The notes under the pieces are model-generated. The model did not search any database, was not told the DNA's origin, and worked only from the letters and a program-made list of their open reading frames with translations. A stretch of DNA of 64,000 nucleotides from Rhizobium rhizogenes. Its GTDB lineage: Bacteria; Pseudomonadota; Alphaproteobacteria; Rhizobiales; Rhizobiaceae. Positions within the stretch are counted from its first letter, which is position 1. Every line of letters begins with the position of its first letter. The position numbers and the translations under genes are program-made. Below are positions 1-64,000 of this stretch, in pieces. The stretch is from the NCBI RefSeq assembly GCF_002005205.3, contig NZ_CP019702.2, forward strand, positions 186,001 to 250,000, given 5' to 3'.

Positions 1-1341
1 GATGGCGACAAGCTGCACCTCTTCCGGCCCCTCGTTCAGAAGCGACCAGCCGGCGGCCATATCGGCGAGCGAAATGGTCACGGTCCCGGCGGTTTCGAGC
101 GGCGCAAGTCCCGCTTCCGGCGTCACGCCCTCGATATGCAGCATGGGCGAGGCGGAGGTGGTGCCGAAGGCGGCGCAAAGCGCTTTCAGATCATCCCGCG
201 ACGGTTTTGCAGCTCCAAGACCACGCAGCAGTGGAATGCAATCCGGCGCGGCCTTGCCGGCGAGATAACCGACGAGCGGCCAGAAGGCGTCATCGATGCC
301 AGCTGGCAGGGCCACATCGACGATGCGCTGCGGCCGGCGATTTTCTTCGAGATACACCCCCGAAAGCGGCGCCCTGCCCGTCATCGCAATGCAGAGATCG
401 AGAAAATCCGGGTGCTTTGCGGTGCGGGCACCGAGCACCGTATTGGCGAAGATCACCGCATTCGACTCGGCCCAGCCGATCGATTCGCCGGCACTTGGCG
501 CACTGTCCAGCAGGTAAGGCGAACAGGTGAAGGTGGGGCGGCAGCCCATGCGAACATAGGCATCCGCCAGCCTTGCGGCCGGATCGCCGAAATCCTCCGG
601 CACGCCCTGCGCCCGCCAGTGCGCCTTGTCCACCGAAATGGCGTTCATGGTGGTTGGCACCCGCACCTTGCCGCCCATGTCAGCCATTTTTTCGGCAAAG
701 GTGAGGTTGGCGGGGCTGGCATAGATACAGCCATCGATATGGCCCTGCGTCACATCGACAAGCGTCGACGCCCCCTGCTGGGCGGCCATGGCGACGATGA
801 TGCGCATGGCCTGCCGCGCGGCAATGCCGTCGCGCCCTTCCAGCATTGCGCCATCCTCGTCCTTCAGGTCGAGATGGGCCGTCGCCGGTGGCGCGATGGC
901 AAGAGAGATACCGTCGGCCTCAATGGTGCTCTCATTGATGCTGACATGCGCGGCACGCGAGAAGCGGGCGAAATTATCCGCATCGAGACGGACGACCGGC
1001 AGAGCCCTGTCGAACATTTCCGCCGCAACGAGGGCACCGAGCGTCAGGACGTCTTCAGCCTCGCAGAAAACCAGCGCCGCGGGCGCACGGCCGGTGAGGA
1101 TGAGATCGAGCAGCACGCCGGAACCGGTGCAGGAACCACGGCTGGTCGGCATGAACAGCACGCCGCCGGTGAGACAGATGCCATGCAGCGGGTGATGCAC
1201 ATCGATCACCTTGCCAGTGGCGGGATCGACCCCGCCCCAAAAGCTCAGCGCCTCGGTGGTGGCGATGACCTTGCCTTGCGCGGCGCCAGCCAGAATGCTG
1301 CGCGCCGCAGGAGTAGCAATTGGCGAAACGGAAGAAGGCAT
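1..1341 (-). CDS. cis-3-hydroxy-L-proline dehydratase, aconitase X family (partial, C-terminus beyond window)
   Basis: The minus strand reads open from an ATG at 1341 to the window edge (447 codons; the fused family is about 570 aa). The N-terminal part (about residues 1-145) is the swivel domain, with the GSCTGSG loop after a FMPTSR strand. The following DUF521 part carries a [11 protein letters not shown] segment with two cysteines, as in AcnX enzymes. Known type I AcnX enzymes dehydrate cis-3-hydroxy-L-proline to delta1-pyrroline-2-carboxylate. The gene is last in a run with an amino-acid ABC importer and an FAD dehydrogenase, and an LDH2-type reductase lies nearby, which fits that pathway. 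A 47-bp repeat separates it from the upstream gene. The substrate is inferred from family and context. Confidence 0.85.
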
Positions 1342-1356
1342 CGAAAATCTCCCTGA

Positions 1357-1403
1357 AGCATTTCCAGTAAACCTGCGTAGTGGTTTGACGCCCGGAAAAT
1401 GCG
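1357..1403 (+). repeat. 47-bp dispersed intergenic element, copy 1
   Basis: This stretch begins AGCATTTCCAGTAAA and ends GGAAAATGCG. Read on the opposite strand, 18537-18583 matches it at about 40 of 47 positions. Its ends are inverted (GCATTTCC against GGAAAATGC), so it can fold into a hairpin. Both copies lie between genes of the same operon. It resembles small palindromic elements that are common in Rhizobiaceae. Confidence 0.65.
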
Positions 1404-1454
1404 TGAAAAAAAGCGCTGGAGAATTTTTGCGTTTTGGGGAAAAGCCAAAATTCT

Positions 1455-2696
1455 CTAGAAACGTTGCGGCGAAAATGCCCTTGTATCGATGGCGGGTTTT
1501 TGGCCCGTCAGAAGATCGGCGACGAGGCGGGCCGTGCCCGCCGATTGCGTCAGCCCCAGATGGCCGTGGCCGAAAGCATAAACCACACGCGCCGTGTGCC
1601 GCGCCTGCCCAATGGCCGGCAGGCTGTCCGGCAGCGAGGGGCGAAAGCCCATCCACTGCTTGCCGCCTTCAGTTTTCAGGCCCGGCAGGAAAGCTTTCGC
1701 CTTGGTCAGCAACGCCTCGGAACGGGCGAAATTGGCCGGAAGCTCCAGCCCGCCCAGCTCCACCGCGCCGCCGACGCGAATGCCGCTGCAAAGCCGGGTC
1801 ACGACGAAACCATGGCCACCGAAGGTGACCTGCGTGCGCAGATCGAAAGCACCGGAAGGCAGGGTGGTATTATAACCCCGTTCCGTTTCCAGCGGAATTT
1901 TTTCGCCAAGCGAACGGGCGATACGGTGCGAGAAAGCCCCCGCCGCCAGCACCACCCTGCCTGCCTTGCGGGTTCGGCCATCATGGCTCACCACCTCAAC
2001 GCCGTCTTCCAGCGGCCTCAGCGAAGCGATATCGAGGCATTCGATACGGCCGCCAATGCTGCGGAAATGCTCGGCCAGCGCCAGCGTGTAAAGCTTGGGA
2101 TCGGCGATGGAATACCAGCCGGGCGTAAAGGTGCCGCAGGTGAAACGCGGCGCGATGCCGGGCTGTATCTCGGCCATCTGTTCGGCGTTCAGATGCCGGA
2201 ACTCGATGCCGTGGCGTTCGCGTGCCTTCCAGCCGGCAAGCGAGCTTTCGAATTCCGCCTCGCTTTCATAGACCTGAAGGTTCCCCTCCTTGCGCAGCAT
2301 CGCAATCGTGTCCGTCTTTTTGAGAAACGGCTCCAGCTCTGCTTTGGAAAGGTCCATCAGCGCCGTCTGAGCGGCGGTGGAATGCTCGACTTTCGATGCC
2401 GCGCAGGCGCGCCAGAAGCAGAACATCCACGGCGCGATCTTCAGCGCATAGGCCGGCGGCACGCTGAGCGGCCCCAGCGGATCGATGAGCCATTTCGGCG
2501 CTTTCCAGAGAATGCCCGGCGATGCAAGCGGCAGGATATCGGTGAAGGCGAAGGCGCCGGCATTGCCGGCCGAAGCGCCTGCCGCCGGTCCCTCGCGATC
2601 GATGACCGTGACCGAAAGACCACGACCCTGCGCGGCGATTGCCGCCGAGAGGCCGACGACGCCGGCCCCTATGACGATGACATCATTTGCAGGCAT
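1455..2696 (-). CDS. FAD-dependent D-amino-acid / D-hydroxyproline dehydrogenase (DadA/HypO family)
   Basis: The 413-aa protein starts with a Rossmann FAD motif ([12 protein letters not shown], residues 8-19) and the DRE acidic end of the second strand. This is the D-amino-acid dehydrogenase (DAO) fold at its usual length. In hydroxyproline pathways such enzymes oxidise cis-4-hydroxy-D-proline to delta1-pyrroline-4-hydroxy-2-carboxylate, the substrate of the DapA-like deaminase encoded at 7317-8282. Its ATG shares one base with the TAA of the upstream ABC ATPase gene (TAATG), so translation is probably coupled. Substrate assignment is inferred; D-proline or another D-amino acid is possible. 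Confidence 0.85.
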
Positions 2697-3418
2697 TACC
2701 GCACGCTCGCCAGGAACTTTTGCGTTTCAGCATGCTGCGGCGCACCGAACAGCTGGTCCGGCGTGCCGATTTCCGCCATCACGCCCTGATGGAAGAAGGC
2801 GACGCGGTTGGAGACATCACGGGCAAACGCCATTTCATGGGTGACGCAGATCATCGTCATGCCTTCATCCGCCAGCATCTTCAACGTATCGAGCACTTCG
2901 CCGACCAGCATCGGGTCGAGCGCCGAGGTGACCTCGTCGAACAGCATATATTCGGGCGACATGGCAAGCGCGCGGGCAATCGCCATACGCTGCTGCTGGC
3001 CACCCGACATGCGGTTCGGATAGACCTTCAGCTTTTCGGCAAGGCCTACGTGGGTCAATTGCTTGACGGCGATCTCCTCGGCCTGCTCCTTCGAGATGCC
3101 AAGAACCTTGCGCGGCGCCAGCATGACGTTTTCAAGCACCGTCAGATGCGGAAAGGCGTTCCATTGCTGGAAAACGATGCCGACCTTGCGGCGCAGCTTG
3201 TTGAGGTCGGTCGATTTGGCATGCACTTCCGTGCCGTCGATGACGATCTTGCCGCTGTCGATCGGCTCGAGGCCATTGATGCAGGTGAGCAGCGTCGATT
3301 TGCCGGAACCGGAACCGCCGATGATGGTGACGACCTCGCCCTTGTTGACGGTGAGGTTGATCCCTTTCAGAACCTCCAGCGGGCCGAAGGATTTGCGGAC
3401 GTTTTCGATCTCAATCAT
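2696..3418 (-). CDS. polar amino-acid ABC transporter ATP-binding protein (HisP/GlnQ type)
   Basis: This 240-aa ATPase has Walker A GGSGSGKST, the Q-loop FQQWNAFPHLTV, the LSGGQ-type signature MSGGQQQRMAIARAL and Walker B YMLFDEVTSALDP. The DEVTSALDP form and the length are typical of the polar amino-acid uptake family. It overlaps the upstream permease by 8 bases and the downstream oxidoreductase by one base. It powers the importer formed with the two permeases (3411-4064, 4077-4742) and the binding protein (4815-5621), probably for hydroxyproline or a related imino acid. Confidence 0.92.
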   Translation of the reverse strand: MIEIENVRKSFGPLEVLKGINLTVNKGEVVTIIGGSGSGKSTLLTCINGLEPIDSGKIVIDGTEVHAKSTDLNKLRRKVGIVFQQWNAFPHLTVLENVMLAPRKVLGISKEQAEEIAVKQLTHVGLAEKLKVYPNRMSGGQQQRMAIARALAMSPEYMLFDEVTSALDPMLVGEVLDTLKMLADEGMTMICVTHEMAFARDVSNRVAFFHQGVMAEIGTPDQLFGAPQHAETQKFLASVR

Positions 3419-4064
3419 TGGGGGACCACCGTCTTTCGAGATACCCGCCGAAACGGGCGATGGGGAAGCTGATAAGGAAGTAGATGGCGCCGCAGATCAT
3501 CAGGATGGTCAACGGTTCCTGCAGGCGGGTCACAAGGATCTGCGAGGCGCGCAGAAGCTCGATAAGGCCAAGCCAAAGCACCAGGGCCGAATCCTTCATG
3601 ACACCGAGCGTCAGTCCGATCCAGGACGGCAACGAGACGCGGGTGGCGAGCGGCAGGACGATATAGCGCATGTCCTGCGACCATGTCATGCCGAGTGAGC
3701 GGCAGGCGCGGCGCGTATTGGACGGCACGGCATCGATGCCGCCGCGCACGATCTCGGTGCAATAGGCTGCCGTATAAAGCGACAGCACCACGCAGGAGGT
3801 GGTGAATGGCGGCCAGCCGAGCTTGGCGATCGACTGGAAGGCATTGCCGAGAACCAGCTGGATGAGCAGCGGCACGGAGCGGAAAATATCCAGCACGAAG
3901 GTCAGCGGCAGCGACCAATAGGGACCGAACTGGAAACGGATGATACCGAAGATGATCCCCATCAGGGTGCCTGCCGTGACGGCGACGGCGGTGACGGCAA
4001 GCGTCATGCCGGCACCCTTGGCCAGGAAGGCGAGATCACTCCAGGTGAGAGCGGTTTCAAACAT
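3411..4064 (-). CDS. polar amino-acid ABC transporter permease 2 (HisM type)
   Basis: This 217-aa inner-membrane protein has several hydrophobic segments and the family EAA-like loop (RGGIDAVPSNTRRACRSLGM), which contacts the ATPase. A purine-rich ribosome site (GAGAGAGGTG) precedes the ATG at 4064. It lies 12 bases after the other permease gene, so the two probably form the heterodimeric channel of one importer. Confidence 0.9.
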   Translation of the reverse strand: MFETALTWSDLAFLAKGAGMTLAVTAVAVTAGTLMGIIFGIIRFQFGPYWSLPLTFVLDIFRSVPLLIQLVLGNAFQSIAKLGWPPFTTSCVVLSLYTAAYCTEIVRGGIDAVPSNTRRACRSLGMTWSQDMRYIVLPLATRVSLPSWIGLTLGVMKDSALVLWLGLIELLRASQILVTRLQEPLTILMICGAIYFLISFPIARFGGYLERRWSPND

Positions 4065-4076
4065 GGCGCACCTCTC

Positions 4077-4742
4077 TCAGTAACGGAACAGACGCCAGGC
4101 CAGCAATCTGGCGGCGAGCGTGACGATCTTGGCGATCACGTAATAGATGACCGCGGCGAGCGCGAAGAATTCAAAGGTGCGGAACGAGCGCGCATTGAGC
4201 GCCTGCGTGACGCCGGCGAGATCCGTGTTCATACCGACCGTGACACCGAGCGAGGTCATGAGGATCGCCCAGACCATCTGGTTGGTGGCCGGCAGGAAAG
4301 CCACGCGCAGCATCTGCGGCAGGATGATCAGCCGGAAGGTCTGCATCGAGGTCATGCCAAGCGAACGGCCCGACCGCGTCTGCGTATCCGGTATGGCTTT
4401 CAGCGCACCGCGGAAATTCTCCGCCAGATAACCGGCATTGTTAAACGCGATACCGACCAGAAGCGCGGTATAGGGGCTGAGGTGGATGCCGAAATTGCCA
4501 AGCCCGAAATGGGCCATGTAAATCTGGAACAGTGCCGGCGTGTTGCGGGCAACCTCCACCCAGACGGAGGCCAAAGCGCCGAGAACGCGGTTGCCGGACA
4601 GCCGGAACAGCGTCAGCAGGATGGCGAAGGTAAGACCGATCACCATCGACAGAAGGGCGATCTGCAGCGTTACCACCGCACCGTCCAGAAGCTGTGGCAA
4701 AGCCTTCAGCGCCTGATTCCAGTGGAATGTATAGTTGAACAT
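4077..4742 (-). CDS. polar amino-acid ABC transporter permease 1 (HisQ type)
   Basis: I start at the ATG at 4742, giving 221 aa (MFNYTFHWNQALKALPQLLD); a longer frame to 4784 lacks a ribosome site and would run into the hairpin upstream. The amphipathic N-terminus and the EAA loop (FRGALKAIPDTQTRSGRSLG) are typical of the HisMQ family. It pairs with the permease at 3411-4064. A strong GC hairpin (4771-4799) separates it from the binding-protein gene and may set a lower expression level than that of the binding protein. Confidence 0.88.
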   Translation of the reverse strand: MFNYTFHWNQALKALPQLLDGAVVTLQIALLSMVIGLTFAILLTLFRLSGNRVLGALASVWVEVARNTPALFQIYMAHFGLGNFGIHLSPYTALLVGIAFNNAGYLAENFRGALKAIPDTQTRSGRSLGMTSMQTFRLIILPQMLRVAFLPATNQMVWAILMTSLGVTVGMNTDLAGVTQALNARSFRTFEFFALAAVIYYVIAKIVTLAARLLAWRLFRY

Positions 4743-4770
4743 TAAGCGTCCCGCCTTTTCAGAAACGATC

Positions 4771-4799
4771 AACGGCGCGATCATTTTGACCGCGCCGTT
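4771..4799 (-). other. intra-operon hairpin between binding-protein and permease genes
   Basis: The inverted arms AACGGCGCG and CGCGCCGTT (9 bp, perfect) flank an 11-base loop. There is no T-run after it on the minus strand, so it is not a standard terminator. Its place just after the binding-protein stop suggests a 3'-end stabiliser that lets the binding protein be made in excess of the membrane subunits. Confidence 0.55.
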
Positions 4800-4814
4800 T
4801 ACGAAAAGTCCTGA

Positions 4815-5621
4815 TTAGCGATAAACGCCGTTGACGGTGAGCGAGGGAACTTCGCCGCCAACCCATTTTTCATAGAGTTCGGCGTAACGGCCGGTACGAA
4901 CCTGCTGGTTGATGAAGAGGTTCAGGTAGTTGATGAAACCATATTCGTCACGGTTGGTGAAGAGCGCGACGTAATCGATATCATAGGGCGCCTTGCCGAC
5001 GACCGAGATACCGGCAAACTTGCCGCCCTTGACGTTGGACTGCGCAACCGTGGAGGTGGAAACGGTGGCGTCGATCTGGCCCTGGCTCAGCGCGAGGAAA
5101 ACGTCGGCCTGCGTCTGGTAAGGACGGAACTCGCCGGTTCCCCACTCCTTGACCGACTTTTCAAGCGCGATGGCTTCGAACGTGCCGGCGGTTGCGCCGA
5201 CCGTCTTGCCCTTCATGTCCTCGAAGGACTTGATGCCCGACTTGTCGTTGGCGGTGACAGCCATTTCGAAAGCGAAGTAAGGCACGGTCATGCCGACCGT
5301 CTTGGCGCGTTCCAGCGTATCGGAGGTCGAGGCAACACCGACATCGACGCGGCCCGACATCAGTGCCGGAATACGCTCGGGGAACGGCGTTTCGACAATT
5401 TCAGCCGTGACGCCGAGCGCCTTGGCGAGATCGTTGCAATAATCGACGTCGAAGCCGATCGGGTTGTTTGCGTCGTCACGCGAACCCATGGGCGGGAAGT
5501 CGAGCACGACGGCGCAACGCAGCGTGCCGGCGGAAATGATGTCGTCAAGCTTGTCGGCCTTGGCCGGCGTGATAACGGAAGTAGCGGCCAGAAGGCCGGC
5601 GAAGATGACCGATTTTTTCAT
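4815..5621 (-). CDS. polar amino-acid ABC transporter periplasmic substrate-binding protein
   Basis: The start at 5621 (MKKSVIFAGLLAATS) has a GGGAGC ribosome site and gives a 268-aa preprotein with a signal peptide cut after PAKA. The mature part follows the family 3 solute-binding pattern: GTLRCAVVLDFPPM, a GFDVDYCNDLAKALG segment, and RVDVGVASTSDTLERAK. It is the first gene of the minus-strand importer/dehydrogenase run and probably sets substrate choice. A TTTGTATACT site lies about 90 bases upstream (5711-5720, inverted). Confidence 0.92.
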   Translation of the reverse strand: MKKSVIFAGLLAATSVITPAKADKLDDIISAGTLRCAVVLDFPPMGSRDDANNPIGFDVDYCNDLAKALGVTAEIVETPFPERIPALMSGRVDVGVASTSDTLERAKTVGMTVPYFAFEMAVTANDKSGIKSFEDMKGKTVGATAGTFEAIALEKSVKEWGTGEFRPYQTQADVFLALSQGQIDATVSTSTVAQSNVKGGKFAGISVVGKAPYDIDYVALFTNRDEYGFINYLNLFINQQVRTGRYAELYEKWVGGEVPSLTVNGVYR

Positions 5622-5710
5622 TCTTGATTTGCTCCCAGAATTTGGTCCGCCCTTGAAGGCGCGGTCACTATTTCCCCATGGGGCCGATAAATCAACATAA
5701 AAATACAACT

Positions 5711-5720
5711 AGTATACAAA
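5711..5720 (-). promoter_or_regulatory. candidate GntR operator upstream of the ABC importer
   Basis: On the minus strand this reads TTTGTATACT, the identical 10-mer found at 5942-5951 on the plus strand. It shares the TTGTnnAC core with sites at 8370 and 9104 beside the gntR gene. The FCD-type GntR regulator at 8392-9093 is the likely binder. This is a pattern inference. Confidence 0.5.
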
Positions 5721-5941
5721 AAGAATTTTGCAGCTGCGAACAATCGGGATTTGCCACGCGAGCGGAAAAGCGGGCTCATGGCGGAAAGACTCTTTTCAGC
5801 CCAATGACTTGGAGCAACACCCTTGCTGCGGTGGACGCGGCAGTGGGAAACAGGAAAAGGACGCCGTAAAACCGTTGGCGCTGGATGCGGATTTACAATT
5901 TCGCGAGCGGTTTCCGAAAAGACGATTGCAATAGGGAGTGC

Positions 5942-5951
5942 TTTGTATACT
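5942..5951 (+). promoter_or_regulatory. candidate GntR operator upstream of the LDH2-family reductase gene
   Basis: TTTGTATACT lies 43 bases before the ATG at 5994 and repeats, in inverted orientation, the site at 5711-5720. The 372-base divergent region 5622-5993 therefore has one copy near each gene. Apart from these sites I see no gene in it. Confidence 0.5.
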
Positions 5952-5993
5952 TTATGTATTCAAGATGTGCGAACCGATATCAGAGGGAACATG

Positions 5994-7031
5994 ATGAGTG
6001 ACACCACCACCCTGACCATTGACGCGCTTTCACAGCGGGTCGACGAAATTTTCCGCAAGGCGGGGCTGAATGACGTGCAGTCGGGAGCGCTTGCCCGCGT
6101 CATCACCGCCGGTGAGCGCGACGCCTGCAAATCACATGGTATCTATCGCATCGAGGGCGCCCTGCGCACCGTGAAGGCCGGCAAGGTGAAGCCGGACGCG
6201 ATACCCGAAGTGGCCGGGGACGACGGCACGGCAATTGTCAAAGTCAACGCCAATGGCGGCTTTGCCAATCCCGCCTTCGAACTGGGCCTGCCGGTTCTTG
6301 TCGAGCGGGCGAAACGTTCGGGCATCGCCGCGCTCGTCATCAATGACTGCACGCATTTCTCGGCGCTCTGGCCGGAGGTTGAGGGGCTGACATCGAATGG
6401 CCTCGCTGGACTGGTGATGTGCCCCAGCTACTCCACCGTTGCCCCCACGGGCGGCAGCAAACCGCTGCTTGGCACCAATCCCTTCGCCTTTGGCTGGCCA
6501 CGCAAGGACACCTCCCCTTATGTCTTCGATTTTGCCACGTCGGTTGCGGCGCGCGGCGAAATCGAACTGCACCGGCGCGCAGGCAACCCCCTGCCGGAAG
6601 GCTGGGCGCTGGATGCCGAAGGCAAACCGACGACCGACCCGGAAGCCGCGCTTGCCGGTTCCATGCTGCCTTTCGGTGGCCACAAGGGATCGGCGATCGG
6701 CACCATGATCGAACTTCTCGCCGGCATCATGATCGGTGACCTGACGAGCCCCGAAGCCCTCGAATTCCTCGGCACGACAACACTTGCGCCGACCCATGGC
6801 GAATTGATCGTCGCCTTTTCCCCGGAAGCTTTCGCCAAGGGTCGCCCGGGCGACCCCTTCCAGCGGGCGGAAGTGCTGTTCGACGCCATCATCGGCCAGG
6901 GCGCCCGCCTGCCCTCGGGCCGCCGTTTTGCGGCCCGCGCCAAATCCGAAAGCGAAGGCATTACGCTTTCCGCCGCTGAAATAGCGGGTCTGGATCGGTT
7001 GCTGGAGAAGGGTCTGGACGCGGTTTCCTGA
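5994..7031 (+). CDS. LDH2-family oxidoreductase, probable delta1-pyrroline-2-carboxylate reductase
   Basis: The chosen ATG at 5994 follows GAGGG by six bases (the ATG at 5991 is too close), giving 345 aa. Family hallmarks are the CKSHGIYR segment, GGSKPLLGTNPFAFGWP for nucleotide binding and MLPFGGHKGSAIG near the C-terminal half. The malate/L-lactate dehydrogenase 2 family includes NAD(P)H-dependent reductases that turn delta1-pyrroline-2-carboxylate into L-proline, the step after AcnX dehydration of cis-3-hydroxyproline. It is divergent from the importer and shares the putative GntR operator motif. Other 2-keto or imino acids cannot be excluded. Confidence 0.82.
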   Translation: MSDTTTLTIDALSQRVDEIFRKAGLNDVQSGALARVITAGERDACKSHGIYRIEGALRTVKAGKVKPDAIPEVAGDDGTAIVKVNANGGFANPAFELGLPVLVERAKRSGIAALVINDCTHFSALWPEVEGLTSNGLAGLVMCPSYSTVAPTGGSKPLLGTNPFAFGWPRKDTSPYVFDFATSVAARGEIELHRRAGNPLPEGWALDAEGKPTTDPEAALAGSMLPFGGHKGSAIGTMIELLAGIMIGDLTSPEALEFLGTTTLAPTHGELIVAFSPEAFAKGRPGDPFQRAEVLFDAIIGQGARLPSGRRFAARAKSESEGITLSAAEIAGLDRLLEKGLDAVS

Positions 7032-7126
7032 CCATTTGGATGTGGAAATGAAAAAAGGACCGCGATTGCGGGCCTCATAGCGACAACGTCACTCAGCGGC
7101 TTTTGCGACTGCATAGCATCCCCGCT

Positions 7127-7239
7127 CCGTCACCCCGGACTAGATCCGGGGGCCAGCGCGATCAAGTCCTTGATCGCGGAAGACTCTTTCACGGCGCAGA
7201 CGCGCCGTGGCTGGATGCCGGATCTAGTCCGGCATGAGG
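7127..7239. repeat. rhizobial palindromic element (imperfect inverted repeat)
   Basis: The arms CCGGACTAGATCCGG (about 7135-7149) and CCGGATCTAGTCCGG (7219-7233) are inverted copies. Between them are smaller hairpins, such as GGCGCAGACGCGCC. The layout (GTCACCCCGGACTAGATCCGG ... GGATCTAGTCCGGCATGA) is typical of intergenic mosaic elements of Rhizobiaceae. It fills the gap between the reductase stop and the shared terminator at 7269. Confidence 0.75.
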
Positions 7240-7268
7240 GAGGAGAGGCATCAAACCTCATCATATGC

Positions 7269-7301
7269 AAAAAAGGCCCGCAGTTGCGGGCCTTTTTTTT
7301 T
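7269..7301. terminator. bidirectional Rho-independent terminator
   Basis: The stem GGCCCGC-AGTT-GCGGGCC (7275-7292) has a run of T after it on the plus strand (7293-7301) and a run of A before it. It can end both the plus-strand reductase transcript and the minus-strand deaminase transcript, whose stop is at 7317. Confidence 0.88.
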
Positions 7302-7316
7302 CGCAGCAGCAATATC

Positions 7317-8282
7317 TCAGGCCGCCTTGCAGGTCTGAACGGCGCCCGGAAGCTTGCTCCAGTCGGCATACCAGCTGTTGAACAGCTTGAACTGTGCCTC
7401 GACATAGCCGCGCTGGCTGTCCGTCAGGGCATCGGTTTCGTTGAAGTGCAGCGTGTATTCCCTGTCGCCCTTCAGCACCATCATGTGCTTGAAATAGAGA
7501 ACCAGGTCCGGGCCTTCATCGAAGGAGGAGAGCACGGCCAGCGCCTGCTCCAGTTCCAGCGCGCGGACGCGGGCATCCGCATCGCCCTTGGCGGCGGCCT
7601 GCGACAGCTTGCAGAGGTGAATGACTTCCTTCGGCAGAACATTGCCGATGCCGGTGATGGCGCCGGTTGCGCCGCAATTGACGAAGCCGTGGAAAACGGC
7701 CGTATCGACGCCGATCATCAGGGTTACTTCATCATCACGGCTGGTGATGTTCTCGGCCGCATAACGCATGTCGGCCGGGCCGCCGAATTCCTTGAAGCCA
7801 ACAAGGTTCTTGTGCTCGGCGCGCAGGGCAAAGAAGAGATCGGCGCGGGTGGCAAAGCCGTAATAGGGGCTGTTGTAGATAACCGCCGGGATATCAGGCG
7901 CAGCCGACAGGATGGCCTTGAAATGCGCCTTCTGGGCGGAGATGACCGAACCGCGCGACAGGACACGGGGAATGACCATCAGGCCCTTGGCGCCAACCTT
8001 CTGGGCGTGGGCGGCATGTGCCACGGCAGACGCGGTGTTGACCGCGCCGGTGCCGACGATAACAGGAATGCCGGCCTTGACCAGGCGCTCCACGCCTTCC
8101 ATGCGCTGCTCGTCGGTGAGCAGCGGCCAGTCGCCCATGGAACCGCAATAAACGACGGCCGACATGCCATCTGCAATGAGTTCCTTGCCCTTGCGCACAA
8201 GCGCATCGAAATCAGGGGTGCGATCATCCTTGCAGGGGGTCATCAAGGCGGGAATCACGCCGGAAAAAATGCTGGCCGTCAT
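7317..8282 (-). CDS. DapA-family lyase/deaminase, probable delta1-pyrroline-4-hydroxy-2-carboxylate deaminase
   Basis: This 321-aa TIM-barrel protein belongs to the dihydrodipicolinate synthase / N-acetylneuraminate lyase family. The Schiff-base lysine is K164 (LVGFKEFGG) and the conserved tyrosine is Y136 (VIYNSPYYG). It is longer than true DapA. In hydroxyproline catabolism a DapA paralogue deaminates delta1-pyrroline-4-hydroxy-2-carboxylate to 2-oxoglutarate semialdehyde, matching the FAD dehydrogenase at 1455-2696. The gntR regulator gene lies directly upstream, with a perfect TTGTCGACAA palindrome between them. The dehydrogenase for the semialdehyde and the 4-hydroxyproline epimerase are not in the window. 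Confidence 0.85.
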   Translation of the reverse strand: MTASIFSGVIPALMTPCKDDRTPDFDALVRKGKELIADGMSAVVYCGSMGDWPLLTDEQRMEGVERLVKAGIPVIVGTGAVNTASAVAHAAHAQKVGAKGLMVIPRVLSRGSVISAQKAHFKAILSAAPDIPAVIYNSPYYGFATRADLFFALRAEHKNLVGFKEFGGPADMRYAAENITSRDDEVTLMIGVDTAVFHGFVNCGATGAITGIGNVLPKEVIHLCKLSQAAAKGDADARVRALELEQALAVLSSFDEGPDLVLYFKHMMVLKGDREYTLHFNETDALTDSQRGYVEAQFKLFNSWYADWSKLPGAVQTCKAA

Positions 8283-8369
8283 TATTAGCTCCTAAGGCAC
8301 ATGGTTCTCAGGAATGGACGCAGCTTCGCGCCACCCTTTCGACAAGGACATTACTATCTTGTATTTTAT

Positions 8370-8379
8370 TTGTCGACAA
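8370..8379. promoter_or_regulatory. candidate GntR operator before the DapA-family gene
   Basis: TTGTCGACAA is a perfect 10-bp palindrome, 88 bases upstream of the deaminase ATG and 13 bases past the end of gntR. A further half-like ATCGACAAG follows at 8383-8391. It matches the site at 9104-9113 in nine of ten bases. Confidence 0.55.
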
Positions 8380-8391
8380 GAAATCGACAAG

Positions 8392-9093
8392 CTACAGATT
8401 TATTTCCAGCCGCTCGTTTCGCACCAGCAGTTTCTGCACCTGCTGCACGATCTGTTCGGCATGTTCCCGTGCCAGTTTTTCGGAAAGGGCAATGTCACGC
8501 GCGGCTATGGCGGCGATCATCGCCTCGTGATCATCGACGAAACGCCTCGGCAGACGATCCTCATAAGACTGGTAATAAAGCCGCAGAATGCGCCGCCCCT
8601 CATCCAGCAGGCGTTTGAACAGGCTGGTGAAATAGGGATTTCGACCGGCCTCGGCGATGGACAGGTGAAGGGCTGCGTTGGTGGAAATCATCGCCAGCGC
8701 GTTCTGCTCCTCCACTGCGATGGCGAATTCCGCATTATGGGCGCGAATTTCGACCAGATCCTCCGGGCGATGATATTGCGCGGCAAGCTGGGTGGTGACG
8801 CGATACATCAACACCAGCGCATCGAAATAGGTGTGCATGTTGAGGAAATCGATATTCGACACCATGGTCGAACGGTTCGGCAACGTATCGATCAGCCCCT
8901 CACCCGAAAGCCGCACCAACGCCTCTCGGATCGGCGTGCGCGACATCTTGAACCTTTCGGCAAGCTGCACCTCGTCGATGGGGCTGCCGGGCGGCAGCAC
9001 CAGATCGAGAATCTCGTCGCGCAGCAGATCATAGACCATCTTCACGCCGGAGCCGCGCTTGCGCTCGGCAGAAGCAATTATATCCGTCATCAT
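8392..9093 (-). CDS. GntR-family transcriptional regulator (FCD/FadR type)
   Basis: The start at 9093 is placed after the GAGGGA ribosome site and gives 233 aa. The N-terminal winged helix reads YDLLRDEILDLVLPPGSPIDEVQLAERFKMSRTPIREALVRLSGEGL (residues about 19-65, quoted in parts: SRTPIREALVRL is the recognition helix). The C-terminal all-helical FCD domain has metal-ligand-type histidines (RAHNAEFAIAVE, HLSIAEAGRNPYF, DDHEAMIAAI). It sits upstream of the deaminase gene and probably controls the whole hydroxyproline-type region and itself, since a TTGTCGACAT site overlaps its leader. Confidence 0.9.
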   Translation of the reverse strand: MMTDIIASAERKRGSGVKMVYDLLRDEILDLVLPPGSPIDEVQLAERFKMSRTPIREALVRLSGEGLIDTLPNRSTMVSNIDFLNMHTYFDALVLMYRVTTQLAAQYHRPEDLVEIRAHNAEFAIAVEEQNALAMISTNAALHLSIAEAGRNPYFTSLFKRLLDEGRRILRLYYQSYEDRLPRRFVDDHEAMIAAIAARDIALSEKLAREHAEQIVQQVQKLLVRNERLEINL

Positions 9094-9103
9094 CAAATCC
9101 CTC

Positions 9104-9113
9104 TTGTCGACAT
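9104..9113. promoter_or_regulatory. candidate GntR autoregulatory operator
   Basis: TTGTCGACAT begins 11 bases upstream of the gntR ATG and adjoins its ribosome site. It is nearly identical to the palindrome at 8370-8379. Binding here would block gntR expression, the usual autoregulation of this family. Confidence 0.5.
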
Positions 9114-9202
9114 AAAGAGTACTATTATCTTTTTTCCCGATCAACGCCGCGCTTCGGCTATGCCATCCCGAATGGCGGAATAATTGTTCAAAAACAACAA
9201 AA

Positions 9203-9230
9203 AGCCGTCGCGAAAATTGCCCGCGACGGC
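9203..9230 (-). terminator. Rho-independent terminator of the ftsZ-like gene
   Basis: The arms GCCGTCGCG (9204-9212) and CGCGACGGC (9222-9230) form a perfect 9-bp stem. On the minus strand it is followed by TTTTTGTTGTTTTT. The only minus-strand gene it can serve is the ftsZ paralogue (stop at 9481), 250 bases away across a palindromic element. Confidence 0.75.
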
Positions 9231-9327
9231 ATCAAACATTCATTTTGTGACGTGGATGCTGTTTATGAGGCACGGCCGCTTGGGAAGCTGCGCCCGATCC
9301 GGGGAGCGAGGAGCACGCCTCTTGTTT

Positions 9328-9451
9328 CGTCTCCCCGACCGGGGAGAAGGTCGCGGCAGCGGGATGAGGGGGCAAGGGTCATGAGATACGGCAACGTTGC
9401 CCCCTCATCTGACCCTTCGGGCCATCTTCTCCCCGGCGGGGAGAAGAAACG
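9328..9451. repeat. large inverted repeat / rhizobial palindromic element
   Basis: The left arm CGTCTCCCCGACCGGGGAG continues through a GGATGAGGGGGCAA segment. The right arm mirrors it, from TTGCCCCCTCATC to CTCCCCGGCGGGGAGAAG. The element lies between the ftsZ-like gene and its terminator and would form a long, imperfect hairpin in that transcript. I see no gene in 9094-9480. Confidence 0.75.
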
Positions 9452-9480
9452 CCCAGCAATGTCCCGCCTCAAACGAACCC

Positions 9481-10443
9481 TCAGTTGCGCAGGCCGGTGG
9501 CGACGACGGAAATCTTGAAAGCGCCGTCCAGCGTGGGATCGAAGGAAGCGCCCATCACCACATCGGTCTCTTCGCTCACCGCCTCGCGCACCAGCGTCAT
9601 CGCCTCGTCAATCTCGTAAAGCGTCAGGTCGTTGCCGCCGGAAATGGAGACCAGCGCGCCACGCGCTTCCTTCAGCGAAGGCTCACCGAGCAGCGGATTG
9701 GCAATGGCCGCAGCGGCGGCTTCAGAGGCGCGTTTTTCGCCCTTGGCCTGCGCCGTACCCATCAGCGCCCGGCCGCCATTTTTCATGACGTAGCGCACAT
9801 CGGCGAAATCCAGATTGACCAGACCTTCGCGCAGGATGAGATCGGTGATGCAGCGCACGCCAAGCGACAGAACCTTGTCGGCCGTCTTCAGTGCGTTTTC
9901 GAAGGTGGTTCCGGCGTCAGCGATGCGCAGCAGGTTCTGGTTGGGAATGACGATGACGGTATCGGCAGTGTTGAGCAGATTGGCAAAGCCGTATTCGGCG
10001 GCCCGCATGCGGCGCGCGCCCTCGAAGCTGAAAGGCAGCGTGACGACACCGACGGTGAGGATGTTCTTCGCCCGGCAGGCTTCCGCAATCACCGGGGCAG
10101 CGCCCGTGCCCGTACCACCGCCCATGCCGGCGGTAATGAAGCACATGTCGTAACCGCTCAGGTGATCCATGATCTCGTCGAGGGAATCGATCGCCGCCTG
10201 CCGGCCGACCTCGGGATCGGCGCCCGCTCCAAGCCCGCCTGTCAGCTCGGAGCTGAGCTGCACGAGCCGTGGCGCGTTGGTTTTCTTCAGCGCCTGCGCA
10301 TCCGTGTTGGCGGCGATGAAATCCACCCCGCCGATGCCCTCGGCAATCATGTTGTTGATCGCGTTGCCGCCACCGCCACCGACGCCGACGACGGCGATAT
10401 TGGGCGTGTTGCGGGCAATGGTAGCGCGCGGAGACTGGGTCAT
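9481..10443 (-). CDS. ftsZ: FtsZ paralogue lacking the C-terminal linker and tail peptide
   Basis: This 320-aa tubulin-like GTPase keeps the core of FtsZ: GGGGGNA near residue 23, the GGGTGTG signature at 108-114, and the T7-loop NLDFAD at 210-215 needed for GTP hydrolysis. It ends right after the globular domain (FKISVVATGL). The disordered linker and the conserved C-terminal peptide that binds FtsA and other partners are missing; full rhizobial FtsZ is nearly twice as long. Agrobacterium and Sinorhizobium are known to carry such short paralogues next to a full-length essential FtsZ elsewhere. It stands alone here, with its own terminator. Probable role: co-polymer or modulator of the Z-ring. 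Confidence 0.93.
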   Translation of the reverse strand: MTQSPRATIARNTPNIAVVGVGGGGGNAINNMIAEGIGGVDFIAANTDAQALKKTNAPRLVQLSSELTGGLGAGADPEVGRQAAIDSLDEIMDHLSGYDMCFITAGMGGGTGTGAAPVIAEACRAKNILTVGVVTLPFSFEGARRMRAAEYGFANLLNTADTVIVIPNQNLLRIADAGTTFENALKTADKVLSLGVRCITDLILREGLVNLDFADVRYVMKNGGRALMGTAQAKGEKRASEAAAAAIANPLLGEPSLKEARGALVSISGGNDLTLYEIDEAMTLVREAVSEETDVVMGASFDPTLDGAFKISVVATGLRN

Positions 10444-10822
10444 CGTCTTATTCTCTTTCTAAACTCATAGGGTCCCGCGCCGTTTTTGACCGCGGCACGC
10501 GAATGATCGGCGGCGTTCCCGCACTTCCTTCCTGGCGCACGAAGGAGGCTTTAACGCGTTGAATTTGCATATAAGCCTTATCGGCCGATTGCGGCCAAAA
10601 GACTTGTGCTCCAGCGGCGAAAGATGCGCTACGGCAACGTTCTCCCACCCTTCCCCCGGATGAAAACCAAACCGAATCAACTGCTTCGCTATTGAATGGT
10701 GATAGCCGAAAAGGCACGCCGTTTACACTCCATTCACTATGTTTATCTCAGTTTGGAACGAGTTGTGCCGACAAGTGTTTGCTTGCCGACAGCGCTCAGG
10801 CGCACAGAATGGAGGCAGGCAT
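10444..10822. other. divergent intergenic region, ftsZ paralogue / response regulator
   Basis: No open frame here looks like a protein. The left part must hold the ftsZ-like promoter, with a weak purine-rich ribosome site just before 10443. The right part holds a GGAAC-N18-TT match to an EcfG-type promoter at 10755-10779. I see nothing else. Confidence 0.5.
10755..10779 (+). promoter_or_regulatory. possible EcfG (general stress) promoter, weak match
   Basis: GGAAC at 10755-10759 is followed after 16 bases by TGTT (10776-10779). The alphaproteobacterial EcfG/RpoE2 consensus is GGAAC-N16/17-CGTT, so the minus 10 differs at one base. It lies 44 bases before the response-regulator ATG. Confidence 0.35.
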
Positions 10823-11266
10823 ATGTTGGCAGACGTCTTGCAAAGCGAACCGGGTTTCCGCCCGGAACAGCCACGGGTGCTGATCGTGGAAGACGAGTTC
10901 CTCATCGCCATGGATATCGAAGATTCCATTCTGCAGGCGGATGAAGATGCGAATGTCATCGGCATCGCCAACCGGCTAGATGAGGCCGTGGCGCTCGGCA
11001 GTCGCGCCGATATCGCCTTTGTCGACGTCAACCTGGCCGACGGCCAGACAGGCCCCGAGATCGGCCGGCGGCTTTCGCAGGATCACGGCGTGGTGGTGAT
11101 CTTCATGACGGCAAACCCGGAAGTGGTCGTCAATCTCGGCATCGGCGCCGGCGTGATCGCCAAGCCCGTTCCGCAGGATGCCGTGGAACAATGCCTCTCC
11201 TACGCGCTTGCCAAGCGCGCCGGCACACACGCCGTAACGCCGATAGGCATGATGGCTTTCGACTGA
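10823..11266 (+). CDS. single-domain response regulator
   Basis: The ATG at 10823 follows GGAGG and gives 147 aa. Nearly the whole protein is a receiver domain: acidic pair E23-D24 with E25 (LIVEDE), phospho-acceptor D68 (IAFVDVNLADG), T96 (FMTAN) and K114 (VIAKPVP). No output domain follows, so it probably acts by protein contact or as a phosphate sink. No histidine kinase is adjacent. A weak EcfG-like promoter upstream would place it in the general stress response. Its transcript can end at the hairpin 11298-11331. Confidence 0.88.
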   Translation: MLADVLQSEPGFRPEQPRVLIVEDEFLIAMDIEDSILQADEDANVIGIANRLDEAVALGSRADIAFVDVNLADGQTGPEIGRRLSQDHGVVVIFMTANPEVVVNLGIGAGVIAKPVPQDAVEQCLSYALAKRAGTHAVTPIGMMAFD

Positions 11267-11289
11267 GGCGATACCCAAAACTGAGGCTG

Positions 11290-11460
11290 AAAACAGAAAA
11301 GCCTGCCGCGGGAGGAGGTGCGGCAGGCTTTCTGAAAAGATGAACAGCGATATGGGAGGAGGAAAACCGCTGTCCCCGGGGCAATCCTTTGGGAGGAGGA
11401 GTAGGATCGCCCGCATTACCAAAAGGATGTGGGAGGAGGTACATCCGTTTCGATGATTGG
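11290..11460 (-). ncRNA. cluster of four CCTCCTCCC-loop hairpins (cuckoo/CcsR-type sRNAs)
   Basis: On the minus strand the 9-mer CCTCCTCCC occurs four times (complement at 11310-11318, 11354-11362, 11391-11399, 11431-11439), 37-44 bases apart. Each copy sits in the loop of its own hairpin: GGATGT/ACATCC at 11425-11446, GGC-ATCCT/AGGAT-GCC around 11379-11409, ACAGCG/CGCTGT at 11344-11373, and an 11-bp stem at 11298-11331. This is the cuckoo RNA architecture described in Rhodobacter (CcsR1-4), where four such RNAs lie downstream of a DUF1127 gene. Here a DUF1127 gene lies upstream on the same strand. The exposed motif is anti-Shine-Dalgarno-like. RNA ends and promoter are not determined; a terminator at 11685-11707 suggests either readthrough or an own promoter. 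Confidence 0.8.
11298..11331. terminator. terminal cuckoo hairpin, possibly a shared bidirectional terminator
   Basis: The stem AAAGCCTGCCG / CGGCAGGCTTT (11 bp, perfect) has a 12-base loop with the GGGAGGAGG motif. On the minus strand it is followed by TCTGTTTTC, on the plus strand by CTG. It lies 31 bases after the stop of the plus-strand response regulator, so it may end both transcripts. Confidence 0.55.
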
Positions 11461-11684
11461 AAGATAGCATTTTTCTGCGCATTTCACAGGCACAAGCTTG
11501 CAGCACAGATATGCACGAAGCGCATGGCGAATTTTACGCGCCGAGACATGGATACCGCGCGTCACATTCCTTGCCGTGACGCATGCCTCCGAGGCGGCAC
11601 AAGTCCAGAATGATGCGGCGGCCCGAAAGAACCCTGTTGCGGGCCTGAAAAACGGCAAAGGGTTTGAATGACGCCCAAAAACAA

Positions 11685-11707
11685 AAACGCCCGCGAAGCG
11701 GGCGTTT
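11685..11707 (-). terminator. Rho-independent terminator after the DUF1127 gene
   Basis: A 10-bp stem AAACGCCCGC / GCGGGCGTTT with a three-base loop is followed on the minus strand by TTGTTTTTGG. It lies 29 bases past the DUF1127 stop and would separate that mRNA, at least partly, from the downstream hairpin RNAs. Confidence 0.75.
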
Positions 11708-11736
11708 GGGCATTCAAAAGCGACTGTACCGTCTTA

Positions 11737-11883
11737 TTACTTGCCGATTGCGGCGCGGGCAACGCTGGTGATCTGGCTGCGATCAATACCGAGATCGTGC
11801 AGTTCACGGGTGCTCATGCGGCCCAGTTCGTTGATGGTCTGACGATATTTGCGCCAGTTGTTAAAGCTGCGTGCTACGTTCAT
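11737..11883 (-). CDS. DUF1127 (YjiS-like) small arginine-rich protein, 48 aa
   Basis: The ATG at 11883 follows AAAGGG by seven bases and the frame ends in two tandem TAA codons. The 48-aa product begins MNVARSFNNWRKYRQTINEL and ends VARAAIGK. The pattern aromatic-x-x-WRKYR...L..MS.REL.DLGI.R..I is the DUF1127 domain, rich in arginine. In Rhodobacter the DUF1127 protein CcaF1 binds RNA and helps mature the adjacent CCUCCUCCC-motif sRNAs; in A. tumefaciens DUF1127 proteins affect phosphate and carbon metabolism. The four-hairpin RNA cluster downstream supports an RNA-related role. I see no clear promoter in 11884-12101. Confidence 0.93.
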   Translation of the reverse strand: MNVARSFNNWRKYRQTINELGRMSTRELHDLGIDRSQITSVARAAIGK

Positions 11884-12101
11884 GACATGACCCTTTCTGA
11901 GGTTTAGGTGACGTCAGTAACGTTTTCGTTCCGGCGTCCTTTGATGCCCCCTATATGCGCTTTCTCATGCCCAATGAACAGGCAGAATAAGGCAATCCAC
12001 CCATGCGCCAGACGCAAGGGTTCCCCGTGGCGGTTTGCAGCGAAAAAGAAACCTGACTGAAATTCAGACGGTTCGCCGGCCATGCGACCGTCCCTGCCGT
12101 C

Positions 12102-12704
12102 TCAGAACTTGTAGCGGACGCCGAATACATTGGCGTTTGTGGCGCCCTTCATATTGCCCAATGTTTTGCCGCCGCCGGAACGGTGGTGAAGACGCCAGAA
12201 GAATTCCGTCGAGGAATCCTCGCTGAAGGACACGTTGATTTCCGGCCCCAGATAAAACAGGACATTGGCATTGCCGTCGTCCTTGATTTCCTGTTCGCGC
12301 TCGCGGCCCGGCTGCGCATCCGTGACAAGGCTGAGGCCGGCGGTAAAGCTCGGCGTGATGAACAGCCGCTCTCCAAGCCTGATCTGCTCGTAACGGGCGA
12401 CCGGGCCTGCCCAGACCTCGCCGGTGAAGCCTTTGCCAAACCTGGCGGCAATGCCGATCTCGCCGCCCAGTTTTACATTGCCGATGCGGTAGGGATAAAA
12501 CTGGTAGCCGCCCCCGATAATGGCGTTTCTTTCATATTCCACGGGAATGAGCGCCGCACTTTTCAGCATGTCTTCCTTCGTCATGGCGCCAGCGAAACCG
12601 AATATAGCCTCGCTCGTCTCCGAAGCCATATCCTCAGACGCGAAAGATGATGTCGCGGCCAGTGCGATCATGGCCGTCAAAGACAGACGTGCTGCAATAT
12701 TCAT
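12102..12704 (-). CDS. outer-membrane beta-barrel protein, possibly PagL-like lipid A deacylase
   Basis: With the start at 12704 (ribosome site CAGGAGT) the protein is 200 aa, with a signal peptide ending near SSFAS. The rest alternates polar and aromatic residues like beta strands and ends in the outer-membrane signature YKF. The C-terminal FWRLHHRSGGGKTLG recalls the H-x-S of acyloxyacyl hydrolases (PagL). I do not see a clear third catalytic glutamate after it, so the enzyme assignment is tentative; a plain porin-like barrel is the alternative. It stands alone between the DUF1127 gene and a gene remnant. Confidence 0.6.
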   Translation of the reverse strand: MNIAARLSLTAMIALAATSSFASEDMASETSEAIFGFAGAMTKEDMLKSAALIPVEYERNAIIGGGYQFYPYRIGNVKLGGEIGIAARFGKGFTGEVWAGPVARYEQIRLGERLFITPSFTAGLSLVTDAQPGREREQEIKDDGNANVLFYLGPEINVSFSEDSSTEFFWRLHHRSGGGKTLGNMKGATNANVFGVRYKF

Positions 12705-12841
12705 TTTGCTACTCCTGAACAAAGCCCGCTTTTACCCAGCCGTCCTCATAGGCATATTCTCGGAAGGCGAACATACCGTTACCGAACACAATTAATTCAA
12801 CTTGTCCGGAAATGGCCGAAAAACCGGCGTTTTCTCCCGCC

Positions 12842-13111
12842 TTAGCGCAAGAACCGCTGGAATCGGCGAAGCGCGAAAACAGGGAGCGCCGAGCCGATGG
12901 TGAGCAGCGCCAGCAGTTGCAGCCAGACCACATCCAGCCACCGGAAAGTGCTTGCAACGGCGGCGGGAACAGGATCAGCAGCATGCCGAATTACGGCGTG
13001 GAGCCGGAAAGCCCGGCGAAATCCAGCCCCTTGGAGAAGGTGCCACGCGAAATGGTCATGAGATTAGGGGGCGGGATGGATATTGCCGATAAAGGCTCCC
13101 GCCCCCTGCGC
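12842..13111 (-). pseudogene. decayed C-terminal fragment of an ABC-2 type permease
   Basis: Three minus-strand pieces in different frames join into one family-like C-terminus. They are GAFIGNIHPAP (then a stop), NLMTISRGTFSKGLDFAGL (then a stop), and a hydrophobic end WLQLLALLTIGSALPVFALRRF closing at a TAA at 12842-12844. ABC-2 permeases of the YhhJ group end with just such an IYPA...ISRGTFTKGLGF segment and a last membrane helix. Two frameshifts and the lack of the first about 300 residues mark it as dead. The rest of 12705-13217 shows no other gene. Confidence 0.45.
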
Positions 13112-13217
13112 GACAAAACGGGATCGATCATGCCCGATTATTGCGTCGCTGGAATGCGCGTCAGCGAGACCGTACGCTTACGCAGCAGCCTTCGGTCCGC
13201 CGTCGACTGTCGGCAGT

Positions 13218-14591
13218 TTACACCGCCCGCGCCCGCTTCACCTCCACCTGCGTCCACTCCGGCAGCCAGTCACGATGGGCCAAAAGAAGGTCGTCCACCA
13301 GCGACCATATCTGGTCGAGATCCAGTTCCGCCGCCGTATGCGGATCCATCATCGCCGCATGGAAGATATGCTCGCGGTTTTCGCTCATCAGCGCCCGCAC
13401 CGTCAGTTCCTGCACATTGATATTGGTGCGCATCAGCGCGGTCAGCTGCGGCGGCAATTCGCCGATGAAGGTGGGCTGCACGCCGTTATGATCGACGAGG
13501 CAAGGCACTTCCGCCGCGCAATTGGCCGGCAGCGAGGTGATGCAGCCATTGTTGCGCTGGTTGCCGTAGATGACGGAGGGTTCGCCGGTCCAGACGGAAT
13601 TGATGATGGAAGAGGCATATTCCTTTGATGGCTTCACCTCGATCTTGTCGGCTGAACGATAAGCCGCCGCCTGACCCTTCCAGCGCTCGATCTGCTCGAT
13701 GCAGCGCTTGGGATATTCATCAAGCGGGATGCCGAATTTCTCGATCAGGTCCTCGCGGCCTTCCTTGATGAAATAGGGCGTGTATTCGGCGAAATGCTCG
13801 GAGCTTTCGGTGACGAAATAACCGAGCCTTGTCAGCATCTCGTAACGCACCTTGTTGGGGCAGCGCGGGTTCCAGCCGGGTTTTGGCGCACGGCCTTCGC
13901 GGTAGCCGCGCACGAGATCGGGATAAAGGTTCCTGTAGCTGCCATCGGGCTGGCGGTGCTCGAATTCCAGGAAAAACGCCATGTGGTTGATACCGGCCGA
14001 ACGGTAGCGGATTTCCTCGTAAGGGATATCGAGATCATGGGCGAGTTCCATGGCGGTGCCCTGCACCGAATGGCAAAGCCCCACCTGCCGGATCGTCGGG
14101 TATTTCTCGGCAATCGCCCAGGTGTTGATCGCCATCGGGTTCACATATTGCAGCATGATGGCGTTGGGGCAGACGGCCAGCATGTCCTCGCAGATCTTCC
14201 AAAGATGCGGCACGGTGCGAAGGCCGCGCATGATGCCACCGACACCCAGCGTATCGGCAATGGTCTGGCGCAGGCCATATTTGCGCGGCACCTCGAAATC
14301 GGTAACCGTGCAGGGCTCATATCCGCCGATCTGGAAAGCGACGACGACGAAATCGGCACCGGCAAGCGCCTTCTTCTGGTCGGTATGGGTCTCGGCCTTC
14401 GCCTTTGCCCCGAGCGTCGAAATCAGCTTGTTGACGACGATGGCGCTTTCTTCCAGCCTTTCACGATTGATATCCATCAGCGCAATGGTGGCGCCGGAAA
14501 GCGCCGGACGCTGCAGCACATCACCGATGATGTTCTTCATGAAAACAGTGGAACCTGCGCCGATAAATGTGATCTTGGGATCTCTTGCCAT
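13218..14591 (-). CDS. agaL2: alpha-galactosidase, glycoside hydrolase family 4 (second copy of the locus)
   Basis: The ATG at 14591 has a perfect GGAGGT site and gives 457 aa. The N-terminal NAD-binding fold reads KITFIGAGSTVF, and the GH4 signature follows as GVGGIMRGLRTVP, NPMAINTWA and GLCHSVQGT; the cysteine-histidine pair of GLCHS holds the metal. GH4 enzymes cleave glycosides by a redox mechanism with NAD and Mn. Closest in pattern to MelA. It ends the agp operon, 22 bases after the double ATPase gene, as agaL2 does in Sinorhizobium meliloti. Role: hydrolysis of imported melibiose/raffinose-type sugars in the cytoplasm. Confidence 0.88.
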   Translation of the reverse strand: MARDPKITFIGAGSTVFMKNIIGDVLQRPALSGATIALMDINRERLEESAIVVNKLISTLGAKAKAETHTDQKKALAGADFVVVAFQIGGYEPCTVTDFEVPRKYGLRQTIADTLGVGGIMRGLRTVPHLWKICEDMLAVCPNAIMLQYVNPMAINTWAIAEKYPTIRQVGLCHSVQGTAMELAHDLDIPYEEIRYRSAGINHMAFFLEFEHRQPDGSYRNLYPDLVRGYREGRAPKPGWNPRCPNKVRYEMLTRLGYFVTESSEHFAEYTPYFIKEGREDLIEKFGIPLDEYPKRCIEQIERWKGQAAAYRSADKIEVKPSKEYASSIINSVWTGEPSVIYGNQRNNGCITSLPANCAAEVPCLVDHNGVQPTFIGELPPQLTALMRTNINVQELTVRALMSENREHIFHAAMMDPHTAAELDLDQIWSLVDDLLLAHRDWLPEWTQVEVKRARAV

Positions 14592-14613
14592 TTCTACCTC
14601 CGGCATTTGGCAT

Positions 14614-16281
14614 TCAAGCGATTTCGAAGGCGGCTCGTACAAGCCGCTGAGTATATTCGGTTTTTGGGTGGGTAAGAACGTCCTCGACGGGGCCTTCCTC
14701 AACGATGCGCCCGCTTTGCATAACGATGACGCGGTGGCAGAGTGCGCGCACCACCTTCAGGTCATGCGAGATGAACAGGTAGCTCAGGCCTCGCTCATCC
14801 TGCAGCTTGCGCAGGAGATCGATGATCTGCGCCTGCACGGAAAGATCGAGCGCCGAGGTTGGCTCATCGAGCAGGATGAATTCCGGCTCCAGCGCCACCG
14901 CACGGGCAATGGCGATGCGCTGGCGCTGACCACCTGAGAATTCATGCGGGAACCGTGAGAGGATATTGCCGGGCATGCCCGCCGCCTCCAGCGCATCGCG
15001 CACCCGCTCCAGTCTTTCGGCCTTGGTTTTGCCCAGACCGTTGATGATGAGGCCTTCCTCGATGATCTGGCCGATGGTCATGCGCGGATTGAGCGAGGCG
15101 AAAGGGTCCTGAAAGACGATCTGCATACGCGAACGCAGGGGCCGCATTTGAGCGCGGGAGCGGCCATCGACCCTCTCGCCATCGAAGACCACCTCGCCGC
15201 CCACCGGCTCGTTCAGCCGCAGCAGCGATTGCCCGAAAGTGGTCTTGCCGGAACCGGATTCACCAACGAGCCCCAGCGTCTCGTGCCGCCTGAGGGTCAG
15301 GCCGAGGCTGTCGACGGCGATCAATTCTTTCAATTCCGGTTTGAACAACCCGCCGTAACGCATCATGAAGGAAACGCGCACGCCACTCGCAGTCAGCAGC
15401 ACACCGGAATTTTCCGGCAGCGGCTTTGCGGTGCCATGTGGTTCGGAGCCGAGCAGCTTTTTCGTATAGGGGTGATGCGGCGCTTCGAAGAGCTTTTCCG
15501 TGGTGTTGTGCTCGCGCATCTCGCCATGCTGCATGACGTAGACGTAATCGGAAAACTGCTTCACGATGGTCAGGTCATGGGTGATGAGCACCACGGCCAT
15601 GCCGCGCTTTTTCTGCAGGTCGCGGATGAGATTGAGGATCTGCGCCTGCACCGTTACATCGAGCGCGGTGGTCGGTTCGTCGGCAATCAGCACGTCCGGA
15701 TCGTTGGAGAGCGCCATGGCGATCATCACACGCTGCCGCTGGCCGCCGGAAAGCTGGTGCGGATATTGCTTCAGCCGCGCTTCCGGTTCCGGTATCTGCA
15801 CCTGCCGCAGAAGATCGAGCGCCCTCGCCTCGGCCTGCTTCTTGCTCAGTTTCGAGTGCACGCGGATCGCCTCGACGATCTGGCTACCGATCGTATAGAT
15901 CGGGTTCAGCGAACTCATCGGCTCCTGAAAGATCATCGAGATGCGATTGCCACGCAGTGCCCGGCGCTGGCGGCTCGAAAACTTCAATATGTCATCGCCG
16001 TTGAACCGCACTGTCGCGGATTTCGAAACGGAAGCCCGCTTCGTCAAAAGACCCATGACGGTGCGCGCCGTCACCGATTTCCCCGAACCGGATTCGCCGA
16101 CGATGGCAATCGTCTCTCCCCGGTAGAGCTGGAAGGAAATGTCCTTCACCGCTTCGACAGTGCCGTGCTCCACCTTGAAGCTCACGGCGATATTGCGGGC
16201 GTCGATGATGGCGTCGTCGTTGCGATTATCAGCATCGAAGCGGATCGCGGGGGCGTATGTGTTGTTCTGGCTAGCTACCAT
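14614..16281 (-). CDS. agpD: alpha-galactoside ABC transporter, double ATP-binding protein
   Basis: This 555-aa protein carries two full ATPase domains of the oligopeptide/dipeptide class. Domain one has [11 protein letters not shown] and [15 protein letters not shown]; domain two has [11 protein letters not shown] and [15 protein letters not shown] with LDEPTSALD. It energises the importer made with the permeases at 16294-17430 and 17432-18439. It lies 12 bases downstream of the first of these. The peptide-type transporter is used for alpha-galactosides in the S. meliloti agp locus, which has the same gene order. Confidence 0.88.
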
Positions 16282-16293
16282 TTTACGCTCCTC

Positions 16294-17430
16294 TCAATAG
16301 GGGTCGACGGCATCGCGCAGGCCATCGCCGAGCGCGTTGAAGGCGAAGACGGTGACCAGCACGAAACCGACCGGTGCGAGAATCCACGGATAGGAACCGA
16401 TGACGGAATAGGTTGCGGTGTCCTGCAGCATCAGCCCCCAGGAGATGAGCGGCGGCTTCACCGCAAAGCCGAGGAAACCGAGGAAGGATTCGAGCAGCAC
16501 GACGCTTGGAATATGCAGCGTCACGGCGACGATCACATGACTCATTACATTCGGCAGAATATGCTGGAAGATGATACGCCGGTCGGTCGCCCCAACGGCA
16601 ATGGCGGCGCGCACATAATCGATACGCGCCAGCGCCAGCGTCTTGCCGCGCACCTCCCGCGACATCTGCGCCCAGCCGAGCGCCGACATGACACCGACCA
16701 CGAAGACGAGGAACACGGTGGTTGGCGCGGTGACCGGGATGAGAGACGTCAGCGCGAGATAAAGCGGCAATTGCGGGAAAGCGAGAACCACTTCCACGAA
16801 ACGCTGCACCCAGGCATCCAGCGGCCCGCCGAAATAGCCAGATATCAGACCGACACTGGTGCCGATGACGGTGACGATGGCCACAACGCTAAGCGCGATG
16901 GCGAGCGAGATACGCGAACCGTAGATGGCGCGCGACAGCACGTCGCGTCCGAATTTATCGGTTCCGAGAAAATGCACCGGCTGGCCGTCCGTCGAGCCGA
17001 AGAAATGCCGGTTCATCGGAATGAGACCCAGAAGCCTGTATTCCACGCCTTTGACGAAGAAACCGAGATAAACGGGATTGTCGTAATCCGGCCCGACGAT
17101 GGGCTGGAAGGTGACTGGATCAAGCTCTTCCGTTTCGGCAATGGCATAGACGCGCGGCGCGAGGCTGATATTGCCATCCTTGTCGCTGAACCGAACCACC
17201 TGCGGCGGCGAAAAGCTGCCATGGGTTTCGAGCGGGTTCATCGGCGCGAAGAAATCCGCAAAGACGGCAATCAGGATCAGCAGCACCACCAGCACCAGCC
17301 CGACCATGCCGGTGAATGAGCGCCTGAGACGCCGCCATACCAGCGCGAGATAGGACTCATTACCCTGCGTGCCGCGTTCAGGCTTGGGGGTGACGGCGGT
17401 TTCGTTTTTCACTTCGTCAAACGCCATCAT
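16294..17430 (-). CDS. agpC: alpha-galactoside ABC transporter permease (OppC/DppC type)
   Basis: I start at 17430, six bases after GGGAGG and one base from the TGA of the upstream permease gene, giving 378 aa. An N-terminal membrane helix (GMVGLVLVVLLILIAVFADF) is followed by a long periplasmic insert (about residues 80-165), which lengthens it beyond the usual 300 aa of DppC. The C-terminal part has the permease loop for the ATPase (YVRAAIAVGATDRRIIFQHILPN). Part of the six-gene agp run. Confidence 0.87.
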   Translation of the reverse strand: MMAFDEVKNETAVTPKPERGTQGNESYLALVWRRLRRSFTGMVGLVLVVLLILIAVFADFFAPMNPLETHGSFSPPQVVRFSDKDGNISLAPRVYAIAETEELDPVTFQPIVGPDYDNPVYLGFFVKGVEYRLLGLIPMNRHFFGSTDGQPVHFLGTDKFGRDVLSRAIYGSRISLAIALSVVAIVTVIGTSVGLISGYFGGPLDAWVQRFVEVVLAFPQLPLYLALTSLIPVTAPTTVFLVFVVGVMSALGWAQMSREVRGKTLALARIDYVRAAIAVGATDRRIIFQHILPNVMSHVIVAVTLHIPSVVLLESFLGFLGFAVKPPLISWGLMLQDTATYSVIGSYPWILAPVGFVLVTVFAFNALGDGLRDAVDPY

Positions 17431-17431
17431 C

Positions 17432-18439
17432 TCAGGCCCTCCCGAATTCGCGAACGCGTGGGTCAAGCATGGCCAGCAGCATATCGGCGATGATGTTGCC
17501 GACGATCAGCGTCGCGGCCAGCACCATCATGAAGGTCGCGGTGACATAGACGTCGCCCACCGCCATGGAGCCGACGATGGCCGGACCGACGGTCGGCAGT
17601 GCGAAGATGATGGCCGTCTCGATTTCGCCACTCAGCATGTAGGGCAACACAACGCCCTGATACATGACGAGCGGATGCACGGCATTCGGCACCGCATGGC
17701 GCATGATGACCGCGCCTTCCGAAAGACCCTTGGCGCGGGCCGTCTCGACATATTGCGCATTCAGCGTATCGAGCAGATTGCCGCGCATCACCCGCATATT
17801 ATAGGCCAGCCCACCGAAGACGGCGATGGCGACCACCGGCCAGACATGGCTGACGAGATCGACGAATTTGCCCCACGACCACGGCGCACCGCCATATTGC
17901 GGCGAAAAGAAGCTGCCGATCTCCGACACGTCGAAATGAAACACCATGAGATAGACGAGGATCAGCGCCATCAGGAAGCGCGGGATCGTCATGCCGAGGA
18001 AGGCGACGGTGGAGAGCAGGTTGTCGACCCAGGAATATTGCCGTGTGGCCGCCCAGATGCCGAAAGCGATGCCGAGAATGGATGCGAAGATGTGGCAGAC
18101 CAGCGCCAGCGCAATGGTGCGCGGCAGGCGTTCGCCAACCACATCGGCAACCGGCTTGTTGTAATAGAAGCTGTAACCGAAATCGCCGCGGGTCACGATG
18201 CCGCCGATCCAGTTGAAATATTGCACGACAAGCGGCTGATCGAGGCCGTGTTCGACACGATAGGCCTGCGCCTGCGCTTCCGCCTGTTCGAAGGACGCCC
18301 CGCCCTGGTTCATAAGCTGCGAGCGGATATAGTCGGCATAATCGCCGGGCGGCGCCTGGATGATGGCGAAGGTCACCACGCTCAGGATCAACAGCACCGG
18401 AATGGCGGATGCCACGCGTATCGTCAGAAATCTCAGCAT
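17432..18439 (-). CDS. agpB: alpha-galactoside ABC transporter permease (OppB/DppB type)
   Basis: This 335-aa protein has the DppB architecture: N-terminal helix (IRVASAIPVLLILSVVTFAI), a periplasmic stretch, and C-terminal helices with the coupling loop YVETARAKGLSEGAVIMRHAVPN. It pairs with the OppC-type permease whose start overlaps its end. It is separated from the binding-protein gene by 144 bases that contain the second copy of the 47-bp element. Confidence 0.88.
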   Translation of the reverse strand: MLRFLTIRVASAIPVLLILSVVTFAIIQAPPGDYADYIRSQLMNQGGASFEQAEAQAQAYRVEHGLDQPLVVQYFNWIGGIVTRGDFGYSFYYNKPVADVVGERLPRTIALALVCHIFASILGIAFGIWAATRQYSWVDNLLSTVAFLGMTIPRFLMALILVYLMVFHFDVSEIGSFFSPQYGGAPWSWGKFVDLVSHVWPVVAIAVFGGLAYNMRVMRGNLLDTLNAQYVETARAKGLSEGAVIMRHAVPNAVHPLVMYQGVVLPYMLSGEIETAIIFALPTVGPAIVGSMAVGDVYVTATFMMVLAATLIVGNIIADMLLAMLDPRVREFGRA

Positions 18440-18536
18440 CGAACGGTCTTCCTCGGTTTGGATGGGCCGTGTGTCTCCGGCCGCGCTTCACGCGCGACCG
18501 GTACCGGGTGTTCTCCGGGAGGAGTTCTTCAAGTTT

Positions 18537-18583
18537 CGCATTGTCCGGACGTAAAACCGCTACGCACTTTTACTGGAAATGCC
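18537..18583 (-). repeat. 47-bp dispersed intergenic element, copy 2
   Basis: On the minus strand it begins GGCATTTCCAGTAAAAGTGC and ends CAATGCG, matching the copy at 1357-1403 at most positions. It lies directly after the stop of the agpA-type gene and before the permease gene. It can form a hairpin there and may stabilise the binding-protein end of the mRNA. Confidence 0.65.
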
Positions 18584-20671
18584 TTAGTTGATCGGGCCAC
18601 CCTCGCCCGGCTTGCCGGGAAGCTGTTCAGGGAAAAGTTCGTATTTGCCCTGCTTGTCGGCCGCGACCCACAGGCGTTCGCGGATGATGGCGTCTTCAGC
18701 CCAGTTGAACATGAAGATCGGCGTACCCTGCGGCACATTCGAGAAGCGCTTGTTGACGATGAGTGCACCGGGATATTCGGTGAGACCAATCGTATAGAGG
18801 TTCTGCGTGTAGACCTTCTGATATTGCTTCATCAGCTCGGCCCGTTCGGCATTGTCCTGCGAGGAGATGAATTTCCGCACCAGATCGGCCATCTCCTTCT
18901 CGAACGGCATCAGATCGAGTTCCTTGCCTTCGGGCGAGCGGTGGTTCCAGCTGGTGCGCGGGCCAACAGGGGCAAGCTGCTCGGTATTCTGCACCACGGA
19001 TGAAAGCTCGGTGGAATTGCGCCGCACCAGCCAGTCGAACTGTCCGCCATAATGGGCGGCATCACGCTGGTTGGAATCCAGGCTGTTGATGACGACGCGC
19101 AGGCCGAGTTTCGCCATCTGGCCGACGAGACCTTCCGCGAGGCTCTTGTCCGTCGCATAGCCGTTATTGACGAGAAGGGTAATTTCGACGTTGCGGCCAC
19201 CAAGCGTTTCCTTGGGGAAATTCAGGAAGCCATCACCATCGGTATCCTTCAGGCCGATAGAGGCAAGTGCTGCCTTGGCGGCCTCGAGGTTGAAAGGATA
19301 ATAGACCGTGGAGGCGCGATCATAAAAGCTGGTGCCCGACGAAATGCCGCCCGGATAGATCGCCGTGAACGGCCCCTTCACCAGCGAGTCGCCAATCGCC
19401 TTGCGGTCGAGGGCCGATGTCACGGCCTGACGGAATACCTCGTTGCGGTTCAGCTCGCGGATCGCCTGTCCGCGCTCATCCGGATTGCCCCAGCCATTGG
19501 CGGAAAAATTCATCTGCAGATTATAGCCGATAAGCCGCGGCCCAAAGGCAAGGCGGGCCGGCGCATTGGGATCGGCGGCGCGCTTCAGCGAGGCGACGAA
19601 GTTCTCCGGCTGTTCGAGATTGGAGAAATCGCCCGACCCGGCGACTGCCTGCACATCGCGGTCCGCCCAGGTGGAAAGCTTGTAATGGACCTCGTTGAGG
19701 TAGGGCAGCTGCTGGCCCTTTTCATCAACCTTCCAGTAATAGGGATTGCGCCTGAGCACGATGATATCATCGGGCCGATAGGCGACCGGCACCCATGCGC
19801 CCATCACCGGCATGTTCATATATTCCGGCGGGAAAGCGTTCTTGAACTGGTTATAGGTGTTCTTGGAATATTTCGGATGCTGGGGTTTGAGAATATGCGA
19901 CGGTCCGGGGCAGAAGCTCGGATAGGCCATGGTATAGAGATATTGCTTGGGAAAAGCCGCCTTGAAGGTCCATTCGACGGTGTAGTCATCGATCTTCGTG
20001 AGCGTCGTTCCCTCACCGAAAGCCTCGGGCGACGCACCGCCGCCGAGCGGGGAGACATTGGGATCGACGACGGCATCTTCCCAATAGAACATCACGTCAT
20101 CGGCGTTGAAGGCTTCGCCATCCGACCACTTGGCTCCCTTGACGAGATGCATCGTCAGCTTGTGGCCGTCCTCGGACCATTCCCAGCTTTTGGCCAGATT
20201 GGGCAGCGGTTCGGTGTCCTTGGCATCCACCTGGAAAAGCGGCGCGGTGCGCGTCAGGCATTCGGAAAGGGCGATATCGATGCCGCCCCAACCCTGGCTC
20301 TGGCCGGCAATGTAATTCCAGCCCTCCGGCCGGCCGCCGACCACATGACGCATGGTGTCACCATAAACGCCGGCGCCATCAGGCATGTTCGCGGCCTTAT
20401 AGACCAGCGGCTCTTCCGGCAGGCGCTCCTTCAGCGGCGGCAGCTTGCCGGTCTTTTCGAATTTCTCGCTGACCCAGTCGGGTTCGCTATAGCTCGGCAG
20501 CGCCTTGAATTCGAGGATCGAGTCGCGCGCGACATAATTGATCTTGCCTTCGGCCGGAAATTGCGGCGGCTCGGGCGGTGTGGTGGTCTCGAAGGCATTC
20601 GCATTAAGTGCGATCATCGAAACACCAAGTCCCAGTGCCGAGATGATACCGATCCTGCGTTGAAGTAACAT
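18584..20671 (-). CDS. agpA: periplasmic alpha-galactoside-binding protein (oligopeptide-type, family 5)
   Basis: The ATG at 20671 sits six bases after GGGAGGA (another ATG at 20677 is too close), giving a 695-aa preprotein with signal peptide LLQRRIGIISALGLGVSMIALNANA. The mature part shows the family 5 solute-binding pattern: LAKSWEWSEDGHKLTMHLVKGAKWSDGEAFNADDVMFYW quoted in parts, with KWSDGEAFNADDV as the hallmark. At about 700 aa it is larger than DppA. S. meliloti AgpA, required for melibiose and raffinose use, is of this class and has the same neighbours. Confidence 0.88.
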   Translation of the reverse strand: MLLQRRIGIISALGLGVSMIALNANAFETTTPPEPPQFPAEGKINYVARDSILEFKALPSYSEPDWVSEKFEKTGKLPPLKERLPEEPLVYKAANMPDGAGVYGDTMRHVVGGRPEGWNYIAGQSQGWGGIDIALSECLTRTAPLFQVDAKDTEPLPNLAKSWEWSEDGHKLTMHLVKGAKWSDGEAFNADDVMFYWEDAVVDPNVSPLGGGASPEAFGEGTTLTKIDDYTVEWTFKAAFPKQYLYTMAYPSFCPGPSHILKPQHPKYSKNTYNQFKNAFPPEYMNMPVMGAWVPVAYRPDDIIVLRRNPYYWKVDEKGQQLPYLNEVHYKLSTWADRDVQAVAGSGDFSNLEQPENFVASLKRAADPNAPARLAFGPRLIGYNLQMNFSANGWGNPDERGQAIRELNRNEVFRQAVTSALDRKAIGDSLVKGPFTAIYPGGISSGTSFYDRASTVYYPFNLEAAKAALASIGLKDTDGDGFLNFPKETLGGRNVEITLLVNNGYATDKSLAEGLVGQMAKLGLRVVINSLDSNQRDAAHYGGQFDWLVRRNSTELSSVVQNTEQLAPVGPRTSWNHRSPEGKELDLMPFEKEMADLVRKFISSQDNAERAELMKQYQKVYTQNLYTIGLTEYPGALIVNKRFSNVPQGTPIFMFNWAEDAIIRERLWVAADKQGKYELFPEQLPGKPGEGGPIN

Positions 20672-20775
20672 CGTCATTCCTCCCAAATGGCAGCTCTTCG
20701 ACCGCCCACCCTCTGTGATCGTTACGACCGGGCGGCGAACTCCCTTTCGCCGCCGGCCTGTTCCCATGCTTTTCC

Positions 20776-22242
20776 TCAAACAGCCTTTTTCAGCGCCGAT
20801 TTTTCGGCCCGCAATTCCTCGATGGAACGCACGTTACGGCGCGCAGCCCCCGCCCAGTCACGGGTCTTGACGCTGGATTTGGCAAGCCGTTCCTTCGCCG
20901 CCGGCACGGCATCGGCATATTGCGGCAGCCAGCGCGCCTGCGCGACAACCATCTCGTCCACCATCTGCCAGACCTCCTCCGGCGTTGCGACGGCACCGAC
21001 CAGCGGGTCATGCAGCACGGCAAGCTTCAAGAGATCGATATCGCCGCTCACCGCCGCATGCACTGACATGCGCTGCACATTAATCGAGGCCATGCAGGTG
21101 GCAGCGCAGGCTTCCGGCAGCGTGATGTCCGACACCATGTTGATGCCGAAACGGTCGACGAAGCCGGGCGACTCGATGATGGCGTCAGCCGGCAGATTGC
21201 TGATGACACCATTGTTCTTGAGGTTGAAATGGCCGCGATAGACGCGTCCCGTCTCCAGCGCCTCGAGAATATGGCTGGCATGTTCGTTGGAGCGCTTTGC
21301 CGGATCGATCGGCTTGGCAGCCGAGGCGAGAAACTGCGGAAATTCGGTTTCGAACCAGTTGCGCGTTTCGGTGGAGTGGCGCAGATACCCGCCGGTTTCA
21401 CCGTGAATCCAGTCGGACATGTCGATCCAGCGGGCGATTTCCTCCGGCCGCTTGCGATACCACGGCAGATATTCCGAGAGATGGCCGTTGCTTTCGGTCG
21501 AATAGACGCCGAAGCGCTTCAGCACGTCGATGCGCAACTTCTCCTGCTGCGAGAAGACCGGATGCGCCTCGAAGGCGGCGACCAACTCTTCCTTGCCGAT
21601 CTTGCGGCCGTTGAGCCGCAGATCAATGAACCATGTCTGGTGGTTGATGCCGGAGCAGATGTAATCCAGCTCGGACACGCTTTTGGCGCCAAGAATTTCG
21701 GCGATCTGTTCCGCACCATGCTGCACGCCGTGGCAGAGACCGACCGTATCGACCTTGCCATATTCGATGGCTGCCCAGGTGTTCATGGCCATGGGGTTGG
21801 CATAGTTCAGGAATTTTGCACCCGGGGCCGCGACTTCACGGATATCCTTGCAGAAATCCAGAATGACGGGAATGTTGCGCTGGCCATAGAGGATGCCGCC
21901 GGCGCAGATCGTATCGCCCACACATTGGTCGATGCCGTATTTCAGCGGAATACGGATATCATCGGCATAGGCTTCCAGACCGCCGACCCGCACGCAGCTG
22001 ATGATGTATTTCGCGCCCTCCAGCGCCCGGCGGCGATTGGTATCGGCCGTCACCTTCACCGGGAAACCATTGGCCTCGACGATCTTTTCAAGGATCGCCT
22101 TGATCATATCGAGATTGTGCTGGCTGATATCCGTCAGCGCGACCTCGATATCGCGAAACTCCGGCACGCACAGGAGATCGGTGAACAGTTTTTTCGTGAA
22201 ACCGACGCTGCCTGCGCCAATAATAGCGATTTTGAAACTCAT
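20776..22242 (-). CDS. agaL1: alpha-galactosidase, glycoside hydrolase family 4 (first copy of the locus)
   Basis: The ATG at 22242 follows GAGGTGG and gives 488 aa. NAD fold: KIAIIGAGSVGFTKKL. GH4 motifs: GGILYGQRNIPVI in the place of the more usual GGIMR, NPMAMNTWA, and GLCHGVQHGAEQI with the metal-binding cysteine-histidine. It differs clearly in sequence from the second copy at 13218-14591, so the two are old paralogues, possibly for different alpha-galactosides or galacturonides. It is the first gene of the agp operon, divergent from the AraC activator. Confidence 0.88.
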   Translation of the reverse strand: MSFKIAIIGAGSVGFTKKLFTDLLCVPEFRDIEVALTDISQHNLDMIKAILEKIVEANGFPVKVTADTNRRRALEGAKYIISCVRVGGLEAYADDIRIPLKYGIDQCVGDTICAGGILYGQRNIPVILDFCKDIREVAAPGAKFLNYANPMAMNTWAAIEYGKVDTVGLCHGVQHGAEQIAEILGAKSVSELDYICSGINHQTWFIDLRLNGRKIGKEELVAAFEAHPVFSQQEKLRIDVLKRFGVYSTESNGHLSEYLPWYRKRPEEIARWIDMSDWIHGETGGYLRHSTETRNWFETEFPQFLASAAKPIDPAKRSNEHASHILEALETGRVYRGHFNLKNNGVISNLPADAIIESPGFVDRFGINMVSDITLPEACAATCMASINVQRMSVHAAVSGDIDLLKLAVLHDPLVGAVATPEEVWQMVDEMVVAQARWLPQYADAVPAAKERLAKSSVKTRDWAGAARRNVRSIEELRAEKSALKKAV

Positions 22243-22439
22243 AACGCCACCTCTGTTGCAAATCGAACGGGTGAAACGGGCCGAAGGATCGTGAAATGGC
22301 GCTGCAGAAAAATACCCGTAAGAATCCCGGAAAACCGGCCTTCCTCCCAATTTTTCAGCAGCAATATCCCGCTGGCTGTCTCCTCGGATCGGGATTATGC
22401 GTATAAAGACGGATAGGACCAGAGAAGGATTATGCTTTC

Positions 22440-23333
22440 ATGGGTAATTTTGTGCTGCGCGATTTGATCGATCAGGGGCCCGGCATGCGCACCGTCTCGC
22501 TGCCGCGCGGCCGCCAGACGCTGCACACCATGCCAACCAGCAGCGGTTATGAAATCCGCCGCGGCGGCAATTATGACTGGGATGGGCGCAAACGCGGCCA
22601 GACGCCCTTCACGGTGCTGCAATATTGCATCGGCGGACAGGGCAACCTGCGTTACGAGAACCGCCATTATGTGGTGAAGCCGGGTGAAACCCTGCTGCTG
22701 CTGATCCCGCACAATCACCGCTACTGGCTGGAAGACGGCAAGGAATGGGAGTTCTTCTGGATTTCCATGAATGGCGAAGAGGCGCTGCGCATTCACCGCA
22801 ACATCCTCGCCGTCACCGGCCCGATCCTCAAGCTCCAGCCCGAAACCGTCGATCACCTTGCCGAATGCTGCTCACGCCTCGTCAATGGCGCGGAAACGCC
22901 GGGAGCCGCCTCCGCCGTTGCCTATGAGGCGGCGATGACGCTTTATGACGATGTCTTCGGCTCGCACCCGTCTTTCGGCGGTGAATATCGTACCCTGCAA
23001 CAGGTGTTGAGCTATATAGACAGCCACCTCGGCGAGCGGCTTTCGGTCAGCGATCTTGCGGCGGTGGCCGGCCTCAGCCGCGCGCATTTTTCCCGCATCT
23101 TCACGGCGAGCGAAGGCCTGCCGCCGGCTGAATTCGTGCTGCAGCGGCGATTGCGGCGGGCGGCAAAACTGCTGACCACGGCCGGGAATATTCCCGTCAA
23201 GGAAGTGTCCGTACTGTGCGGTTTCGAGGACCCGAACTATTTTTCCAAGGTCTTTCGCAGGCTCTATGGCACCAACCCCAGCGAATTTCGCACCACCGGC
23301 ATGTATGCGAGCGTCCGGCAGGACGGAAGCTGA
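22440..23333 (+). CDS. agpT: AraC-family activator of the alpha-galactoside locus
   Basis: This 297-aa protein has an N-terminal cupin-like sensor (QYCIGGQGNLRYENRHYVVKPGETLLLLIP, about residues 62-92) and a C-terminal double helix-turn-helix. In the latter, LSVSDLAAVAGLSRAHFSRIF and IPVKEVSVLCGFEDPNYFSKVFRR are the two recognition units. It faces agaL1 across 197 bases. In S. meliloti the AraC protein AgpT at this position is needed to induce the locus; I infer the same here. Confidence 0.85.
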   Translation: MGNFVLRDLIDQGPGMRTVSLPRGRQTLHTMPTSSGYEIRRGGNYDWDGRKRGQTPFTVLQYCIGGQGNLRYENRHYVVKPGETLLLLIPHNHRYWLEDGKEWEFFWISMNGEEALRIHRNILAVTGPILKLQPETVDHLAECCSRLVNGAETPGAASAVAYEAAMTLYDDVFGSHPSFGGEYRTLQQVLSYIDSHLGERLSVSDLAAVAGLSRAHFSRIFTASEGLPPAEFVLQRRLRRAAKLLTTAGNIPVKEVSVLCGFEDPNYFSKVFRRLYGTNPSEFRTTGMYASVRQDGS

Positions 23334-23406
23334 AAAAACAACTTCCTTTTGCCACGTTTCAGGCGATTAAGAATGGACGGAACAACCTCTTTGGAGACCG
23401 GCTGAG

Positions 23407-23874
23407 GTGAACAGCAAAATCCGCACGATCCTCGTCTTTCCAATCAGGGCAATCATCGTATTTGCCCTGATCCTCGACGGCATTTTCCGGCCGCTTTACC
23501 GGCCCATTATCAGAACCATATCCGGCCTGACATTCATCAGGCGACTGGAAAACCGGATCGCCGGCTTGCCGCGGCTCGCCATTCTTCTCTGTCTTGCCGT
23601 GCCCTTCGCCATTGCCGAACCCATGAAGATCATCGGCCTTCTCCTGATTGCCCACGGCGCAATGAAGACCGGGATCGGCCTGACGATCCTTGCCCATCTG
23701 GCAACCTTCCTGATCGTCGAACGCATCTATCACGCGGGCAGGGAAAAGCTCCTCACCTATGCCTGGCTCGCCTGGATCATGCGTTATGTGCGCTTCGCCC
23801 GTTCCTTTTACGATCGCGCCAAACTCGCGACCTTGAACTGGATCCGTCTGAGGGTCATGGAATTCCAGAGGTAG
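23407..23874 (+). CDS. hypothetical membrane protein, 155 aa
   Basis: It starts at a GTG (23407) with GGAG upstream. Three or more hydrophobic segments are visible: TILVFPIRAIIVFALILDGI (about 7-26), LPRLAILLCLAVPFAIAEPM, and KIIGLLLIAHGAMKTGIGLTI with the following helix. The C-terminal tail is basic (RYVRFARSFYDRAKLATLNW). I do not recognise the family. It lies between agpT and the convergent EamA gene and shares an operon with neither by necessity. Confidence 0.7.
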   Translation: MNSKIRTILVFPIRAIIVFALILDGIFRPLYRPIIRTISGLTFIRRLENRIAGLPRLAILLCLAVPFAIAEPMKIIGLLLIAHGAMKTGIGLTILAHLATFLIVERIYHAGREKLLTYAWLAWIMRYVRFARSFYDRAKLATLNWIRLRVMEFQR

Positions 23875-23885
23875 GGGCGTTTCCG

Positions 23886-24797
23886 TTATTTCCGGCGGCG
23901 CAGCGTCTTGAGGACATATTCCACAAGTGCGGTTGACTGCAGCGAAACGAGGATGATGGCAATGCCGAGCACCACGCGGGTTTCCGGCACCTCGTCAAAC
24001 AGGAAATATCCGACAGCCGTGACGAACAGGATCGAGAGATAACCGACGGGGGCAAGGACGCTGGCATCGGCGATACGATAGGCCCGCAGAAAGCAATATT
24101 GCCCCATCTGCGCCAGAAGCCCGATGGCCAGCAGCGGACCCCAGTCGAGCGGCGCAACCGGCTTCCATGTCCAGATCGCCGGAACGGCAGTGATGACGGC
24201 AAGGCCGACGGTATAAAACACCATCATGACCGTGGTGTTTTCCTGCCGCAGCGCCCGGGTCTGGATCACGGCGAGCGCGCCGAACACCACCGACACAAGG
24301 ACGACAAGCACGCCTGCGTTAAACTCCGCCCCACCCGGCCCGATAACGACGAGCACACCGGCAAAGGCAAGACAGGCCCCTGCCCAGCGATATCGGCTCA
24401 CCCTTTCGCCGAGAAAGGCAACCGCCATCGCCATCGTCACCAGCGGTCGGGAAAAGCCGACGGCGTTGACGGTGGCAAGCGGCAGCAGGGTGATGGCGAT
24501 GAAATTGCTGGTAAGCGCAATGGCGTTGCAGCAGATGCGGAAAAGGTTGCGCCAGGGATATTTGACGCGCAGCATCTCCATCCGATGCCGCCAGATGAGC
24601 GGCAGGATAAAGATGAGGCCGATCATGGCCCTGATGAAGACGAGCTGAAAGGCGGGATAGGTAACGCCCTGCGCCTTGACGAGCGCCGTCATTCCACCCG
24701 AAACGAGGGCCATATCCAGAAGCAGCCAGCCGACACCCGCGCGCGTATCCGTTTCGCGCGGGTTTTCCCGTTTTTCGCTTTGCCCGTGGCCATTCAC
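23886..24797 (-). CDS. EamA/DMT-family transporter
   Basis: The 303-aa protein has ten hydrophobic segments in two EamA repeats (about residues 22-150 and 165-295), the drug/metabolite transporter layout. A GTG start at 24797 overlaps the TGA of the PIG-L gene (GTGA), so translation is coupled. Such transporters usually export small metabolites. In this operon it may release a product or an inhibitor of the sugar pathway. Substrate unknown. Confidence 0.88.
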   Translation of the reverse strand: MNGHGQSEKRENPRETDTRAGVGWLLLDMALVSGGMTALVKAQGVTYPAFQLVFIRAMIGLIFILPLIWRHRMEMLRVKYPWRNLFRICCNAIALTSNFIAITLLPLATVNAVGFSRPLVTMAMAVAFLGERVSRYRWAGACLAFAGVLVVIGPGGAEFNAGVLVVLVSVVFGALAVIQTRALRQENTTVMMVFYTVGLAVITAVPAIWTWKPVAPLDWGPLLAIGLLAQMGQYCFLRAYRIADASVLAPVGYLSILFVTAVGYFLFDEVPETRVVLGIAIILVSLQSTALVEYVLKTLRRRK

Positions 24798-27196
24798 GCC
24801 GATTGCACAAGATTGGCCATGAGGCGGAACGCCCCCGGCACCAGCTTGTCCATCTGGTGATGCAGCACGAGGCTGGTATGGGTATGCCGACCCTTGCCGA
24901 TAACGCCCGAGACCAGCGCGCCCTTCAGCGGCTGCTCATCGACATCATGCATGGCCAGCAATGGCTCATAGACATCATCCCAGCGCGAGGCGAAATAAAG
25001 CCCGCGCTCCTTGTCCCAGCCCACCCAGTCGGCGGCATCGATGACATTGGGTCCGGCGAGCAGCGGATGATCGGGCAAGAGCATGGTCACCTCCGCCTTG
25101 GGGTCCGTTACCCGCCAGCGCAGCGACGGTTTGCCGATTTCAAGACGCCGGACCGGCGTTGTCTCCGGGTTCCATCCGTCGGTCGGCCGGTGATAGAGCG
25201 TGACCAGATGGCCGCCGTTTTCGACAAAACGATGGAGCTTCTCCGTCGCAGCAGTGAGATCCCTGCGGATGCCGAAGGCGAATATGCCGACGACAATTGT
25301 CGTGAAAGACGAGAGATCGCCGCCGAGCGCCTGCGCGTCGAGTTCGGTGACATCGAGACCCATGCGCGACATCCATGAGCCGACCCGGTCCGCACCGCCG
25401 CCGACATAACCGATCCGCGCGCCCTTGGGCAGCTTGAGGTCCAGCGACAGGATTTTCATGACGGACGGGGCCAGAAACCACGCCCGGCCAATATGCGGAT
25501 AGGCGATGGGGGTGATCTGAAAGGCCGGCTGCGACCCGGAAATCGCCTCAAGCTGTGCAAGCCCCGCCGCGCCTTCGCCCGTGCGTTCGGCAATCCAGTC
25601 GTCTCCCGATTTTTGCACATTCCAGCCGCCGGCGCTCCTGAATGACAGCGGTGTATCCGCACCTTTCACGAGGGCCTGAAACACATGTGTGTCCCGGCCT
25701 TGTCCCAGCGGAACGAGAAAAGCATCCGGCGAAAGCGTGAGCGACTGCGCCGGCGTAACGAAAAACGGTTCTTCCAGATCGAAGAAGGCGGAAACCTCCC
25801 GCCCTTCAAGCGTTGCAGCCACACGCACGAAACCATGGCCGTTGCCGCCTGCGGCTTTCCAGTCCGGCTGATAGAGACCCGAGACAGCCGCGTTTTGATC
25901 GGCCGCGAGAGAAAAGACAACCGTCCTGCCAAGCGACTTGATGGATGAAGACACAGCACTCGGAAGGACCGGTGTTACCTTGACATCGAATTCGGCTGCC
26001 CGATCGGAAAGCTCCACATAAAGCGACGTTTCCCCGCCCGGAACGATCTCCGCCGGTTCGGCATAGGCCCTCTCGAAAAGATCAAGCGCCGTCAGAATGG
26101 CAGCATCGACCTCGGCCCGCTTGCGCGTGATCCTGTGGCCGTGCAAGTCCGTGAATTCGCTTGCCGCGGCTTCATCCACCTTTTGCAGAAGGGCTGCGGC
26201 ATCCAGCAGCGATCTGGTGATTTCCCGCGCATCGGGAAAGGCCGCAATCGCCCTGGTGATGGCCTGTTCGGCCTCTACCAGTGCTTTCCGGGATTCGGCA
26301 TCAAGCCCCGCAACGCCGGCAAGGGCGGCAAGCGTCGATGGCAGGTTGTCGAGGATCGATCCTTCTTCTCGATTGGCGGCGTCAGTGAGTTCGAGATGAA
26401 GGGGCCAGAGTTCCTGCGCCCGCTTCGGCCAGTGCCCCATTCCCTGCGAGGCATGGTAATAACGTGACCATTCGCCGATACGGTCATATTCGGCACCGGT
26501 TGCCTGCTCCTTGCCAGCCGCATTGATTGTCAGTGTCGTTTCCGGCGGCGGCACTTCGTCATCATAGGTATCGCCACCGCCCGACCATGCCGGGAGGTAG
26601 AACTTCGCCACCTTCCAGGGCTTCAGCCCCTCGGAGAAATGTTCAGGGTAAGCGGAAGGGTCGGCCGCCAGCGCAATCGCGCTTCTTGCAGCCCGCGTCA
26701 TGGCACGGTGATGCCCGTGCTGCCCCGGCACATCGAGAAATGTCGGAATGACGATATCGGGCCGCTCCTTGCGATAGGCCCGCACCAGCCGCTCGACGAT
26801 GCGCTGCTGCCCCCAGCGGCCGAAGGTCTGATCGCCATCCTTGGAGAAACCGAAATCGTGGATCATATCCGCCGGTCCGTGGCCGAGCCAGCTTATGTCG
26901 GCATCGATGACACGAGCGGCCTCTTCGAGTTCCCGCGAGCGAATGACACCAAGCGCCCCCAGCCTTTCCGGCCCCAGCGCATTTTGCCCGCCCTCGCCGC
27001 GTGTCGAACAGGCGATGATGATCCGCATGCCGAGTTCCATGCGGAAATAGGCAAGGAGGCCGTTCTGCTCATCATCCGGATGCGCGCCGGTATGCATGAC
27101 GGTGGCGGTGGATTTCAGCGCACTCAGCTTGCGGTGCAGGCGAACGAGCCATGGATCGGCCATCTGCCGTTCGATGCGTTCGCGGGGGGTAAGCAT
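24794..27196 (-). CDS. large PIG-L/LmbE-family deacetylase with C-terminal amidotransferase-like domain
   Basis: The ATG at 27196 follows GGAGGAGA and gives 800 aa. The N-terminal PIG-L domain has the zinc and catalytic motif AHPDDE (H39, D41, D42) and a later DVPGQHGHHRAM histidine cluster (about residue 165). Family members remove N-acetyl or other N-acyl groups from amino sugars. The middle is beta-rich, and the C-terminal third (HRFVENGGHLVTLYHRPTDGWNP) resembles the GATase-like fold found in such long bacterial members. No signal peptide is seen, so it acts in the cytoplasm. It is followed by the EamA gene and preceded by the ROK regulator, opposite a CUT1 sugar importer. Confidence 0.85.
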   Translation of the reverse strand: MLTPRERIERQMADPWLVRLHRKLSALKSTATVMHTGAHPDDEQNGLLAYFRMELGMRIIIACSTRGEGGQNALGPERLGALGVIRSRELEEAARVIDADISWLGHGPADMIHDFGFSKDGDQTFGRWGQQRIVERLVRAYRKERPDIVIPTFLDVPGQHGHHRAMTRAARSAIALAADPSAYPEHFSEGLKPWKVAKFYLPAWSGGGDTYDDEVPPPETTLTINAAGKEQATGAEYDRIGEWSRYYHASQGMGHWPKRAQELWPLHLELTDAANREEGSILDNLPSTLAALAGVAGLDAESRKALVEAEQAITRAIAAFPDAREITRSLLDAAALLQKVDEAAASEFTDLHGHRITRKRAEVDAAILTALDLFERAYAEPAEIVPGGETSLYVELSDRAAEFDVKVTPVLPSAVSSSIKSLGRTVVFSLAADQNAAVSGLYQPDWKAAGGNGHGFVRVAATLEGREVSAFFDLEEPFFVTPAQSLTLSPDAFLVPLGQGRDTHVFQALVKGADTPLSFRSAGGWNVQKSGDDWIAERTGEGAAGLAQLEAISGSQPAFQITPIAYPHIGRAWFLAPSVMKILSLDLKLPKGARIGYVGGGADRVGSWMSRMGLDVTELDAQALGGDLSSFTTIVVGIFAFGIRRDLTAATEKLHRFVENGGHLVTLYHRPTDGWNPETTPVRRLEIGKPSLRWRVTDPKAEVTMLLPDHPLLAGPNVIDAADWVGWDKERGLYFASRWDDVYEPLLAMHDVDEQPLKGALVSGVIGKGRHTHTSLVLHHQMDKLVPGAFRLMANLVQSA

Positions 27197-27215
27197 GGGC
27201 GGTCTCCTCCAATAT

Positions 27216-28475
27216 TCAGCCCGGCGCCTGTGTTGCGGCTCCCGGGGATGTCTCCAGTTTTGGTGTGACGATGTCGAACAGCGGCAGTGCCGCAGCGCCA
27301 AGGGCGGCGGTCAACTGCCCGGATTTGCCATGCATGACGCGCGGCAGTTCCCGCTGCCGCCGGCTTGCGACCGAAGTCGGCAAATCCCCCATGCGCTGAA
27401 TGATCTCGCTGATGATGACCTCCGGTAGCGCGCCGCCGAGGATGACCGTCTGCGGATCGAGAATGTTCTCCAGCATGGCAATCATCGGCGCGAGATGGGC
27501 TGCGGCATCGTCGATCCACTCTGTCACGACCGGATCGCCGGCTTTGAACAGGGCTTCAAGATCGCCAAGTTCAGTATCGGCGATACCGGCATGGCCGAGC
27601 TTTTCCTTCAGCACATAAACGGAGGCATAGGCTTCGAGGCAACCTTTCTGCCCGCAGGAAGGGCAGGCCCTGCCCCGCGGCGATACGGTGACGTGACCGA
27701 TTTCGCCGGCGTTTCCGAATGCGCCGCGATAGGGCGCGCCATCCTGAATGATGCCAAGACCGATACCGACGCCGAAATAGATCATGCAGAAATTGGGGAT
27801 CGCCAGCCCCGCACCGAACAGGCGTTCCCCGACGGCGGCGGCCGTCGCGTCATTTTCCACCACCACCGGCTGGCCGCAGGCATCGCTCAGCATCTGGCGG
27901 GCATCGATGCCGCCCCAGCCGGAAAGGGTCGTTGGCCCGACCGAGGTCATGCCATCAATCTCGAAGGGACCGGGCATGACGACGCCGGTGCCGAGCAGCC
28001 TGCAACCGAGATTTTTCGCGACAGCCGTGTGCTCGGCGGCGAAGCTCTTGAATATGGCCTCCGGCGTGGTGTCCGTGAGCGGCGTGACGCGATAGGTACG
28101 CAGCACGCCGGCCAGATCGAGGCCGACGGTGACCATATGGTCGGCGGCAATTTCAACGCCGATCGTCGCGCCGCCATCCGGGTTGACGGCGAACTGGATC
28201 GGCGGCTGGCCCCTGCCGGTGCGGCGGCGGCCGAGTTCCTTCAGCAATTCCTCGCCCACCAGCTCATCGACGATGTTGGCGACTGCCTGGGCTGTCAGGT
28301 GGGTGACCTTGGCGATCTGGGCGCGGCCGAGCGAACCGTGCCGCCTGACGAGGTCGAGGACGACTCGCCTGTTATGCTCGCGGCTCCGCTCAGGATTTTT
28401 TCCGATTGCTACGGGATAGGCATCCACCGTGTGCACCGTCATCTCTTCAATTTCCCCGTCCCTTGGAAAATTCAT
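27216..28475 (-). CDS. ROK-family transcriptional regulator
   Basis: The start is set at the first ATG (28475; GGAC just upstream); an ATG at 28442 is possible. The roughly 419-aa protein has an N-terminal winged helix (RRHGSLGRAQIAKVTHLTAQAVANIVDEL), then the ROK fold with the zinc-type cysteines of GRACPSCGQKGCLEAYAS and the sugar-binding EIGHV. Such NagC/Mlc/XylR-type proteins respond to sugars. It is divergent from the sugar importer and leads the PIG-L operon, so it probably represses both. An AT-rich inverted repeat at 28505-28522 is a candidate operator. Confidence 0.88.
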   Translation of the reverse strand: MNFPRDGEIEEMTVHTVDAYPVAIGKNPERSREHNRRVVLDLVRRHGSLGRAQIAKVTHLTAQAVANIVDELVGEELLKELGRRRTGRGQPPIQFAVNPDGGATIGVEIAADHMVTVGLDLAGVLRTYRVTPLTDTTPEAIFKSFAAEHTAVAKNLGCRLLGTGVVMPGPFEIDGMTSVGPTTLSGWGGIDARQMLSDACGQPVVVENDATAAAVGERLFGAGLAIPNFCMIYFGVGIGLGIIQDGAPYRGAFGNAGEIGHVTVSPRGRACPSCGQKGCLEAYASVYVLKEKLGHAGIADTELGDLEALFKAGDPVVTEWIDDAAAHLAPMIAMLENILDPQTVILGGALPEVIISEIIQRMGDLPTSVASRRQRELPRVMHGKSGQLTAALGAAALPLFDIVTPKLETSPGAATQAPG

Positions 28476-28504
28476 AACGTCCAAATGACGATAAGCGCAA
28501 TATA

Positions 28505-28522
28505 ATAATTCAAGTAAATTAT
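28505..28522. promoter_or_regulatory. AT-rich inverted repeat, candidate ROK operator
   Basis: ATAATT and AATTAT flank the six bases CAAGTA, within a 226-base divergent region. ROK repressors of the NagC/Mlc group bind AT-rich dyads. The repeat lies about 30 bases before the ROK gene start. Inference from pattern and position only. Confidence 0.35.
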
Positions 28523-28701
28523 CTTATTGACAAATGCCCGTGTTCGGAGAACCGTAGAGAACGACCGGGGGTCAGGCTCGCATGGGGATGGGACACGAAA
28601 CTTCCCGTTGCCGGCCGAATAAGTGAGCGCGCGCGAAAGCGCGGATAAAGGGAACGATCGCTCCGCATCCGGAAGACCGGACGGAGAAAATGGAGGGTTA
28701 C

Positions 28702-29955
28702 ATGCGCAGGGCAACTCTGTTCGCCGGCTTGGTCGCCGGTTTCAGCACATTTGCATTCAACGCCGCCCAGGCGGTTGAAATCGAATATTGGCAATATGTC
28801 TTCGACACACGCGTAAAAGCCATGGACGAGCTAATCGCGGAATTCCAGAAGGCCAATCCTGACATCACCGTCAAGCAGGTGACCTTCCCTTACGCCGATT
28901 ACCAGACGCGCGTCATCGCCGCCAATCTTTCCGGCAAGGGCCCTGATGTGATGCAGCTGTTTTATGGCTGGCTGGACAAGTTCGCGGCCGGCGGCATTTT
29001 GCAGCCACTGCCGACCGACACCTTCCCGCATGACAAGATCGAAAGCGAATTCTTCCCGATCGTCAGCGCCATGAAGCGCGGCGACGATTATTACGGCCTG
29101 CCGACGGCGGTTCGTTCGCTGGCGCTCTTCTACAACAAGAAGCTCTTCACCGAAGCGGGCCTTGACGCAGCCAATCCGCCGAAGACGCTCGACGAATTCG
29201 TTGCCGCAGCGGAAAAGATCGCCAAGCACGACGCCGCCGGAAACCTGACGGTCGCCGGCTCGACGCTCGACATGGGCGGCCAGGACCACCAGTGGTGGCG
29301 TGAAGTCCTCATTCGCCAATATGGCGGCGAGCCCTATACCGACAACGACCAGAAGGTCACCTATAATAGCGAGGCGGGCGTTCAGGCGTTGAAATTCTAC
29401 ACCAGCCTGCAGCTTGAAAAGAAGATCGGTCAGGTGGGCTTCATGGATGAGGGCCAGGCCGCCTTCCGCGCCGGCAAGGCCGGCATGACCATCGACGGCA
29501 CCTTCCGGCTGGGCTCGTTCCGCACCATCAAGGATTTCGAATGGGGCGTGACCGAACTTCCCACCAACGACAAGAACATCCGCTCCAACTATGCGAGCTA
29601 TTTCGCCAATGGCATCAGCGCCAAGACGACGGGTGAAGAGCTTGAGGCGTCGAAGAAGTTCCTCGCCTATATCTCTTCCCCGGAAGCCATGGCGATCTGG
29701 CTGAAGACGGTGGGTGAACTGCCGGCACGGCGCTCTGCGGCCCTGACCGAAGAAAACCTGAAGGACCCGATCTACGCGCCGTTCCTGAAGGGTCTGGAAT
29801 ATGCCCATACGACGCTGTTCATGGATGAAGCCGCCCAGCGGCAGAACGCCATCGACATGACCAACCGGGTGCTTCTCGAAGGGCAGTCGGTCGAAGATTC
29901 CATCAAGCAGGCAGCCGAGGCCGAGCAGGAAATCATCGACGCGGCGAAACCCTGA
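28702..29955 (+). CDS. CUT1 sugar ABC transporter substrate-binding protein
   Basis: The ATG at 28702 follows GGAGGG and gives 417 aa with signal peptide RATLFAGLVAGFSTFAFNAAQA. The mature protein is a family 1 solute-binding protein (WQYVFDTRVKAMDELIAEFQ..., GPDVMQLFYGWLDKFAAGGIL, AFRAGKAGMTIDGTF), in the class of maltose/glycerol-phosphate/oligosaccharide binders. It begins a six-gene operon with permeases, an ArgH-like lyase, the ATPase and a sugar kinase. Confidence 0.9.
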   Translation: MRRATLFAGLVAGFSTFAFNAAQAVEIEYWQYVFDTRVKAMDELIAEFQKANPDITVKQVTFPYADYQTRVIAANLSGKGPDVMQLFYGWLDKFAAGGILQPLPTDTFPHDKIESEFFPIVSAMKRGDDYYGLPTAVRSLALFYNKKLFTEAGLDAANPPKTLDEFVAAAEKIAKHDAAGNLTVAGSTLDMGGQDHQWWREVLIRQYGGEPYTDNDQKVTYNSEAGVQALKFYTSLQLEKKIGQVGFMDEGQAAFRAGKAGMTIDGTFRLGSFRTIKDFEWGVTELPTNDKNIRSNYASYFANGISAKTTGEELEASKKFLAYISSPEAMAIWLKTVGELPARRSAALTEENLKDPIYAPFLKGLEYAHTTLFMDEAAQRQNAIDMTNRVLLEGQSVEDSIKQAAEAEQEIIDAAKP

Positions 29956-29972
29956 AAACCGCAGGTCCAACA

Positions 29973-30914
29973 ATGACAGCGATAGATCAACAGGGGGCGG
30001 CATCCGGCCGCCCCGGCGGCTCCTTTGGAGATCGCCTTTCCATGCGCACCAAACGGCTTTTGTGGATCTGGAGCTTTCTGGCGATCCCGATCCTGTTTTA
30101 CAGCGTCATCCGTTTTTACCCGACGCTGCAGGCCTTCTATCTGTCCTTCACCAACTGGGACCTGCTCAGGCCGGCAAAGTTCATCGGCATCGCCAATTAC
30201 GTCAAGCTGTTCAAGGACCCGCAATTCTGGAAGGTGTTCAAGAACACCTTTGCCTATCTTATCGTCGGCACGCCGATCAGCCTCGTTCTGGCTTTCGTCA
30301 TCGCGTTTTATCTGGACCGGGTGCGCATTCTGCACGGTTTCATCCGCGCGCTTTATTTCCTGCCCTACCTGACCACGGCTGCCGCCATGGCCTGGGTCTG
30401 GCGCTGGTTCTATCAGCCGCCGCCCATCGGCATCATCAACGACGTCCTCGGCATGATCGGCATTCCCCAGCAACCATTTATTCGCTCCACCGATCAGGCG
30501 CTTTATTCGGTCATGGTAACCGCCATCTGGGCGGGCCTTGGTTTCCAGATCATCATCTTCATGGCCGGGCTGCGCGCCATTCCGACAACTTTTTACGAAG
30601 CCGCCCGCATCGACGGGCTGGGTGAATGGGCGATCCTGCGCAAGATAACCTTGCCGCTTCTGAAACCCACCACCGTTTTCCTCGTGGTGTTTTCCTCGAT
30701 CGGCTTCCTGCGCATTTTCGACCAGGTCTATAACATGACCACCAATGATCCGGGCGGCCCGCTCGGCTCCACCAAACCGCTGGTGCTGATGATCTACCAG
30801 ACCGCGTTCAACTCCTATGCGATGGGCTATGCCGCCGCGCAGACGGTTGTCCTGTTCACCATTCTTCTCGTCGTATCGCTGATCCAGCTCTGGGTCCTGA
30901 GGGAAAAGAAATGA
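29973..30914 (+). CDS. CUT1 sugar ABC transporter permease (MalF/UgpA type)
   Basis: This 313-aa protein has six hydrophobic segments and the EAA loop FYEAARIDGLGEWAILRKITLPLLKPT, which docks the ATPase. It overlaps the next permease by four bases (ATGA). Confidence 0.92.
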   Translation: MTAIDQQGAASGRPGGSFGDRLSMRTKRLLWIWSFLAIPILFYSVIRFYPTLQAFYLSFTNWDLLRPAKFIGIANYVKLFKDPQFWKVFKNTFAYLIVGTPISLVLAFVIAFYLDRVRILHGFIRALYFLPYLTTAAAMAWVWRWFYQPPPIGIINDVLGMIGIPQQPFIRSTDQALYSVMVTAIWAGLGFQIIIFMAGLRAIPTTFYEAARIDGLGEWAILRKITLPLLKPTTVFLVVFSSIGFLRIFDQVYNMTTNDPGGPLGSTKPLVLMIYQTAFNSYAMGYAAAQTVVLFTILLVVSLIQLWVLREKK

Positions 30915-31753
30915 GCGAAGCCTCGCCACTCTCCCACGCCCGTATCCGCCCCGGCCGCATTCTCGCCTGGACGCTGCTGTTCATCGGCGGCCTGATCATG
31001 GTTTCGCCGCTGCTCTTCATGTTCGCGACCTCGTTCAAGACGGCGGATCAGGTTTACGATCTAAGTCTCATTCCGGCTGCGCCGACGCTTGCAAACTACA
31101 TCACCGTCATGGCCGACGGCCGCTTCCTGCGCTGGTTCTTCAACTCGATGCTGGTTGCGGTCATCGTCACCGTGTCCAACTGCTTCTTCGACAGCCTCGT
31201 CGGGTACACGCTGGCAAAATTCGAGTTTCGCGGCCGTTATTTCATCTTCCTCGCCATCCTCTCGACGCTGATGATACCGACAGAAATGCTGGTCATTCCC
31301 TGGTATCTGATGTCCAGCCAGCTGGGCTGGCTCGACAGCTACTGGGGCATCATGTTCCCGGGCATGATGACGGCCTTCGGCACCTTCCTGATGAAGCAGT
31401 TCTTCGAGACGGTTCCGAACGACTTCATCGAGGCTGCGCGCGTTGATGGGCTGAATGAATTCCAGATCTGGTGGAAAGTCGCCCTGCCGCTGGTGACGCC
31501 GGCGCTCTCCGCACTCGCGATCTTCACCTTCCTCGGCAACTGGACAGCCTTTTTCTGGCCTCTGATCGTCACGACAAGCAAGGAACTCTACACCCTGCCT
31601 GTCGGTCTTTCGAGCTTTGCCGTGGAACAGCAGATCCAGTGGGAAATGATCATGACGGGCGCAGCCATTGCGACCATCCCTACCCTCATCGTCTTCATCG
31701 TCCTGCAACGCTACATCGTGCGCGGTGTGATGCTGGCGGGCCTGAAAGGATAA
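30911..31753 (+). CDS. CUT1 sugar ABC transporter permease (MalG/UgpE type)
   Basis: This 280-aa, six-segment protein has the EAA loop FIEAARVDGLNEFQIWWKVALPLVTP. It forms the channel with the 29973-30914 product. Confidence 0.92.
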   Translation: MSEASPLSHARIRPGRILAWTLLFIGGLIMVSPLLFMFATSFKTADQVYDLSLIPAAPTLANYITVMADGRFLRWFFNSMLVAVIVTVSNCFFDSLVGYTLAKFEFRGRYFIFLAILSTLMIPTEMLVIPWYLMSSQLGWLDSYWGIMFPGMMTAFGTFLMKQFFETVPNDFIEAARVDGLNEFQIWWKVALPLVTPALSALAIFTFLGNWTAFFWPLIVTTSKELYTLPVGLSSFAVEQQIQWEMIMTGAAIATIPTLIVFIVLQRYIVRGVMLAGLKG

Positions 31754-31757
31754 TATC

Positions 31758-33272
31758 ATGGCCGATATCAACCCGCGCCAGTTGGATAGCAGCAAGTTTC
31801 CCGACCCTGTCTACAAGGAAACCGTGCTGCGCCCGCTTTTCGACGGCGCCAAGAACCACCATGTCGACGGCTTCCGCCGCATAGACCGCGCTCATCTGGT
31901 CATGCTGCGCGAAACCGGCATTCTCGATGCCGAAACAGCGGCGAAGATCGCCGGCGCGCTTGAGGATATCGACAGGACCATCGAGCCCTCCGAGCTTGTC
32001 TATACCGGCGAAGTCGAGGATTTCTTCTTCCTGATCGAGAAGGAGCTGAAAGCCCGCATCGGCGTCGATGTCGCCGGCCGCCTGCACACGGCCCGCTCGC
32101 GTAACGATATCGATCACACGCTGTTCAAGATCGGCCTGAAAGACAAGATCGACACGCTCACCGCCAAGGCGCGGGTTTTGCTGAAAGCGTTGATCGATGC
32201 CGCCGAGCGTAACCAATCCACGCTGATCGTGGCCTATACGCATGGGCAGCCGGCCCAGCCCACCACCTTCGGCCACTATCTTTCCGCCGCCATTGAGGTG
32301 CTGATCCGGGATATTGACCGCTTCGCGGAGGCACGCCGCATCGTCGATCTTTCGCCGATGGGCGCTGCCGCCATCACCACCTCGGGCTTCCCCATCGATC
32401 GGGCGCGGGTTGCCGAATTGCTGGGCTTCGCCGCACCCTTACGCAATTCCTATTCCTGCATCGCCGCCGTGGATTATACGACGGCAACCTATGGCGCGAT
32501 CGAACTGATGTTCCTGCATCTCGGCCGGCTCATTCAGGATTTCCAGTTCTGGACGAGTTTTGAGGTCGGCCAGATCTACGTGCCGAATTCGCTGGTGCAG
32601 ATTTCCTCGATCATGCCGCAGAAACGCAACCCGGTGCCGATTGAGCATCTGCGCCACCTCGCCAGCCAGACATTCGGCCGGGCGCGGACCGTGCTGGATG
32701 TGATGCACAACACGCCTTTCACCGACATGAATGACAGTGAGGGCGAGACGCAGGGCATGGGTTACGAGGCCTTCACTTCTGCCGGCCGGGTTCTCGATCT
32801 GCTCGCCAGCCTCGTTGGCCAGATCAGCATCGATCCTGAAAGGGTCGACCAGAACATCCGCCGATCCTGTATCACCATCACGGAACTGGCGGATTCGCTT
32901 GTCCGCATCGAAGACCTGTCGTTCCGCCAGGCGCATGAAATTGCCGCGACCGTCGCCAAAAGCGTCGTCGCCCTGAAGGGCGACCTGCCGAATGACGGTT
33001 ACCAGCCGTTCCTCAAGGCGTTTCATGAACTGACAGGACGCGAGACCGGCATCGACGAGGAAAAGTTCGGACAGATCGTCTCGCCGGAACACTTCGTCGC
33101 GGTGCGCGCCCGTTTCGGCGGCCCGGCGCCTGAACCCATGCGGGAAGCGATTGCGGCGTACCGCGAAAGGCTGGGCGCTTTTGATGCGGAAGCACAGCGG
33201 TTCGCCGATCATGAAGCGGCGAAAGCCGCCGAACTGGCAGAGAAATTCACCGCCCTGACGGGAGCGCGATAA
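31758..33272 (+). CDS. argininosuccinate lyase-like enzyme (fumarase/aspartase superfamily) of the sugar operon
   Basis: The 504-aa protein has the superfamily lyase motif SSIMPQKRNP with the catalytic serine, the THGQPAQPTTFGHYL segment with the conserved histidine, and HTARSRND as in ArgH. The base-pair partner region after RSRND reads IDHT instead of the QVAT-type sequence of true argininosuccinate lyases, and the C-terminus is longer (true ArgH is about 465 aa). Superfamily members release fumarate from N-substituted aspartates. The position between permease and ATPase genes of a sugar importer argues against arginine synthesis. It may cleave a sugar-aspartate type conjugate. Function is inferred. 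Confidence 0.8.
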   Translation: MADINPRQLDSSKFPDPVYKETVLRPLFDGAKNHHVDGFRRIDRAHLVMLRETGILDAETAAKIAGALEDIDRTIEPSELVYTGEVEDFFFLIEKELKARIGVDVAGRLHTARSRNDIDHTLFKIGLKDKIDTLTAKARVLLKALIDAAERNQSTLIVAYTHGQPAQPTTFGHYLSAAIEVLIRDIDRFAEARRIVDLSPMGAAAITTSGFPIDRARVAELLGFAAPLRNSYSCIAAVDYTTATYGAIELMFLHLGRLIQDFQFWTSFEVGQIYVPNSLVQISSIMPQKRNPVPIEHLRHLASQTFGRARTVLDVMHNTPFTDMNDSEGETQGMGYEAFTSAGRVLDLLASLVGQISIDPERVDQNIRRSCITITELADSLVRIEDLSFRQAHEIAATVAKSVVALKGDLPNDGYQPFLKAFHELTGRETGIDEEKFGQIVSPEHFVAVRARFGGPAPEPMREAIAAYRERLGAFDAEAQRFADHEAAKAAELAEKFTALTGAR

Positions 33273-34312
33273 TGGCGACAATCGAACTCAATCAACTCGT
33301 GAAGCGCTACGGCAAGGTCGAAGCGGTCAAAGGCATAGATCTCGCCATTGAAGACGGCGAGTTCGTCGTTTTTGTCGGCCCTTCCGGCTGCGGCAAATCC
33401 ACCACGCTGCGCATGATCGCCGGGCTGGAGGAGATTTCCGATGGCACGCTGAAGATCGCCGGTAACGTCGTCAATGAGAAAGAACCGAAACAGCGCAACA
33501 TCGCCATGGTCTTCCAGAACTATGCGATCTATCCGCATATGACGGTTCGCCAGAATATCGGTTTCGGACTTTACACATCGAAGCTCGACAAGACGGAAAA
33601 GAACCGCCGCATCGAAGAGGCCGGCCGGGTGCTGGGGCTTGAGGCCCTGCTCGACCGCCGCCCCGCAGCCCTGTCGGGCGGCCAGCGTCAGCGCGTCGCC
33701 ATCGGCCGCGCCATGGTGCGCGATCCCGCGGCCTTCCTGTTCGATGAGCCGCTATCCAATCTCGACGCGCAGTTGAGATCGCAGATGCGCATTGAAATCA
33801 AGCGCTTGCACCAACGTCTTAAGACGACAACCGTCTACGTCACCCATGATCAGGTGGAAGCCATGACCATGGCGGACCGTATCGTGGTGATGAAGGACGG
33901 CCATATATTGCAGGTCGGCACGCCGACGGAACTTTACGAAACACCCGTCGATATCTTCACCGCCCGCTTCATCGGCAGCCCCTCGATGAACCTGCTGCGA
34001 GGGACCAAAACAACCAGCAGCGTTGCGCCATCCGCCAACGGTGAGCTTCTGATCGGCGTCCGGCCGCATGATCTGCTGGTCGGCGAGAACGGCGCTGCAC
34101 AGGGAACGTTTACACTTGAGGGAACGGTAACGGCGGTCGAGCCGCTGGGGCCGGAGACGCTCGTGCATCTGGATACCGACACCACCTCGGTGATCGCCAC
34201 GGCCCGGGGCAAATCCATTCCCGCCGTCGGCAGCCGGTTGCAATGCCAGGCGACAACAGGCGCGCTTTATCTTTTCGATGCGAAAACGGAAAAGCTTCTG
34301 GGCCGCGCATGA
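33272..34312 (+). CDS. CUT1 sugar ABC transporter ATP-binding protein (MalK/UgpC type)
   Basis: The 346-aa ATPase has Walker A GPSGCGKST, signature [15 protein letters not shown], Walker B AFLFDEPLSNLDA and a C-terminal TOBE regulatory region (about residue 235 on: IGVRPHDLLV). Its ATG overlaps the lyase stop (TAATG). It completes the importer formed with 28702-31753. Confidence 0.93.
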   Translation: MATIELNQLVKRYGKVEAVKGIDLAIEDGEFVVFVGPSGCGKSTTLRMIAGLEEISDGTLKIAGNVVNEKEPKQRNIAMVFQNYAIYPHMTVRQNIGFGLYTSKLDKTEKNRRIEEAGRVLGLEALLDRRPAALSGGQRQRVAIGRAMVRDPAAFLFDEPLSNLDAQLRSQMRIEIKRLHQRLKTTTVYVTHDQVEAMTMADRIVVMKDGHILQVGTPTELYETPVDIFTARFIGSPSMNLLRGTKTTSSVAPSANGELLIGVRPHDLLVGENGAAQGTFTLEGTVTAVEPLGPETLVHLDTDTTSVIATARGKSIPAVGSRLQCQATTGALYLFDAKTEKLLGRA

Positions 34313-35202
34313 TGACAACAGAAAAAACAGCCGTCATCAGCATCGGCCGGATCTATTGCGACCTCATTTTCACCGGGCTCGATGAATTGCCTGTGCTCGG
34401 CCGGGAACTGTTTGCCCGCGACATGGAAATTGCTGCCGGCGGCGGCGCCTTCATTGCCGCCGCACATTTTGCCCATATAGGCCGCCCGGTTGCGTTGCTG
34501 GCAAGGCTTGGCACCGATACGTTTTCGCGCGATATCGGTGAGAAAATGGCAAAAAGCGGCGTCGACCTGCAGTTTCTGGAACATGCAACAGATGCCGGAC
34601 CGCAAGTCACGGTGGCGACGGTGGTCGGTCAGGACCGGGCATTTCTGACGCGCCGCGCCGGTGCCGCCCGGCCGTCAACGCTGGATGCCGCCTTTGCGTG
34701 GAGCAAGGCGAGACATCTGCACATCGCCGAATTCGCTACCCTGCACGAGATTCCCGATCTGGTCTCACGCGCCAAGGCGAGCGGATTGTCCGTTTCTCTC
34801 GATCCAAGCTGGGATGCAGCGCTGATCTACGACAAGGGCCTGCTCAGGGCCTGTGCGGGCGTCGACGTGTTTTTGCCCAATCTCGAAGAGGCCGAAGCGA
34901 TCACTGGTCATTCTGACCCGGAAACCGCGATCCGCGCCCTGGCAGAGACGTTTCCCGTCGTGGCCTTGAAAGGCGGCGCGCAGGGCGCGTGGGTTTCCTC
35001 TCAGACGGGGCTGCAGCATGTGGCGGCCCAGAAAGTCCCGGTTATCGATACGACCGGCGCAGGCGATGCCTTTAATGCCGGTTTTCTGGATGCGTGGCTT
35101 CAGGGGCAGGACGAACAGCGATGCCTCAAAGCCGGGGTCGCTGCGGGCAGCCTTGCCGTGCAGGCGGCAGGCGGTGCACCGAGGGTGACCGCCGCCGCTT
35201 GA
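34309..35202 (+). CDS. PfkB-family carbohydrate kinase
   Basis: The start at 34309 overlaps the ATPase stop (ATGATG with TGA inside) and gives 297 aa. The ribokinase-like fold shows AAGGGAFIAAAHFAHIG near the N-terminus and the C-terminal PfkB signature DTTGAGDAFNAGF with the catalytic aspartate. It would phosphorylate the sugar freed by the operon's other enzymes. Sugar unknown. Confidence 0.88.
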   Translation: MMTTEKTAVISIGRIYCDLIFTGLDELPVLGRELFARDMEIAAGGGAFIAAAHFAHIGRPVALLARLGTDTFSRDIGEKMAKSGVDLQFLEHATDAGPQVTVATVVGQDRAFLTRRAGAARPSTLDAAFAWSKARHLHIAEFATLHEIPDLVSRAKASGLSVSLDPSWDAALIYDKGLLRACAGVDVFLPNLEEAEAITGHSDPETAIRALAETFPVVALKGGAQGAWVSSQTGLQHVAAQKVPVIDTTGAGDAFNAGFLDAWLQGQDEQRCLKAGVAAGSLAVQAAGGAPRVTAAA

Positions 35203-35217
35203 GGCATCCCGCCTGTT

Positions 35218-36732
35218 TTACTCGCCACGCGGAAAACGCTGGTTTTCCTCCAGCACGTTGAGGTCCATGTGGTTGCGCATATAGCGCTCCGAGGCTTTCT
35301 GCAGGGGCTGGTAATCCCACGGATAATAGGCGCCGTTGCGCAGCGCCTTGTAGACCACCCAGCGTCGCGCCTGGCTTTCGCGAACGGCGGCGTCGAACAC
35401 CGGCAATTGCCAACGCCGGCCAATCTCGGCGGAAAGCGATGATAGCACATCGCTGAAAGCAGGATCGCCGGCAAGGTTGGTGCGCTCTTCCGGATCGGCC
35501 TCGAGATCATAGAGCAGCGGCGGATCGGCCTCGCAGACCGACAGCTTGTAGCGGCCGTCCCTGATGGCGACGAGCGGTGCGATGGAGCCTTCGGCGGCAT
35601 ATTCCATCGGCACCGGGCCACGCCCGCCGGTCCCGTGAGCCAGCGCCGCCAGATCTTCGCCATCCGTCCAGCGTTTGAGTGACGTAATATCAAGCCCGGC
35701 AAGTCCACACAGCGTCGGCGTGACATCGAGTGTCGAGACAGGGGCATCGATCAAAGCCGGCTGCCAGCCGGGTGCGGCCACCATCAGCGGCACACGGGCG
35801 GACCCCTCGAAGAAACACATCTTGAACCACAGGCCACGCTCGCCCAGCATATCGCCATGGTCTGACAGGAAGAGGATGATCGTGTCCTCCTCCATCCGCG
35901 TCGCCTTCAGGACGTCGAGAATTTCGCCGACCTTTTCGTCGATATAGGAGATATTGGCGAAATAACCGCGTCGTGCCCGGCGTATCTGCTCGCCTGTGAT
36001 CTCGAACGCCCCGTGATCGCAGGCTTCCAGCAGCCGTTTCGAATGCGGGTCGTGTTCATCGAAGGAAAGCGCTTCCGTCTCTGGCTCGAGCGCCGGGCAG
36101 TCTTCATAGAGGTCCCAGAATTTGCGCCGCGCCACATAGGGGTCGTGCGGGTGGGTGAAGCTGACCGTCAGACACCACGGCCGGTCGTCAAGGCGGCGCG
36201 ACAGGTCGTAAAGCTTGCGGGTGGCGTTATAGGCCACCTCGTCGTCATATTCCATCTGGTTGGTGATTTCGGCGACACCCGCGCCAGTCACCGAACCGAG
36301 ATTGTGATACCACCAGTCGATCCGCTCACCCGGCTTGGTATAATCGGGTGTCCAGCCGAAATCGGCGGGATAGATATCCGTCGTCAGGCGCTCTTCGAAG
36401 CCATGCAGCTGGTCCGGGCCGACGAAATGCATCTTTCCTGAGAGGCCTGTGTAATAACCCGCCGCCCGCAGGTGGTGCGCATAGGTCGGAATATCGGAAG
36501 CAAATTCGGCGGCATTGTCGTAAACCCGCGTGCGACTCGGCAATTGCCCGGACATAAAGGAGGCGCGGGCCGGCGCGCAGAGCGGGCTTGCCGTATAGGT
36601 GTTGGCGAAGCGGACGGACCGCTTCGCCAGTGTTTTGAGATGGGGTGCGTGAAGAAAATCGGCCGGGCCGTCGGGAAAAAACGTCCCGTTGAACTGGTCG
36701 GCCATCAGGATCAGGATATTGGGACGCGGCAT
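35218..36732 (-). CDS. betC: choline sulfatase
   Basis: The ATG at 36732 gives 504 aa. The type I sulfatase signature is SPLCAPARASF with C52 as the formylglycine precursor. D12 and Q13 (MADQ) bind the metal, and the C-terminal tail (VVYKALRNGAYYPWDYQPL...) is that of choline sulfatases, which fold as tetramers. The enzyme splits choline-O-sulfate into choline and sulfate in the cytoplasm. It lies 14 bases after a choline-binding protein gene, with a LysR regulator divergent from that gene. No betA, betB or betI is in the window. Confidence 0.93.
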   Translation of the reverse strand: MPRPNILILMADQFNGTFFPDGPADFLHAPHLKTLAKRSVRFANTYTASPLCAPARASFMSGQLPSRTRVYDNAAEFASDIPTYAHHLRAAGYYTGLSGKMHFVGPDQLHGFEERLTTDIYPADFGWTPDYTKPGERIDWWYHNLGSVTGAGVAEITNQMEYDDEVAYNATRKLYDLSRRLDDRPWCLTVSFTHPHDPYVARRKFWDLYEDCPALEPETEALSFDEHDPHSKRLLEACDHGAFEITGEQIRRARRGYFANISYIDEKVGEILDVLKATRMEEDTIILFLSDHGDMLGERGLWFKMCFFEGSARVPLMVAAPGWQPALIDAPVSTLDVTPTLCGLAGLDITSLKRWTDGEDLAALAHGTGGRGPVPMEYAAEGSIAPLVAIRDGRYKLSVCEADPPLLYDLEADPEERTNLAGDPAFSDVLSSLSAEIGRRWQLPVFDAAVRESQARRWVVYKALRNGAYYPWDYQPLQKASERYMRNHMDLNVLEENQRFPRGE

Positions 36733-36746
36733 TTCCACTTTCCGAC

Positions 36747-37700
36747 TTAGAGACCAAGCTTGCCTTTGACGGCGTCCGCACCCGGCTTGCCATCCAGCGT
36801 GGTAACGCCCTGCAGCCAGCCATCCAGCGCCTGCGGATTGGCCTTCAGCCATGCCGCTGCCGCAGCTTTCGAATCCTCGCCGCCGAGAATGGAGCCCATC
36901 AGGGTATTTTCCATGCCGATATCGAATTTGAGGTTCTTGAACAGCGTCGCCGCATTCGGGCATTGCTGCGGCCAGCCGGTGCGGGCGAGCGTATAGACCT
37001 CAGCCCCACCGAAATTCGGACCGAAATAGGCGTCGCCGCCGGAGAGATAGGCAATATCGATCTTCTCGTTCATCGGATGCGGCGCCCAGGCGAGGAAGAC
37101 CACCGCCTTCTTGTCCCTGCCCGCCCGTTCCACCTGCGCCAGCATCGCCTGTTCGCCGGATTCGACGAGCTGCCAGCCCTTCAGGCCGAAATCATCGGCG
37201 TCGATGATCTTCTGAATATTCTGGTTGGCCGGTGCGCCCGGCTCGATGCCGTAAATCTTGCTTTCGAATTCATCTGCATGTTTGGCGAGATCGGCAAAAT
37301 CCTTGACGCCCTTTTCCGCCATATAGGCCGGTACTGCCAATGTGAACTTTGCACCCTCGAGGTTCTTCGTCATCACCTCGGCCGCCTTGGCGGCATTCAG
37401 ATCGTCCACGAAGGATTTCTGCGCCGGCATCCAGTTGCCAAGGAAAACGTCGATCTCGCCGTTTTTCATCGCCTGATAACCGATCGGCACCGACAGTGTC
37501 TTGACGTCAGCCTCATAACCCAAGGCATCCAGCAGCACGGAGGCAACGCCATTGGTGGCGGTGATGTCGGTCCAGCCTGGATCGCTGAGGCGGATCGTCT
37601 TGCAGGCCGCATCATCGGCCGCCTGAAGCGGGGTGGAGAAGGCCGCCACGGACAGAAAAAGACCGGCGGCGATGCGATGCAGATGAGAAATGGTTTTCAT
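36747..37700 (-). CDS. choX: periplasmic choline-binding protein
   Basis: The ATG at 37700 follows GGGGAGCC and gives 317 aa with signal peptide ...FLSVAAFSTPLQA. Family motifs include LSDPGWTDITATN, FLGNWMPAQKSF, PAYMAEKGV and LAWAPHPMN, which hold the aromatic cage (Trp, Trp, Tyr, Trp) and aspartate known from S. meliloti ChoX. The gene is followed by betC rather than by choW/choV permease and ATPase genes, so it either uses a transporter encoded elsewhere or serves choline-O-sulfate uptake. Confidence 0.9.
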   Translation of the reverse strand: MKTISHLHRIAAGLFLSVAAFSTPLQAADDAACKTIRLSDPGWTDITATNGVASVLLDALGYEADVKTLSVPIGYQAMKNGEIDVFLGNWMPAQKSFVDDLNAAKAAEVMTKNLEGAKFTLAVPAYMAEKGVKDFADLAKHADEFESKIYGIEPGAPANQNIQKIIDADDFGLKGWQLVESGEQAMLAQVERAGRDKKAVVFLAWAPHPMNEKIDIAYLSGGDAYFGPNFGGAEVYTLARTGWPQQCPNAATLFKNLKFDIGMENTLMGSILGGEDSKAAAAAWLKANPQALDGWLQGVTTLDGKPGADAVKGKLGL

Positions 37701-37794
37701 TGCGGCTCCCCTTTTATCAATCCAGTTTATTGAACACCACGTTGCTTTTGCCTGTGAAGCGGGTATTTTTCGATAGTTGATATAAGGAATTTTA

Positions 37795-38691
37795 ATGTCA
37801 GACCGGCCGCTTGATCTGGGATGGATGCGCATTTTCACCGAGGTTGCCCGCCGCGGCAGCCTGACGGCGGCGGCTGCATCCCTGCGGCTGACCCAGCCGG
37901 CCGTTAGCTATCAGATTCGCCGGCTGGAGGAGGAACTCCGCGTAGCGCTCGTGCAGCGCAGACATCGCGGCATCGAACTGACGACGGAGGGGCAGAGGCT
38001 GTTCGAGATCGTCTCACGCAATGTCGACGCCATCGACCTTCTCGCTCAGCAGCTTCGCCGGACGGAGGAACGGCAGACCATCCGTCTGCACACGGATTAC
38101 GCCTTCTCGTCCCTGTGGCTCATCCCGCGCATGCACGGCTTTCGCGCGCTCAACCCCGACATCAACATCCAGATCGTCGCCACGCAGGACCCACTCGGCC
38201 AAGGCAAACACGACAGCGACGTGATGGTGATTTTCGGCACGCGGCAGGAGGCGGGCGAAGGAGCGGTATTGCTGCTTTCGGAAAAGGTCACGCCGGTCTG
38301 CTCGCCGGCGCTCCTGGCGGAAACGCCGGCACCGGCGGGCGTCGCTGATTTTTCACGCCATAAACTCATCCACCTCGAAAACACGTCACAGGCGCACTGG
38401 TTCGACTGGGCTGCCTATTTCAAGCATTTTGGCGTGCATCGCGGTGCCGAGCATGATGGCGGCGATATCAGCTTCAACAATTACACCATGGTGGTGCAGG
38501 CAACCATCGGCGAACAGGGTTTCGCGCTCGGCTGGGCCGGGCTGGTCGATCCGTTGCTCGAGGCCGGCGTGCTGGTGACGGCAGGCCCGAGCCTTGATGC
38601 ACCGGGACGCGGCTACTGGCTGATGCGACCGAAAAGCAGCGACAGTGCGGTGAGAAAACTCACCGGCTGGCTGATCGACGAGCGACGATGA
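37795..38691 (+). CDS. LysR-family regulator of choline-sulfate use
   Basis: The 298-aa protein has an N-terminal LysR helix-turn-helix (RRGSLTAAAASLRLTQPAVSYQIRRLEEEL) and a GcvA-like effector domain. It is divergent from choX-betC across 94 bases. LysR proteins at this position form a recognised choline-sulfate utilisation regulator family. It probably activates choX-betC in response to choline or choline sulfate. Confidence 0.87.
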   Translation: MSDRPLDLGWMRIFTEVARRGSLTAAAASLRLTQPAVSYQIRRLEEELRVALVQRRHRGIELTTEGQRLFEIVSRNVDAIDLLAQQLRRTEERQTIRLHTDYAFSSLWLIPRMHGFRALNPDINIQIVATQDPLGQGKHDSDVMVIFGTRQEAGEGAVLLLSEKVTPVCSPALLAETPAPAGVADFSRHKLIHLENTSQAHWFDWAAYFKHFGVHRGAEHDGGDISFNNYTMVVQATIGEQGFALGWAGLVDPLLEAGVLVTAGPSLDAPGRGYWLMRPKSSDSAVRKLTGWLIDERR

Positions 38692-38721
38692 CGCCGCCCG
38701 CCAGCCTGTACCGTTTGCGGT

Positions 38722-40173
38722 TCAGATGGGATAGTGCAGCGGCCCATCCTGCAGCGTGACCCAGCGTAGCTCGGTGAATTCCGCAATGCCCGCCGTGCCG
38801 CCAAAACGGCCGTATCCGGAGGCCTTGACGCCGCCGAAAGGCATCTGCGCCTCATCGTGAACAGTCGGGCCGTTGATGTGGCATATGCCGCTTTCGATGC
38901 GGGCGGCAATGGCAAGCGCCCGTGCCTGATCCCTGCCGAAAATCGCAGCGGAAAGACCGAACTCGGTTTCGTTGGCGATGCTCACCGCCTCATCGATGCT
39001 GCCGGCCCTGATGATGGAGACGACGGGACCGAAGCTTTCCTCGGCGTAAAGCCGCATGGCCGGCGTGACGCCATCGACGGCGATCGCATCCACCATCGTG
39101 CCATTGCCGCCGCCGCCCGCGACCAGCCGCGCGCCCTTGGAAACGGCGTCATCCACCAGCGCCCGGATGCGCGATGTCGCTTCGGCGCTGACCAGCGAGC
39201 CAAGCGGTGTTTTGCCCTCACGCGGATCGCCGGCCGTGAGGCTCGAAGCCTTTTTGGCGAAGGCCTCGACAAATCTATCGGCAACGCTGTCGAGCACGAT
39301 GATGCGCTCCGTCGACATGCAGATCTGGCCCTGGTTCATATAGGCGCCGAAAGCGGCAGCCGCGACAGCCGCATCGATATCGGCATCGTCAAGCACGATG
39401 AACGGCGCCTTGCCGCCAAGCTCCAGCAAAGCGGGTTTCAGGTAACGGCCGGCCGTTTCGGCAATCACCCGGCCGACGCGGGTCGAGCCGGTGAAATTCA
39501 CGCGTCTGACGGCGGGATGCGCGATCAGCGTATCGACGATCTTAGCCGCATCTTCCGGCGCATTGGAGACGGCGTTGAGCACGCCCTTGGGCAGACCGGC
39601 GGAAGCGATCGCCTCGATGATCAGCGCATGGGTGCGCGGGCAAAGTTCCGAGGTCTTCATGACAACCGTATTGCCGCAGGCAAGCGGCGTGGCGATGGAG
39701 CGGACGCCGAGAATAACCGGCGCATTCCACGGCGCCATGGACAGGACAACACCTGCCGGCTGACGCAATGCCATTGCCATGGTTCCCGGACGGTTGGAGG
39801 GGATGATCTCGCCCTTGATCTGGGTCGTCAGGCTTGCCGCCTCCACCAGCATGTCGCTCGCCAGTTTGACGTTGAACCCGGCCCAGGCATCGGTTGCGCC
39901 AATTTCTTCCTTCATCGCCTGGGTGATGTCAGGCCCGGCGGCGAGGAGCGCCTGCGCGGCGGCCAGAAGCAGGCGGCGGCGTTCACCGGGCGGGGTTGCC
40001 GACCAGACGGGAAAGGCCGCGGCCGCGGCATCGGCCGCACGGGTGGCGTCCTCCACCGTTGCCGCCGCGGCACTGGTCGCCACATCGCCGGTAATGGGGT
40101 TGCTGCGTTCGAAACGCTTGCCGCTTACGGCCGGGCAATGATCGCCGCCGATGAAAAGATTGACAGTCTGCAT
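38722..40173 (-). CDS. NAD(P)-dependent aldehyde dehydrogenase, salicylaldehyde/vanillin type
   Basis: The ATG at 40173 follows AGGAGA by seven bases and gives 483 aa. The catalytic glutamate lies in LELGGKAP and the cysteine in NQGQICMSTERI. The latter wording is that of aromatic aldehyde dehydrogenases (vanillin, benzaldehyde, salicylaldehyde). The gene ends an operon with a Liv-type importer, so the imported ligand or a derivative of it is probably oxidised to an acid. Exact substrate unknown. Confidence 0.85.
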   Translation of the reverse strand: MQTVNLFIGGDHCPAVSGKRFERSNPITGDVATSAAAATVEDATRAADAAAAAFPVWSATPPGERRRLLLAAAQALLAAGPDITQAMKEEIGATDAWAGFNVKLASDMLVEAASLTTQIKGEIIPSNRPGTMAMALRQPAGVVLSMAPWNAPVILGVRSIATPLACGNTVVMKTSELCPRTHALIIEAIASAGLPKGVLNAVSNAPEDAAKIVDTLIAHPAVRRVNFTGSTRVGRVIAETAGRYLKPALLELGGKAPFIVLDDADIDAAVAAAAFGAYMNQGQICMSTERIIVLDSVADRFVEAFAKKASSLTAGDPREGKTPLGSLVSAEATSRIRALVDDAVSKGARLVAGGGGNGTMVDAIAVDGVTPAMRLYAEESFGPVVSIIRAGSIDEAVSIANETEFGLSAAIFGRDQARALAIAARIESGICHINGPTVHDEAQMPFGGVKASGYGRFGGTAGIAEFTELRWVTLQDGPLHYPI

Positions 40174-40189
40174 GGTCTTTCTCCTGAGT

Positions 40190-40912
40190 TCAGACAATGG
40201 CGGCGGTGGTGCCGCCGAGAAACGCCCGTTGCACGGCGGGATCGGCGGACAGGGCCTCAGCCGTGCCTGCCCCGACGATCCGTCCTGCTTCCAGCAAATA
40301 ACCGCGATCGGCAAGCGCAAGGCTTTCGCGCACATTCTGCTCCACAAGCAGAATGGAAAGGCCGCTCTTCTTGATCTCCGCCAGGGCGGCAAAAAGTTCC
40401 TGCGTGACGATGGGCGCAAGGCCAAGGCTCGGCTCGTCCAGCAGCAGATAATCCGGCGCCGACATCAAAGCCCGCCCGATGGCGACCATCTGCTGTTCGC
40501 CGCCGGACATGGTGCTGGCAAGCTGCTGCCGCCGCTCCGCAAGGCGGGGAAACAGTGCGAAAATATGCTCTCGTGTCGCCTTTTCCGCCGAACGGGCATG
40601 GCGGGGATTGGCCCCGAGACGGAGATTGTCCTCCACCGTCAGCGCCGCGAAAATTCCGCGCCCCTCCGGCACCAGCGCCACGCCCCGCTCCACGATCTGA
40701 TGGGCGGGAACAGCGGCAAGCGACGAACCGTTGACGCGCACGTCTCCGGAGGCCGGAGCCACCATGCCGCCGACCGCTTTCAGCAGTGATGACTTGCCGG
40801 CGCCATTGGCACCGAGCAGCACCACCGTTTCGCCCTTGGCGACATTGAGCGATATGCCGTCAACCGCCAGATGTTTGCCGTAACGGATTGTCAGTGCGTC
40901 TATTTCAAGCAT
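40190..40912 (-). CDS. branched-chain-type ABC transporter ATP-binding protein (LivF)
   Basis: The 240-aa ATPase has GANGAGKSS, MSGGEQQMVAIGRAL and LLLDEPSLGLAP, the LivF wording. Its start overlaps the LivG-type stop by eight bases. Partner of the ATPase at 40905-41633. Confidence 0.92.
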   Translation of the reverse strand: MLEIDALTIRYGKHLAVDGISLNVAKGETVVLLGANGAGKSSLLKAVGGMVAPASGDVRVNGSSLAAVPAHQIVERGVALVPEGRGIFAALTVEDNLRLGANPRHARSAEKATREHIFALFPRLAERRQQLASTMSGGEQQMVAIGRALMSAPDYLLLDEPSLGLAPIVTQELFAALAEIKKSGLSILLVEQNVRESLALADRGYLLEAGRIVGAGTAEALSADPAVQRAFLGGTTAAIV

Positions 40913-41633
40913 GTGCCGCTCCCAGATAGGCGGAAATGACCTGCGGATCATCAAGCACCAAGGCCGTCGGCCCATCGGCGATCTTGCGACCGGCCGCCAT
41001 GACCACGGATCGCGGGCAGAGCGCGCGCACGGCGGCCATGATATGTTCCACCAGCAGGATCGTCGTACCCTGCGATGCCAGCCGCCGGATCAACGCTATT
41101 CCTTCCTGCAGCTCCGTGGGGTTGAGGCCCGCAAGCCATTCGTCGAGAAGCAGAAGCTTCGGTTCGCCCGCCAGCGCACGCGCCAGTTCAAGGCGTTTCT
41201 GGTCGATGTAGGTGAGATCGCCGGCCGGCATGGTTTCCCGCCCGGCAAGGCCTATTCTTTCGAGGCAGGCCCGCGCGACCTTCTCCGCCTCAAGACGGGA
41301 CAGGCGTCGCGGCCCGAACATGGCCGATACGGCAACGTTTTCAAGCAGGGAAAGCGACGGCAAAAGCCGCACCAGCTGGAAGGTGCGTGCCACGCCGGCG
41401 CGCGCAATCACATCCGGCCGCTTGCCGGCAATCTCCTGCCCTTCGAGCCGGATCGACCCTTCGGTGGGCTTCAGCGCCCCGGAAATCAGGTTCATCAGCG
41501 TCGTCTTGCCGGAGCCGTTCGGCCCGAGCAGCCCGACGACCTCGCCGGCCTCGATGGTGAGGCCAAGGCCATCCACCGCCTTCAGCCCGCCGAAGGTCTT
41601 GCGGATATCGGTGATTTCGAGAACGGCGCTCAT
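40905..41633 (-). CDS. branched-chain-type ABC transporter ATP-binding protein (LivG)
   Basis: The 242-aa ATPase has GPNGSGKTT, ARTFQLVRLLPSLS and LLLDEWLAGLNP. The signature region LTYIDQKRLELARAL departs from the usual LSYGQQRRLEIARAL. The start overlaps the LivM-type stop (ATGA). Part of the same importer. Confidence 0.9.
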   Translation of the reverse strand: MSAVLEITDIRKTFGGLKAVDGLGLTIEAGEVVGLLGPNGSGKTTLMNLISGALKPTEGSIRLEGQEIAGKRPDVIARAGVARTFQLVRLLPSLSLLENVAVSAMFGPRRLSRLEAEKVARACLERIGLAGRETMPAGDLTYIDQKRLELARALAGEPKLLLLDEWLAGLNPTELQEGIALIRRLASQGTTILLVEHIMAAVRALCPRSVVMAAGRKIADGPTALVLDDPQVISAYLGAAHA

Positions 41634-42538
41634 GCGGCTTTCTCCTTTTTGCGCAACTTCTCCAGTGCCGCCAGCACGCCATCCGGAAGAACAAAGACGA
41701 TGAGGATGAAGAGAGCGCCGAGAATGATGGAGAAATGGTTGGGGAAGTTGGCGCCCAGCCACTCGAACAGCAGGAACAGCGGCACCGCACCGAGAATGGG
41801 TCCCCAGCGGCGTGTGGCTCCGCCGAGCAACGCCATGATGACGGTGAGGAACGATACCTGCGGATTAAAGACGATGGCCGGCTCGATATAGACCCAGCGC
41901 GGGGCTTGAATGGCGCCGACCAGCGTGATGATCGTGGCCGAAAGCACGAAGAGCGTCAGCTTGGTGCGGGCAAGATTAATGCCCGCATGGGCGGCCACGA
42001 CCTCGTCGTCACCGATTGCCTTCAATGCCAGTCCGAGCTTGCTGCGATCGATCAGGATCGCCAGCAGGAGGGTGATGACAGCCAGCGCCAGCAATTGCCA
42101 GAGCACATGCTGCGGCTCCAGCGGCAGGAAGATGTAACGCCCGAGCGTGCCGGTCACGTTCACCTCGTACCAGGTGATGAGCTGGCGGATGAGCTCGGCA
42201 AGGCCAAAGGAAAAGATCACGAAATAAATGCCGGCGACGCGCAGTGTGGAAAGCCCGACGACAAGCGCCAGCGCCGCGCCGACAAGGGCCGCGCACAGGA
42301 GCACGACCGGCCATGGCAGAACCTCGCTCAGCACCGCGACCGTATAGGCCCCGACACCGAAGAAAGCGACGGTGGCGAGCGAGATATAGCGGGTCGGGCC
42401 GGAAAACATCGCCCAGGCGGAGGCGAGCGTCGCATAACCGAGAAGGCCGATGATGACGCCGACGCCATAGGCATCGAAAAAAAAGGGGGAAAGCGCCAGC
42501 AGTGCAGCTGCGGCAAGGCCGATGAGAAGCGGGATCAT
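41630..42538 (-). CDS. branched-chain-type ABC transporter permease (LivM)
   Basis: This 302-aa membrane protein has about ten hydrophobic segments. It includes LivM hallmarks such as LRVAGIYFVIFSFGLAELI and the loop GLALKAIGDDEVVAAHAGIN. It overlaps both neighbours by four bases. Confidence 0.92.
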   Translation of the reverse strand: MIPLLIGLAAAALLALSPFFFDAYGVGVIIGLLGYATLASAWAMFSGPTRYISLATVAFFGVGAYTVAVLSEVLPWPVVLLCAALVGAALALVVGLSTLRVAGIYFVIFSFGLAELIRQLITWYEVNVTGTLGRYIFLPLEPQHVLWQLLALAVITLLLAILIDRSKLGLALKAIGDDEVVAAHAGINLARTKLTLFVLSATIITLVGAIQAPRWVYIEPAIVFNPQVSFLTVIMALLGGATRRWGPILGAVPLFLLFEWLGANFPNHFSIILGALFILIVFVLPDGVLAALEKLRKKEKAA

Positions 42539-43431
42539 TTGCCCCTCCTTGCGAAAATGCCTTCCGGACGCCAGAGCAGCACCACGAGGAAAAGCAGATA
42601 AGTGGCGGCAAGCGTGAGGCCGGGATCGACATAAACGAGCACGAAGGTTTCCACGAGGCCGAGCAGCAGGCCGGCCACCAGCGCACCAAGCAGATTGCCG
42701 ACACCGCCCATGATGACAACGACAAGCGCCTTCATGGTGAAGACCACGCCATAGGAGGCGGAAAAGGTCTGGTACATCGAAATCATCACCCCACCTGCCA
42801 CGGCGAGTGCGCCGCCAAGGGCAAAGCCGATCGAGGCCACACGGTTCACATCAATGCCAACCAGCGGCGCGGATTTGGGCGTAAGCGCCACCGCCCGCAG
42901 GTTGAGACCCCAGCGGCTGTGGGTGAGCGCCAGATAAAGCCCGCCACCGATCGCGACCGACAGGCCGAAGGACAAGAGCCGGTTCAGCGCCACGGTTGTG
43001 CCGAAGATATCGACGCCTTCGGCAAGATAGGAATAGGAATGGTAGTTGCCGCCAAACGCCACGAGCATGATGCCCTGGATAACGAAGAGCAGCCCGAAGG
43101 TCGCCAGAATGGAATCGACTTCCAGACGGCCGGAGCCCCCCGAACGGCGCACCAGCGGCCGCATCATGACCCGATAGATCGCGAAAGACAGGCCGTAACC
43201 GAGCGGCACGATGATGAACAGCGACCAGAGCGGCGACAGGCCATAGCTGGAAAACAGCACGAAGGCGATGAAGGCAGCCGCAATCAGCACTTCGCCATAA
43301 GCAAGGTTCATGATGCGGGCGATGCCATATTGCAGCGAAAGTCCAAGCGCGATCAGCGCATAGGTCCCTCCCAGCATCAAGCCGAAGATGAGGGTGGATA
43401 AAAACAAGGGAATGTCTCCAGTCTGGAACAT
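42535..43431 (-). CDS. branched-chain-type ABC transporter permease (LivH)
   Basis: Starting at 43431 the protein is 298 aa, with LivH segments GGTYALIALGLSLQYGIARIMNLAYGE and the loop GLNLRAVALTPKSAPLVGID. The ribosome site is weak and lies beside a strong hairpin (43443-43471), so expression may be held below that of the binding protein. Confidence 0.9.
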   Translation of the reverse strand: MFQTGDIPLFLSTLIFGLMLGGTYALIALGLSLQYGIARIMNLAYGEVLIAAAFIAFVLFSSYGLSPLWSLFIIVPLGYGLSFAIYRVMMRPLVRRSGGSGRLEVDSILATFGLLFVIQGIMLVAFGGNYHSYSYLAEGVDIFGTTVALNRLLSFGLSVAIGGGLYLALTHSRWGLNLRAVALTPKSAPLVGIDVNRVASIGFALGGALAVAGGVMISMYQTFSASYGVVFTMKALVVVIMGGVGNLLGALVAGLLLGLVETFVLVYVDPGLTLAATYLLFLVVLLWRPEGIFARRGK

Positions 43432-43442
43432 GGCCGAAGCCT

Positions 43443-43471
43443 GCCGGCCGGGGTTCACGGCCCCGGCCGGC
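43443..43471 (-). other. strong intra-operon GC hairpin before the LivH gene
   Basis: The perfect 11-bp arms GCCGGCCGGGG and CCCCGGCCGGC surround a 7-base loop. There is no T-run. It begins 12 bases before the LivH start and follows the binding-protein stop by only seven bases. It probably protects the binding-protein mRNA end and limits LivH translation. Confidence 0.6.
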
Positions 43472-43477
43472 AAAGGC

Positions 43478-44692
43478 TCACCATTGCGGCTTCGGAATGA
43501 CCGGCTTTGCCACGCCTGAACGGTCCGCCGGCGCAATCGCCACAAAGCGGTCACCCTGCCATTGCCCCGCCCACCAGAGCTGCCGAAGCTGGTTGTCTTC
43601 AAGCTTGACCGGGCCGATGACGGTGTCGAAGCTTCCCGTCGAAAGTTCATTTGCCACAGCCGCCTTGTCGAGGCCGACGCGTTGAACGGACTGGGCCAGC
43701 ATTTCGAGGCTCGCATAGGTGATGGCGCTTGCCCAGCTGTCCGGTTTGGCGCCGATAAAGGCCTCGTGGCGCCTGAAATAATCCTCGATCCTGTCGCTGC
43801 TGCCATCAACGCCGCCGATGCTGATCACGCCTTCCTGCTTGCCATCGGAGACCTTCGGGAAGATCGGGAAAGCACCGCCGACGCCGACATAAAGAACCTT
43901 CGGGTTAAACCGGGCCGTCTGCGCCTGTTTCGTCACCGCGAAACTGTCGGGCGGATAGGAAAAGGCGATGAAGCTGTCCGCGCCGCTCGCCGCCGCCTCG
44001 TTCACCAGTGCTGCGAAATCCGAAGTGCCGACCGGATAGGTCTTGTCGTAGGCGAGTGTGAAACCCGCTTCCTTCAGCGCCGGTCGCGCGGCCTTGATGA
44101 GATCGATGCCGAAACCGTCAGCCACGGAAATCACCGCGACCTTGTCATTGATCTGGCCGGCCTCGCGTGCGGCTTTCAAAACGTCGGCCAGTGCATTGGC
44201 ATAATCATGGCCGCCGCCCAGCATCCAGAAGCTTTTTTTCCAGCGCGCGGCAAATTCGGGCGCCTTGTCGGTCACGCCGGTAACCGCAAGCTGCGGATAA
44301 CCGAAGCGCTCATAAAGCGGTGCGACGGCCAGATTGAAGCCGGTGCCCCATGGCGGCAGAATGAAATCGACCTTGTCCTGGCTGGCCAGACGTTCGGTGA
44401 ACCGCACGGCATCCTCGGCCGAGGAACGGTCGTCATATTCGACCACTTCCACCGGCAGGCGCTTGCCATCCGGCAAAGTGAGGCCGCCGGCATCGTTGAC
44501 CTCCTTCACCCATAATTTGTAGTTCGGAATGGTGGTGATGCCAGCACCCGTGGCATTGGCGCCGCTTTTGGAAACGGCATAACCGATCTTCACCGATGTG
44601 CGGTCCTGCGCATTGGCAAAACCGGAAGATACCGCCGACAGGGCAGCACCGGAGAGCAGGCAGAACAGCGTTCTGCGCTTCAGACTATTCAT
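43478..44692 (-). CDS. Liv-type ABC transporter periplasmic substrate-binding protein
   Basis: The ATG at 44692 follows GGGAGGAA and gives 404 aa with a signal peptide ending SSGFANA. The mature fold is the type I periplasmic-binding (LivJ/AmiC) class: VKIGYAVSKSGANATGAGITT and PVEVVEYDDRSSAEDAVRFTERLASQDKVD, quoted in parts. Members of this subgroup often bind aromatic acids or amides rather than leucine, which suits the aldehyde dehydrogenase in the operon. First gene of the operon, divergent from an AraC regulator. Confidence 0.88.
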   Translation of the reverse strand: MNSLKRRTLFCLLSGAALSAVSSGFANAQDRTSVKIGYAVSKSGANATGAGITTIPNYKLWVKEVNDAGGLTLPDGKRLPVEVVEYDDRSSAEDAVRFTERLASQDKVDFILPPWGTGFNLAVAPLYERFGYPQLAVTGVTDKAPEFAARWKKSFWMLGGGHDYANALADVLKAAREAGQINDKVAVISVADGFGIDLIKAARPALKEAGFTLAYDKTYPVGTSDFAALVNEAAASGADSFIAFSYPPDSFAVTKQAQTARFNPKVLYVGVGGAFPIFPKVSDGKQEGVISIGGVDGSSDRIEDYFRRHEAFIGAKPDSWASAITYASLEMLAQSVQRVGLDKAAVANELSTGSFDTVIGPVKLEDNQLRQLWWAGQWQGDRFVAIAPADRSGVAKPVIPKPQW

Positions 44693-44826
44693 GATGTTCC
44701 TCCCAAAGCGCCTTCTCGGGGTTGCCGTTCTCCTCAAGGCTTTCCCCTGCGCTGAGCAAAGTTTAGCAATGACAGCCGCATATAAAATGCACTAGTGTAG
44801 CGCATTATTGTACTTTTGGAGGTTGA

Positions 44827-45699
44827 ATGCCGCTGCAAAGCCAGATTGCCGGCAATCGCGTGGAGATCACGGCACGCACCCTCACCTCGACGCTGCGCAT
44901 ATCTGAATTCCGACTGGAATCGGATAGCGCCCATCTGCTTCTCCTTTCCGCCGGGGAAGCGGAGATCACACAGGGTGAAAAGACGCTGCCTGTCGTTGCG
45001 CCGGGACTCGTCTGGCTGCCCATCGGCCCCGCCGGTCGGCTGCGGCTGAATGCCGGAAGCCGTGGATCGCTGCTGAAGACGAGCGAAATCGGGCTTGCCC
45101 ATGCGATGCCCACCGGCACGAGCGCGAGCGCCGTGCGCAATATATTGCAGCGTGTTCTGACGCAGGCGCCGGCGGAAAAGGACCGACAGGAACTGGCGGG
45201 TTATCTGGAGACCATCGCCAGCGAGAATGTCCGCGCAACAACCGGTTCGGACACGATCATCGCCAGCCTGCTCTGCATCACCCTCATCCGCATCTGCCAG
45301 CACGCCATCGCCGATATTGCCGCCGCCATCTCCACCCCCGGCAGCCTCACCGAACGTTTCGTCCTGCTGGTGAGCCAGCACAAACGCGACCAATGGGGCG
45401 TGGACGATTATGCCAGATATCTGAGCGTGAACCGTGAACGCCTGGGATTTGCGGTGCGCAAGGCCACGGGGCTTTCGCCGCAGGCCTATATTCACCGGGA
45501 ACTGCTATCCGAAGCACGCGACCTTCTTCTCAACTCATCACTGCAAGTTGCTGAAATCGCGTTTCGATTGGGCTTTCAGGACCCCGGCTATTTCAATCGC
45601 TTTTTCACCCGCAACGAGGGCACGTCGCCCGGCCGTTTCCGCCGGGCCGCGATGCGGATGCAGAACGTGCCGCCGCCATCTTATGCGGCCTGGCCGTGA
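44827..45699 (+). CDS. AraC-family regulator of the Liv-type importer/aldehyde dehydrogenase operon
   Basis: The ATG at 44827 follows GGAGG. The 290-aa protein has an N-terminal ligand region and a C-terminal AraC domain (QWGVDDYARYLSVNRERLGFAVR and LQVAEIAFRLGFQDPGYFNRFF). It is divergent from the binding-protein gene across 134 bases containing the small dyad CACTAGTG. It probably activates that operon. Confidence 0.88.
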   Translation: MPLQSQIAGNRVEITARTLTSTLRISEFRLESDSAHLLLLSAGEAEITQGEKTLPVVAPGLVWLPIGPAGRLRLNAGSRGSLLKTSEIGLAHAMPTGTSASAVRNILQRVLTQAPAEKDRQELAGYLETIASENVRATTGSDTIIASLLCITLIRICQHAIADIAAAISTPGSLTERFVLLVSQHKRDQWGVDDYARYLSVNRERLGFAVRKATGLSPQAYIHRELLSEARDLLLNSSLQVAEIAFRLGFQDPGYFNRFFTRNEGTSPGRFRRAAMRMQNVPPPSYAAWP

Positions 45700-45718
45700 C
45701 CTGACAGGCGGCTGAGAA

Positions 45719-46018
45719 TCAGGCCGCTTCCAGTTCTTTGATATTGGCAAGGTCCGCTTCCAGCCTCGCAGCCGCCGCCTTAATGTCAAAGGCGTTCTGC
45801 AAGTTCAGCCAATATTCCGGTGTGGTCCTGAAGAACTTTGCCAGGCGCAAGGCGGTGTCGGCGGAGATTCCAAGTTTCTCTCCCACAATCCGCTCTATGC
45901 GGGTGCGCGGAATGTTGAGGTGCCTTGCAAGAGCGTATGCCGACATGCCCAGCGGCTCAAGATAGAGTTCCCGCAGGATTTCGCCCGGGTGGATCGGGGG
46001 CGATTTACTGATTGCCAT
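45719..46018 (-). CDS. higA: HigA-family antitoxin
   Basis: The 99-aa protein has the HigA pattern IHPGEILRELYLEPLGMSAYALARHLNIPRTRIERI (quoted in parts: HPGEIL is the hallmark) with a Xre-type helix-turn-helix and the C-terminal TTPEYWLNLQNAFD. AAGGAGGG precedes the ATG at 46018. It lies 55 bases after the toxin gene, the order toxin-antitoxin typical of HigBA. It neutralises HigB and represses the pair through the dyads at 46375-46428. Confidence 0.93.
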   Translation of the reverse strand: MAISKSPPIHPGEILRELYLEPLGMSAYALARHLNIPRTRIERIVGEKLGISADTALRLAKFFRTTPEYWLNLQNAFDIKAAAARLEADLANIKELEAA

Positions 46019-46073
46019 GATCGCTGGCCCTCCTTGGCCTATTTGTCACGAGCCTTTCCGCGAGACGACCCGA

Positions 46074-46355
46074 CTAGTGATAGTCGGTTATTTCCACGCT
46101 TTCCGGCCCCGCGCCTGTCCAGACGAAACAGATGCGCCACTGCTTGTTGATCCGGATCGAATATTGGCCCTCACGGTCGCCGGACAGCTTTTCCAAACGG
46201 TTACCGGGCGGTGACCGAAGGTCTTCAACCGTGGTCGCCGCATCCAGAATCGTGAGCAATTGCTGCGCGCGGCGTACCAGATCGGCGGGAAAGCCCTTCT
46301 TCACAGATCCGTCGTCAATCGATGCGGTCAGCTTGTTTTTGAAAGAACGGATCAT
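46074..46355 (-). CDS. higB: HigB-family toxin (RelE superfamily mRNA interferase)
   Basis: The 93-aa basic protein has the HigB-1 pattern: LVRRAQQLLTILDAATTVEDLRSPPGNRLEKLSGDREGQYSIRINKQWRICFVW, quoted for the PPGNRLEKL and YSIRINKQWRICF blocks. These toxins cut mRNA on the ribosome. The toxin gene comes first, with operators just upstream. Confidence 0.93.
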   Translation of the reverse strand: MIRSFKNKLTASIDDGSVKKGFPADLVRRAQQLLTILDAATTVEDLRSPPGNRLEKLSGDREGQYSIRINKQWRICFVWTGAGPESVEITDYH

Positions 46356-46374
46356 TGCTGGCCTCGCGATATTA

Positions 46375-46391
46375 GTATCATAAACAGATAC
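46375..46391. promoter_or_regulatory. HigA operator 1 (GTATC-N7-GATAC)
   Basis: Inverted arms GTATC and GATAC are separated by seven bases, 20 bases upstream of the higB ATG. The same architecture recurs 37 bases further upstream. Confidence 0.65.
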
Positions 46392-46411
46392 GCACGGAAG
46401 TCAACAAAACC

Positions 46412-46428
46412 GTATCTTAAAGAGATAC
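46412..46428. promoter_or_regulatory. HigA operator 2 (GTATC-N7-GATAC)
   Basis: GTATC-TTAAAGA-GATAC, extended by C and G to CGTATCT/AGATACG. The centres of the two dyads are 37 bases apart, between three and four helical turns, which would allow cooperative repressor binding. It abuts the stop of the Fec-type ATPase gene (46431). Confidence 0.65.
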
Positions 46429-46430
46429 GC

Positions 46431-47240
46431 CTATTGCCGCCCCACCACCACCCGGTGCCGCCCGATCGGCAGCATCATCGGCTTGCCGGAGGTCGGATCT
46501 TCGATGACCCGGCTTTCGATGCCGAAGACGTGGCGCACATTCTCTTCCGTCAGCACCTCTTCCGGCGTGCCGCAGACATGCAGCTTTCCGTCCCTCATGG
46601 CCACGAGATGATCGGCATAACGGGCTGCGAGATTGAGATCGTGCAGCACCATGACGATGGTGGTCTCCCGGGCATGGTTGAGGTCCGTCAGAAGATCGAG
46701 CACTTCGACCTGATGGCTGATATCCAAAAAGGTTGTGGGCTCATCCAGCAACAATATGTCGGTCTGCTGGGCAAGCGCCATGGCGATCCAGACGCGTTGC
46801 CGCTGGCCGCCTGACAGTTCATCCACCGGCCGCTCGGCAAGGTCCACCGTATCGGTGGCGACGAGGGCCGCCGCAACCGCCTCGTCATCCTGCCGCGACC
46901 AGCGGGCGAAAAGGCCGTGATGCGGGTGCCGGCCACGACTGACGAGATCGGCAACGACAATGCCCTCCGGCGCGATCGGCGACTGCGGCAAAAGGCCCAT
47001 GCGCTGCGCCAGTTCCTTCGAAGGAAGCCGGTGGATCGATTTCCCGTCGAGCAGGACTTGCCCGACGCGGGGCGTGATCAGCCGCGACATACTGCGGAGA
47101 AGTGTGGACTTGCCGCAGGCATTGGCACCGACGATGACAGTGATCTTCCCGCGCGGAACGACGAGATCCAGCCCGTCGATGATGAGGTTTTCGCCGTAGC
47201 CGGCCGAAAGGCCGTTCACGGAAAGGGAGTGGCCGGTCAT
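46431..47240 (-). CDS. iron-siderophore ABC transporter ATP-binding protein (FecE/FepC type)
   Basis: Starting at 47240 (GGAGG upstream) the ATPase is 269 aa, with [27 protein letters not shown] and ILLLDEPTTFLDISHQ, the FecE/FhuC wording. The ATG overlaps the upstream permease stop (ATGA). Last gene of a four-gene iron uptake operon. Confidence 0.93.
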   Translation of the reverse strand: MTGHSLSVNGLSAGYGENLIIDGLDLVVPRGKITVIVGANACGKSTLLRSMSRLITPRVGQVLLDGKSIHRLPSKELAQRMGLLPQSPIAPEGIVVADLVSRGRHPHHGLFARWSRQDDEAVAAALVATDTVDLAERPVDELSGGQRQRVWIAMALAQQTDILLLDEPTTFLDISHQVEVLDLLTDLNHARETTIVMVLHDLNLAARYADHLVAMRDGKLHVCGTPEEVLTEENVRHVFGIESRVIEDPTSGKPMMLPIGRHRVVVGRQ

Positions 47241-48277
47241 AACGAGCCTCCGCTGCGGTTGACCCGCACGATAAGGTAAATCAGATAGGGCGCGCCCAGC
47301 GCGCCGGTAACGACGCCGACCGGGTAACGGCCCGGCAGCAGGAACTGGCCGCAATAATCCCCCACCAGCACCAGCACCGCGCCTACAAGTGCGGCGGGAA
47401 CGAGCAGCGAGCCGTTGCTGCCGACGATACGCGCGGCAATCGGCCCCGACAGGAAAGCGACAAAGGCGATAGGTCCCGAGACCGCCGTTGCAAAAGCGAT
47501 CATGCCCACGGCGGCGATGATGACAATGATGCGCGTTTTCCCAACCCGCACGCCGAGCGCGGCGGCAGCATCATCGCCGAGCCGCAACGCCTCCAGATCA
47601 CGCGCACGGCTGATGAGCAACCCGCCGAACAGGATGAGCGCGATGAGCAGCGGCGACGTCTGGGCAAGTTTGGCGCCGTTGACACTGCCCGTCAGCCAGC
47701 GCATCGCCTCCTGAAGCGTCCAGGCGGGCGCGACGGAAAGAATATAGGCAATGAAGCTTTCGAGCATGGCGGACACGCCGATGCCGACAAGGATGAGTCG
47801 CGTTCCCGCCACGCCGTTGCGGAAGGACAGGAGATAGACCAGCAGCGCGATGCCAAGACCGGCGATGACAGCAAAGACCGAGACAAGCGGCCCGTTCAGC
47901 TGCATCACAACGATGGCGAAGACAGCGGCAGCGCTCGCGCCGGAACTGATGCCGATAATGTCGGGACTGGCAAGCGGATTGCGCAGCATGATCTGAAAGG
48001 CAACACCGCCCAGCCCGAAGCTCAGCCCAGCCAGCACCGAAAGCAGCGCACGCGGCAAGCGCAATTGCCCGACGGTGAAGCCGACGCCGGCAATATCCTC
48101 GCCAGCCAAGACGCGCATCACCTCACCGGGCGGCGTAAAGGATTGCCCCAGCATCAGCGTCAGGGCGAATGCGGCAATCAGCAGGAGCGACAGGACGGCA
48201 ATGACAAGGCGACGCCGGCGCTGGCGGGCGTGGCGGTTGAAAACCAGTGTGTCGATGACGGCAGTGTGCATGGTCAT
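47237..48277 (-). CDS. iron-siderophore ABC transporter permease (FecD/FepG type)
   Basis: This 346-aa protein has about nine to ten hydrophobic segments of the FecCD family. Hallmarks are the stretch LRLPRALLSVLAGLSFGLGGVAFQ and the C-terminal LVGDYCGQFLLPGRYPVGVVTGALGAPYLIYL. It overlaps both neighbours by four bases. Confidence 0.92.
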   Translation of the reverse strand: MTMHTAVIDTLVFNRHARQRRRRLVIAVLSLLLIAAFALTLMLGQSFTPPGEVMRVLAGEDIAGVGFTVGQLRLPRALLSVLAGLSFGLGGVAFQIMLRNPLASPDIIGISSGASAAAVFAIVVMQLNGPLVSVFAVIAGLGIALLVYLLSFRNGVAGTRLILVGIGVSAMLESFIAYILSVAPAWTLQEAMRWLTGSVNGAKLAQTSPLLIALILFGGLLISRARDLEALRLGDDAAAALGVRVGKTRIIVIIAAVGMIAFATAVSGPIAFVAFLSGPIAARIVGSNGSLLVPAALVGAVLVLVGDYCGQFLLPGRYPVGVVTGALGAPYLIYLIVRVNRSGGSL

Positions 48278-49317
48278 AATTCACGCACCCGCTGGCGTCT
48301 GACGATCCAGATGAAGAACGGTGCGCCGACCAGCGCGGTGACGATGCCGACATCGAGTTCGGACGGCCGTGCGACGATGCGGCCGACAATATCTGCGGCT
48401 AGCAGCAGGCAGGCGCCGCCGAGTGCTGAAAACGGCAGCAGCCAGCGATTGTCGACACCAACAAGCAGGCGGCACAGATGCGGCACCACCAGCCCGACAA
48501 AGCCGATAGGCCCGCAGATGGCTGTGGCCGCACCGCAGAGCAGAATGGCGCCGAAGGAGGCCACGGCCCTGGCGACAGCGACATTTTCACCAAGGCCGGC
48601 GGCGAGCTCGTCACCCAGCGCCAGCGAATTCAGCCTGCGCGCCGAAAGCAGGCTGATGGCGAAACCGGCGGCCAGAAACGGTAGAACGGTCTCGATGCGC
48701 TCAAAGGTCGCGCCGCCGACACCACCGATCTGCCAGGCGCGAATGCCACCGGCAATATCGCTGCGCGGCAGCACCACGGCGATGACCAGTGAGGAGAAGG
48801 CGACGGATGTGGCGGCACCGGCAAGCGCCAGTTTCAGCGGCGTGGCCCCGCCCCGCCCCAGCGAACCGACAACATAAACGAAGACGGCTGAAAGACCCGC
48901 GCCAACAATCGCGGCAATGATGAAGGCCTGCGAAGACGCAATGCCGAACCAGACGATGGCGATGACGACGGCGAGCGACGCACCCATATTAACGCCGAGA
49001 ATGCCGGGATCGGCCAGCGGATTGCGGGTGACGCCCTGCATGATGGCTCCCGCCAGACCGAGTGCGGCACCGGCCAGAAGCGCAAGCACCGTGCGCGGCA
49101 GGCGGACCGCAACCGCCGCTTCCGCAACCGTTTCGACCCGGCCGGCAAGCGCCGCCGTAATATCGGCCAGCGATACGTCACGCGTGCCGATGGCGACCGA
49201 AAGCGCGCAAAGGACTGCAAGAAGCGCCAGCACGATGCCAAGCCAGAACATGCGCCTGCGGCCGGAGCGGCCGGCATATGGCAGGGTGGGAGCGCCGTCG
49301 GCCCCAGGCGTTGTCAT
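48274..49317 (-). CDS. iron-siderophore ABC transporter permease (FecC/FepD type)
   Basis: This 347-aa FecCD-family protein has VRLPRTVLALLAGAALGLAGAIMQGVTRNPLADPGILG and the C-terminal DIVGRIVARPSELDVGIVTALVGAPFFIWIV, quoted for the family blocks. It forms the channel with the 47237-48277 product. Confidence 0.92.
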   Translation of the reverse strand: MTTPGADGAPTLPYAGRSGRRRMFWLGIVLALLAVLCALSVAIGTRDVSLADITAALAGRVETVAEAAVAVRLPRTVLALLAGAALGLAGAIMQGVTRNPLADPGILGVNMGASLAVVIAIVWFGIASSQAFIIAAIVGAGLSAVFVYVVGSLGRGGATPLKLALAGAATSVAFSSLVIAVVLPRSDIAGGIRAWQIGGVGGATFERIETVLPFLAAGFAISLLSARRLNSLALGDELAAGLGENVAVARAVASFGAILLCGAATAICGPIGFVGLVVPHLCRLLVGVDNRWLLPFSALGGACLLLAADIVGRIVARPSELDVGIVTALVGAPFFIWIVRRQRVREL

Positions 49318-50324
49318 TGCGGTTTCCCGGCGGATTTGTCCGCCGCTTTCGCTAGTAGATCGGCATAGTCCTTCAGCACCCAGGAAATCGACAGCGGCGT
49401 AGGATTGGACGCTGTTCCGAGCGGATCGCGCCCCAGCATGACGATAGCATCATGGGAAACGGCCGGCATGCGGGCCAGAAGCGGATCGGCGCGCATGGCA
49501 TCGAACAACGGCTTGCTGCCATAGGTCACGACAATATCGACATCGTCGAAGGCATCGACACGCTCGGCGCTGACGCCGGCGGCGAATTGTCCCGGCTTCG
49601 TTGCTTCCACGACGCTTTTCGGGGAGGCAAGCCCGAGATCGGCGAAGAACTTCACCCGGCTGTCATTGGCGGTGTAAAAATTGACGACGCTGAGATTGGT
49701 GGCATCGAGATGGGTGACGAACATCGCCGATTTGCCCTTCAGCTGCGGATGGCCGGCGACCACCTCGGCAATCTCCGCTTCTATGCGTTTGATCAGCGCT
49801 TCACCTTCCGCAGCCATGCCAAGGCCGGCGCTGTTCAGCCGGATCATCTCGCGCCAGTCCGTCGCCCAGGGGGAAACGGGATAGGCGACCACGGGCGCGA
49901 TCTGGCTCAGCGTATCGTAGTCAGACTGGCTGAGACCGGAATAGGCCGCGAGAATGACATCCGGCTGCGTTGCCGCCACGGCCTCGAAATCGATGCCATC
50001 GCCCTCGTCAAACAGAACCGGTTTGTCCGCCTTGAGTTCGGCGAGCCGCTTTGCCACCCAGGGCAAGAGGCCATCGCCGTCATCATCGCCGAAATTGGCG
50101 GCGGCGAAACCGACAGGCACGACGCCGAGCGCCAGCGGCACCTCATGGTTTGCCCAGGCGACAGTGGCGACGCGCTGCGGCTTCTTCGCAATCGTCGTCG
50201 TACCGAAGGCGTGCTTGATGACGATGGGATAGGTCGTCGCATCATCCGCCAAGGCCATATTTGGCGCGATTATCGACAGAAACAGCATAAGGGCCGGCAC
50301 GAGGCAGCGGAACGGACGAAGCAT
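49314..50324 (-). CDS. iron-siderophore ABC transporter periplasmic binding protein
   Basis: The 336-aa preprotein has a signal peptide (LVPALMLFLSIIAPNMALA) and the FepB/FhuD-type two-lobe fold: KKPQRVATVAWANHEVPLALGV, then AATQPDVILAAYSGLSQSDYDTLSQIAPVVAY. It delivers an iron chelate to the FecCD channel. It is the first gene of the operon and divergent from the TonB receptor gene. Two dyads lie in the shared promoter region. Confidence 0.92.
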   Translation of the reverse strand: MLRPFRCLVPALMLFLSIIAPNMALADDATTYPIVIKHAFGTTTIAKKPQRVATVAWANHEVPLALGVVPVGFAAANFGDDDGDGLLPWVAKRLAELKADKPVLFDEGDGIDFEAVAATQPDVILAAYSGLSQSDYDTLSQIAPVVAYPVSPWATDWREMIRLNSAGLGMAAEGEALIKRIEAEIAEVVAGHPQLKGKSAMFVTHLDATNLSVVNFYTANDSRVKFFADLGLASPKSVVEATKPGQFAAGVSAERVDAFDDVDIVVTYGSKPLFDAMRADPLLARMPAVSHDAIVMLGRDPLGTASNPTPLSISWVLKDYADLLAKAADKSAGKPQ

Positions 50325-50340
50325 GACGAAGCTCTCAAAG

Positions 50341-50360
50341 GTTCAAAAGTGGACTTGAAC
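50341..50360. promoter_or_regulatory. inverted repeat GTTCAA-N8-TTGAAC
   Basis: A perfect 6-bp dyad with an 8-base spacer lies 16 bases upstream of the binding-protein ATG. It sits where an iron-responsive repressor could block the minus-strand operon. The binder is unknown; it does not match the RirA or Irr consensus that I know. Confidence 0.4.
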
Positions 50361-50428
50361 TCTCAGCTTCACATGCCCCCGTCAAGCCTAAGGAAGAGAT
50401 GCCGCCCGAACAGCGGTGAAATTTCCGG

Positions 50429-50444
50429 GGTTTTGTACAAAACC
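50429..50444. promoter_or_regulatory. 16-bp perfect palindrome in the iron-uptake divergent promoter
   Basis: GGTTTTGTACAAAACC is a perfect palindrome about 100 bases before both flanking genes (50324 and 50545). It is a likely operator for a dimeric regulator, but I cannot assign it. Confidence 0.45.
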
Positions 50445-50544
50445 GTAAAAAGTTACAATACCGGACAAACTTTCTCAAGTTATTGGCGCTTCGAGAGTGG
50501 GCCGTGGAAGCGGCGATAGGGACATCAACTTCTGGAACGCACCA

Positions 50545-52665
50545 ATGAATATCGAAATCGAAGGCAGAAACCGCAAAACCGCGCGACGTCGTTACCGGGA
50601 TACGGCCCTGCTTGCCTGCACGGCGCTTGTCGCCACCCTACCCGGTCCCTTGCTGGCGCAGGAGGCTGCCAATACAAGCGGCAGCACGGTTCTGGAACGG
50701 ATCACCATCGACAGCGGCGACAATGACCAGAAGTCCATCGTCGCCACCCGCACCACGAGCGGCAGCAAGATGGCGACCGATATTCTCGATACGCCGGCCT
50801 CGGTTTCCGTCATCACCGCCAAGGAAATGCAGCAGCGCGGCGTGCAGACCGTGGAAGAGGCGCTGCAATATACCGCCGGTGTTACCACGGATTTCTATGG
50901 CTCCGACGATCGTTTCGACTATTTCAAGATTCGCGGTTTCGACGCCTATACCTATCGCGACGGCCTGACGCTCGGCCGCCCCTTTGGCGCGCTGCGCGAA
51001 GAAACCTATGCCTATGAGCGCGTGGAAGTGCTGAAGGGCGGCAACTCCACCACCTTTGGCGTCTCAGATCCCGGTGGCTCGGTGAACTATTCCACCAAGG
51101 TGCCGAAGCGCACCCGTTTCGGCGAAGCCTATGTCACCGGCGGTTCCTACAGCCGCGCCGAGACCGGTTTTGATTTCGGCGACAACATCACCAGCGACGA
51201 CACGCTGTCCTATCGCCTGACCGGCAAGCTCAGAAATGCCGATGCGGAATATGACTATTCCCGCGATGACGAGAAATTTTTCATGGGCGGCCTGACCTGG
51301 CGTCCGACCGATGTCACCAGCCTGACCGTGGTTTACGACCACCTCAACAAGGATGGCGTTCCCGGCGGCGGCGGCCATCCGGTCGGTTCACATTTCGACC
51401 GCAGCCGTTTCTTTGGCGAACCGGACTACAATTATCGCGGCACAAACCGCAATTCGGTCAGCGTGATGTTCGACCACGATTTCGGCTCGGGCCTGACGTT
51501 GAGTTCCAATGCGCGCTACAGCAAGACCAATACCGATTTCGGCTACGCCTATATCGCATCCACGCCGACTAACGGTTCGACGATCGCTGACCGTGCCTTT
51601 TTCGGCAACGACACCGAAACCGAGAACTTCCTGATCGACACGCGGCTGCAATATGACACGACGTTCGAAAATGTCGAAAGCCGCAGCCTCGTTGGTGTCT
51701 TCTATAACGACTACACATCCGGCAGCAAAAACTACTTCGGCGCTGCGCCGAGCATAGACTGGATGAACCCGGTCTATACCGGCGCGCCCTCCTCGGTGCC
51801 GCTCTATGCCAGCTCGCTGACGGACCAGAAAACCAAGGCGATCTACCTGCAGCAGGACCTGACCTTCTTCGACACGCTGATCGTCAGCGCCGGCCTGCGC
51901 AACGACTGGATCGACACCGACCAGACCAACCGGCTGAACGGCACGACGGCGAGCGGCGACATCAGCGAGCTGACCAAGCGCATCGGCGTGTCCTACAAGA
52001 TCACCAATGAGATCGCGCCCTATATCAGCTACGCCGAATCGGTGGTGCCGGCATCGGGCCTCACCGTTGAACCGGAGCGCGGCGAGCAGATCGAGCTTGG
52101 CATCAAATACCGGCCGGAGGCTTTCCCCGCCCTGTTCACCGCCTCGATCTACGACCTGAAGAAAAACAACATCACCGTCACCAGCCCGATCACCAGCCTG
52201 CCGACCACGATCGGCGAAGTGCGCGTGCGCGGCATCGATCTGGAAGCCAAGGCGGAAGTCACCGACAATCTCAGCCTCACGGCGGCCTACTCCTATCTCG
52301 ACGCGGAAATCACCGAAAACGGCACGGGCGGCAATGTCGGCAACCGACCGCAATTCGTGCCGGAACATCAGGCCTCGCTGTGGGTCAACTACACGCTCGC
52401 CGGCAACGACCACTTCGGCGACATGACCTTCGGTCTGGGCGGCCGCTACACAGGCGCTTATTATTTCGACAATGCCAACAAGGTCTCGACCGGCAGTAGT
52501 GTCACCGTGGATGCAGCATTCAGCTACAAGATCCAGGAGACCGCCTCACTGGATGTCAACGTTTCCAACCTCTTCAACGAAAAACACGTTGCTTATGGTG
52601 GTTTCGGCGCTGACTTCTACAATCCCGGCCGGGCGTTTTCCGTCACCCTGCGCAAGACGTGGTGA
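50545..52665 (+). CDS. TonB-dependent siderophore receptor
   Basis: From the ATG at 50545 the preprotein is 706 aa with a signal peptide ending PGPLLAQ. A TonB-box-like stretch is followed by the plug domain (TPASVSVITAKEMQQRGVQTVEEALQYTAGV) and a 22-strand barrel ending in VTLRKTW, with a terminal aromatic. Plug motif EVLKGGNSTTFG is conserved. It brings a ferric siderophore, probably of hydroxamate or related type, across the outer membrane and hands it to the divergent Fec-type importer. Confidence 0.93.
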   Translation: MNIEIEGRNRKTARRRYRDTALLACTALVATLPGPLLAQEAANTSGSTVLERITIDSGDNDQKSIVATRTTSGSKMATDILDTPASVSVITAKEMQQRGVQTVEEALQYTAGVTTDFYGSDDRFDYFKIRGFDAYTYRDGLTLGRPFGALREETYAYERVEVLKGGNSTTFGVSDPGGSVNYSTKVPKRTRFGEAYVTGGSYSRAETGFDFGDNITSDDTLSYRLTGKLRNADAEYDYSRDDEKFFMGGLTWRPTDVTSLTVVYDHLNKDGVPGGGGHPVGSHFDRSRFFGEPDYNYRGTNRNSVSVMFDHDFGSGLTLSSNARYSKTNTDFGYAYIASTPTNGSTIADRAFFGNDTETENFLIDTRLQYDTTFENVESRSLVGVFYNDYTSGSKNYFGAAPSIDWMNPVYTGAPSSVPLYASSLTDQKTKAIYLQQDLTFFDTLIVSAGLRNDWIDTDQTNRLNGTTASGDISELTKRIGVSYKITNEIAPYISYAESVVPASGLTVEPERGEQIELGIKYRPEAFPALFTASIYDLKKNNITVTSPITSLPTTIGEVRVRGIDLEAKAEVTDNLSLTAAYSYLDAEITENGTGGNVGNRPQFVPEHQASLWVNYTLAGNDHFGDMTFGLGGRYTGAYYFDNANKVSTGSSVTVDAAFSYKIQETASLDVNVSNLFNEKHVAYGGFGADFYNPGRAFSVTLRKTW

Positions 52666-52720
52666 GCGGATATATTAGCAATATTTTTCAATATATTGTA
52701 TGGTTTTCCTACCACACCAC

Positions 52721-52805
52721 GTCATCCTCGGGCTTGTCCCGAGGATCTAACCACGTCTCATCTAGTCTGAAGTTGGCAGATCCTCGGGACAAGCCCGAGG
52801 ATGAC
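52721..52805. repeat. perfect 27-bp inverted repeat (rhizobial palindromic element)
   Basis: The arms 52721-52747 (GTCATCCTCGGGCTTGTCCC...) and 52779-52805 are exact reverse complements over 27 bases, with a 31-base spacer. Each arm is itself partly palindromic (CTCGGG-CTTGT-CCCGAG). It lies between the convergent receptor and AraC genes and may end both transcripts. The element type is common between Rhizobiaceae genes. Confidence 0.85.
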
Positions 52806-52871
52806 GTAGAGAGACGCTCAAGGAATGCGCCAAACCGCTGAACATGAGCGGCAGAGAGCCGACCCACCCGT

Positions 52872-53747
52872 TCAAAGCAGCCTGTGCATGCGCCGCCAGG
52901 CGGCCGGCGTATCACCTACCGAGTGGCGGAAGGCCTTGGTTAGATGGGCCTGATCGGAGAAACCGAGCTGCGCGGCGATATCGGCGACGGTCAGATCGCC
53001 TTCCAGCAGAAGTTTCTGGGCGGCATTGATGCGCCGCTCCAGCTGCCATTGCAGCGGCGTCTTGCCCGTGGTCTGGCGAAACACGGTGGCGAACCAGCTT
53101 TCGGAGAGCCCGACAATATCGGCCATTTCGGCAACCGTCATACGGTCGTCACCGCGCTTTTCGACGCGGGCGAGCAACCTGTTCATCTGCGCCTGCGTCA
53201 GCCTGCCATTGGCCTGCTCGGGTGTCGGACCGGGAATATCCAGCAGCCCCGCAACGATCCCGCCGACAAGACTTTCGGCATAAAGCGGATGTTTTGCCGG
53301 CTCGGCCAATTCATCGACAAGCAGGCCTGCCAGCGTTTCCACCGCACCGATATCCTGTATCTCGACCGGACGACGCAGCGCCGTCATGGCCGCGGAACCA
53401 CCGACCGCTGGCGACAGGAAGCGCAAAAGCCGGTCTTTGTGGATATGCAGGTTGAGATGGGAAAAACGATGTGTGGCATTGCTGCTCGTCCACATCGGCA
53501 CGCCAGCCGGCACATAGACCGCCCGCGTCATCGGCCGCGAATGCTGCGAAAGCTCGCCATCGCGGTTGGAAATCCGGATCCGTGACGAGACATCGTTGAA
53601 GAAAATCATGATGCGGGGATCGGCGGCCAGATAGTACCCCTTCGCTCCCATCTGGCTTTCGGCCTCCCAGAACGCGCTGACCAGCCCGTCAAACTGGCGC
53701 CATTTGACCGGCGCAGTGACGCTGATCCCTTCCGTGTGCCAGGTCAT
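52872..53747 (-). CDS. AraC-family regulator, probably of the siderophore uptake genes
   Basis: From the ATG at 53747 the protein is 291 aa; a frame with a TTG start extends to 53864, and no clear ribosome site decides between them. The C-terminal AraC domain has two helix-turn-helix units (MTVAEMADIVGLSESWFATVFRQ and LTVADIAAQLGFSDQAHLTKAFRH). The N-terminus resembles PchR-like siderophore sensors only loosely. Its position, convergent with the receptor gene, suggests that it senses the imported ferric siderophore and activates uptake. Confidence 0.83.
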   Translation of the reverse strand: MTWHTEGISVTAPVKWRQFDGLVSAFWEAESQMGAKGYYLAADPRIMIFFNDVSSRIRISNRDGELSQHSRPMTRAVYVPAGVPMWTSSNATHRFSHLNLHIHKDRLLRFLSPAVGGSAAMTALRRPVEIQDIGAVETLAGLLVDELAEPAKHPLYAESLVGGIVAGLLDIPGPTPEQANGRLTQAQMNRLLARVEKRGDDRMTVAEMADIVGLSESWFATVFRQTTGKTPLQWQLERRINAAQKLLLEGDLTVADIAAQLGFSDQAHLTKAFRHSVGDTPAAWRRMHRLL

Positions 53748-53921
53748 GGAATGCCAGAAACTCAATGCGGTTACCGTCCGGTTGTCGAGCCGAGGTTGGG
53801 GACGCGGGAAGCGGCAAACGCCGCAACAGACATCGCGCCCTTCGCCAATAACATGACTTATCAATTCATGTTAATAGCAAAGATCGTTATAAAGAGAAAC
53901 ATTCGCCTGCGCGGCAGTTCT

Positions 53922-53946
53922 GGAACCTCCGCCCGCACCGCCCGTT
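53922..53946 (+). promoter_or_regulatory. EcfG (general stress sigma factor) promoter
   Basis: GGAAC at 53922-53926, 16 bases, then CGTT at 53943-53946: a full match to the EcfG/RpoE2 consensus GGAAC-N16/17-CGTT of alphaproteobacteria. The start codon of the small protein gene is 36 bases further on. Confidence 0.8.
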
Positions 53947-53981
53947 AAATCCATGACAGGACCTCAACACGGGAGATGAAC

Positions 53982-54158
53982 ATGGATCGCAAGAAGGAAG
54001 CGGGCGATTTCGCCGACAAGAAACGCGAGGAACAGGGCCACGGTGTCATCGTTGCCGGGCCGGATGCGCATGAAAATGAAAAAGGCGGCAAGGCCCCGTC
54101 GGAGAAGGCCGAAAAACCAGCCGCTGACCGGCCGGTTTCATCATCCGACCGCCGCTGA
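53982..54158 (+). CDS. small charged hypothetical protein, 58 aa, general-stress regulated
   Basis: The ATG at 53982 lies six bases after GGGAG (an ATG at 53976 is too close). The 58-aa product (MDRKKEAGDFADKKREEQGH...) is almost wholly charged and polar, rich in Lys, Glu, Asp and Pro, with no hydrophobic core. It should be intrinsically disordered and soluble. I recognise no family. The perfect EcfG promoter in front supports it as a real gene of the general stress response. It stands alone, with the convergent katG terminator beyond. Confidence 0.75.
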   Translation: MDRKKEAGDFADKKREEQGHGVIVAGPDAHENEKGGKAPSEKAEKPAADRPVSSSDRR

Positions 54159-54244
54159 AAGCTCCCTGATCTCGACAGGCGCCAGCGTCCTTATTGGGCT
54201 CACACGCAACGACAACGTGGCGCATGGATTGCTTTGACAAGGTC

Positions 54245-54278
54245 AAAAAACACCTCCCCGATCTCTCGGGGAGGTGTT
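54245..54278 (-). terminator. Rho-independent terminator of katG
   Basis: A perfect 13-bp stem AACACCTCCCCGA / TCGGGGAGGTGTT with loop TCTC is followed on the minus strand by TTTTG. It lies 25 bases after the katG stop. Confidence 0.88.
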
Positions 54279-54303
54279 GCCTTATTGGGCAGTCCCTTTC
54301 CGC

Positions 54304-56493
<2,190 letters not shown>

Positions 56494-56685
56494 TTACAAT
56501 TAAACGAAATAATCAATTCGACATGTGCAGCATTCCAAGCCAGAGCTCGCGGCAGGTCATGGAAAACCGTGCGGTGGCGCTGGTGATCTCTCACAGCTAC
56601 AGCTTCTTTCTGTCATGAAGATGACTAACAGCCGGGTTCCATAATTTCCAATTGTATATTCTAAAGGCTGCGATATGCTGAGCTT

Positions 56686-57594
56686 ATGATTGCGCTCTCC
56701 ATGAAACATCTTCGTTATTTCGACGCGCTCGCCAAGATCGGCCATTTCGGCCGGGCGGCGGAAGCCTGCGCGATTTCCCAGCCGGCGCTTTCGCTGCAGA
56801 TCCGCGAGCTGGAAGAACTGATCGGCGCGCCGCTCGTCGAACGCGGCAGCCGCCAGATTCGGCTGACGACGCTTGGCGAGGAGTTTGCCGAGCGCACCCG
56901 CTCGATCCTGCGGTCGGTGGATGAGCTGCAGGATCTGGCGCGCGCCGGAAAGGGCCCGCTCAGCGGCCGCCTGCGCATCGGCGTCATCCCCACCGTCGCC
57001 CCTTATCTTTTACCACAGGTCATCAAGACGCTCACCCGGCATTATCCGGAACTGGAGGCGCGCCCACGCGAGGCGGTGACGCAGAAACTCATCGAGGATC
57101 TTCTGGAGGCGAAGCTGGACATGGCAATCGTCGCCCTGCCCGTCTCGGAACCGGCGCTGGAGGAGGTTCCGCTGTTTTCGGAGGAATTCATTCTGGTGCG
57201 GCCGATGGAGGATGCGGGCATGCCGGTGCCGAGCGCCGACAAGCTGGGCGAAATGCGCCTGCTGCTGCTTGAAGAAGGCCATTGTTTCCGCAATCAGGCG
57301 CTTTCCTTCTGCAGCACGACGAATGCGCCGCCGCGCGTCCTGATGGAGGGCAGCTCGCTCTCCACCCTCGTACAGATGGTGGGCGCCGGCATCGGCGTCA
57401 CGCTCATTCCGCAGATGGCGGTCGATATGGAAACACGCCAGTCCACGGTCTCGGTCTTCCGACTGGCGGAACCGCGCCCGTCGCGCACCATTGGCATGGT
57501 GTGGCGCAAGAGCAATCCGCTGTCTGCGCAGTTCAGCCATATTGCCGAGATTGTTCGCGAATGCGGTCTCCAGAAACTCGGCATCGCCCAGTAG
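56686..57594 (+). CDS. oxyR: hydrogen peroxide sensor OxyR (LysR family)
   Basis: The 302-aa protein has the LysR helix-turn-helix (HFGRAAEACAISQPALSLQIRELEEL) and the redox cysteines C200 and C209 (EEGHCFRNQALSFC) that form the peroxide-sensing disulfide. The ATG at 56701 is an alternative start. It is divergent from katG and should activate it when oxidised. The 210-base region between them must hold its binding site; I could not fix a clear four-part ATAG-N7-CTAT match. Confidence 0.93.
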   Translation: MIALSMKHLRYFDALAKIGHFGRAAEACAISQPALSLQIRELEELIGAPLVERGSRQIRLTTLGEEFAERTRSILRSVDELQDLARAGKGPLSGRLRIGVIPTVAPYLLPQVIKTLTRHYPELEARPREAVTQKLIEDLLEAKLDMAIVALPVSEPALEEVPLFSEEFILVRPMEDAGMPVPSADKLGEMRLLLLEEGHCFRNQALSFCSTTNAPPRVLMEGSSLSTLVQMVGAGIGVTLIPQMAVDMETRQSTVSVFRLAEPRPSRTIGMVWRKSNPLSAQFSHIAEIVRECGLQKLGIAQ

Positions 57595-57630
57595 AATCCG
57601 ACAGCCGCGCCACCAGCAGGGAACCCGAAT

Positions 57631-58632
57631 TTGAGCAGGCCGAATTATCGCGATATCGCCCGTCTTGCGGGTGTTGGGACAGCAACGGTCGAGCGGGTGC
57701 TGAACGGCCGCGGCGGTGTTCGCGCCGAACTCGTGGAAAAGGTCGTCATCGCCGCACGGGAACTGGACTATCCCCGCACCTTGCCGGAAACCCATCGCGG
57801 GCTGCTGCGCATAGAAGTGCTGATGGTACGCCCCGAAACCACCTTTTACCGGCGGCTTTCCAGGGCCTTCGAAAGAATTGCCGCGACACTCGATCCTCTT
57901 GTCGTCGTTCACCGCAGCTTTGCCGAGGAAATGAAGCCGGAGGAGCTGGCGAGCCGCATCATCGCCGCCGGCGAAGCCCGCGCCGGCCTGATCCTCGCCA
58001 TTCCGAGCAGCCCGGCGGTCAGCGCTGCTGTCGAGGCGGTGGTGGCGCGCGGCGTGCCTGTCGTCCATGTGGTCACACGTGCCTCGGCCGAAAAAGGTGA
58101 ATTCATCGGCATCGACAATGGCGCCGCAGGGCGCACGGCGGCGCATTTCATCACCCGCATGGCGCGCCGGACCGGCCCGGTCATCGCACTCTGCCATCCG
58201 ATCTATCAGGTTCATCGTGACCGTATCAGCGGATTTTCCGACTATTTCCGCGATCATGCCGGCGAACATGGTTTCGAATGGCTGGGTTTTACCCGCGATG
58301 ACGAATATTACAGCGCCGAGACCCTGCGCATGGCTCTGGATCTTTATCCCGACATGGCCGGCCTTTATAATGTCGGCGGTGCCAATTCCGCGCTGATCGA
58401 CGTTCTTCGCAGGCACCCACGCGGCGGCGAGATATTCTTCGTCGGCCATGAATTGACCGATTATACGCGCAAGGCGCTGAATGACGGCATCATGGATATC
58501 GTGCTGGATCAGGCCCCCGAGGCGCAGGCCCGTCGGGCGCTGGACCTCGTGCTTCGCCGGATCGGTCTTACCGATATCGAGCCCGACAGCGCCCCCATCC
58601 GCTTCGTTACCATCACCGCAGAGAGCCTTTGA
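57631..58632 (+). CDS. LacI-family transcriptional regulator
   Basis: It starts at TTG (57631) after AGGGAA and gives 333 aa. The LacI HTH reads YRDIARLAGVGTATVERVLNG with the hinge following, then a type I periplasmic-binding-like effector domain. The effector fold is the same as that of the sugar-binding protein at 60227-61171, so both may see the same ligand. It leads the downstream oxygenase genes on the same strand with a 176-base gap. Confidence 0.9.
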   Translation: MSRPNYRDIARLAGVGTATVERVLNGRGGVRAELVEKVVIAARELDYPRTLPETHRGLLRIEVLMVRPETTFYRRLSRAFERIAATLDPLVVVHRSFAEEMKPEELASRIIAAGEARAGLILAIPSSPAVSAAVEAVVARGVPVVHVVTRASAEKGEFIGIDNGAAGRTAAHFITRMARRTGPVIALCHPIYQVHRDRISGFSDYFRDHAGEHGFEWLGFTRDDEYYSAETLRMALDLYPDMAGLYNVGGANSALIDVLRRHPRGGEIFFVGHELTDYTRKALNDGIMDIVLDQAPEAQARRALDLVLRRIGLTDIEPDSAPIRFVTITAESL

Positions 58633-58668
58633 TCTGATTTGATCAAGGAAGGCTTCGGCATTCACAAA

Positions 58669-58696
58669 CCTCCCTGCTAATTTTGCGTCAGGGAGG
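58669..58696 (+). other. hairpin upstream of the hydroxylase gene
   Basis: CCTCCCTG and CAGGGAGG form an 8-bp stem with a 12-base loop in the gap between the LacI gene and the hydroxylase gene. No T-run follows. It may be a weak terminator, an mRNA end or an operator region; TTGATCAA at 58639-58646 is another small dyad there. Confidence 0.35.
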
Positions 58697-58808
58697 AAAG
58701 CCGCAGATCGCAGGGAGCGACGGGCGGCCAAGGCGTGCGAGCGCCCTCCTTCATCGTGAAAACTTGCACGGGCGTGTCGAAAGCGGGCACCCGAAGGAGA
58801 GCAGCGCT

Positions 58809-59843
58809 ATGGACGATCTGAAATATGGAACGCGCAACAAGCGTGGCGACTGGGCGCCCAACCAGCCGGTGGAAACGGCCCCGCTCTTCGCTTTCCCGCC
58901 GCGCCTGATGGCGGTGCTGAAGTGGCTGCCGCATTATTTTTTCCCGTGGAATGCGATCTTCGCACTTTCGGCTGTCGCCTATTGGGCCTTTGTCATTCCG
59001 CCGGTCGAAACCATGGCCACGCTCGGCATCGGCTGGGTCGCCTGGCTTTATGCCGTCAATGCGGTCTGCGTTTTCCTCTTCTACGGTGGTTTCGAACTCC
59101 ATCTCTATATTCTCAAGCGGCAGGAAAACCGCTTCAAATATAACGGCAAGTTCCCCGCTGAACAGAAGAGCAAGGCCTTCTGGTTCGAGAGCCAGAATCT
59201 CGACAATATCCTGCGCACCTTCCTTTCCGGCGTGACGATCTGGACCGCCATCGAAGTGGCAATGCTGTGGGCCTATGCCAATGGTTATGCGCCCTGGCTC
59301 AGCTTTGCCGAAAATCCGTGGACGCTTGCGATCGTGGCGCTTGTGGTGCCGATCATCCACGAATTTCACTTCTTCTGCATTCACCGGCTCATCCACATAC
59401 CGCTGCTTTATAAATGGGTGCATTCCGTCCACCACAATTCGGTGAACCCGTCGCCCTGGTCGTCGCTCTCCATGCATCCGGTCGAGCATCTGCTCTATTT
59501 CGGCACGGCCTTTTATCACCTGATCCTGCCGTCCAATCCGGTCCTCATGCTCTACCAGCTGCATTATGCGGGTTTCGGCGCGATCCCCGGCCATGTCGGC
59601 TTCGACAAGGTCGAGGTCGGCGAGGACAAGCTGGTCGATAGCCATGCCTATGCGCATTACCTCCACCACAAATATTTCGAGGTGAATTACGGCGATGCCC
59701 TCATTCCGCTCGATCGGTGGTTCGGCACCTGGCACGACGGTTCGGCTGAGGGAGAGGCCCGCATGCAGGAACGCTATCGCAAACGCAAAGAAAAACTCGC
59801 GGCCCGCAAGGCGCGCAACACCATCGGGGAGGCAGCCGAATGA
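58809..59843 (+). CDS. membrane-bound di-iron hydroxylase (sterol desaturase / fatty-acid hydroxylase superfamily)
   Basis: From the ATG at 58809 (GGAGA upstream) the protein is 344 aa. Four or more hydrophobic segments hold three histidine clusters that bind the two irons: HEFHFFCIHRLIH (about residue 190), HSVHHNSVNP (about 208) and HAYAHYLHH (about 280). The superfamily hydroxylates or desaturates lipids, sterols, carotenoids and other small molecules with O2. Its stop overlaps the ATG of a Rieske ferredoxin gene, and a ferredoxin reductase follows, so the whole electron chain is encoded together. Substrate unknown; the sugar-binding protein in the operon hints at a polar substrate. Confidence 0.88.
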   Translation: MDDLKYGTRNKRGDWAPNQPVETAPLFAFPPRLMAVLKWLPHYFFPWNAIFALSAVAYWAFVIPPVETMATLGIGWVAWLYAVNAVCVFLFYGGFELHLYILKRQENRFKYNGKFPAEQKSKAFWFESQNLDNILRTFLSGVTIWTAIEVAMLWAYANGYAPWLSFAENPWTLAIVALVVPIIHEFHFFCIHRLIHIPLLYKWVHSVHHNSVNPSPWSSLSMHPVEHLLYFGTAFYHLILPSNPVLMLYQLHYAGFGAIPGHVGFDKVEVGEDKLVDSHAYAHYLHHKYFEVNYGDALIPLDRWFGTWHDGSAEGEARMQERYRKRKEKLAARKARNTIGEAAE

Positions 59844-60151
59844 GCTGGGTTTCAGCCTGCAAACTGGACGACATCGAACAGGAAGGGGCGATCCGCTTCG
59901 ACCACGCCGGACGCACCTACGCGATCTATCGCGGGCCGGATGACAGCGTTTATTGCACCGCCGGCCTGTGCACCCATGAGGCGATCCATCTTGCCGAAGG
60001 GCTGGTGATGGATTTCGAGGTGGAATGTCCCAAGCATTCCGGCGCCTTCGATTACCGCACCGGCGAAGCCCTGCGGCTTCCCGCCTGCGAGAATCTGAAG
60101 ACCTATCCGGCGCAGGTGGTGGACGGCGAAGTACGCGTCACCATCGGCTAG
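59840..60151 (+). CDS. Rieske [2Fe-2S] ferredoxin
   Basis: The 103-aa protein is a stand-alone Rieske domain. Cluster ligands are C44 and H46 (CTH) and C63 and H66 (CPKH). It is the size of the ferredoxins that feed ring-hydroxylating and related oxygenases. Its ATG overlaps the hydroxylase stop (ATGA), so the two are made together. It should carry electrons from the reductase at 61229-62434 to the di-iron hydroxylase. Confidence 0.93.
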   Translation: MSWVSACKLDDIEQEGAIRFDHAGRTYAIYRGPDDSVYCTAGLCTHEAIHLAEGLVMDFEVECPKHSGAFDYRTGEALRLPACENLKTYPAQVVDGEVRVTIG

Positions 60152-60226
60152 GCCGGGCTTTCGAGCAGGCCCAAAAGGGCCTCCGGAATGCACCCGGGCG
60201 GCCCGGCGCCCCAAGGGAGGACAAAC

Positions 60227-61171
60227 ATGAAATCCATCTGTACCATGGCCGCTCTGGCGGTCCTTTTCGCCGGCACTGCGTCGGCCGAGACCATCGGCGT
60301 TTCGATGCAGAGCTTCGACAATAATTTCCAGACTTTGCTACGCGAAGGGCTCGGCGCCCGGGCATCGGAGGTCGACGGCGTCAAGATCCAGGTCGAGGAC
60401 GCGCAGGCCGATATTTCCAAACAGCTCAACCAGGTCAATAATTTCATCGCCGCCGGCGTCGATGCGATCATCGTCACGCTCGCGGACACCTCGGCAGCAC
60501 CCGGCATCAGCGATGCCGCCGCCAAGGCAGGCATTCCGCTCGTCTATCTCAATCTCGAGCCGGACAATGTCGGCAAGCTTCCGGAAAAACAGGCCTATGT
60601 CGGTTCAAGGGAAACCGATGCCGGGCGGCTGGCCGGTGAAGCGGCCTGTTCGCTGCTCAAGGAAAAGGGAAAGGCGGCGGATGCGCAGGCTTACATATTG
60701 ATGGGCGACCTTGCCCATCAGGCGTCGCGTGACCGTACCTCGTCCTTTAAACAGGCGCTCGCATCCGGCGATTGCAAGGCCGTCACCATCGCCGACGAAC
60801 AGTCGGCGGCCTGGACACGGACAAACGCCATGGACATGACGACGAACTGGATCACCGCCGGACGTCCCATCGACGTCGTCTTCGCCAATAATGACGAAAT
60901 GGCCATCGGCGCGGTGCAGGCGCTGAAGGCGGCGAGCGTTTCGATGGATGATGTCATCGTCATCGGCATCGACGCCACCCCGGACGGGCTTGCCTCCATG
61001 GCCGCCGGTGATCTGGATGCCACGGTGTTCCAGAACGCCAGGGGGCAATCGACCAGTGCGCTCGATGCCGCCGTCGCCCTGATGCGCGGCACGCCGGTCG
61101 ACAAGCAGGTCATGGTGCCCTTCGAACTGGTGACGCGGAAAAACATGACCGATTACGCCAGCCGCAACTGA
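60227..61171 (+). CDS. periplasmic sugar-binding protein (ribose/RbsB class), no permease nearby
   Basis: The ATG at 60227 follows AAGGGAGG. The 314-aa preprotein has signal peptide KSICTMAALAVLFAGTASA and the RbsB pattern: ISKQLNQVNNFIAAGVDAIIV, IPLVYLN, VFANNDEMAIGAVQAL and VIGIDATPDGL. No ABC permease or ATPase gene is in this operon, so it is an orphan that must use a transporter encoded elsewhere or act in sensing. Its presence amid an oxygenase chain is unusual. Confidence 0.9.
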   Translation: MKSICTMAALAVLFAGTASAETIGVSMQSFDNNFQTLLREGLGARASEVDGVKIQVEDAQADISKQLNQVNNFIAAGVDAIIVTLADTSAAPGISDAAAKAGIPLVYLNLEPDNVGKLPEKQAYVGSRETDAGRLAGEAACSLLKEKGKAADAQAYILMGDLAHQASRDRTSSFKQALASGDCKAVTIADEQSAAWTRTNAMDMTTNWITAGRPIDVVFANNDEMAIGAVQALKAASVSMDDVIVIGIDATPDGLASMAAGDLDATVFQNARGQSTSALDAAVALMRGTPVDKQVMVPFELVTRKNMTDYASRN

Positions 61172-61228
61172 CCCTCCCCCAGCCGGTGCGCCCTGAAAAG
61201 CGCGCCGGCCCCTTCTGACGGAGATATC

Positions 61229-62434
61229 ATGGACGCAATCGTCATCATCGGCGCCGGCGAGGCGGGAACCCGCGCCGCCTTTACTTTGCGTGAAACGGGC
61301 TTCGACGGCGATATCACGCTGGTCGGCGCCGAGCCGCATCCGCCCTATGAACGGCCGCCGCTTTCCAAGCCGCTGGAAGCTGCGGTGCGGATGAAACCCA
61401 TCTGCGCGGACGGAGCGCTGGAGGCCGCCCGTATCGCCTATCTGCAAGGCGTGTCGGCCAGCCGTATCGATGCGAAAGACCGCTTGGTGACGCTCGATGA
61501 CGGGCGGACACTTGGCTATGACAGGCTGCTCCTCGCAACCGGGGCGCAGCCGCGAACACTCGCCCGCCCCGGTGCCGCACAGGCGCTCAATTTCCGCACC
61601 CATGCGGATGCGGAAGCGATTTTCTCCCGCGCCAATAGCGGCGCACGGATCGCGATCATCGGTGGCGGATTGATCGGAATGGAGCTTGCGGCGGTACTGC
61701 GCGGCAAGGGGCTGACGGTCAGCGTTATCGAAGCGGCGGCGCGGCCGCTCGGCCGGGCGGTTCCGCCGCGTTTTGCCGAAAAGATACATGCGCGCCATCG
61801 CGATGAAGGGGTGCATTTCCATCTGGGTCAGGGCGTTTCGGAGATTACGCCGGAAGCGGTCCTGCTCACCGATGGCGGGCGCGTGTCCGCCGATATCGTC
61901 GTCTCCGCCATCGGTGTCGTGCCCAATATCGCTCTGGCCGAAGCGGCGGGGCTTGTGACCGGTAACGGCATTCTGACCGATGCCTTCCTGCGCACCAGCG
62001 ATCCCCACATCTTCGCGGCGGGCGATTGCGCGGCCGTCTCGCAAGCCGCCGGCGGGCATATCCGGTTCGAAAGCTGGCGCAATGCCCGCAGCCAGGCGGA
62101 AATCGCCGCGCGCAACAGTCTCGGCGCAAACGAGGCTTTTGCCGCCCTCCCGTGGTTCTGGTCGGATCAATATGATCTCGGCCTTCAGGTCGCGGGCCTG
62201 CCGCAGCCCGGACACCAAAGCGTCATCCGTCCGCTCGGCGATGGCGAGCTGGAATTCTTCCTTGAGGACGGCCAGCTTGTCGCAGCAGCCGGGCTGGGTA
62301 TCGGCAACAGCGTCGCGAAAGACATAAAACTGGCCGAGATGCTGATTGCCGCCGGCATCAGCCCCGATCCGGCGGCGCTTGCCGATCCCGGCCTCAACCT
62401 CAAGACATTGCTGAAAAGCGCGCGGGCGGCCTGA
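61229..62434 (+). CDS. FAD-dependent ferredoxin reductase (Rieske-type partner)
   Basis: The 401-aa protein has the FAD motif GAGEAG (residues 8-13), the PPYERPPLSK segment of oxygenase-coupled reductases, the NAD motif GGGLIG (about 147-152), and FAAGDCA near residue 262. It belongs to the BenC/CamA/AlkT-like pyridine-nucleotide reductases that reduce ferredoxins. The stop shares a base with the next ATG (TGATG). It completes the electron chain to the di-iron hydroxylase. Confidence 0.92.
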   Translation: MDAIVIIGAGEAGTRAAFTLRETGFDGDITLVGAEPHPPYERPPLSKPLEAAVRMKPICADGALEAARIAYLQGVSASRIDAKDRLVTLDDGRTLGYDRLLLATGAQPRTLARPGAAQALNFRTHADAEAIFSRANSGARIAIIGGGLIGMELAAVLRGKGLTVSVIEAAARPLGRAVPPRFAEKIHARHRDEGVHFHLGQGVSEITPEAVLLTDGGRVSADIVVSAIGVVPNIALAEAAGLVTGNGILTDAFLRTSDPHIFAAGDCAAVSQAAGGHIRFESWRNARSQAEIAARNSLGANEAFAALPWFWSDQYDLGLQVAGLPQPGHQSVIRPLGDGELEFFLEDGQLVAAAGLGIGNSVAKDIKLAEMLIAAGISPDPAALADPGLNLKTLLKSARAA

Positions 62435-63279
62435 TGCAGAAGCTGCTCGTTTTTCAATCGCTCTGGGCCATGGAACGGCTAAACGGCAATGGCCCTGAAC
62501 CCGGCCTTGAGGAAAACATTGCCCGGATCGCCGAAGCCGGGTTTGACGGGATCAGCGCGCATTATACCGACCGTGCGGATGTGCGGCGTCTCAATGAGGC
62601 GATCCGTGGTACTGGCCTCAGGGTCGAAGGCGTGTGCTTTCCACGCAATGTTGACGACCTGCGCCACACGCTGGAACTGGCGCAGGAATTTCCGGTCAGC
62701 CATATCGATCTGCAGGCGGATATTCGCCCGCGCCGGGTGGAGGACTGCCTGCCATTGCTGGACGGCTGGATGCGGCTTGTCGAGAAGGCTGGCGTTCCCG
62801 TCTTCATCGAGACCCACCGCAACCGCATCACCAGCGACCTCCTATTTACGCTGGACCTACTCGAACAGCGACCCGATCTGCCGCTTCTCGCCGATCTCTC
62901 CCATTATCTCGTTGCCCGCGAATTTGCCTTTCCGGTGGAAGACGAGAGCCACAGGCAAATCCACCGCATCCTCCACAATGCGCAGGCATTTCACGGCCGC
63001 GTAGGCTCCTGCGAGCAGATCCAGATCGAGATTTCCTTTGCCCATCACCGGCCATGGGTCGATCTATTTCTGGACTGGTGGGACTATGGGTTCCGGCACT
63101 GGCGATCCCGTGCGCCCGATACTGCCGAGCTGGTCTTCACCTGCGAACTCGGCCCTCGGCCCTATGCGATTACCGACCGGGACGGCAACGATTCCACCGA
63201 CAGATGGGCGGAATCGCTGCGGCTGAAGACGATGGCGCAGGCATTATGGGCGGAGGCCGCTTATCCCGTGAAGCAGTGA
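62434..63279 (+). CDS. sugar phosphate isomerase/epimerase-like TIM-barrel protein
   Basis: The 281-aa protein fits the xylose isomerase-like TIM barrel: AEAGFDGISAH, a metal-type glutamate in VFIETHRNR, aspartate and histidine in LLADLSHYL, and a glutamate in VFTCELGPRPY. Such enzymes isomerise or epimerise sugars and polyols, or cleave related compounds. It is translationally coupled to the reductase and ends the operon. The step it catalyses is unknown; it would act on the hydroxylated or the original sugar-like compound. Confidence 0.82.
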   Translation: MQKLLVFQSLWAMERLNGNGPEPGLEENIARIAEAGFDGISAHYTDRADVRRLNEAIRGTGLRVEGVCFPRNVDDLRHTLELAQEFPVSHIDLQADIRPRRVEDCLPLLDGWMRLVEKAGVPVFIETHRNRITSDLLFTLDLLEQRPDLPLLADLSHYLVAREFAFPVEDESHRQIHRILHNAQAFHGRVGSCEQIQIEISFAHHRPWVDLFLDWWDYGFRHWRSRAPDTAELVFTCELGPRPYAITDRDGNDSTDRWAESLRLKTMAQALWAEAAYPVKQ

Positions 63280-63307
63280 CGACGGGTGCGGACAAGCCCT
63301 TCTGATC

Positions 63308-64000
63308 CTATTTCGGCGCCACCTTCGCCTGTTTGTCCGTCCATTCGGGCGGCGCGCCGAACTGGTCGGCGACCATTCCCTGCAGGCCGCGCGAGCGGCC
63401 ATAGGCATCGCATTCGGCATATTTCGGTTTTCCCCCAAGGGCCGAGCGCATGCGGTGGCCGGACGGGATCGAGATATCCAGACCTTCGGAGGTTTTGCCG
63501 GTGACGAGGATGCGCGCGAAATAATTGGCGAAGTTGGAGGCAAGCCCGTAGGCATCACCGATTTCCGAAACACGGGCATTGTCGGTGAAGGAATTGGCAC
63601 CCTTCGACCAGACGGCTGCCGCGCGCTGGACGCCGGTACTGTCCACCGCCTCCGCCTCGACCGCCAGGCCGCCGAGCCCGACGGGCAGACGCGGCACGCC
63701 GACCGGCAGGACAAAATTGCTGCCGAGCGACACCGCCGTCGAAACACCGGCCATGGTCTTGTCGGTCGGCACCAGATCGGTGATGACGGTACGCACCGTC
63801 ATGTCCGCCGGCTGGCCAAGAGCGGCGATCCGGTATCTGTCGCTGAGCGCCACGCAGATGGCGCGATCGAGCGCGTTCGACACGAGCGCACGGTCCTTTT
63901 CCGAAGTGACCCGCGACGAAGCGGTGAAGGAAAAGGTGGTGGGCACGATGGCGACGGTTTTGACCGCCGCCAGTCCCTTGGCATCCACGAAGGTTCTGGT
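63308..64000 (-). CDS. DUF3313-like protein (partial, N-terminus beyond window)
   Basis: The minus-strand frame is open to the window edge (TRTFVDAKGLAAVKTVAIVP near the edge), so the true start lies outside. The visible 230 residues include ALSDRYRIA, VRTVITDLVPTDKTMAGVSTA and a C-terminal GHRMRSALG. This resembles DUF3313 envelope lipoproteins, whose missing N-terminus would hold the lipobox. Convergent with the isomerase gene. Function unknown. Confidence 0.6.
   Translation of the reverse strand, partial: TRTFVDAKGLAAVKTVAIVPTTFSFTASSRVTSEKDRALVSNALDRAICVALSDRYRIAALGQPADMTVRTVITDLVPTDKTMAGVSTAVSLGSNFVLPVGVPRLPVGLGGLAVEAEAVDSTGVQRAAAVWSKGANSFTDNARVSEIGDAYGLASNFANYFARILVTGKTSEGLDISIPSGHRMRSALGGKPKYAECDAYGRSRGLQGMVADQFGAPPEWTDKQAKVAPK

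Follow-up and report, generated by a model that had tools for sequence, protein, structure and literature searches.

Two putative LsrB/VtlR-controlled transcription units, a short DUF1127 gene and a four-hairpin RNA array, in Rhizobium rhizogenes

A gene for a 48-aa DUF1127 protein and an array of four hairpins, each with the 9-mer CCTCCTCCC in its loop, lie on the same strand of a 64-kb stretch of Rhizobium rhizogenes DNA (hereafter the window, the whole 64,000 nucleotides analysed). Judging from sequence, we propose with a probability of about 0.72 that the two would form independent transcription units under one regulator, one for a small RNA (sRNA) that would block ribosome-binding sites (RBS) and one for a small protein. 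The hairpins, a terminator between gene and array, an LsrB/VtlR-type box ahead of each half and a conserved spacing from box to predicted start are seen in the DNA itself, as follows (window coordinates).

10739-11266, plus strand: response-regulator ORF, converging on the array
11294..11334, minus strand: hairpin 4, loop motif at 11310-11318, T-rich 3' side, inside the ar14 match
11342..11375, minus strand: hairpin 3, loop motif at 11354-11362, inside the ar14 match
11379..11412, minus strand: hairpin 2, loop motif at 11391-11399, inside the ar14 match (11294-11418)
11418..11454, minus strand: hairpin 1, loop motif at 11431-11439, 5' of the ar14 model match
11461..11466, minus strand: predicted -10 hexamer of the array, TATCTT, assigned by comparison with upstream sequences in relatives
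11502..11524, minus strand: LsrB/VtlR-type box of the array, TGCG-N6-GCAT-N3-TG-N3-T, its GCAT 60 bases before ATCGAA at 11454
11675..11707, minus strand: intrinsic terminator of the DUF1127 mRNA, 10-bp stem at 11707-11685 and T-rich tail
11737..11883, minus strand: short DUF1127 gene (48 aa, PF06568), stop codon counted in
11940..11957, minus strand: putative -10 region CATATAGG of the DUF1127 gene, its transcript predicted to start at ATCAAA (from 11945); assigned by sequence and by comparison with relatives and the promoter of the array
11994..12016, minus strand: LsrB/VtlR-type box of the DUF1127 promoter, TGCG-N6-GCAT-N3-TG-N3-T, its GCAT 61 bases before ATCAAA at 11945

Near the locus, at 9481-10443, the window also encodes an FtsZ homologue of 320 aa with Tubulin and FtsZ_C domains, which is probably an additional FtsZ of the kind found in Agrobacterium.

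The first unit would start near 11945 and end near 11677, giving an mRNA of about 270 nt for the short DUF1127 protein, and the second would run from about 11454-11458 to about 11290 and give a four-hairpin sRNA of the cuckoo/alpha-r14 type of about 165 nt. By analogy with relatives of this locus, the LysR-type redox regulator LsrB (the same as VtlR) would bind the box some 60 bases 5' of each start and switch both units on, and the four identical CCUCCUCCC loops would pair with G-rich RBS and so stop the translation of many mRNAs.

The four-motif array and its RNA family

An exact-match search found CCTCCTCCC four times in the window, all on the minus strand at 11310-11439 with start-to-start distances of 40, 37 and 44 bases, and nowhere outside the locus; 0.61 copies were expected, and none of 100 shuffles reached four. 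Genome-wide, the lone 9-mer is not enriched, with 58 occurrences where the reversed pattern has 60; it is clusters of the motif, not single 9-mers, that carry meaning. The stretch 11292-11458, read on the minus strand, folds into four hairpins with one motif in each loop at -66.3 kcal/mol (z = -6.7), a value that none of 200 shuffles equalled. Motif search and folding thus bear out the first-pass annotation, which had described four 9-mers in hairpin loops of their own, 37-44 bases apart, downstream of a 48-aa DUF1127 gene. Hairpin 4, with its T-rich 3' side, probably doubles as the terminator of the sRNA.

The structure is conserved in relatives. We aligned 32 arrays with four exact motifs each, the window and 31 relatives, out of a set of 42 loci described below; seven of the 42 lacked four exact motifs and were left out (L098, L103, L115, L117, L139, L148 and L158), as were L143, L147 and L157, which looked close to included rows, and L099 with its additional motif. 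All 128 motifs of the 32 arrays fall in hairpin loops; once the letters outside the motifs have been shuffled, 221 of 1280 do. When the structure of the window is laid on the alignment, 86.8% of cells are paired, against 37-52% with the partners slid, and both-sided changes in paired cells number 75 against a shuffled mean of 28.9; the number of further pair types in the same 32 rows is not above that of shuffles (equalled in 437 of 500). Hairpin 2 is weaker, with 61% of cells paired and stem columns that slip in the alignment. RNAalifold on the MAFFT alignment did not recover it, which is why the window's own structure was used for the paired-cell counts.

Hairpins 2-4 match the Rfam family ar14 (RF02344) over the full model length with 96 bits (cutoff 58.8). 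Like alpha-r14, they are three hairpins with CCUCCUCCC unpaired, and the window adds a fourth hairpin 5' of the model. The CcsR1 model (RF02791), which has two hairpins, scores 35.2 bits on hairpins 1-2, below its cutoff of 65.3. The four consecutive hairpins with a loop motif in each are also what distinguishes the family RFM SmelA099, which, compared by its description, shares four hairpins, one CCUCCUCCC per loop and variable stems and shows no known difference (PMC3927594). RNAs of Rhizobiales with three or four CCUCCUCCC hairpins were published in 2011 (PMC3927594), and the window array is a copy of a known RBS-covering sRNA family beside a tiny-protein gene. The earlier expectation that the RNAs would be missed entirely by annotation did not hold, since Rfam ar14 matches at its gathering threshold and covers three of the four hairpins. 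The genome holds three ar14 loci above cutoff, that of the window counted in, and the other two have GCAA in place of the GCAT of the box. Directly after another ar14 copy of the same genome lies a match to the C1_109596F thermometer (L001:1640-1858; Rfam, 126.5 bits, cutoff 125).

The best-studied point of comparison is NfeR1 (PMC7143759, PMC10746234). NfeR1 of S. meliloti depends on LsrB for activation, and its three anti-Shine-Dalgarno (aSD) loops redundantly silence mRNAs at their start regions, those of ntrB and of transporters among them (PMC10746234). The window array shares these loops, fits the whole alpha-r14 model with hairpins 2-4 and would share activation by LsrB (PMC10746234); unlike alpha-r14/NfeR1, it has four hairpins instead of three and adjoins a DUF1127 gene. 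Since the loops of the window are identical to those of NfeR1, the same action may be expected of them, and the proposal that they block ribosome sites gains weight as the tested mechanism of a relative (PMC10746234). Among 45 long ORFs of the window, four have start regions that pair with the RNA at -10 kcal/mol or better, a count that we do not treat as evidence.

The DUF1127 gene, its terminator and the linkage in relatives

The 48-aa ORF at 11737-11883 on the minus strand matches PF06568 (DUF1127) with 60.2 bits against a cutoff of 23.3. Together with the ar14 match, this supports the view of the first-pass annotation that a cuckoo/CcsR-like, anti-Shine-Dalgarno RNA stands next to a DUF1127 gene. 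Five DUF1127 matches occur in the genome, and the best 80 of at least 443 relatives are 75-100% identical to the window protein. Nor does the gene seem too short for most annotation pipelines, as had been claimed: among 30 listed of the 300 plasmid matches, four are in unannotated records, and of the remaining 26, 23 carry a DUF1127 label.

The relatives were sampled as 80 named DUF1127 loci, the best of at least 443 confirmed ones and hence a biased sample, and counts over loci are not independent because the loci are related by descent. An array of at least two motifs lies within 2.5 kb downstream of the DUF1127 gene in 42 of these best 80, upstream in 19 and in neither place in 19; no opposite-strand array was found within 2.5 kb in any of the 80, and the reversed-motif control gave 0. 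Loss of the array in relatives that keep the DUF1127 gene, which the first-pass annotation had named as refuting its reading, is seen in part of the best 80 of at least 443 (19 without an array within 2.5 kb), while 61 of them have one. The upstream arrays (L100, L118, L121 and 16 other loci) carry two or three motifs in a different 5' context. Within the genus, 26 stretches chosen around known arrays or DUF1127 genes, with an upstream reach of about 1-1.5 kb and searched by tblastn with the window protein, comprise 17 with array and DUF1127 gene, eight with the array only and one with DUF1127 only.

On a wider scale, motif triples at 31-61 base start-to-start spacing are present in 27 of 41 genomes (reversed pattern, 0), namely in all 25 of the window's genus, its own genome counted in, and in two of 16 others of the order. 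A search of 289 genomes of the class, which as an exact-motif search says little on degenerate arrays, detected the exact triple motif in no genome but that of the window, while the reversed pattern gave three matches in two genomes. An operon-type arrangement is seen at L028:1320-1810, in another family of the order, where the first of six exact motifs, accompanied by several inexact ones, comes about 45 bases past the stop of a DUF1127 gene and no obvious terminator intervenes. Two DUF1127-linked arrays, L065 and L067, have three exact motifs and a gap at the place of the fourth; their genomes also hold a second array (L064 and L066, with three and four exact motifs), near which no DUF1127 gene was found.

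Around the locus, the scanned stretch has three terminator-like sites where 1.1 were expected. Of the 42 loci whose array lies downstream (from the best 80 of at least 443), 40 have a terminator-like hairpin and T-run past the DUF1127 stop, whereas 21 of 415 random segments pass the same test; at -14 kcal/mol the figures are 40 of 42 and 3 of 415. The two loci that fail are L095 and L109, the former nonetheless having the hairpin of its neighbours. In L095, L096, L099, L104, L115 and L119 the loop of this terminator hairpin contains TCCTCCC, that of L099 (2685-2710) holding the full CCTCCTCCC, so that the DUF1127 mRNA may end in a free-standing cuckoo-type hairpin. In L139, L141, L154, L155 and L157 the loop holds shortened forms of the motif.

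LsrB/VtlR-type boxes and promoter regions

The VtlR box GCAT-N3-TG-N3-T is a published consensus (PMC7486931), and TGCA-N6-GCAT has been published for the NfeR1 promoter (PMC10746234). The former lies upstream of the predicted start of each half of the locus, so that both would belong by sequence to the LsrB/VtlR regulon. Short DUF1127 genes of A. tumefaciens are reportedly regulated by LsrB (Kraus 2020). VtlR of this species binds and activates abcR1, atu1667 and vrsA (PMC7486931), and in Brucella three DUF1127 genes are under positive VtlR control (PMC12595884).

Window-wide, the short box is not enriched (13 against 9.9 expected). An extended pattern, TGCR-N6-GCAT-N3-TG-N3-T, was framed after the two window sites and the TGCA-N6-GCAT of NfeR1, the TGCR-N6 extension being ours. 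Its count in the window (2 against 0.14 expected, reached in one of 100 shuffles) is partly circular because of this framing; its count in the 5.48-Mb genome, ten against 0 for the reversed pattern, is less so. Two of the ten are those of the locus, one precedes ar15 RNAs, one precedes a second DUF1127 gene and six are in ORFs of at least 120 aa. The third starts 71 bases 5' of the first of two tandem ar15 RNAs, presumably of the AbcR family, and the fourth, on the first contig, is overlapped by a 203-aa ORF on the opposite strand. At least one match to the extended box is present in 99 of 101 genomes of the family, a presence count.

The boxes recur in relatives. For the 42 downstream arrays (from the best 80 of at least 443), a short box stands 5' of 34, against 41 of 2073 random segments, and an extended one in ten array promoters, against none of the 2073; inspection by eye of the eight boxless arrays showed some one-base near misses and some in which the first motif had been wrongly anchored. 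A box precedes the DUF1127 gene in all 61 array-linked loci and in seven of the 19 array-free ones among the best 80 of at least 443. Of the 32 arrays that allowed the measurement, 11 have GCAT 60 bases ahead of ATCGAA and 21 have it 61 bases ahead; among the 46 DUF1127 promoters that did so, GCAT and start are 61 bases apart in 39 and 38-114 in the others. The 100 bases 5' of the array are conserved in relatives, with the GCAT box and a -10-like element, and box, spacing and ATC(G/A)AA start are common to both promoters. A scan of 11150-12200 for the sigma-70 consensus gave 0 promoters, so the -10 assignments are those suggested by the alignment.

The pairing of boxes is not universal. In the genus of the window even a loosened box, GCA(T/A), is absent from five of 17 array-linked DUF1127 genes, two of 17 DUF1127-linked arrays and four of eight lone arrays. 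The other four of these eight arrays, which have no DUF1127 neighbour, keep the box, 74 or 75 bases ahead of the first motif. Arrays upstream of DUF1127 have a box within the preceding 160 bases in one of 19 cases (best 80 of at least 443).

Alternative readings and wider meaning

The locus could instead be an operon of the CcaF1-CcsR type, the array being the 3' UTR of the DUF1127 transcript from which RNase E and the DUF1127 protein would release the sRNA. In Rhodobacter, ccaF1-CcsR1-4 is a single RpoHI/RpoHII transcript cut by RNase E (PMC10253847, PMC8625941), and the association of DUF1127 with CcsR-like RNAs bears the name CIN1 (PMC10253847), a definition that the window, with its short DUF1127 gene and CcsR-like RNAs, fits. 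As in Rhodobacter sphaeroides, the DUF1127 gene shares its strand with the CCUCCUCCC hairpin RNAs and lies 5' of them, an order kept in 42 of the best 80 of at least 443 loci, with no array on the opposite strand; L028, with its six motifs about 45 bases past the DUF1127 stop and no obvious terminator, also fits an operon. However, where Rhodobacter has one processed transcript (PMC10253847), the window has the terminator at 11685-11707, found likewise in 40 of 42 relatives, and a promoter-like region conserved immediately 5' of the array, which by sequence argue against co-transcription, and eight of the 26 same-genus stretches have an array without a DUF1127 neighbour. The analogy thus fails on the terminator and on the LsrB/VtlR-type box that gene and array each possess, and it was too much to say that the locus mirrors ccaF1-CcsR1-4. 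To add that it does so down to the number of hairpins was loose: CcsR1-4 are four RNAs, the CcsR1 model has two hairpins and the Rhodobacter RNA RS0680a has two stem loops (PMC3927594). The terminator and the promoter region of the array's own led us to reject the operon as main reading, and we consider it unlikely. Read-through past the terminator is possible, and so is a role for the DUF1127 protein as processing partner, by analogy and in trans only.

A link between protein and RNA is indeed a matter apart from the two-unit reading, with which a further view is compatible: both halves may be LsrB targets that history has left side by side, perhaps by duplication of a promoter, their products being functionally unconnected. 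That both promoters have the same box, spacing and ATC(G/A)AA start would fit such an origin, as would the arrays and DUF1127 genes found apart, and short DUF1127 proteins of Agrobacterium bind the sensor kinase PhoR (PMC12501420). Against it stand the frequent linkage (a same-strand array within 2.5 kb in 61 of the best 80 of at least 443 loci, with 0 for the reversed-motif control) and the action of Rhodobacter CcaF1 on CcsR RNAs, which it binds (PMC10253847). On balance we give this view slightly less than an even chance. That the array acts as a decoy, its loops binding ribosomes or 16S rRNA in place of mRNA, is suggested by the C-rich loops and had been implied by the first-pass wording that they could titrate ribosome sites. 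The CCUCC of the loops has, as we take it, the same sense as the 16S anti-Shine-Dalgarno, and would therefore pair with Shine-Dalgarno sites of mRNAs and not with the 16S end. Since NfeR1 likewise targets mRNAs (PMC10746234), we hold a decoy to be very improbable.

The two-unit reading also bears on VrsA of A. tumefaciens C58. A scan of that genome with the VtlR consensus gave, besides abcR1 and atu1667, one more site, on the linear chromosome (PMC7486931). This VrsA (L4) site is flanked by the 3' ends of atu4669 and atu4670 and belongs to a transcript that is about 300 nt long and runs antisense to atu4670, and deletion of vrsA alters two transport loci and denitrification genes (PMC7486931). 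The window box at 11994-12016 is placed similarly, between the 3' ends of the ORFs 12102-12722 (minus strand) and 11668-11907 (plus strand), here on the second contig, and the transcript predicted behind it has about 270 nt, the array only about 165. Compared by description, the two differ in that VrsA was published as an antisense sRNA (PMC7486931), while the predicted window transcript encodes a DUF1127 protein. From this box placement and length, and judging by its published position, VrsA of C58 may be the DUF1127 mRNA.

Taken further, CIN1 of the Rhizobiaceae would have come apart into two transcripts, each driven by LsrB/VtlR from a matching promoter, such that one redox signal would call up both a four-loop, RBS-blocking RNA and a DUF1127 protein; VrsA would be the message for this protein, and the array a further direct target that had been overlooked. 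We give this wider picture even odds. The RNA and its pairing with DUF1127 have already been described, and what looks new is that RNA and gene would be transcribed separately, both answering to one stress regulator. The twin-box arrangement was not found in the literature searched, the closest papers lying outside that coverage. The Rhodobacter operon model needs a test before it is transferred to the Rhizobiaceae, where a single regulator appears to govern both halves of the locus, and if VrsA is a coding mRNA, the reading of the vrsA deletion phenotype changes.
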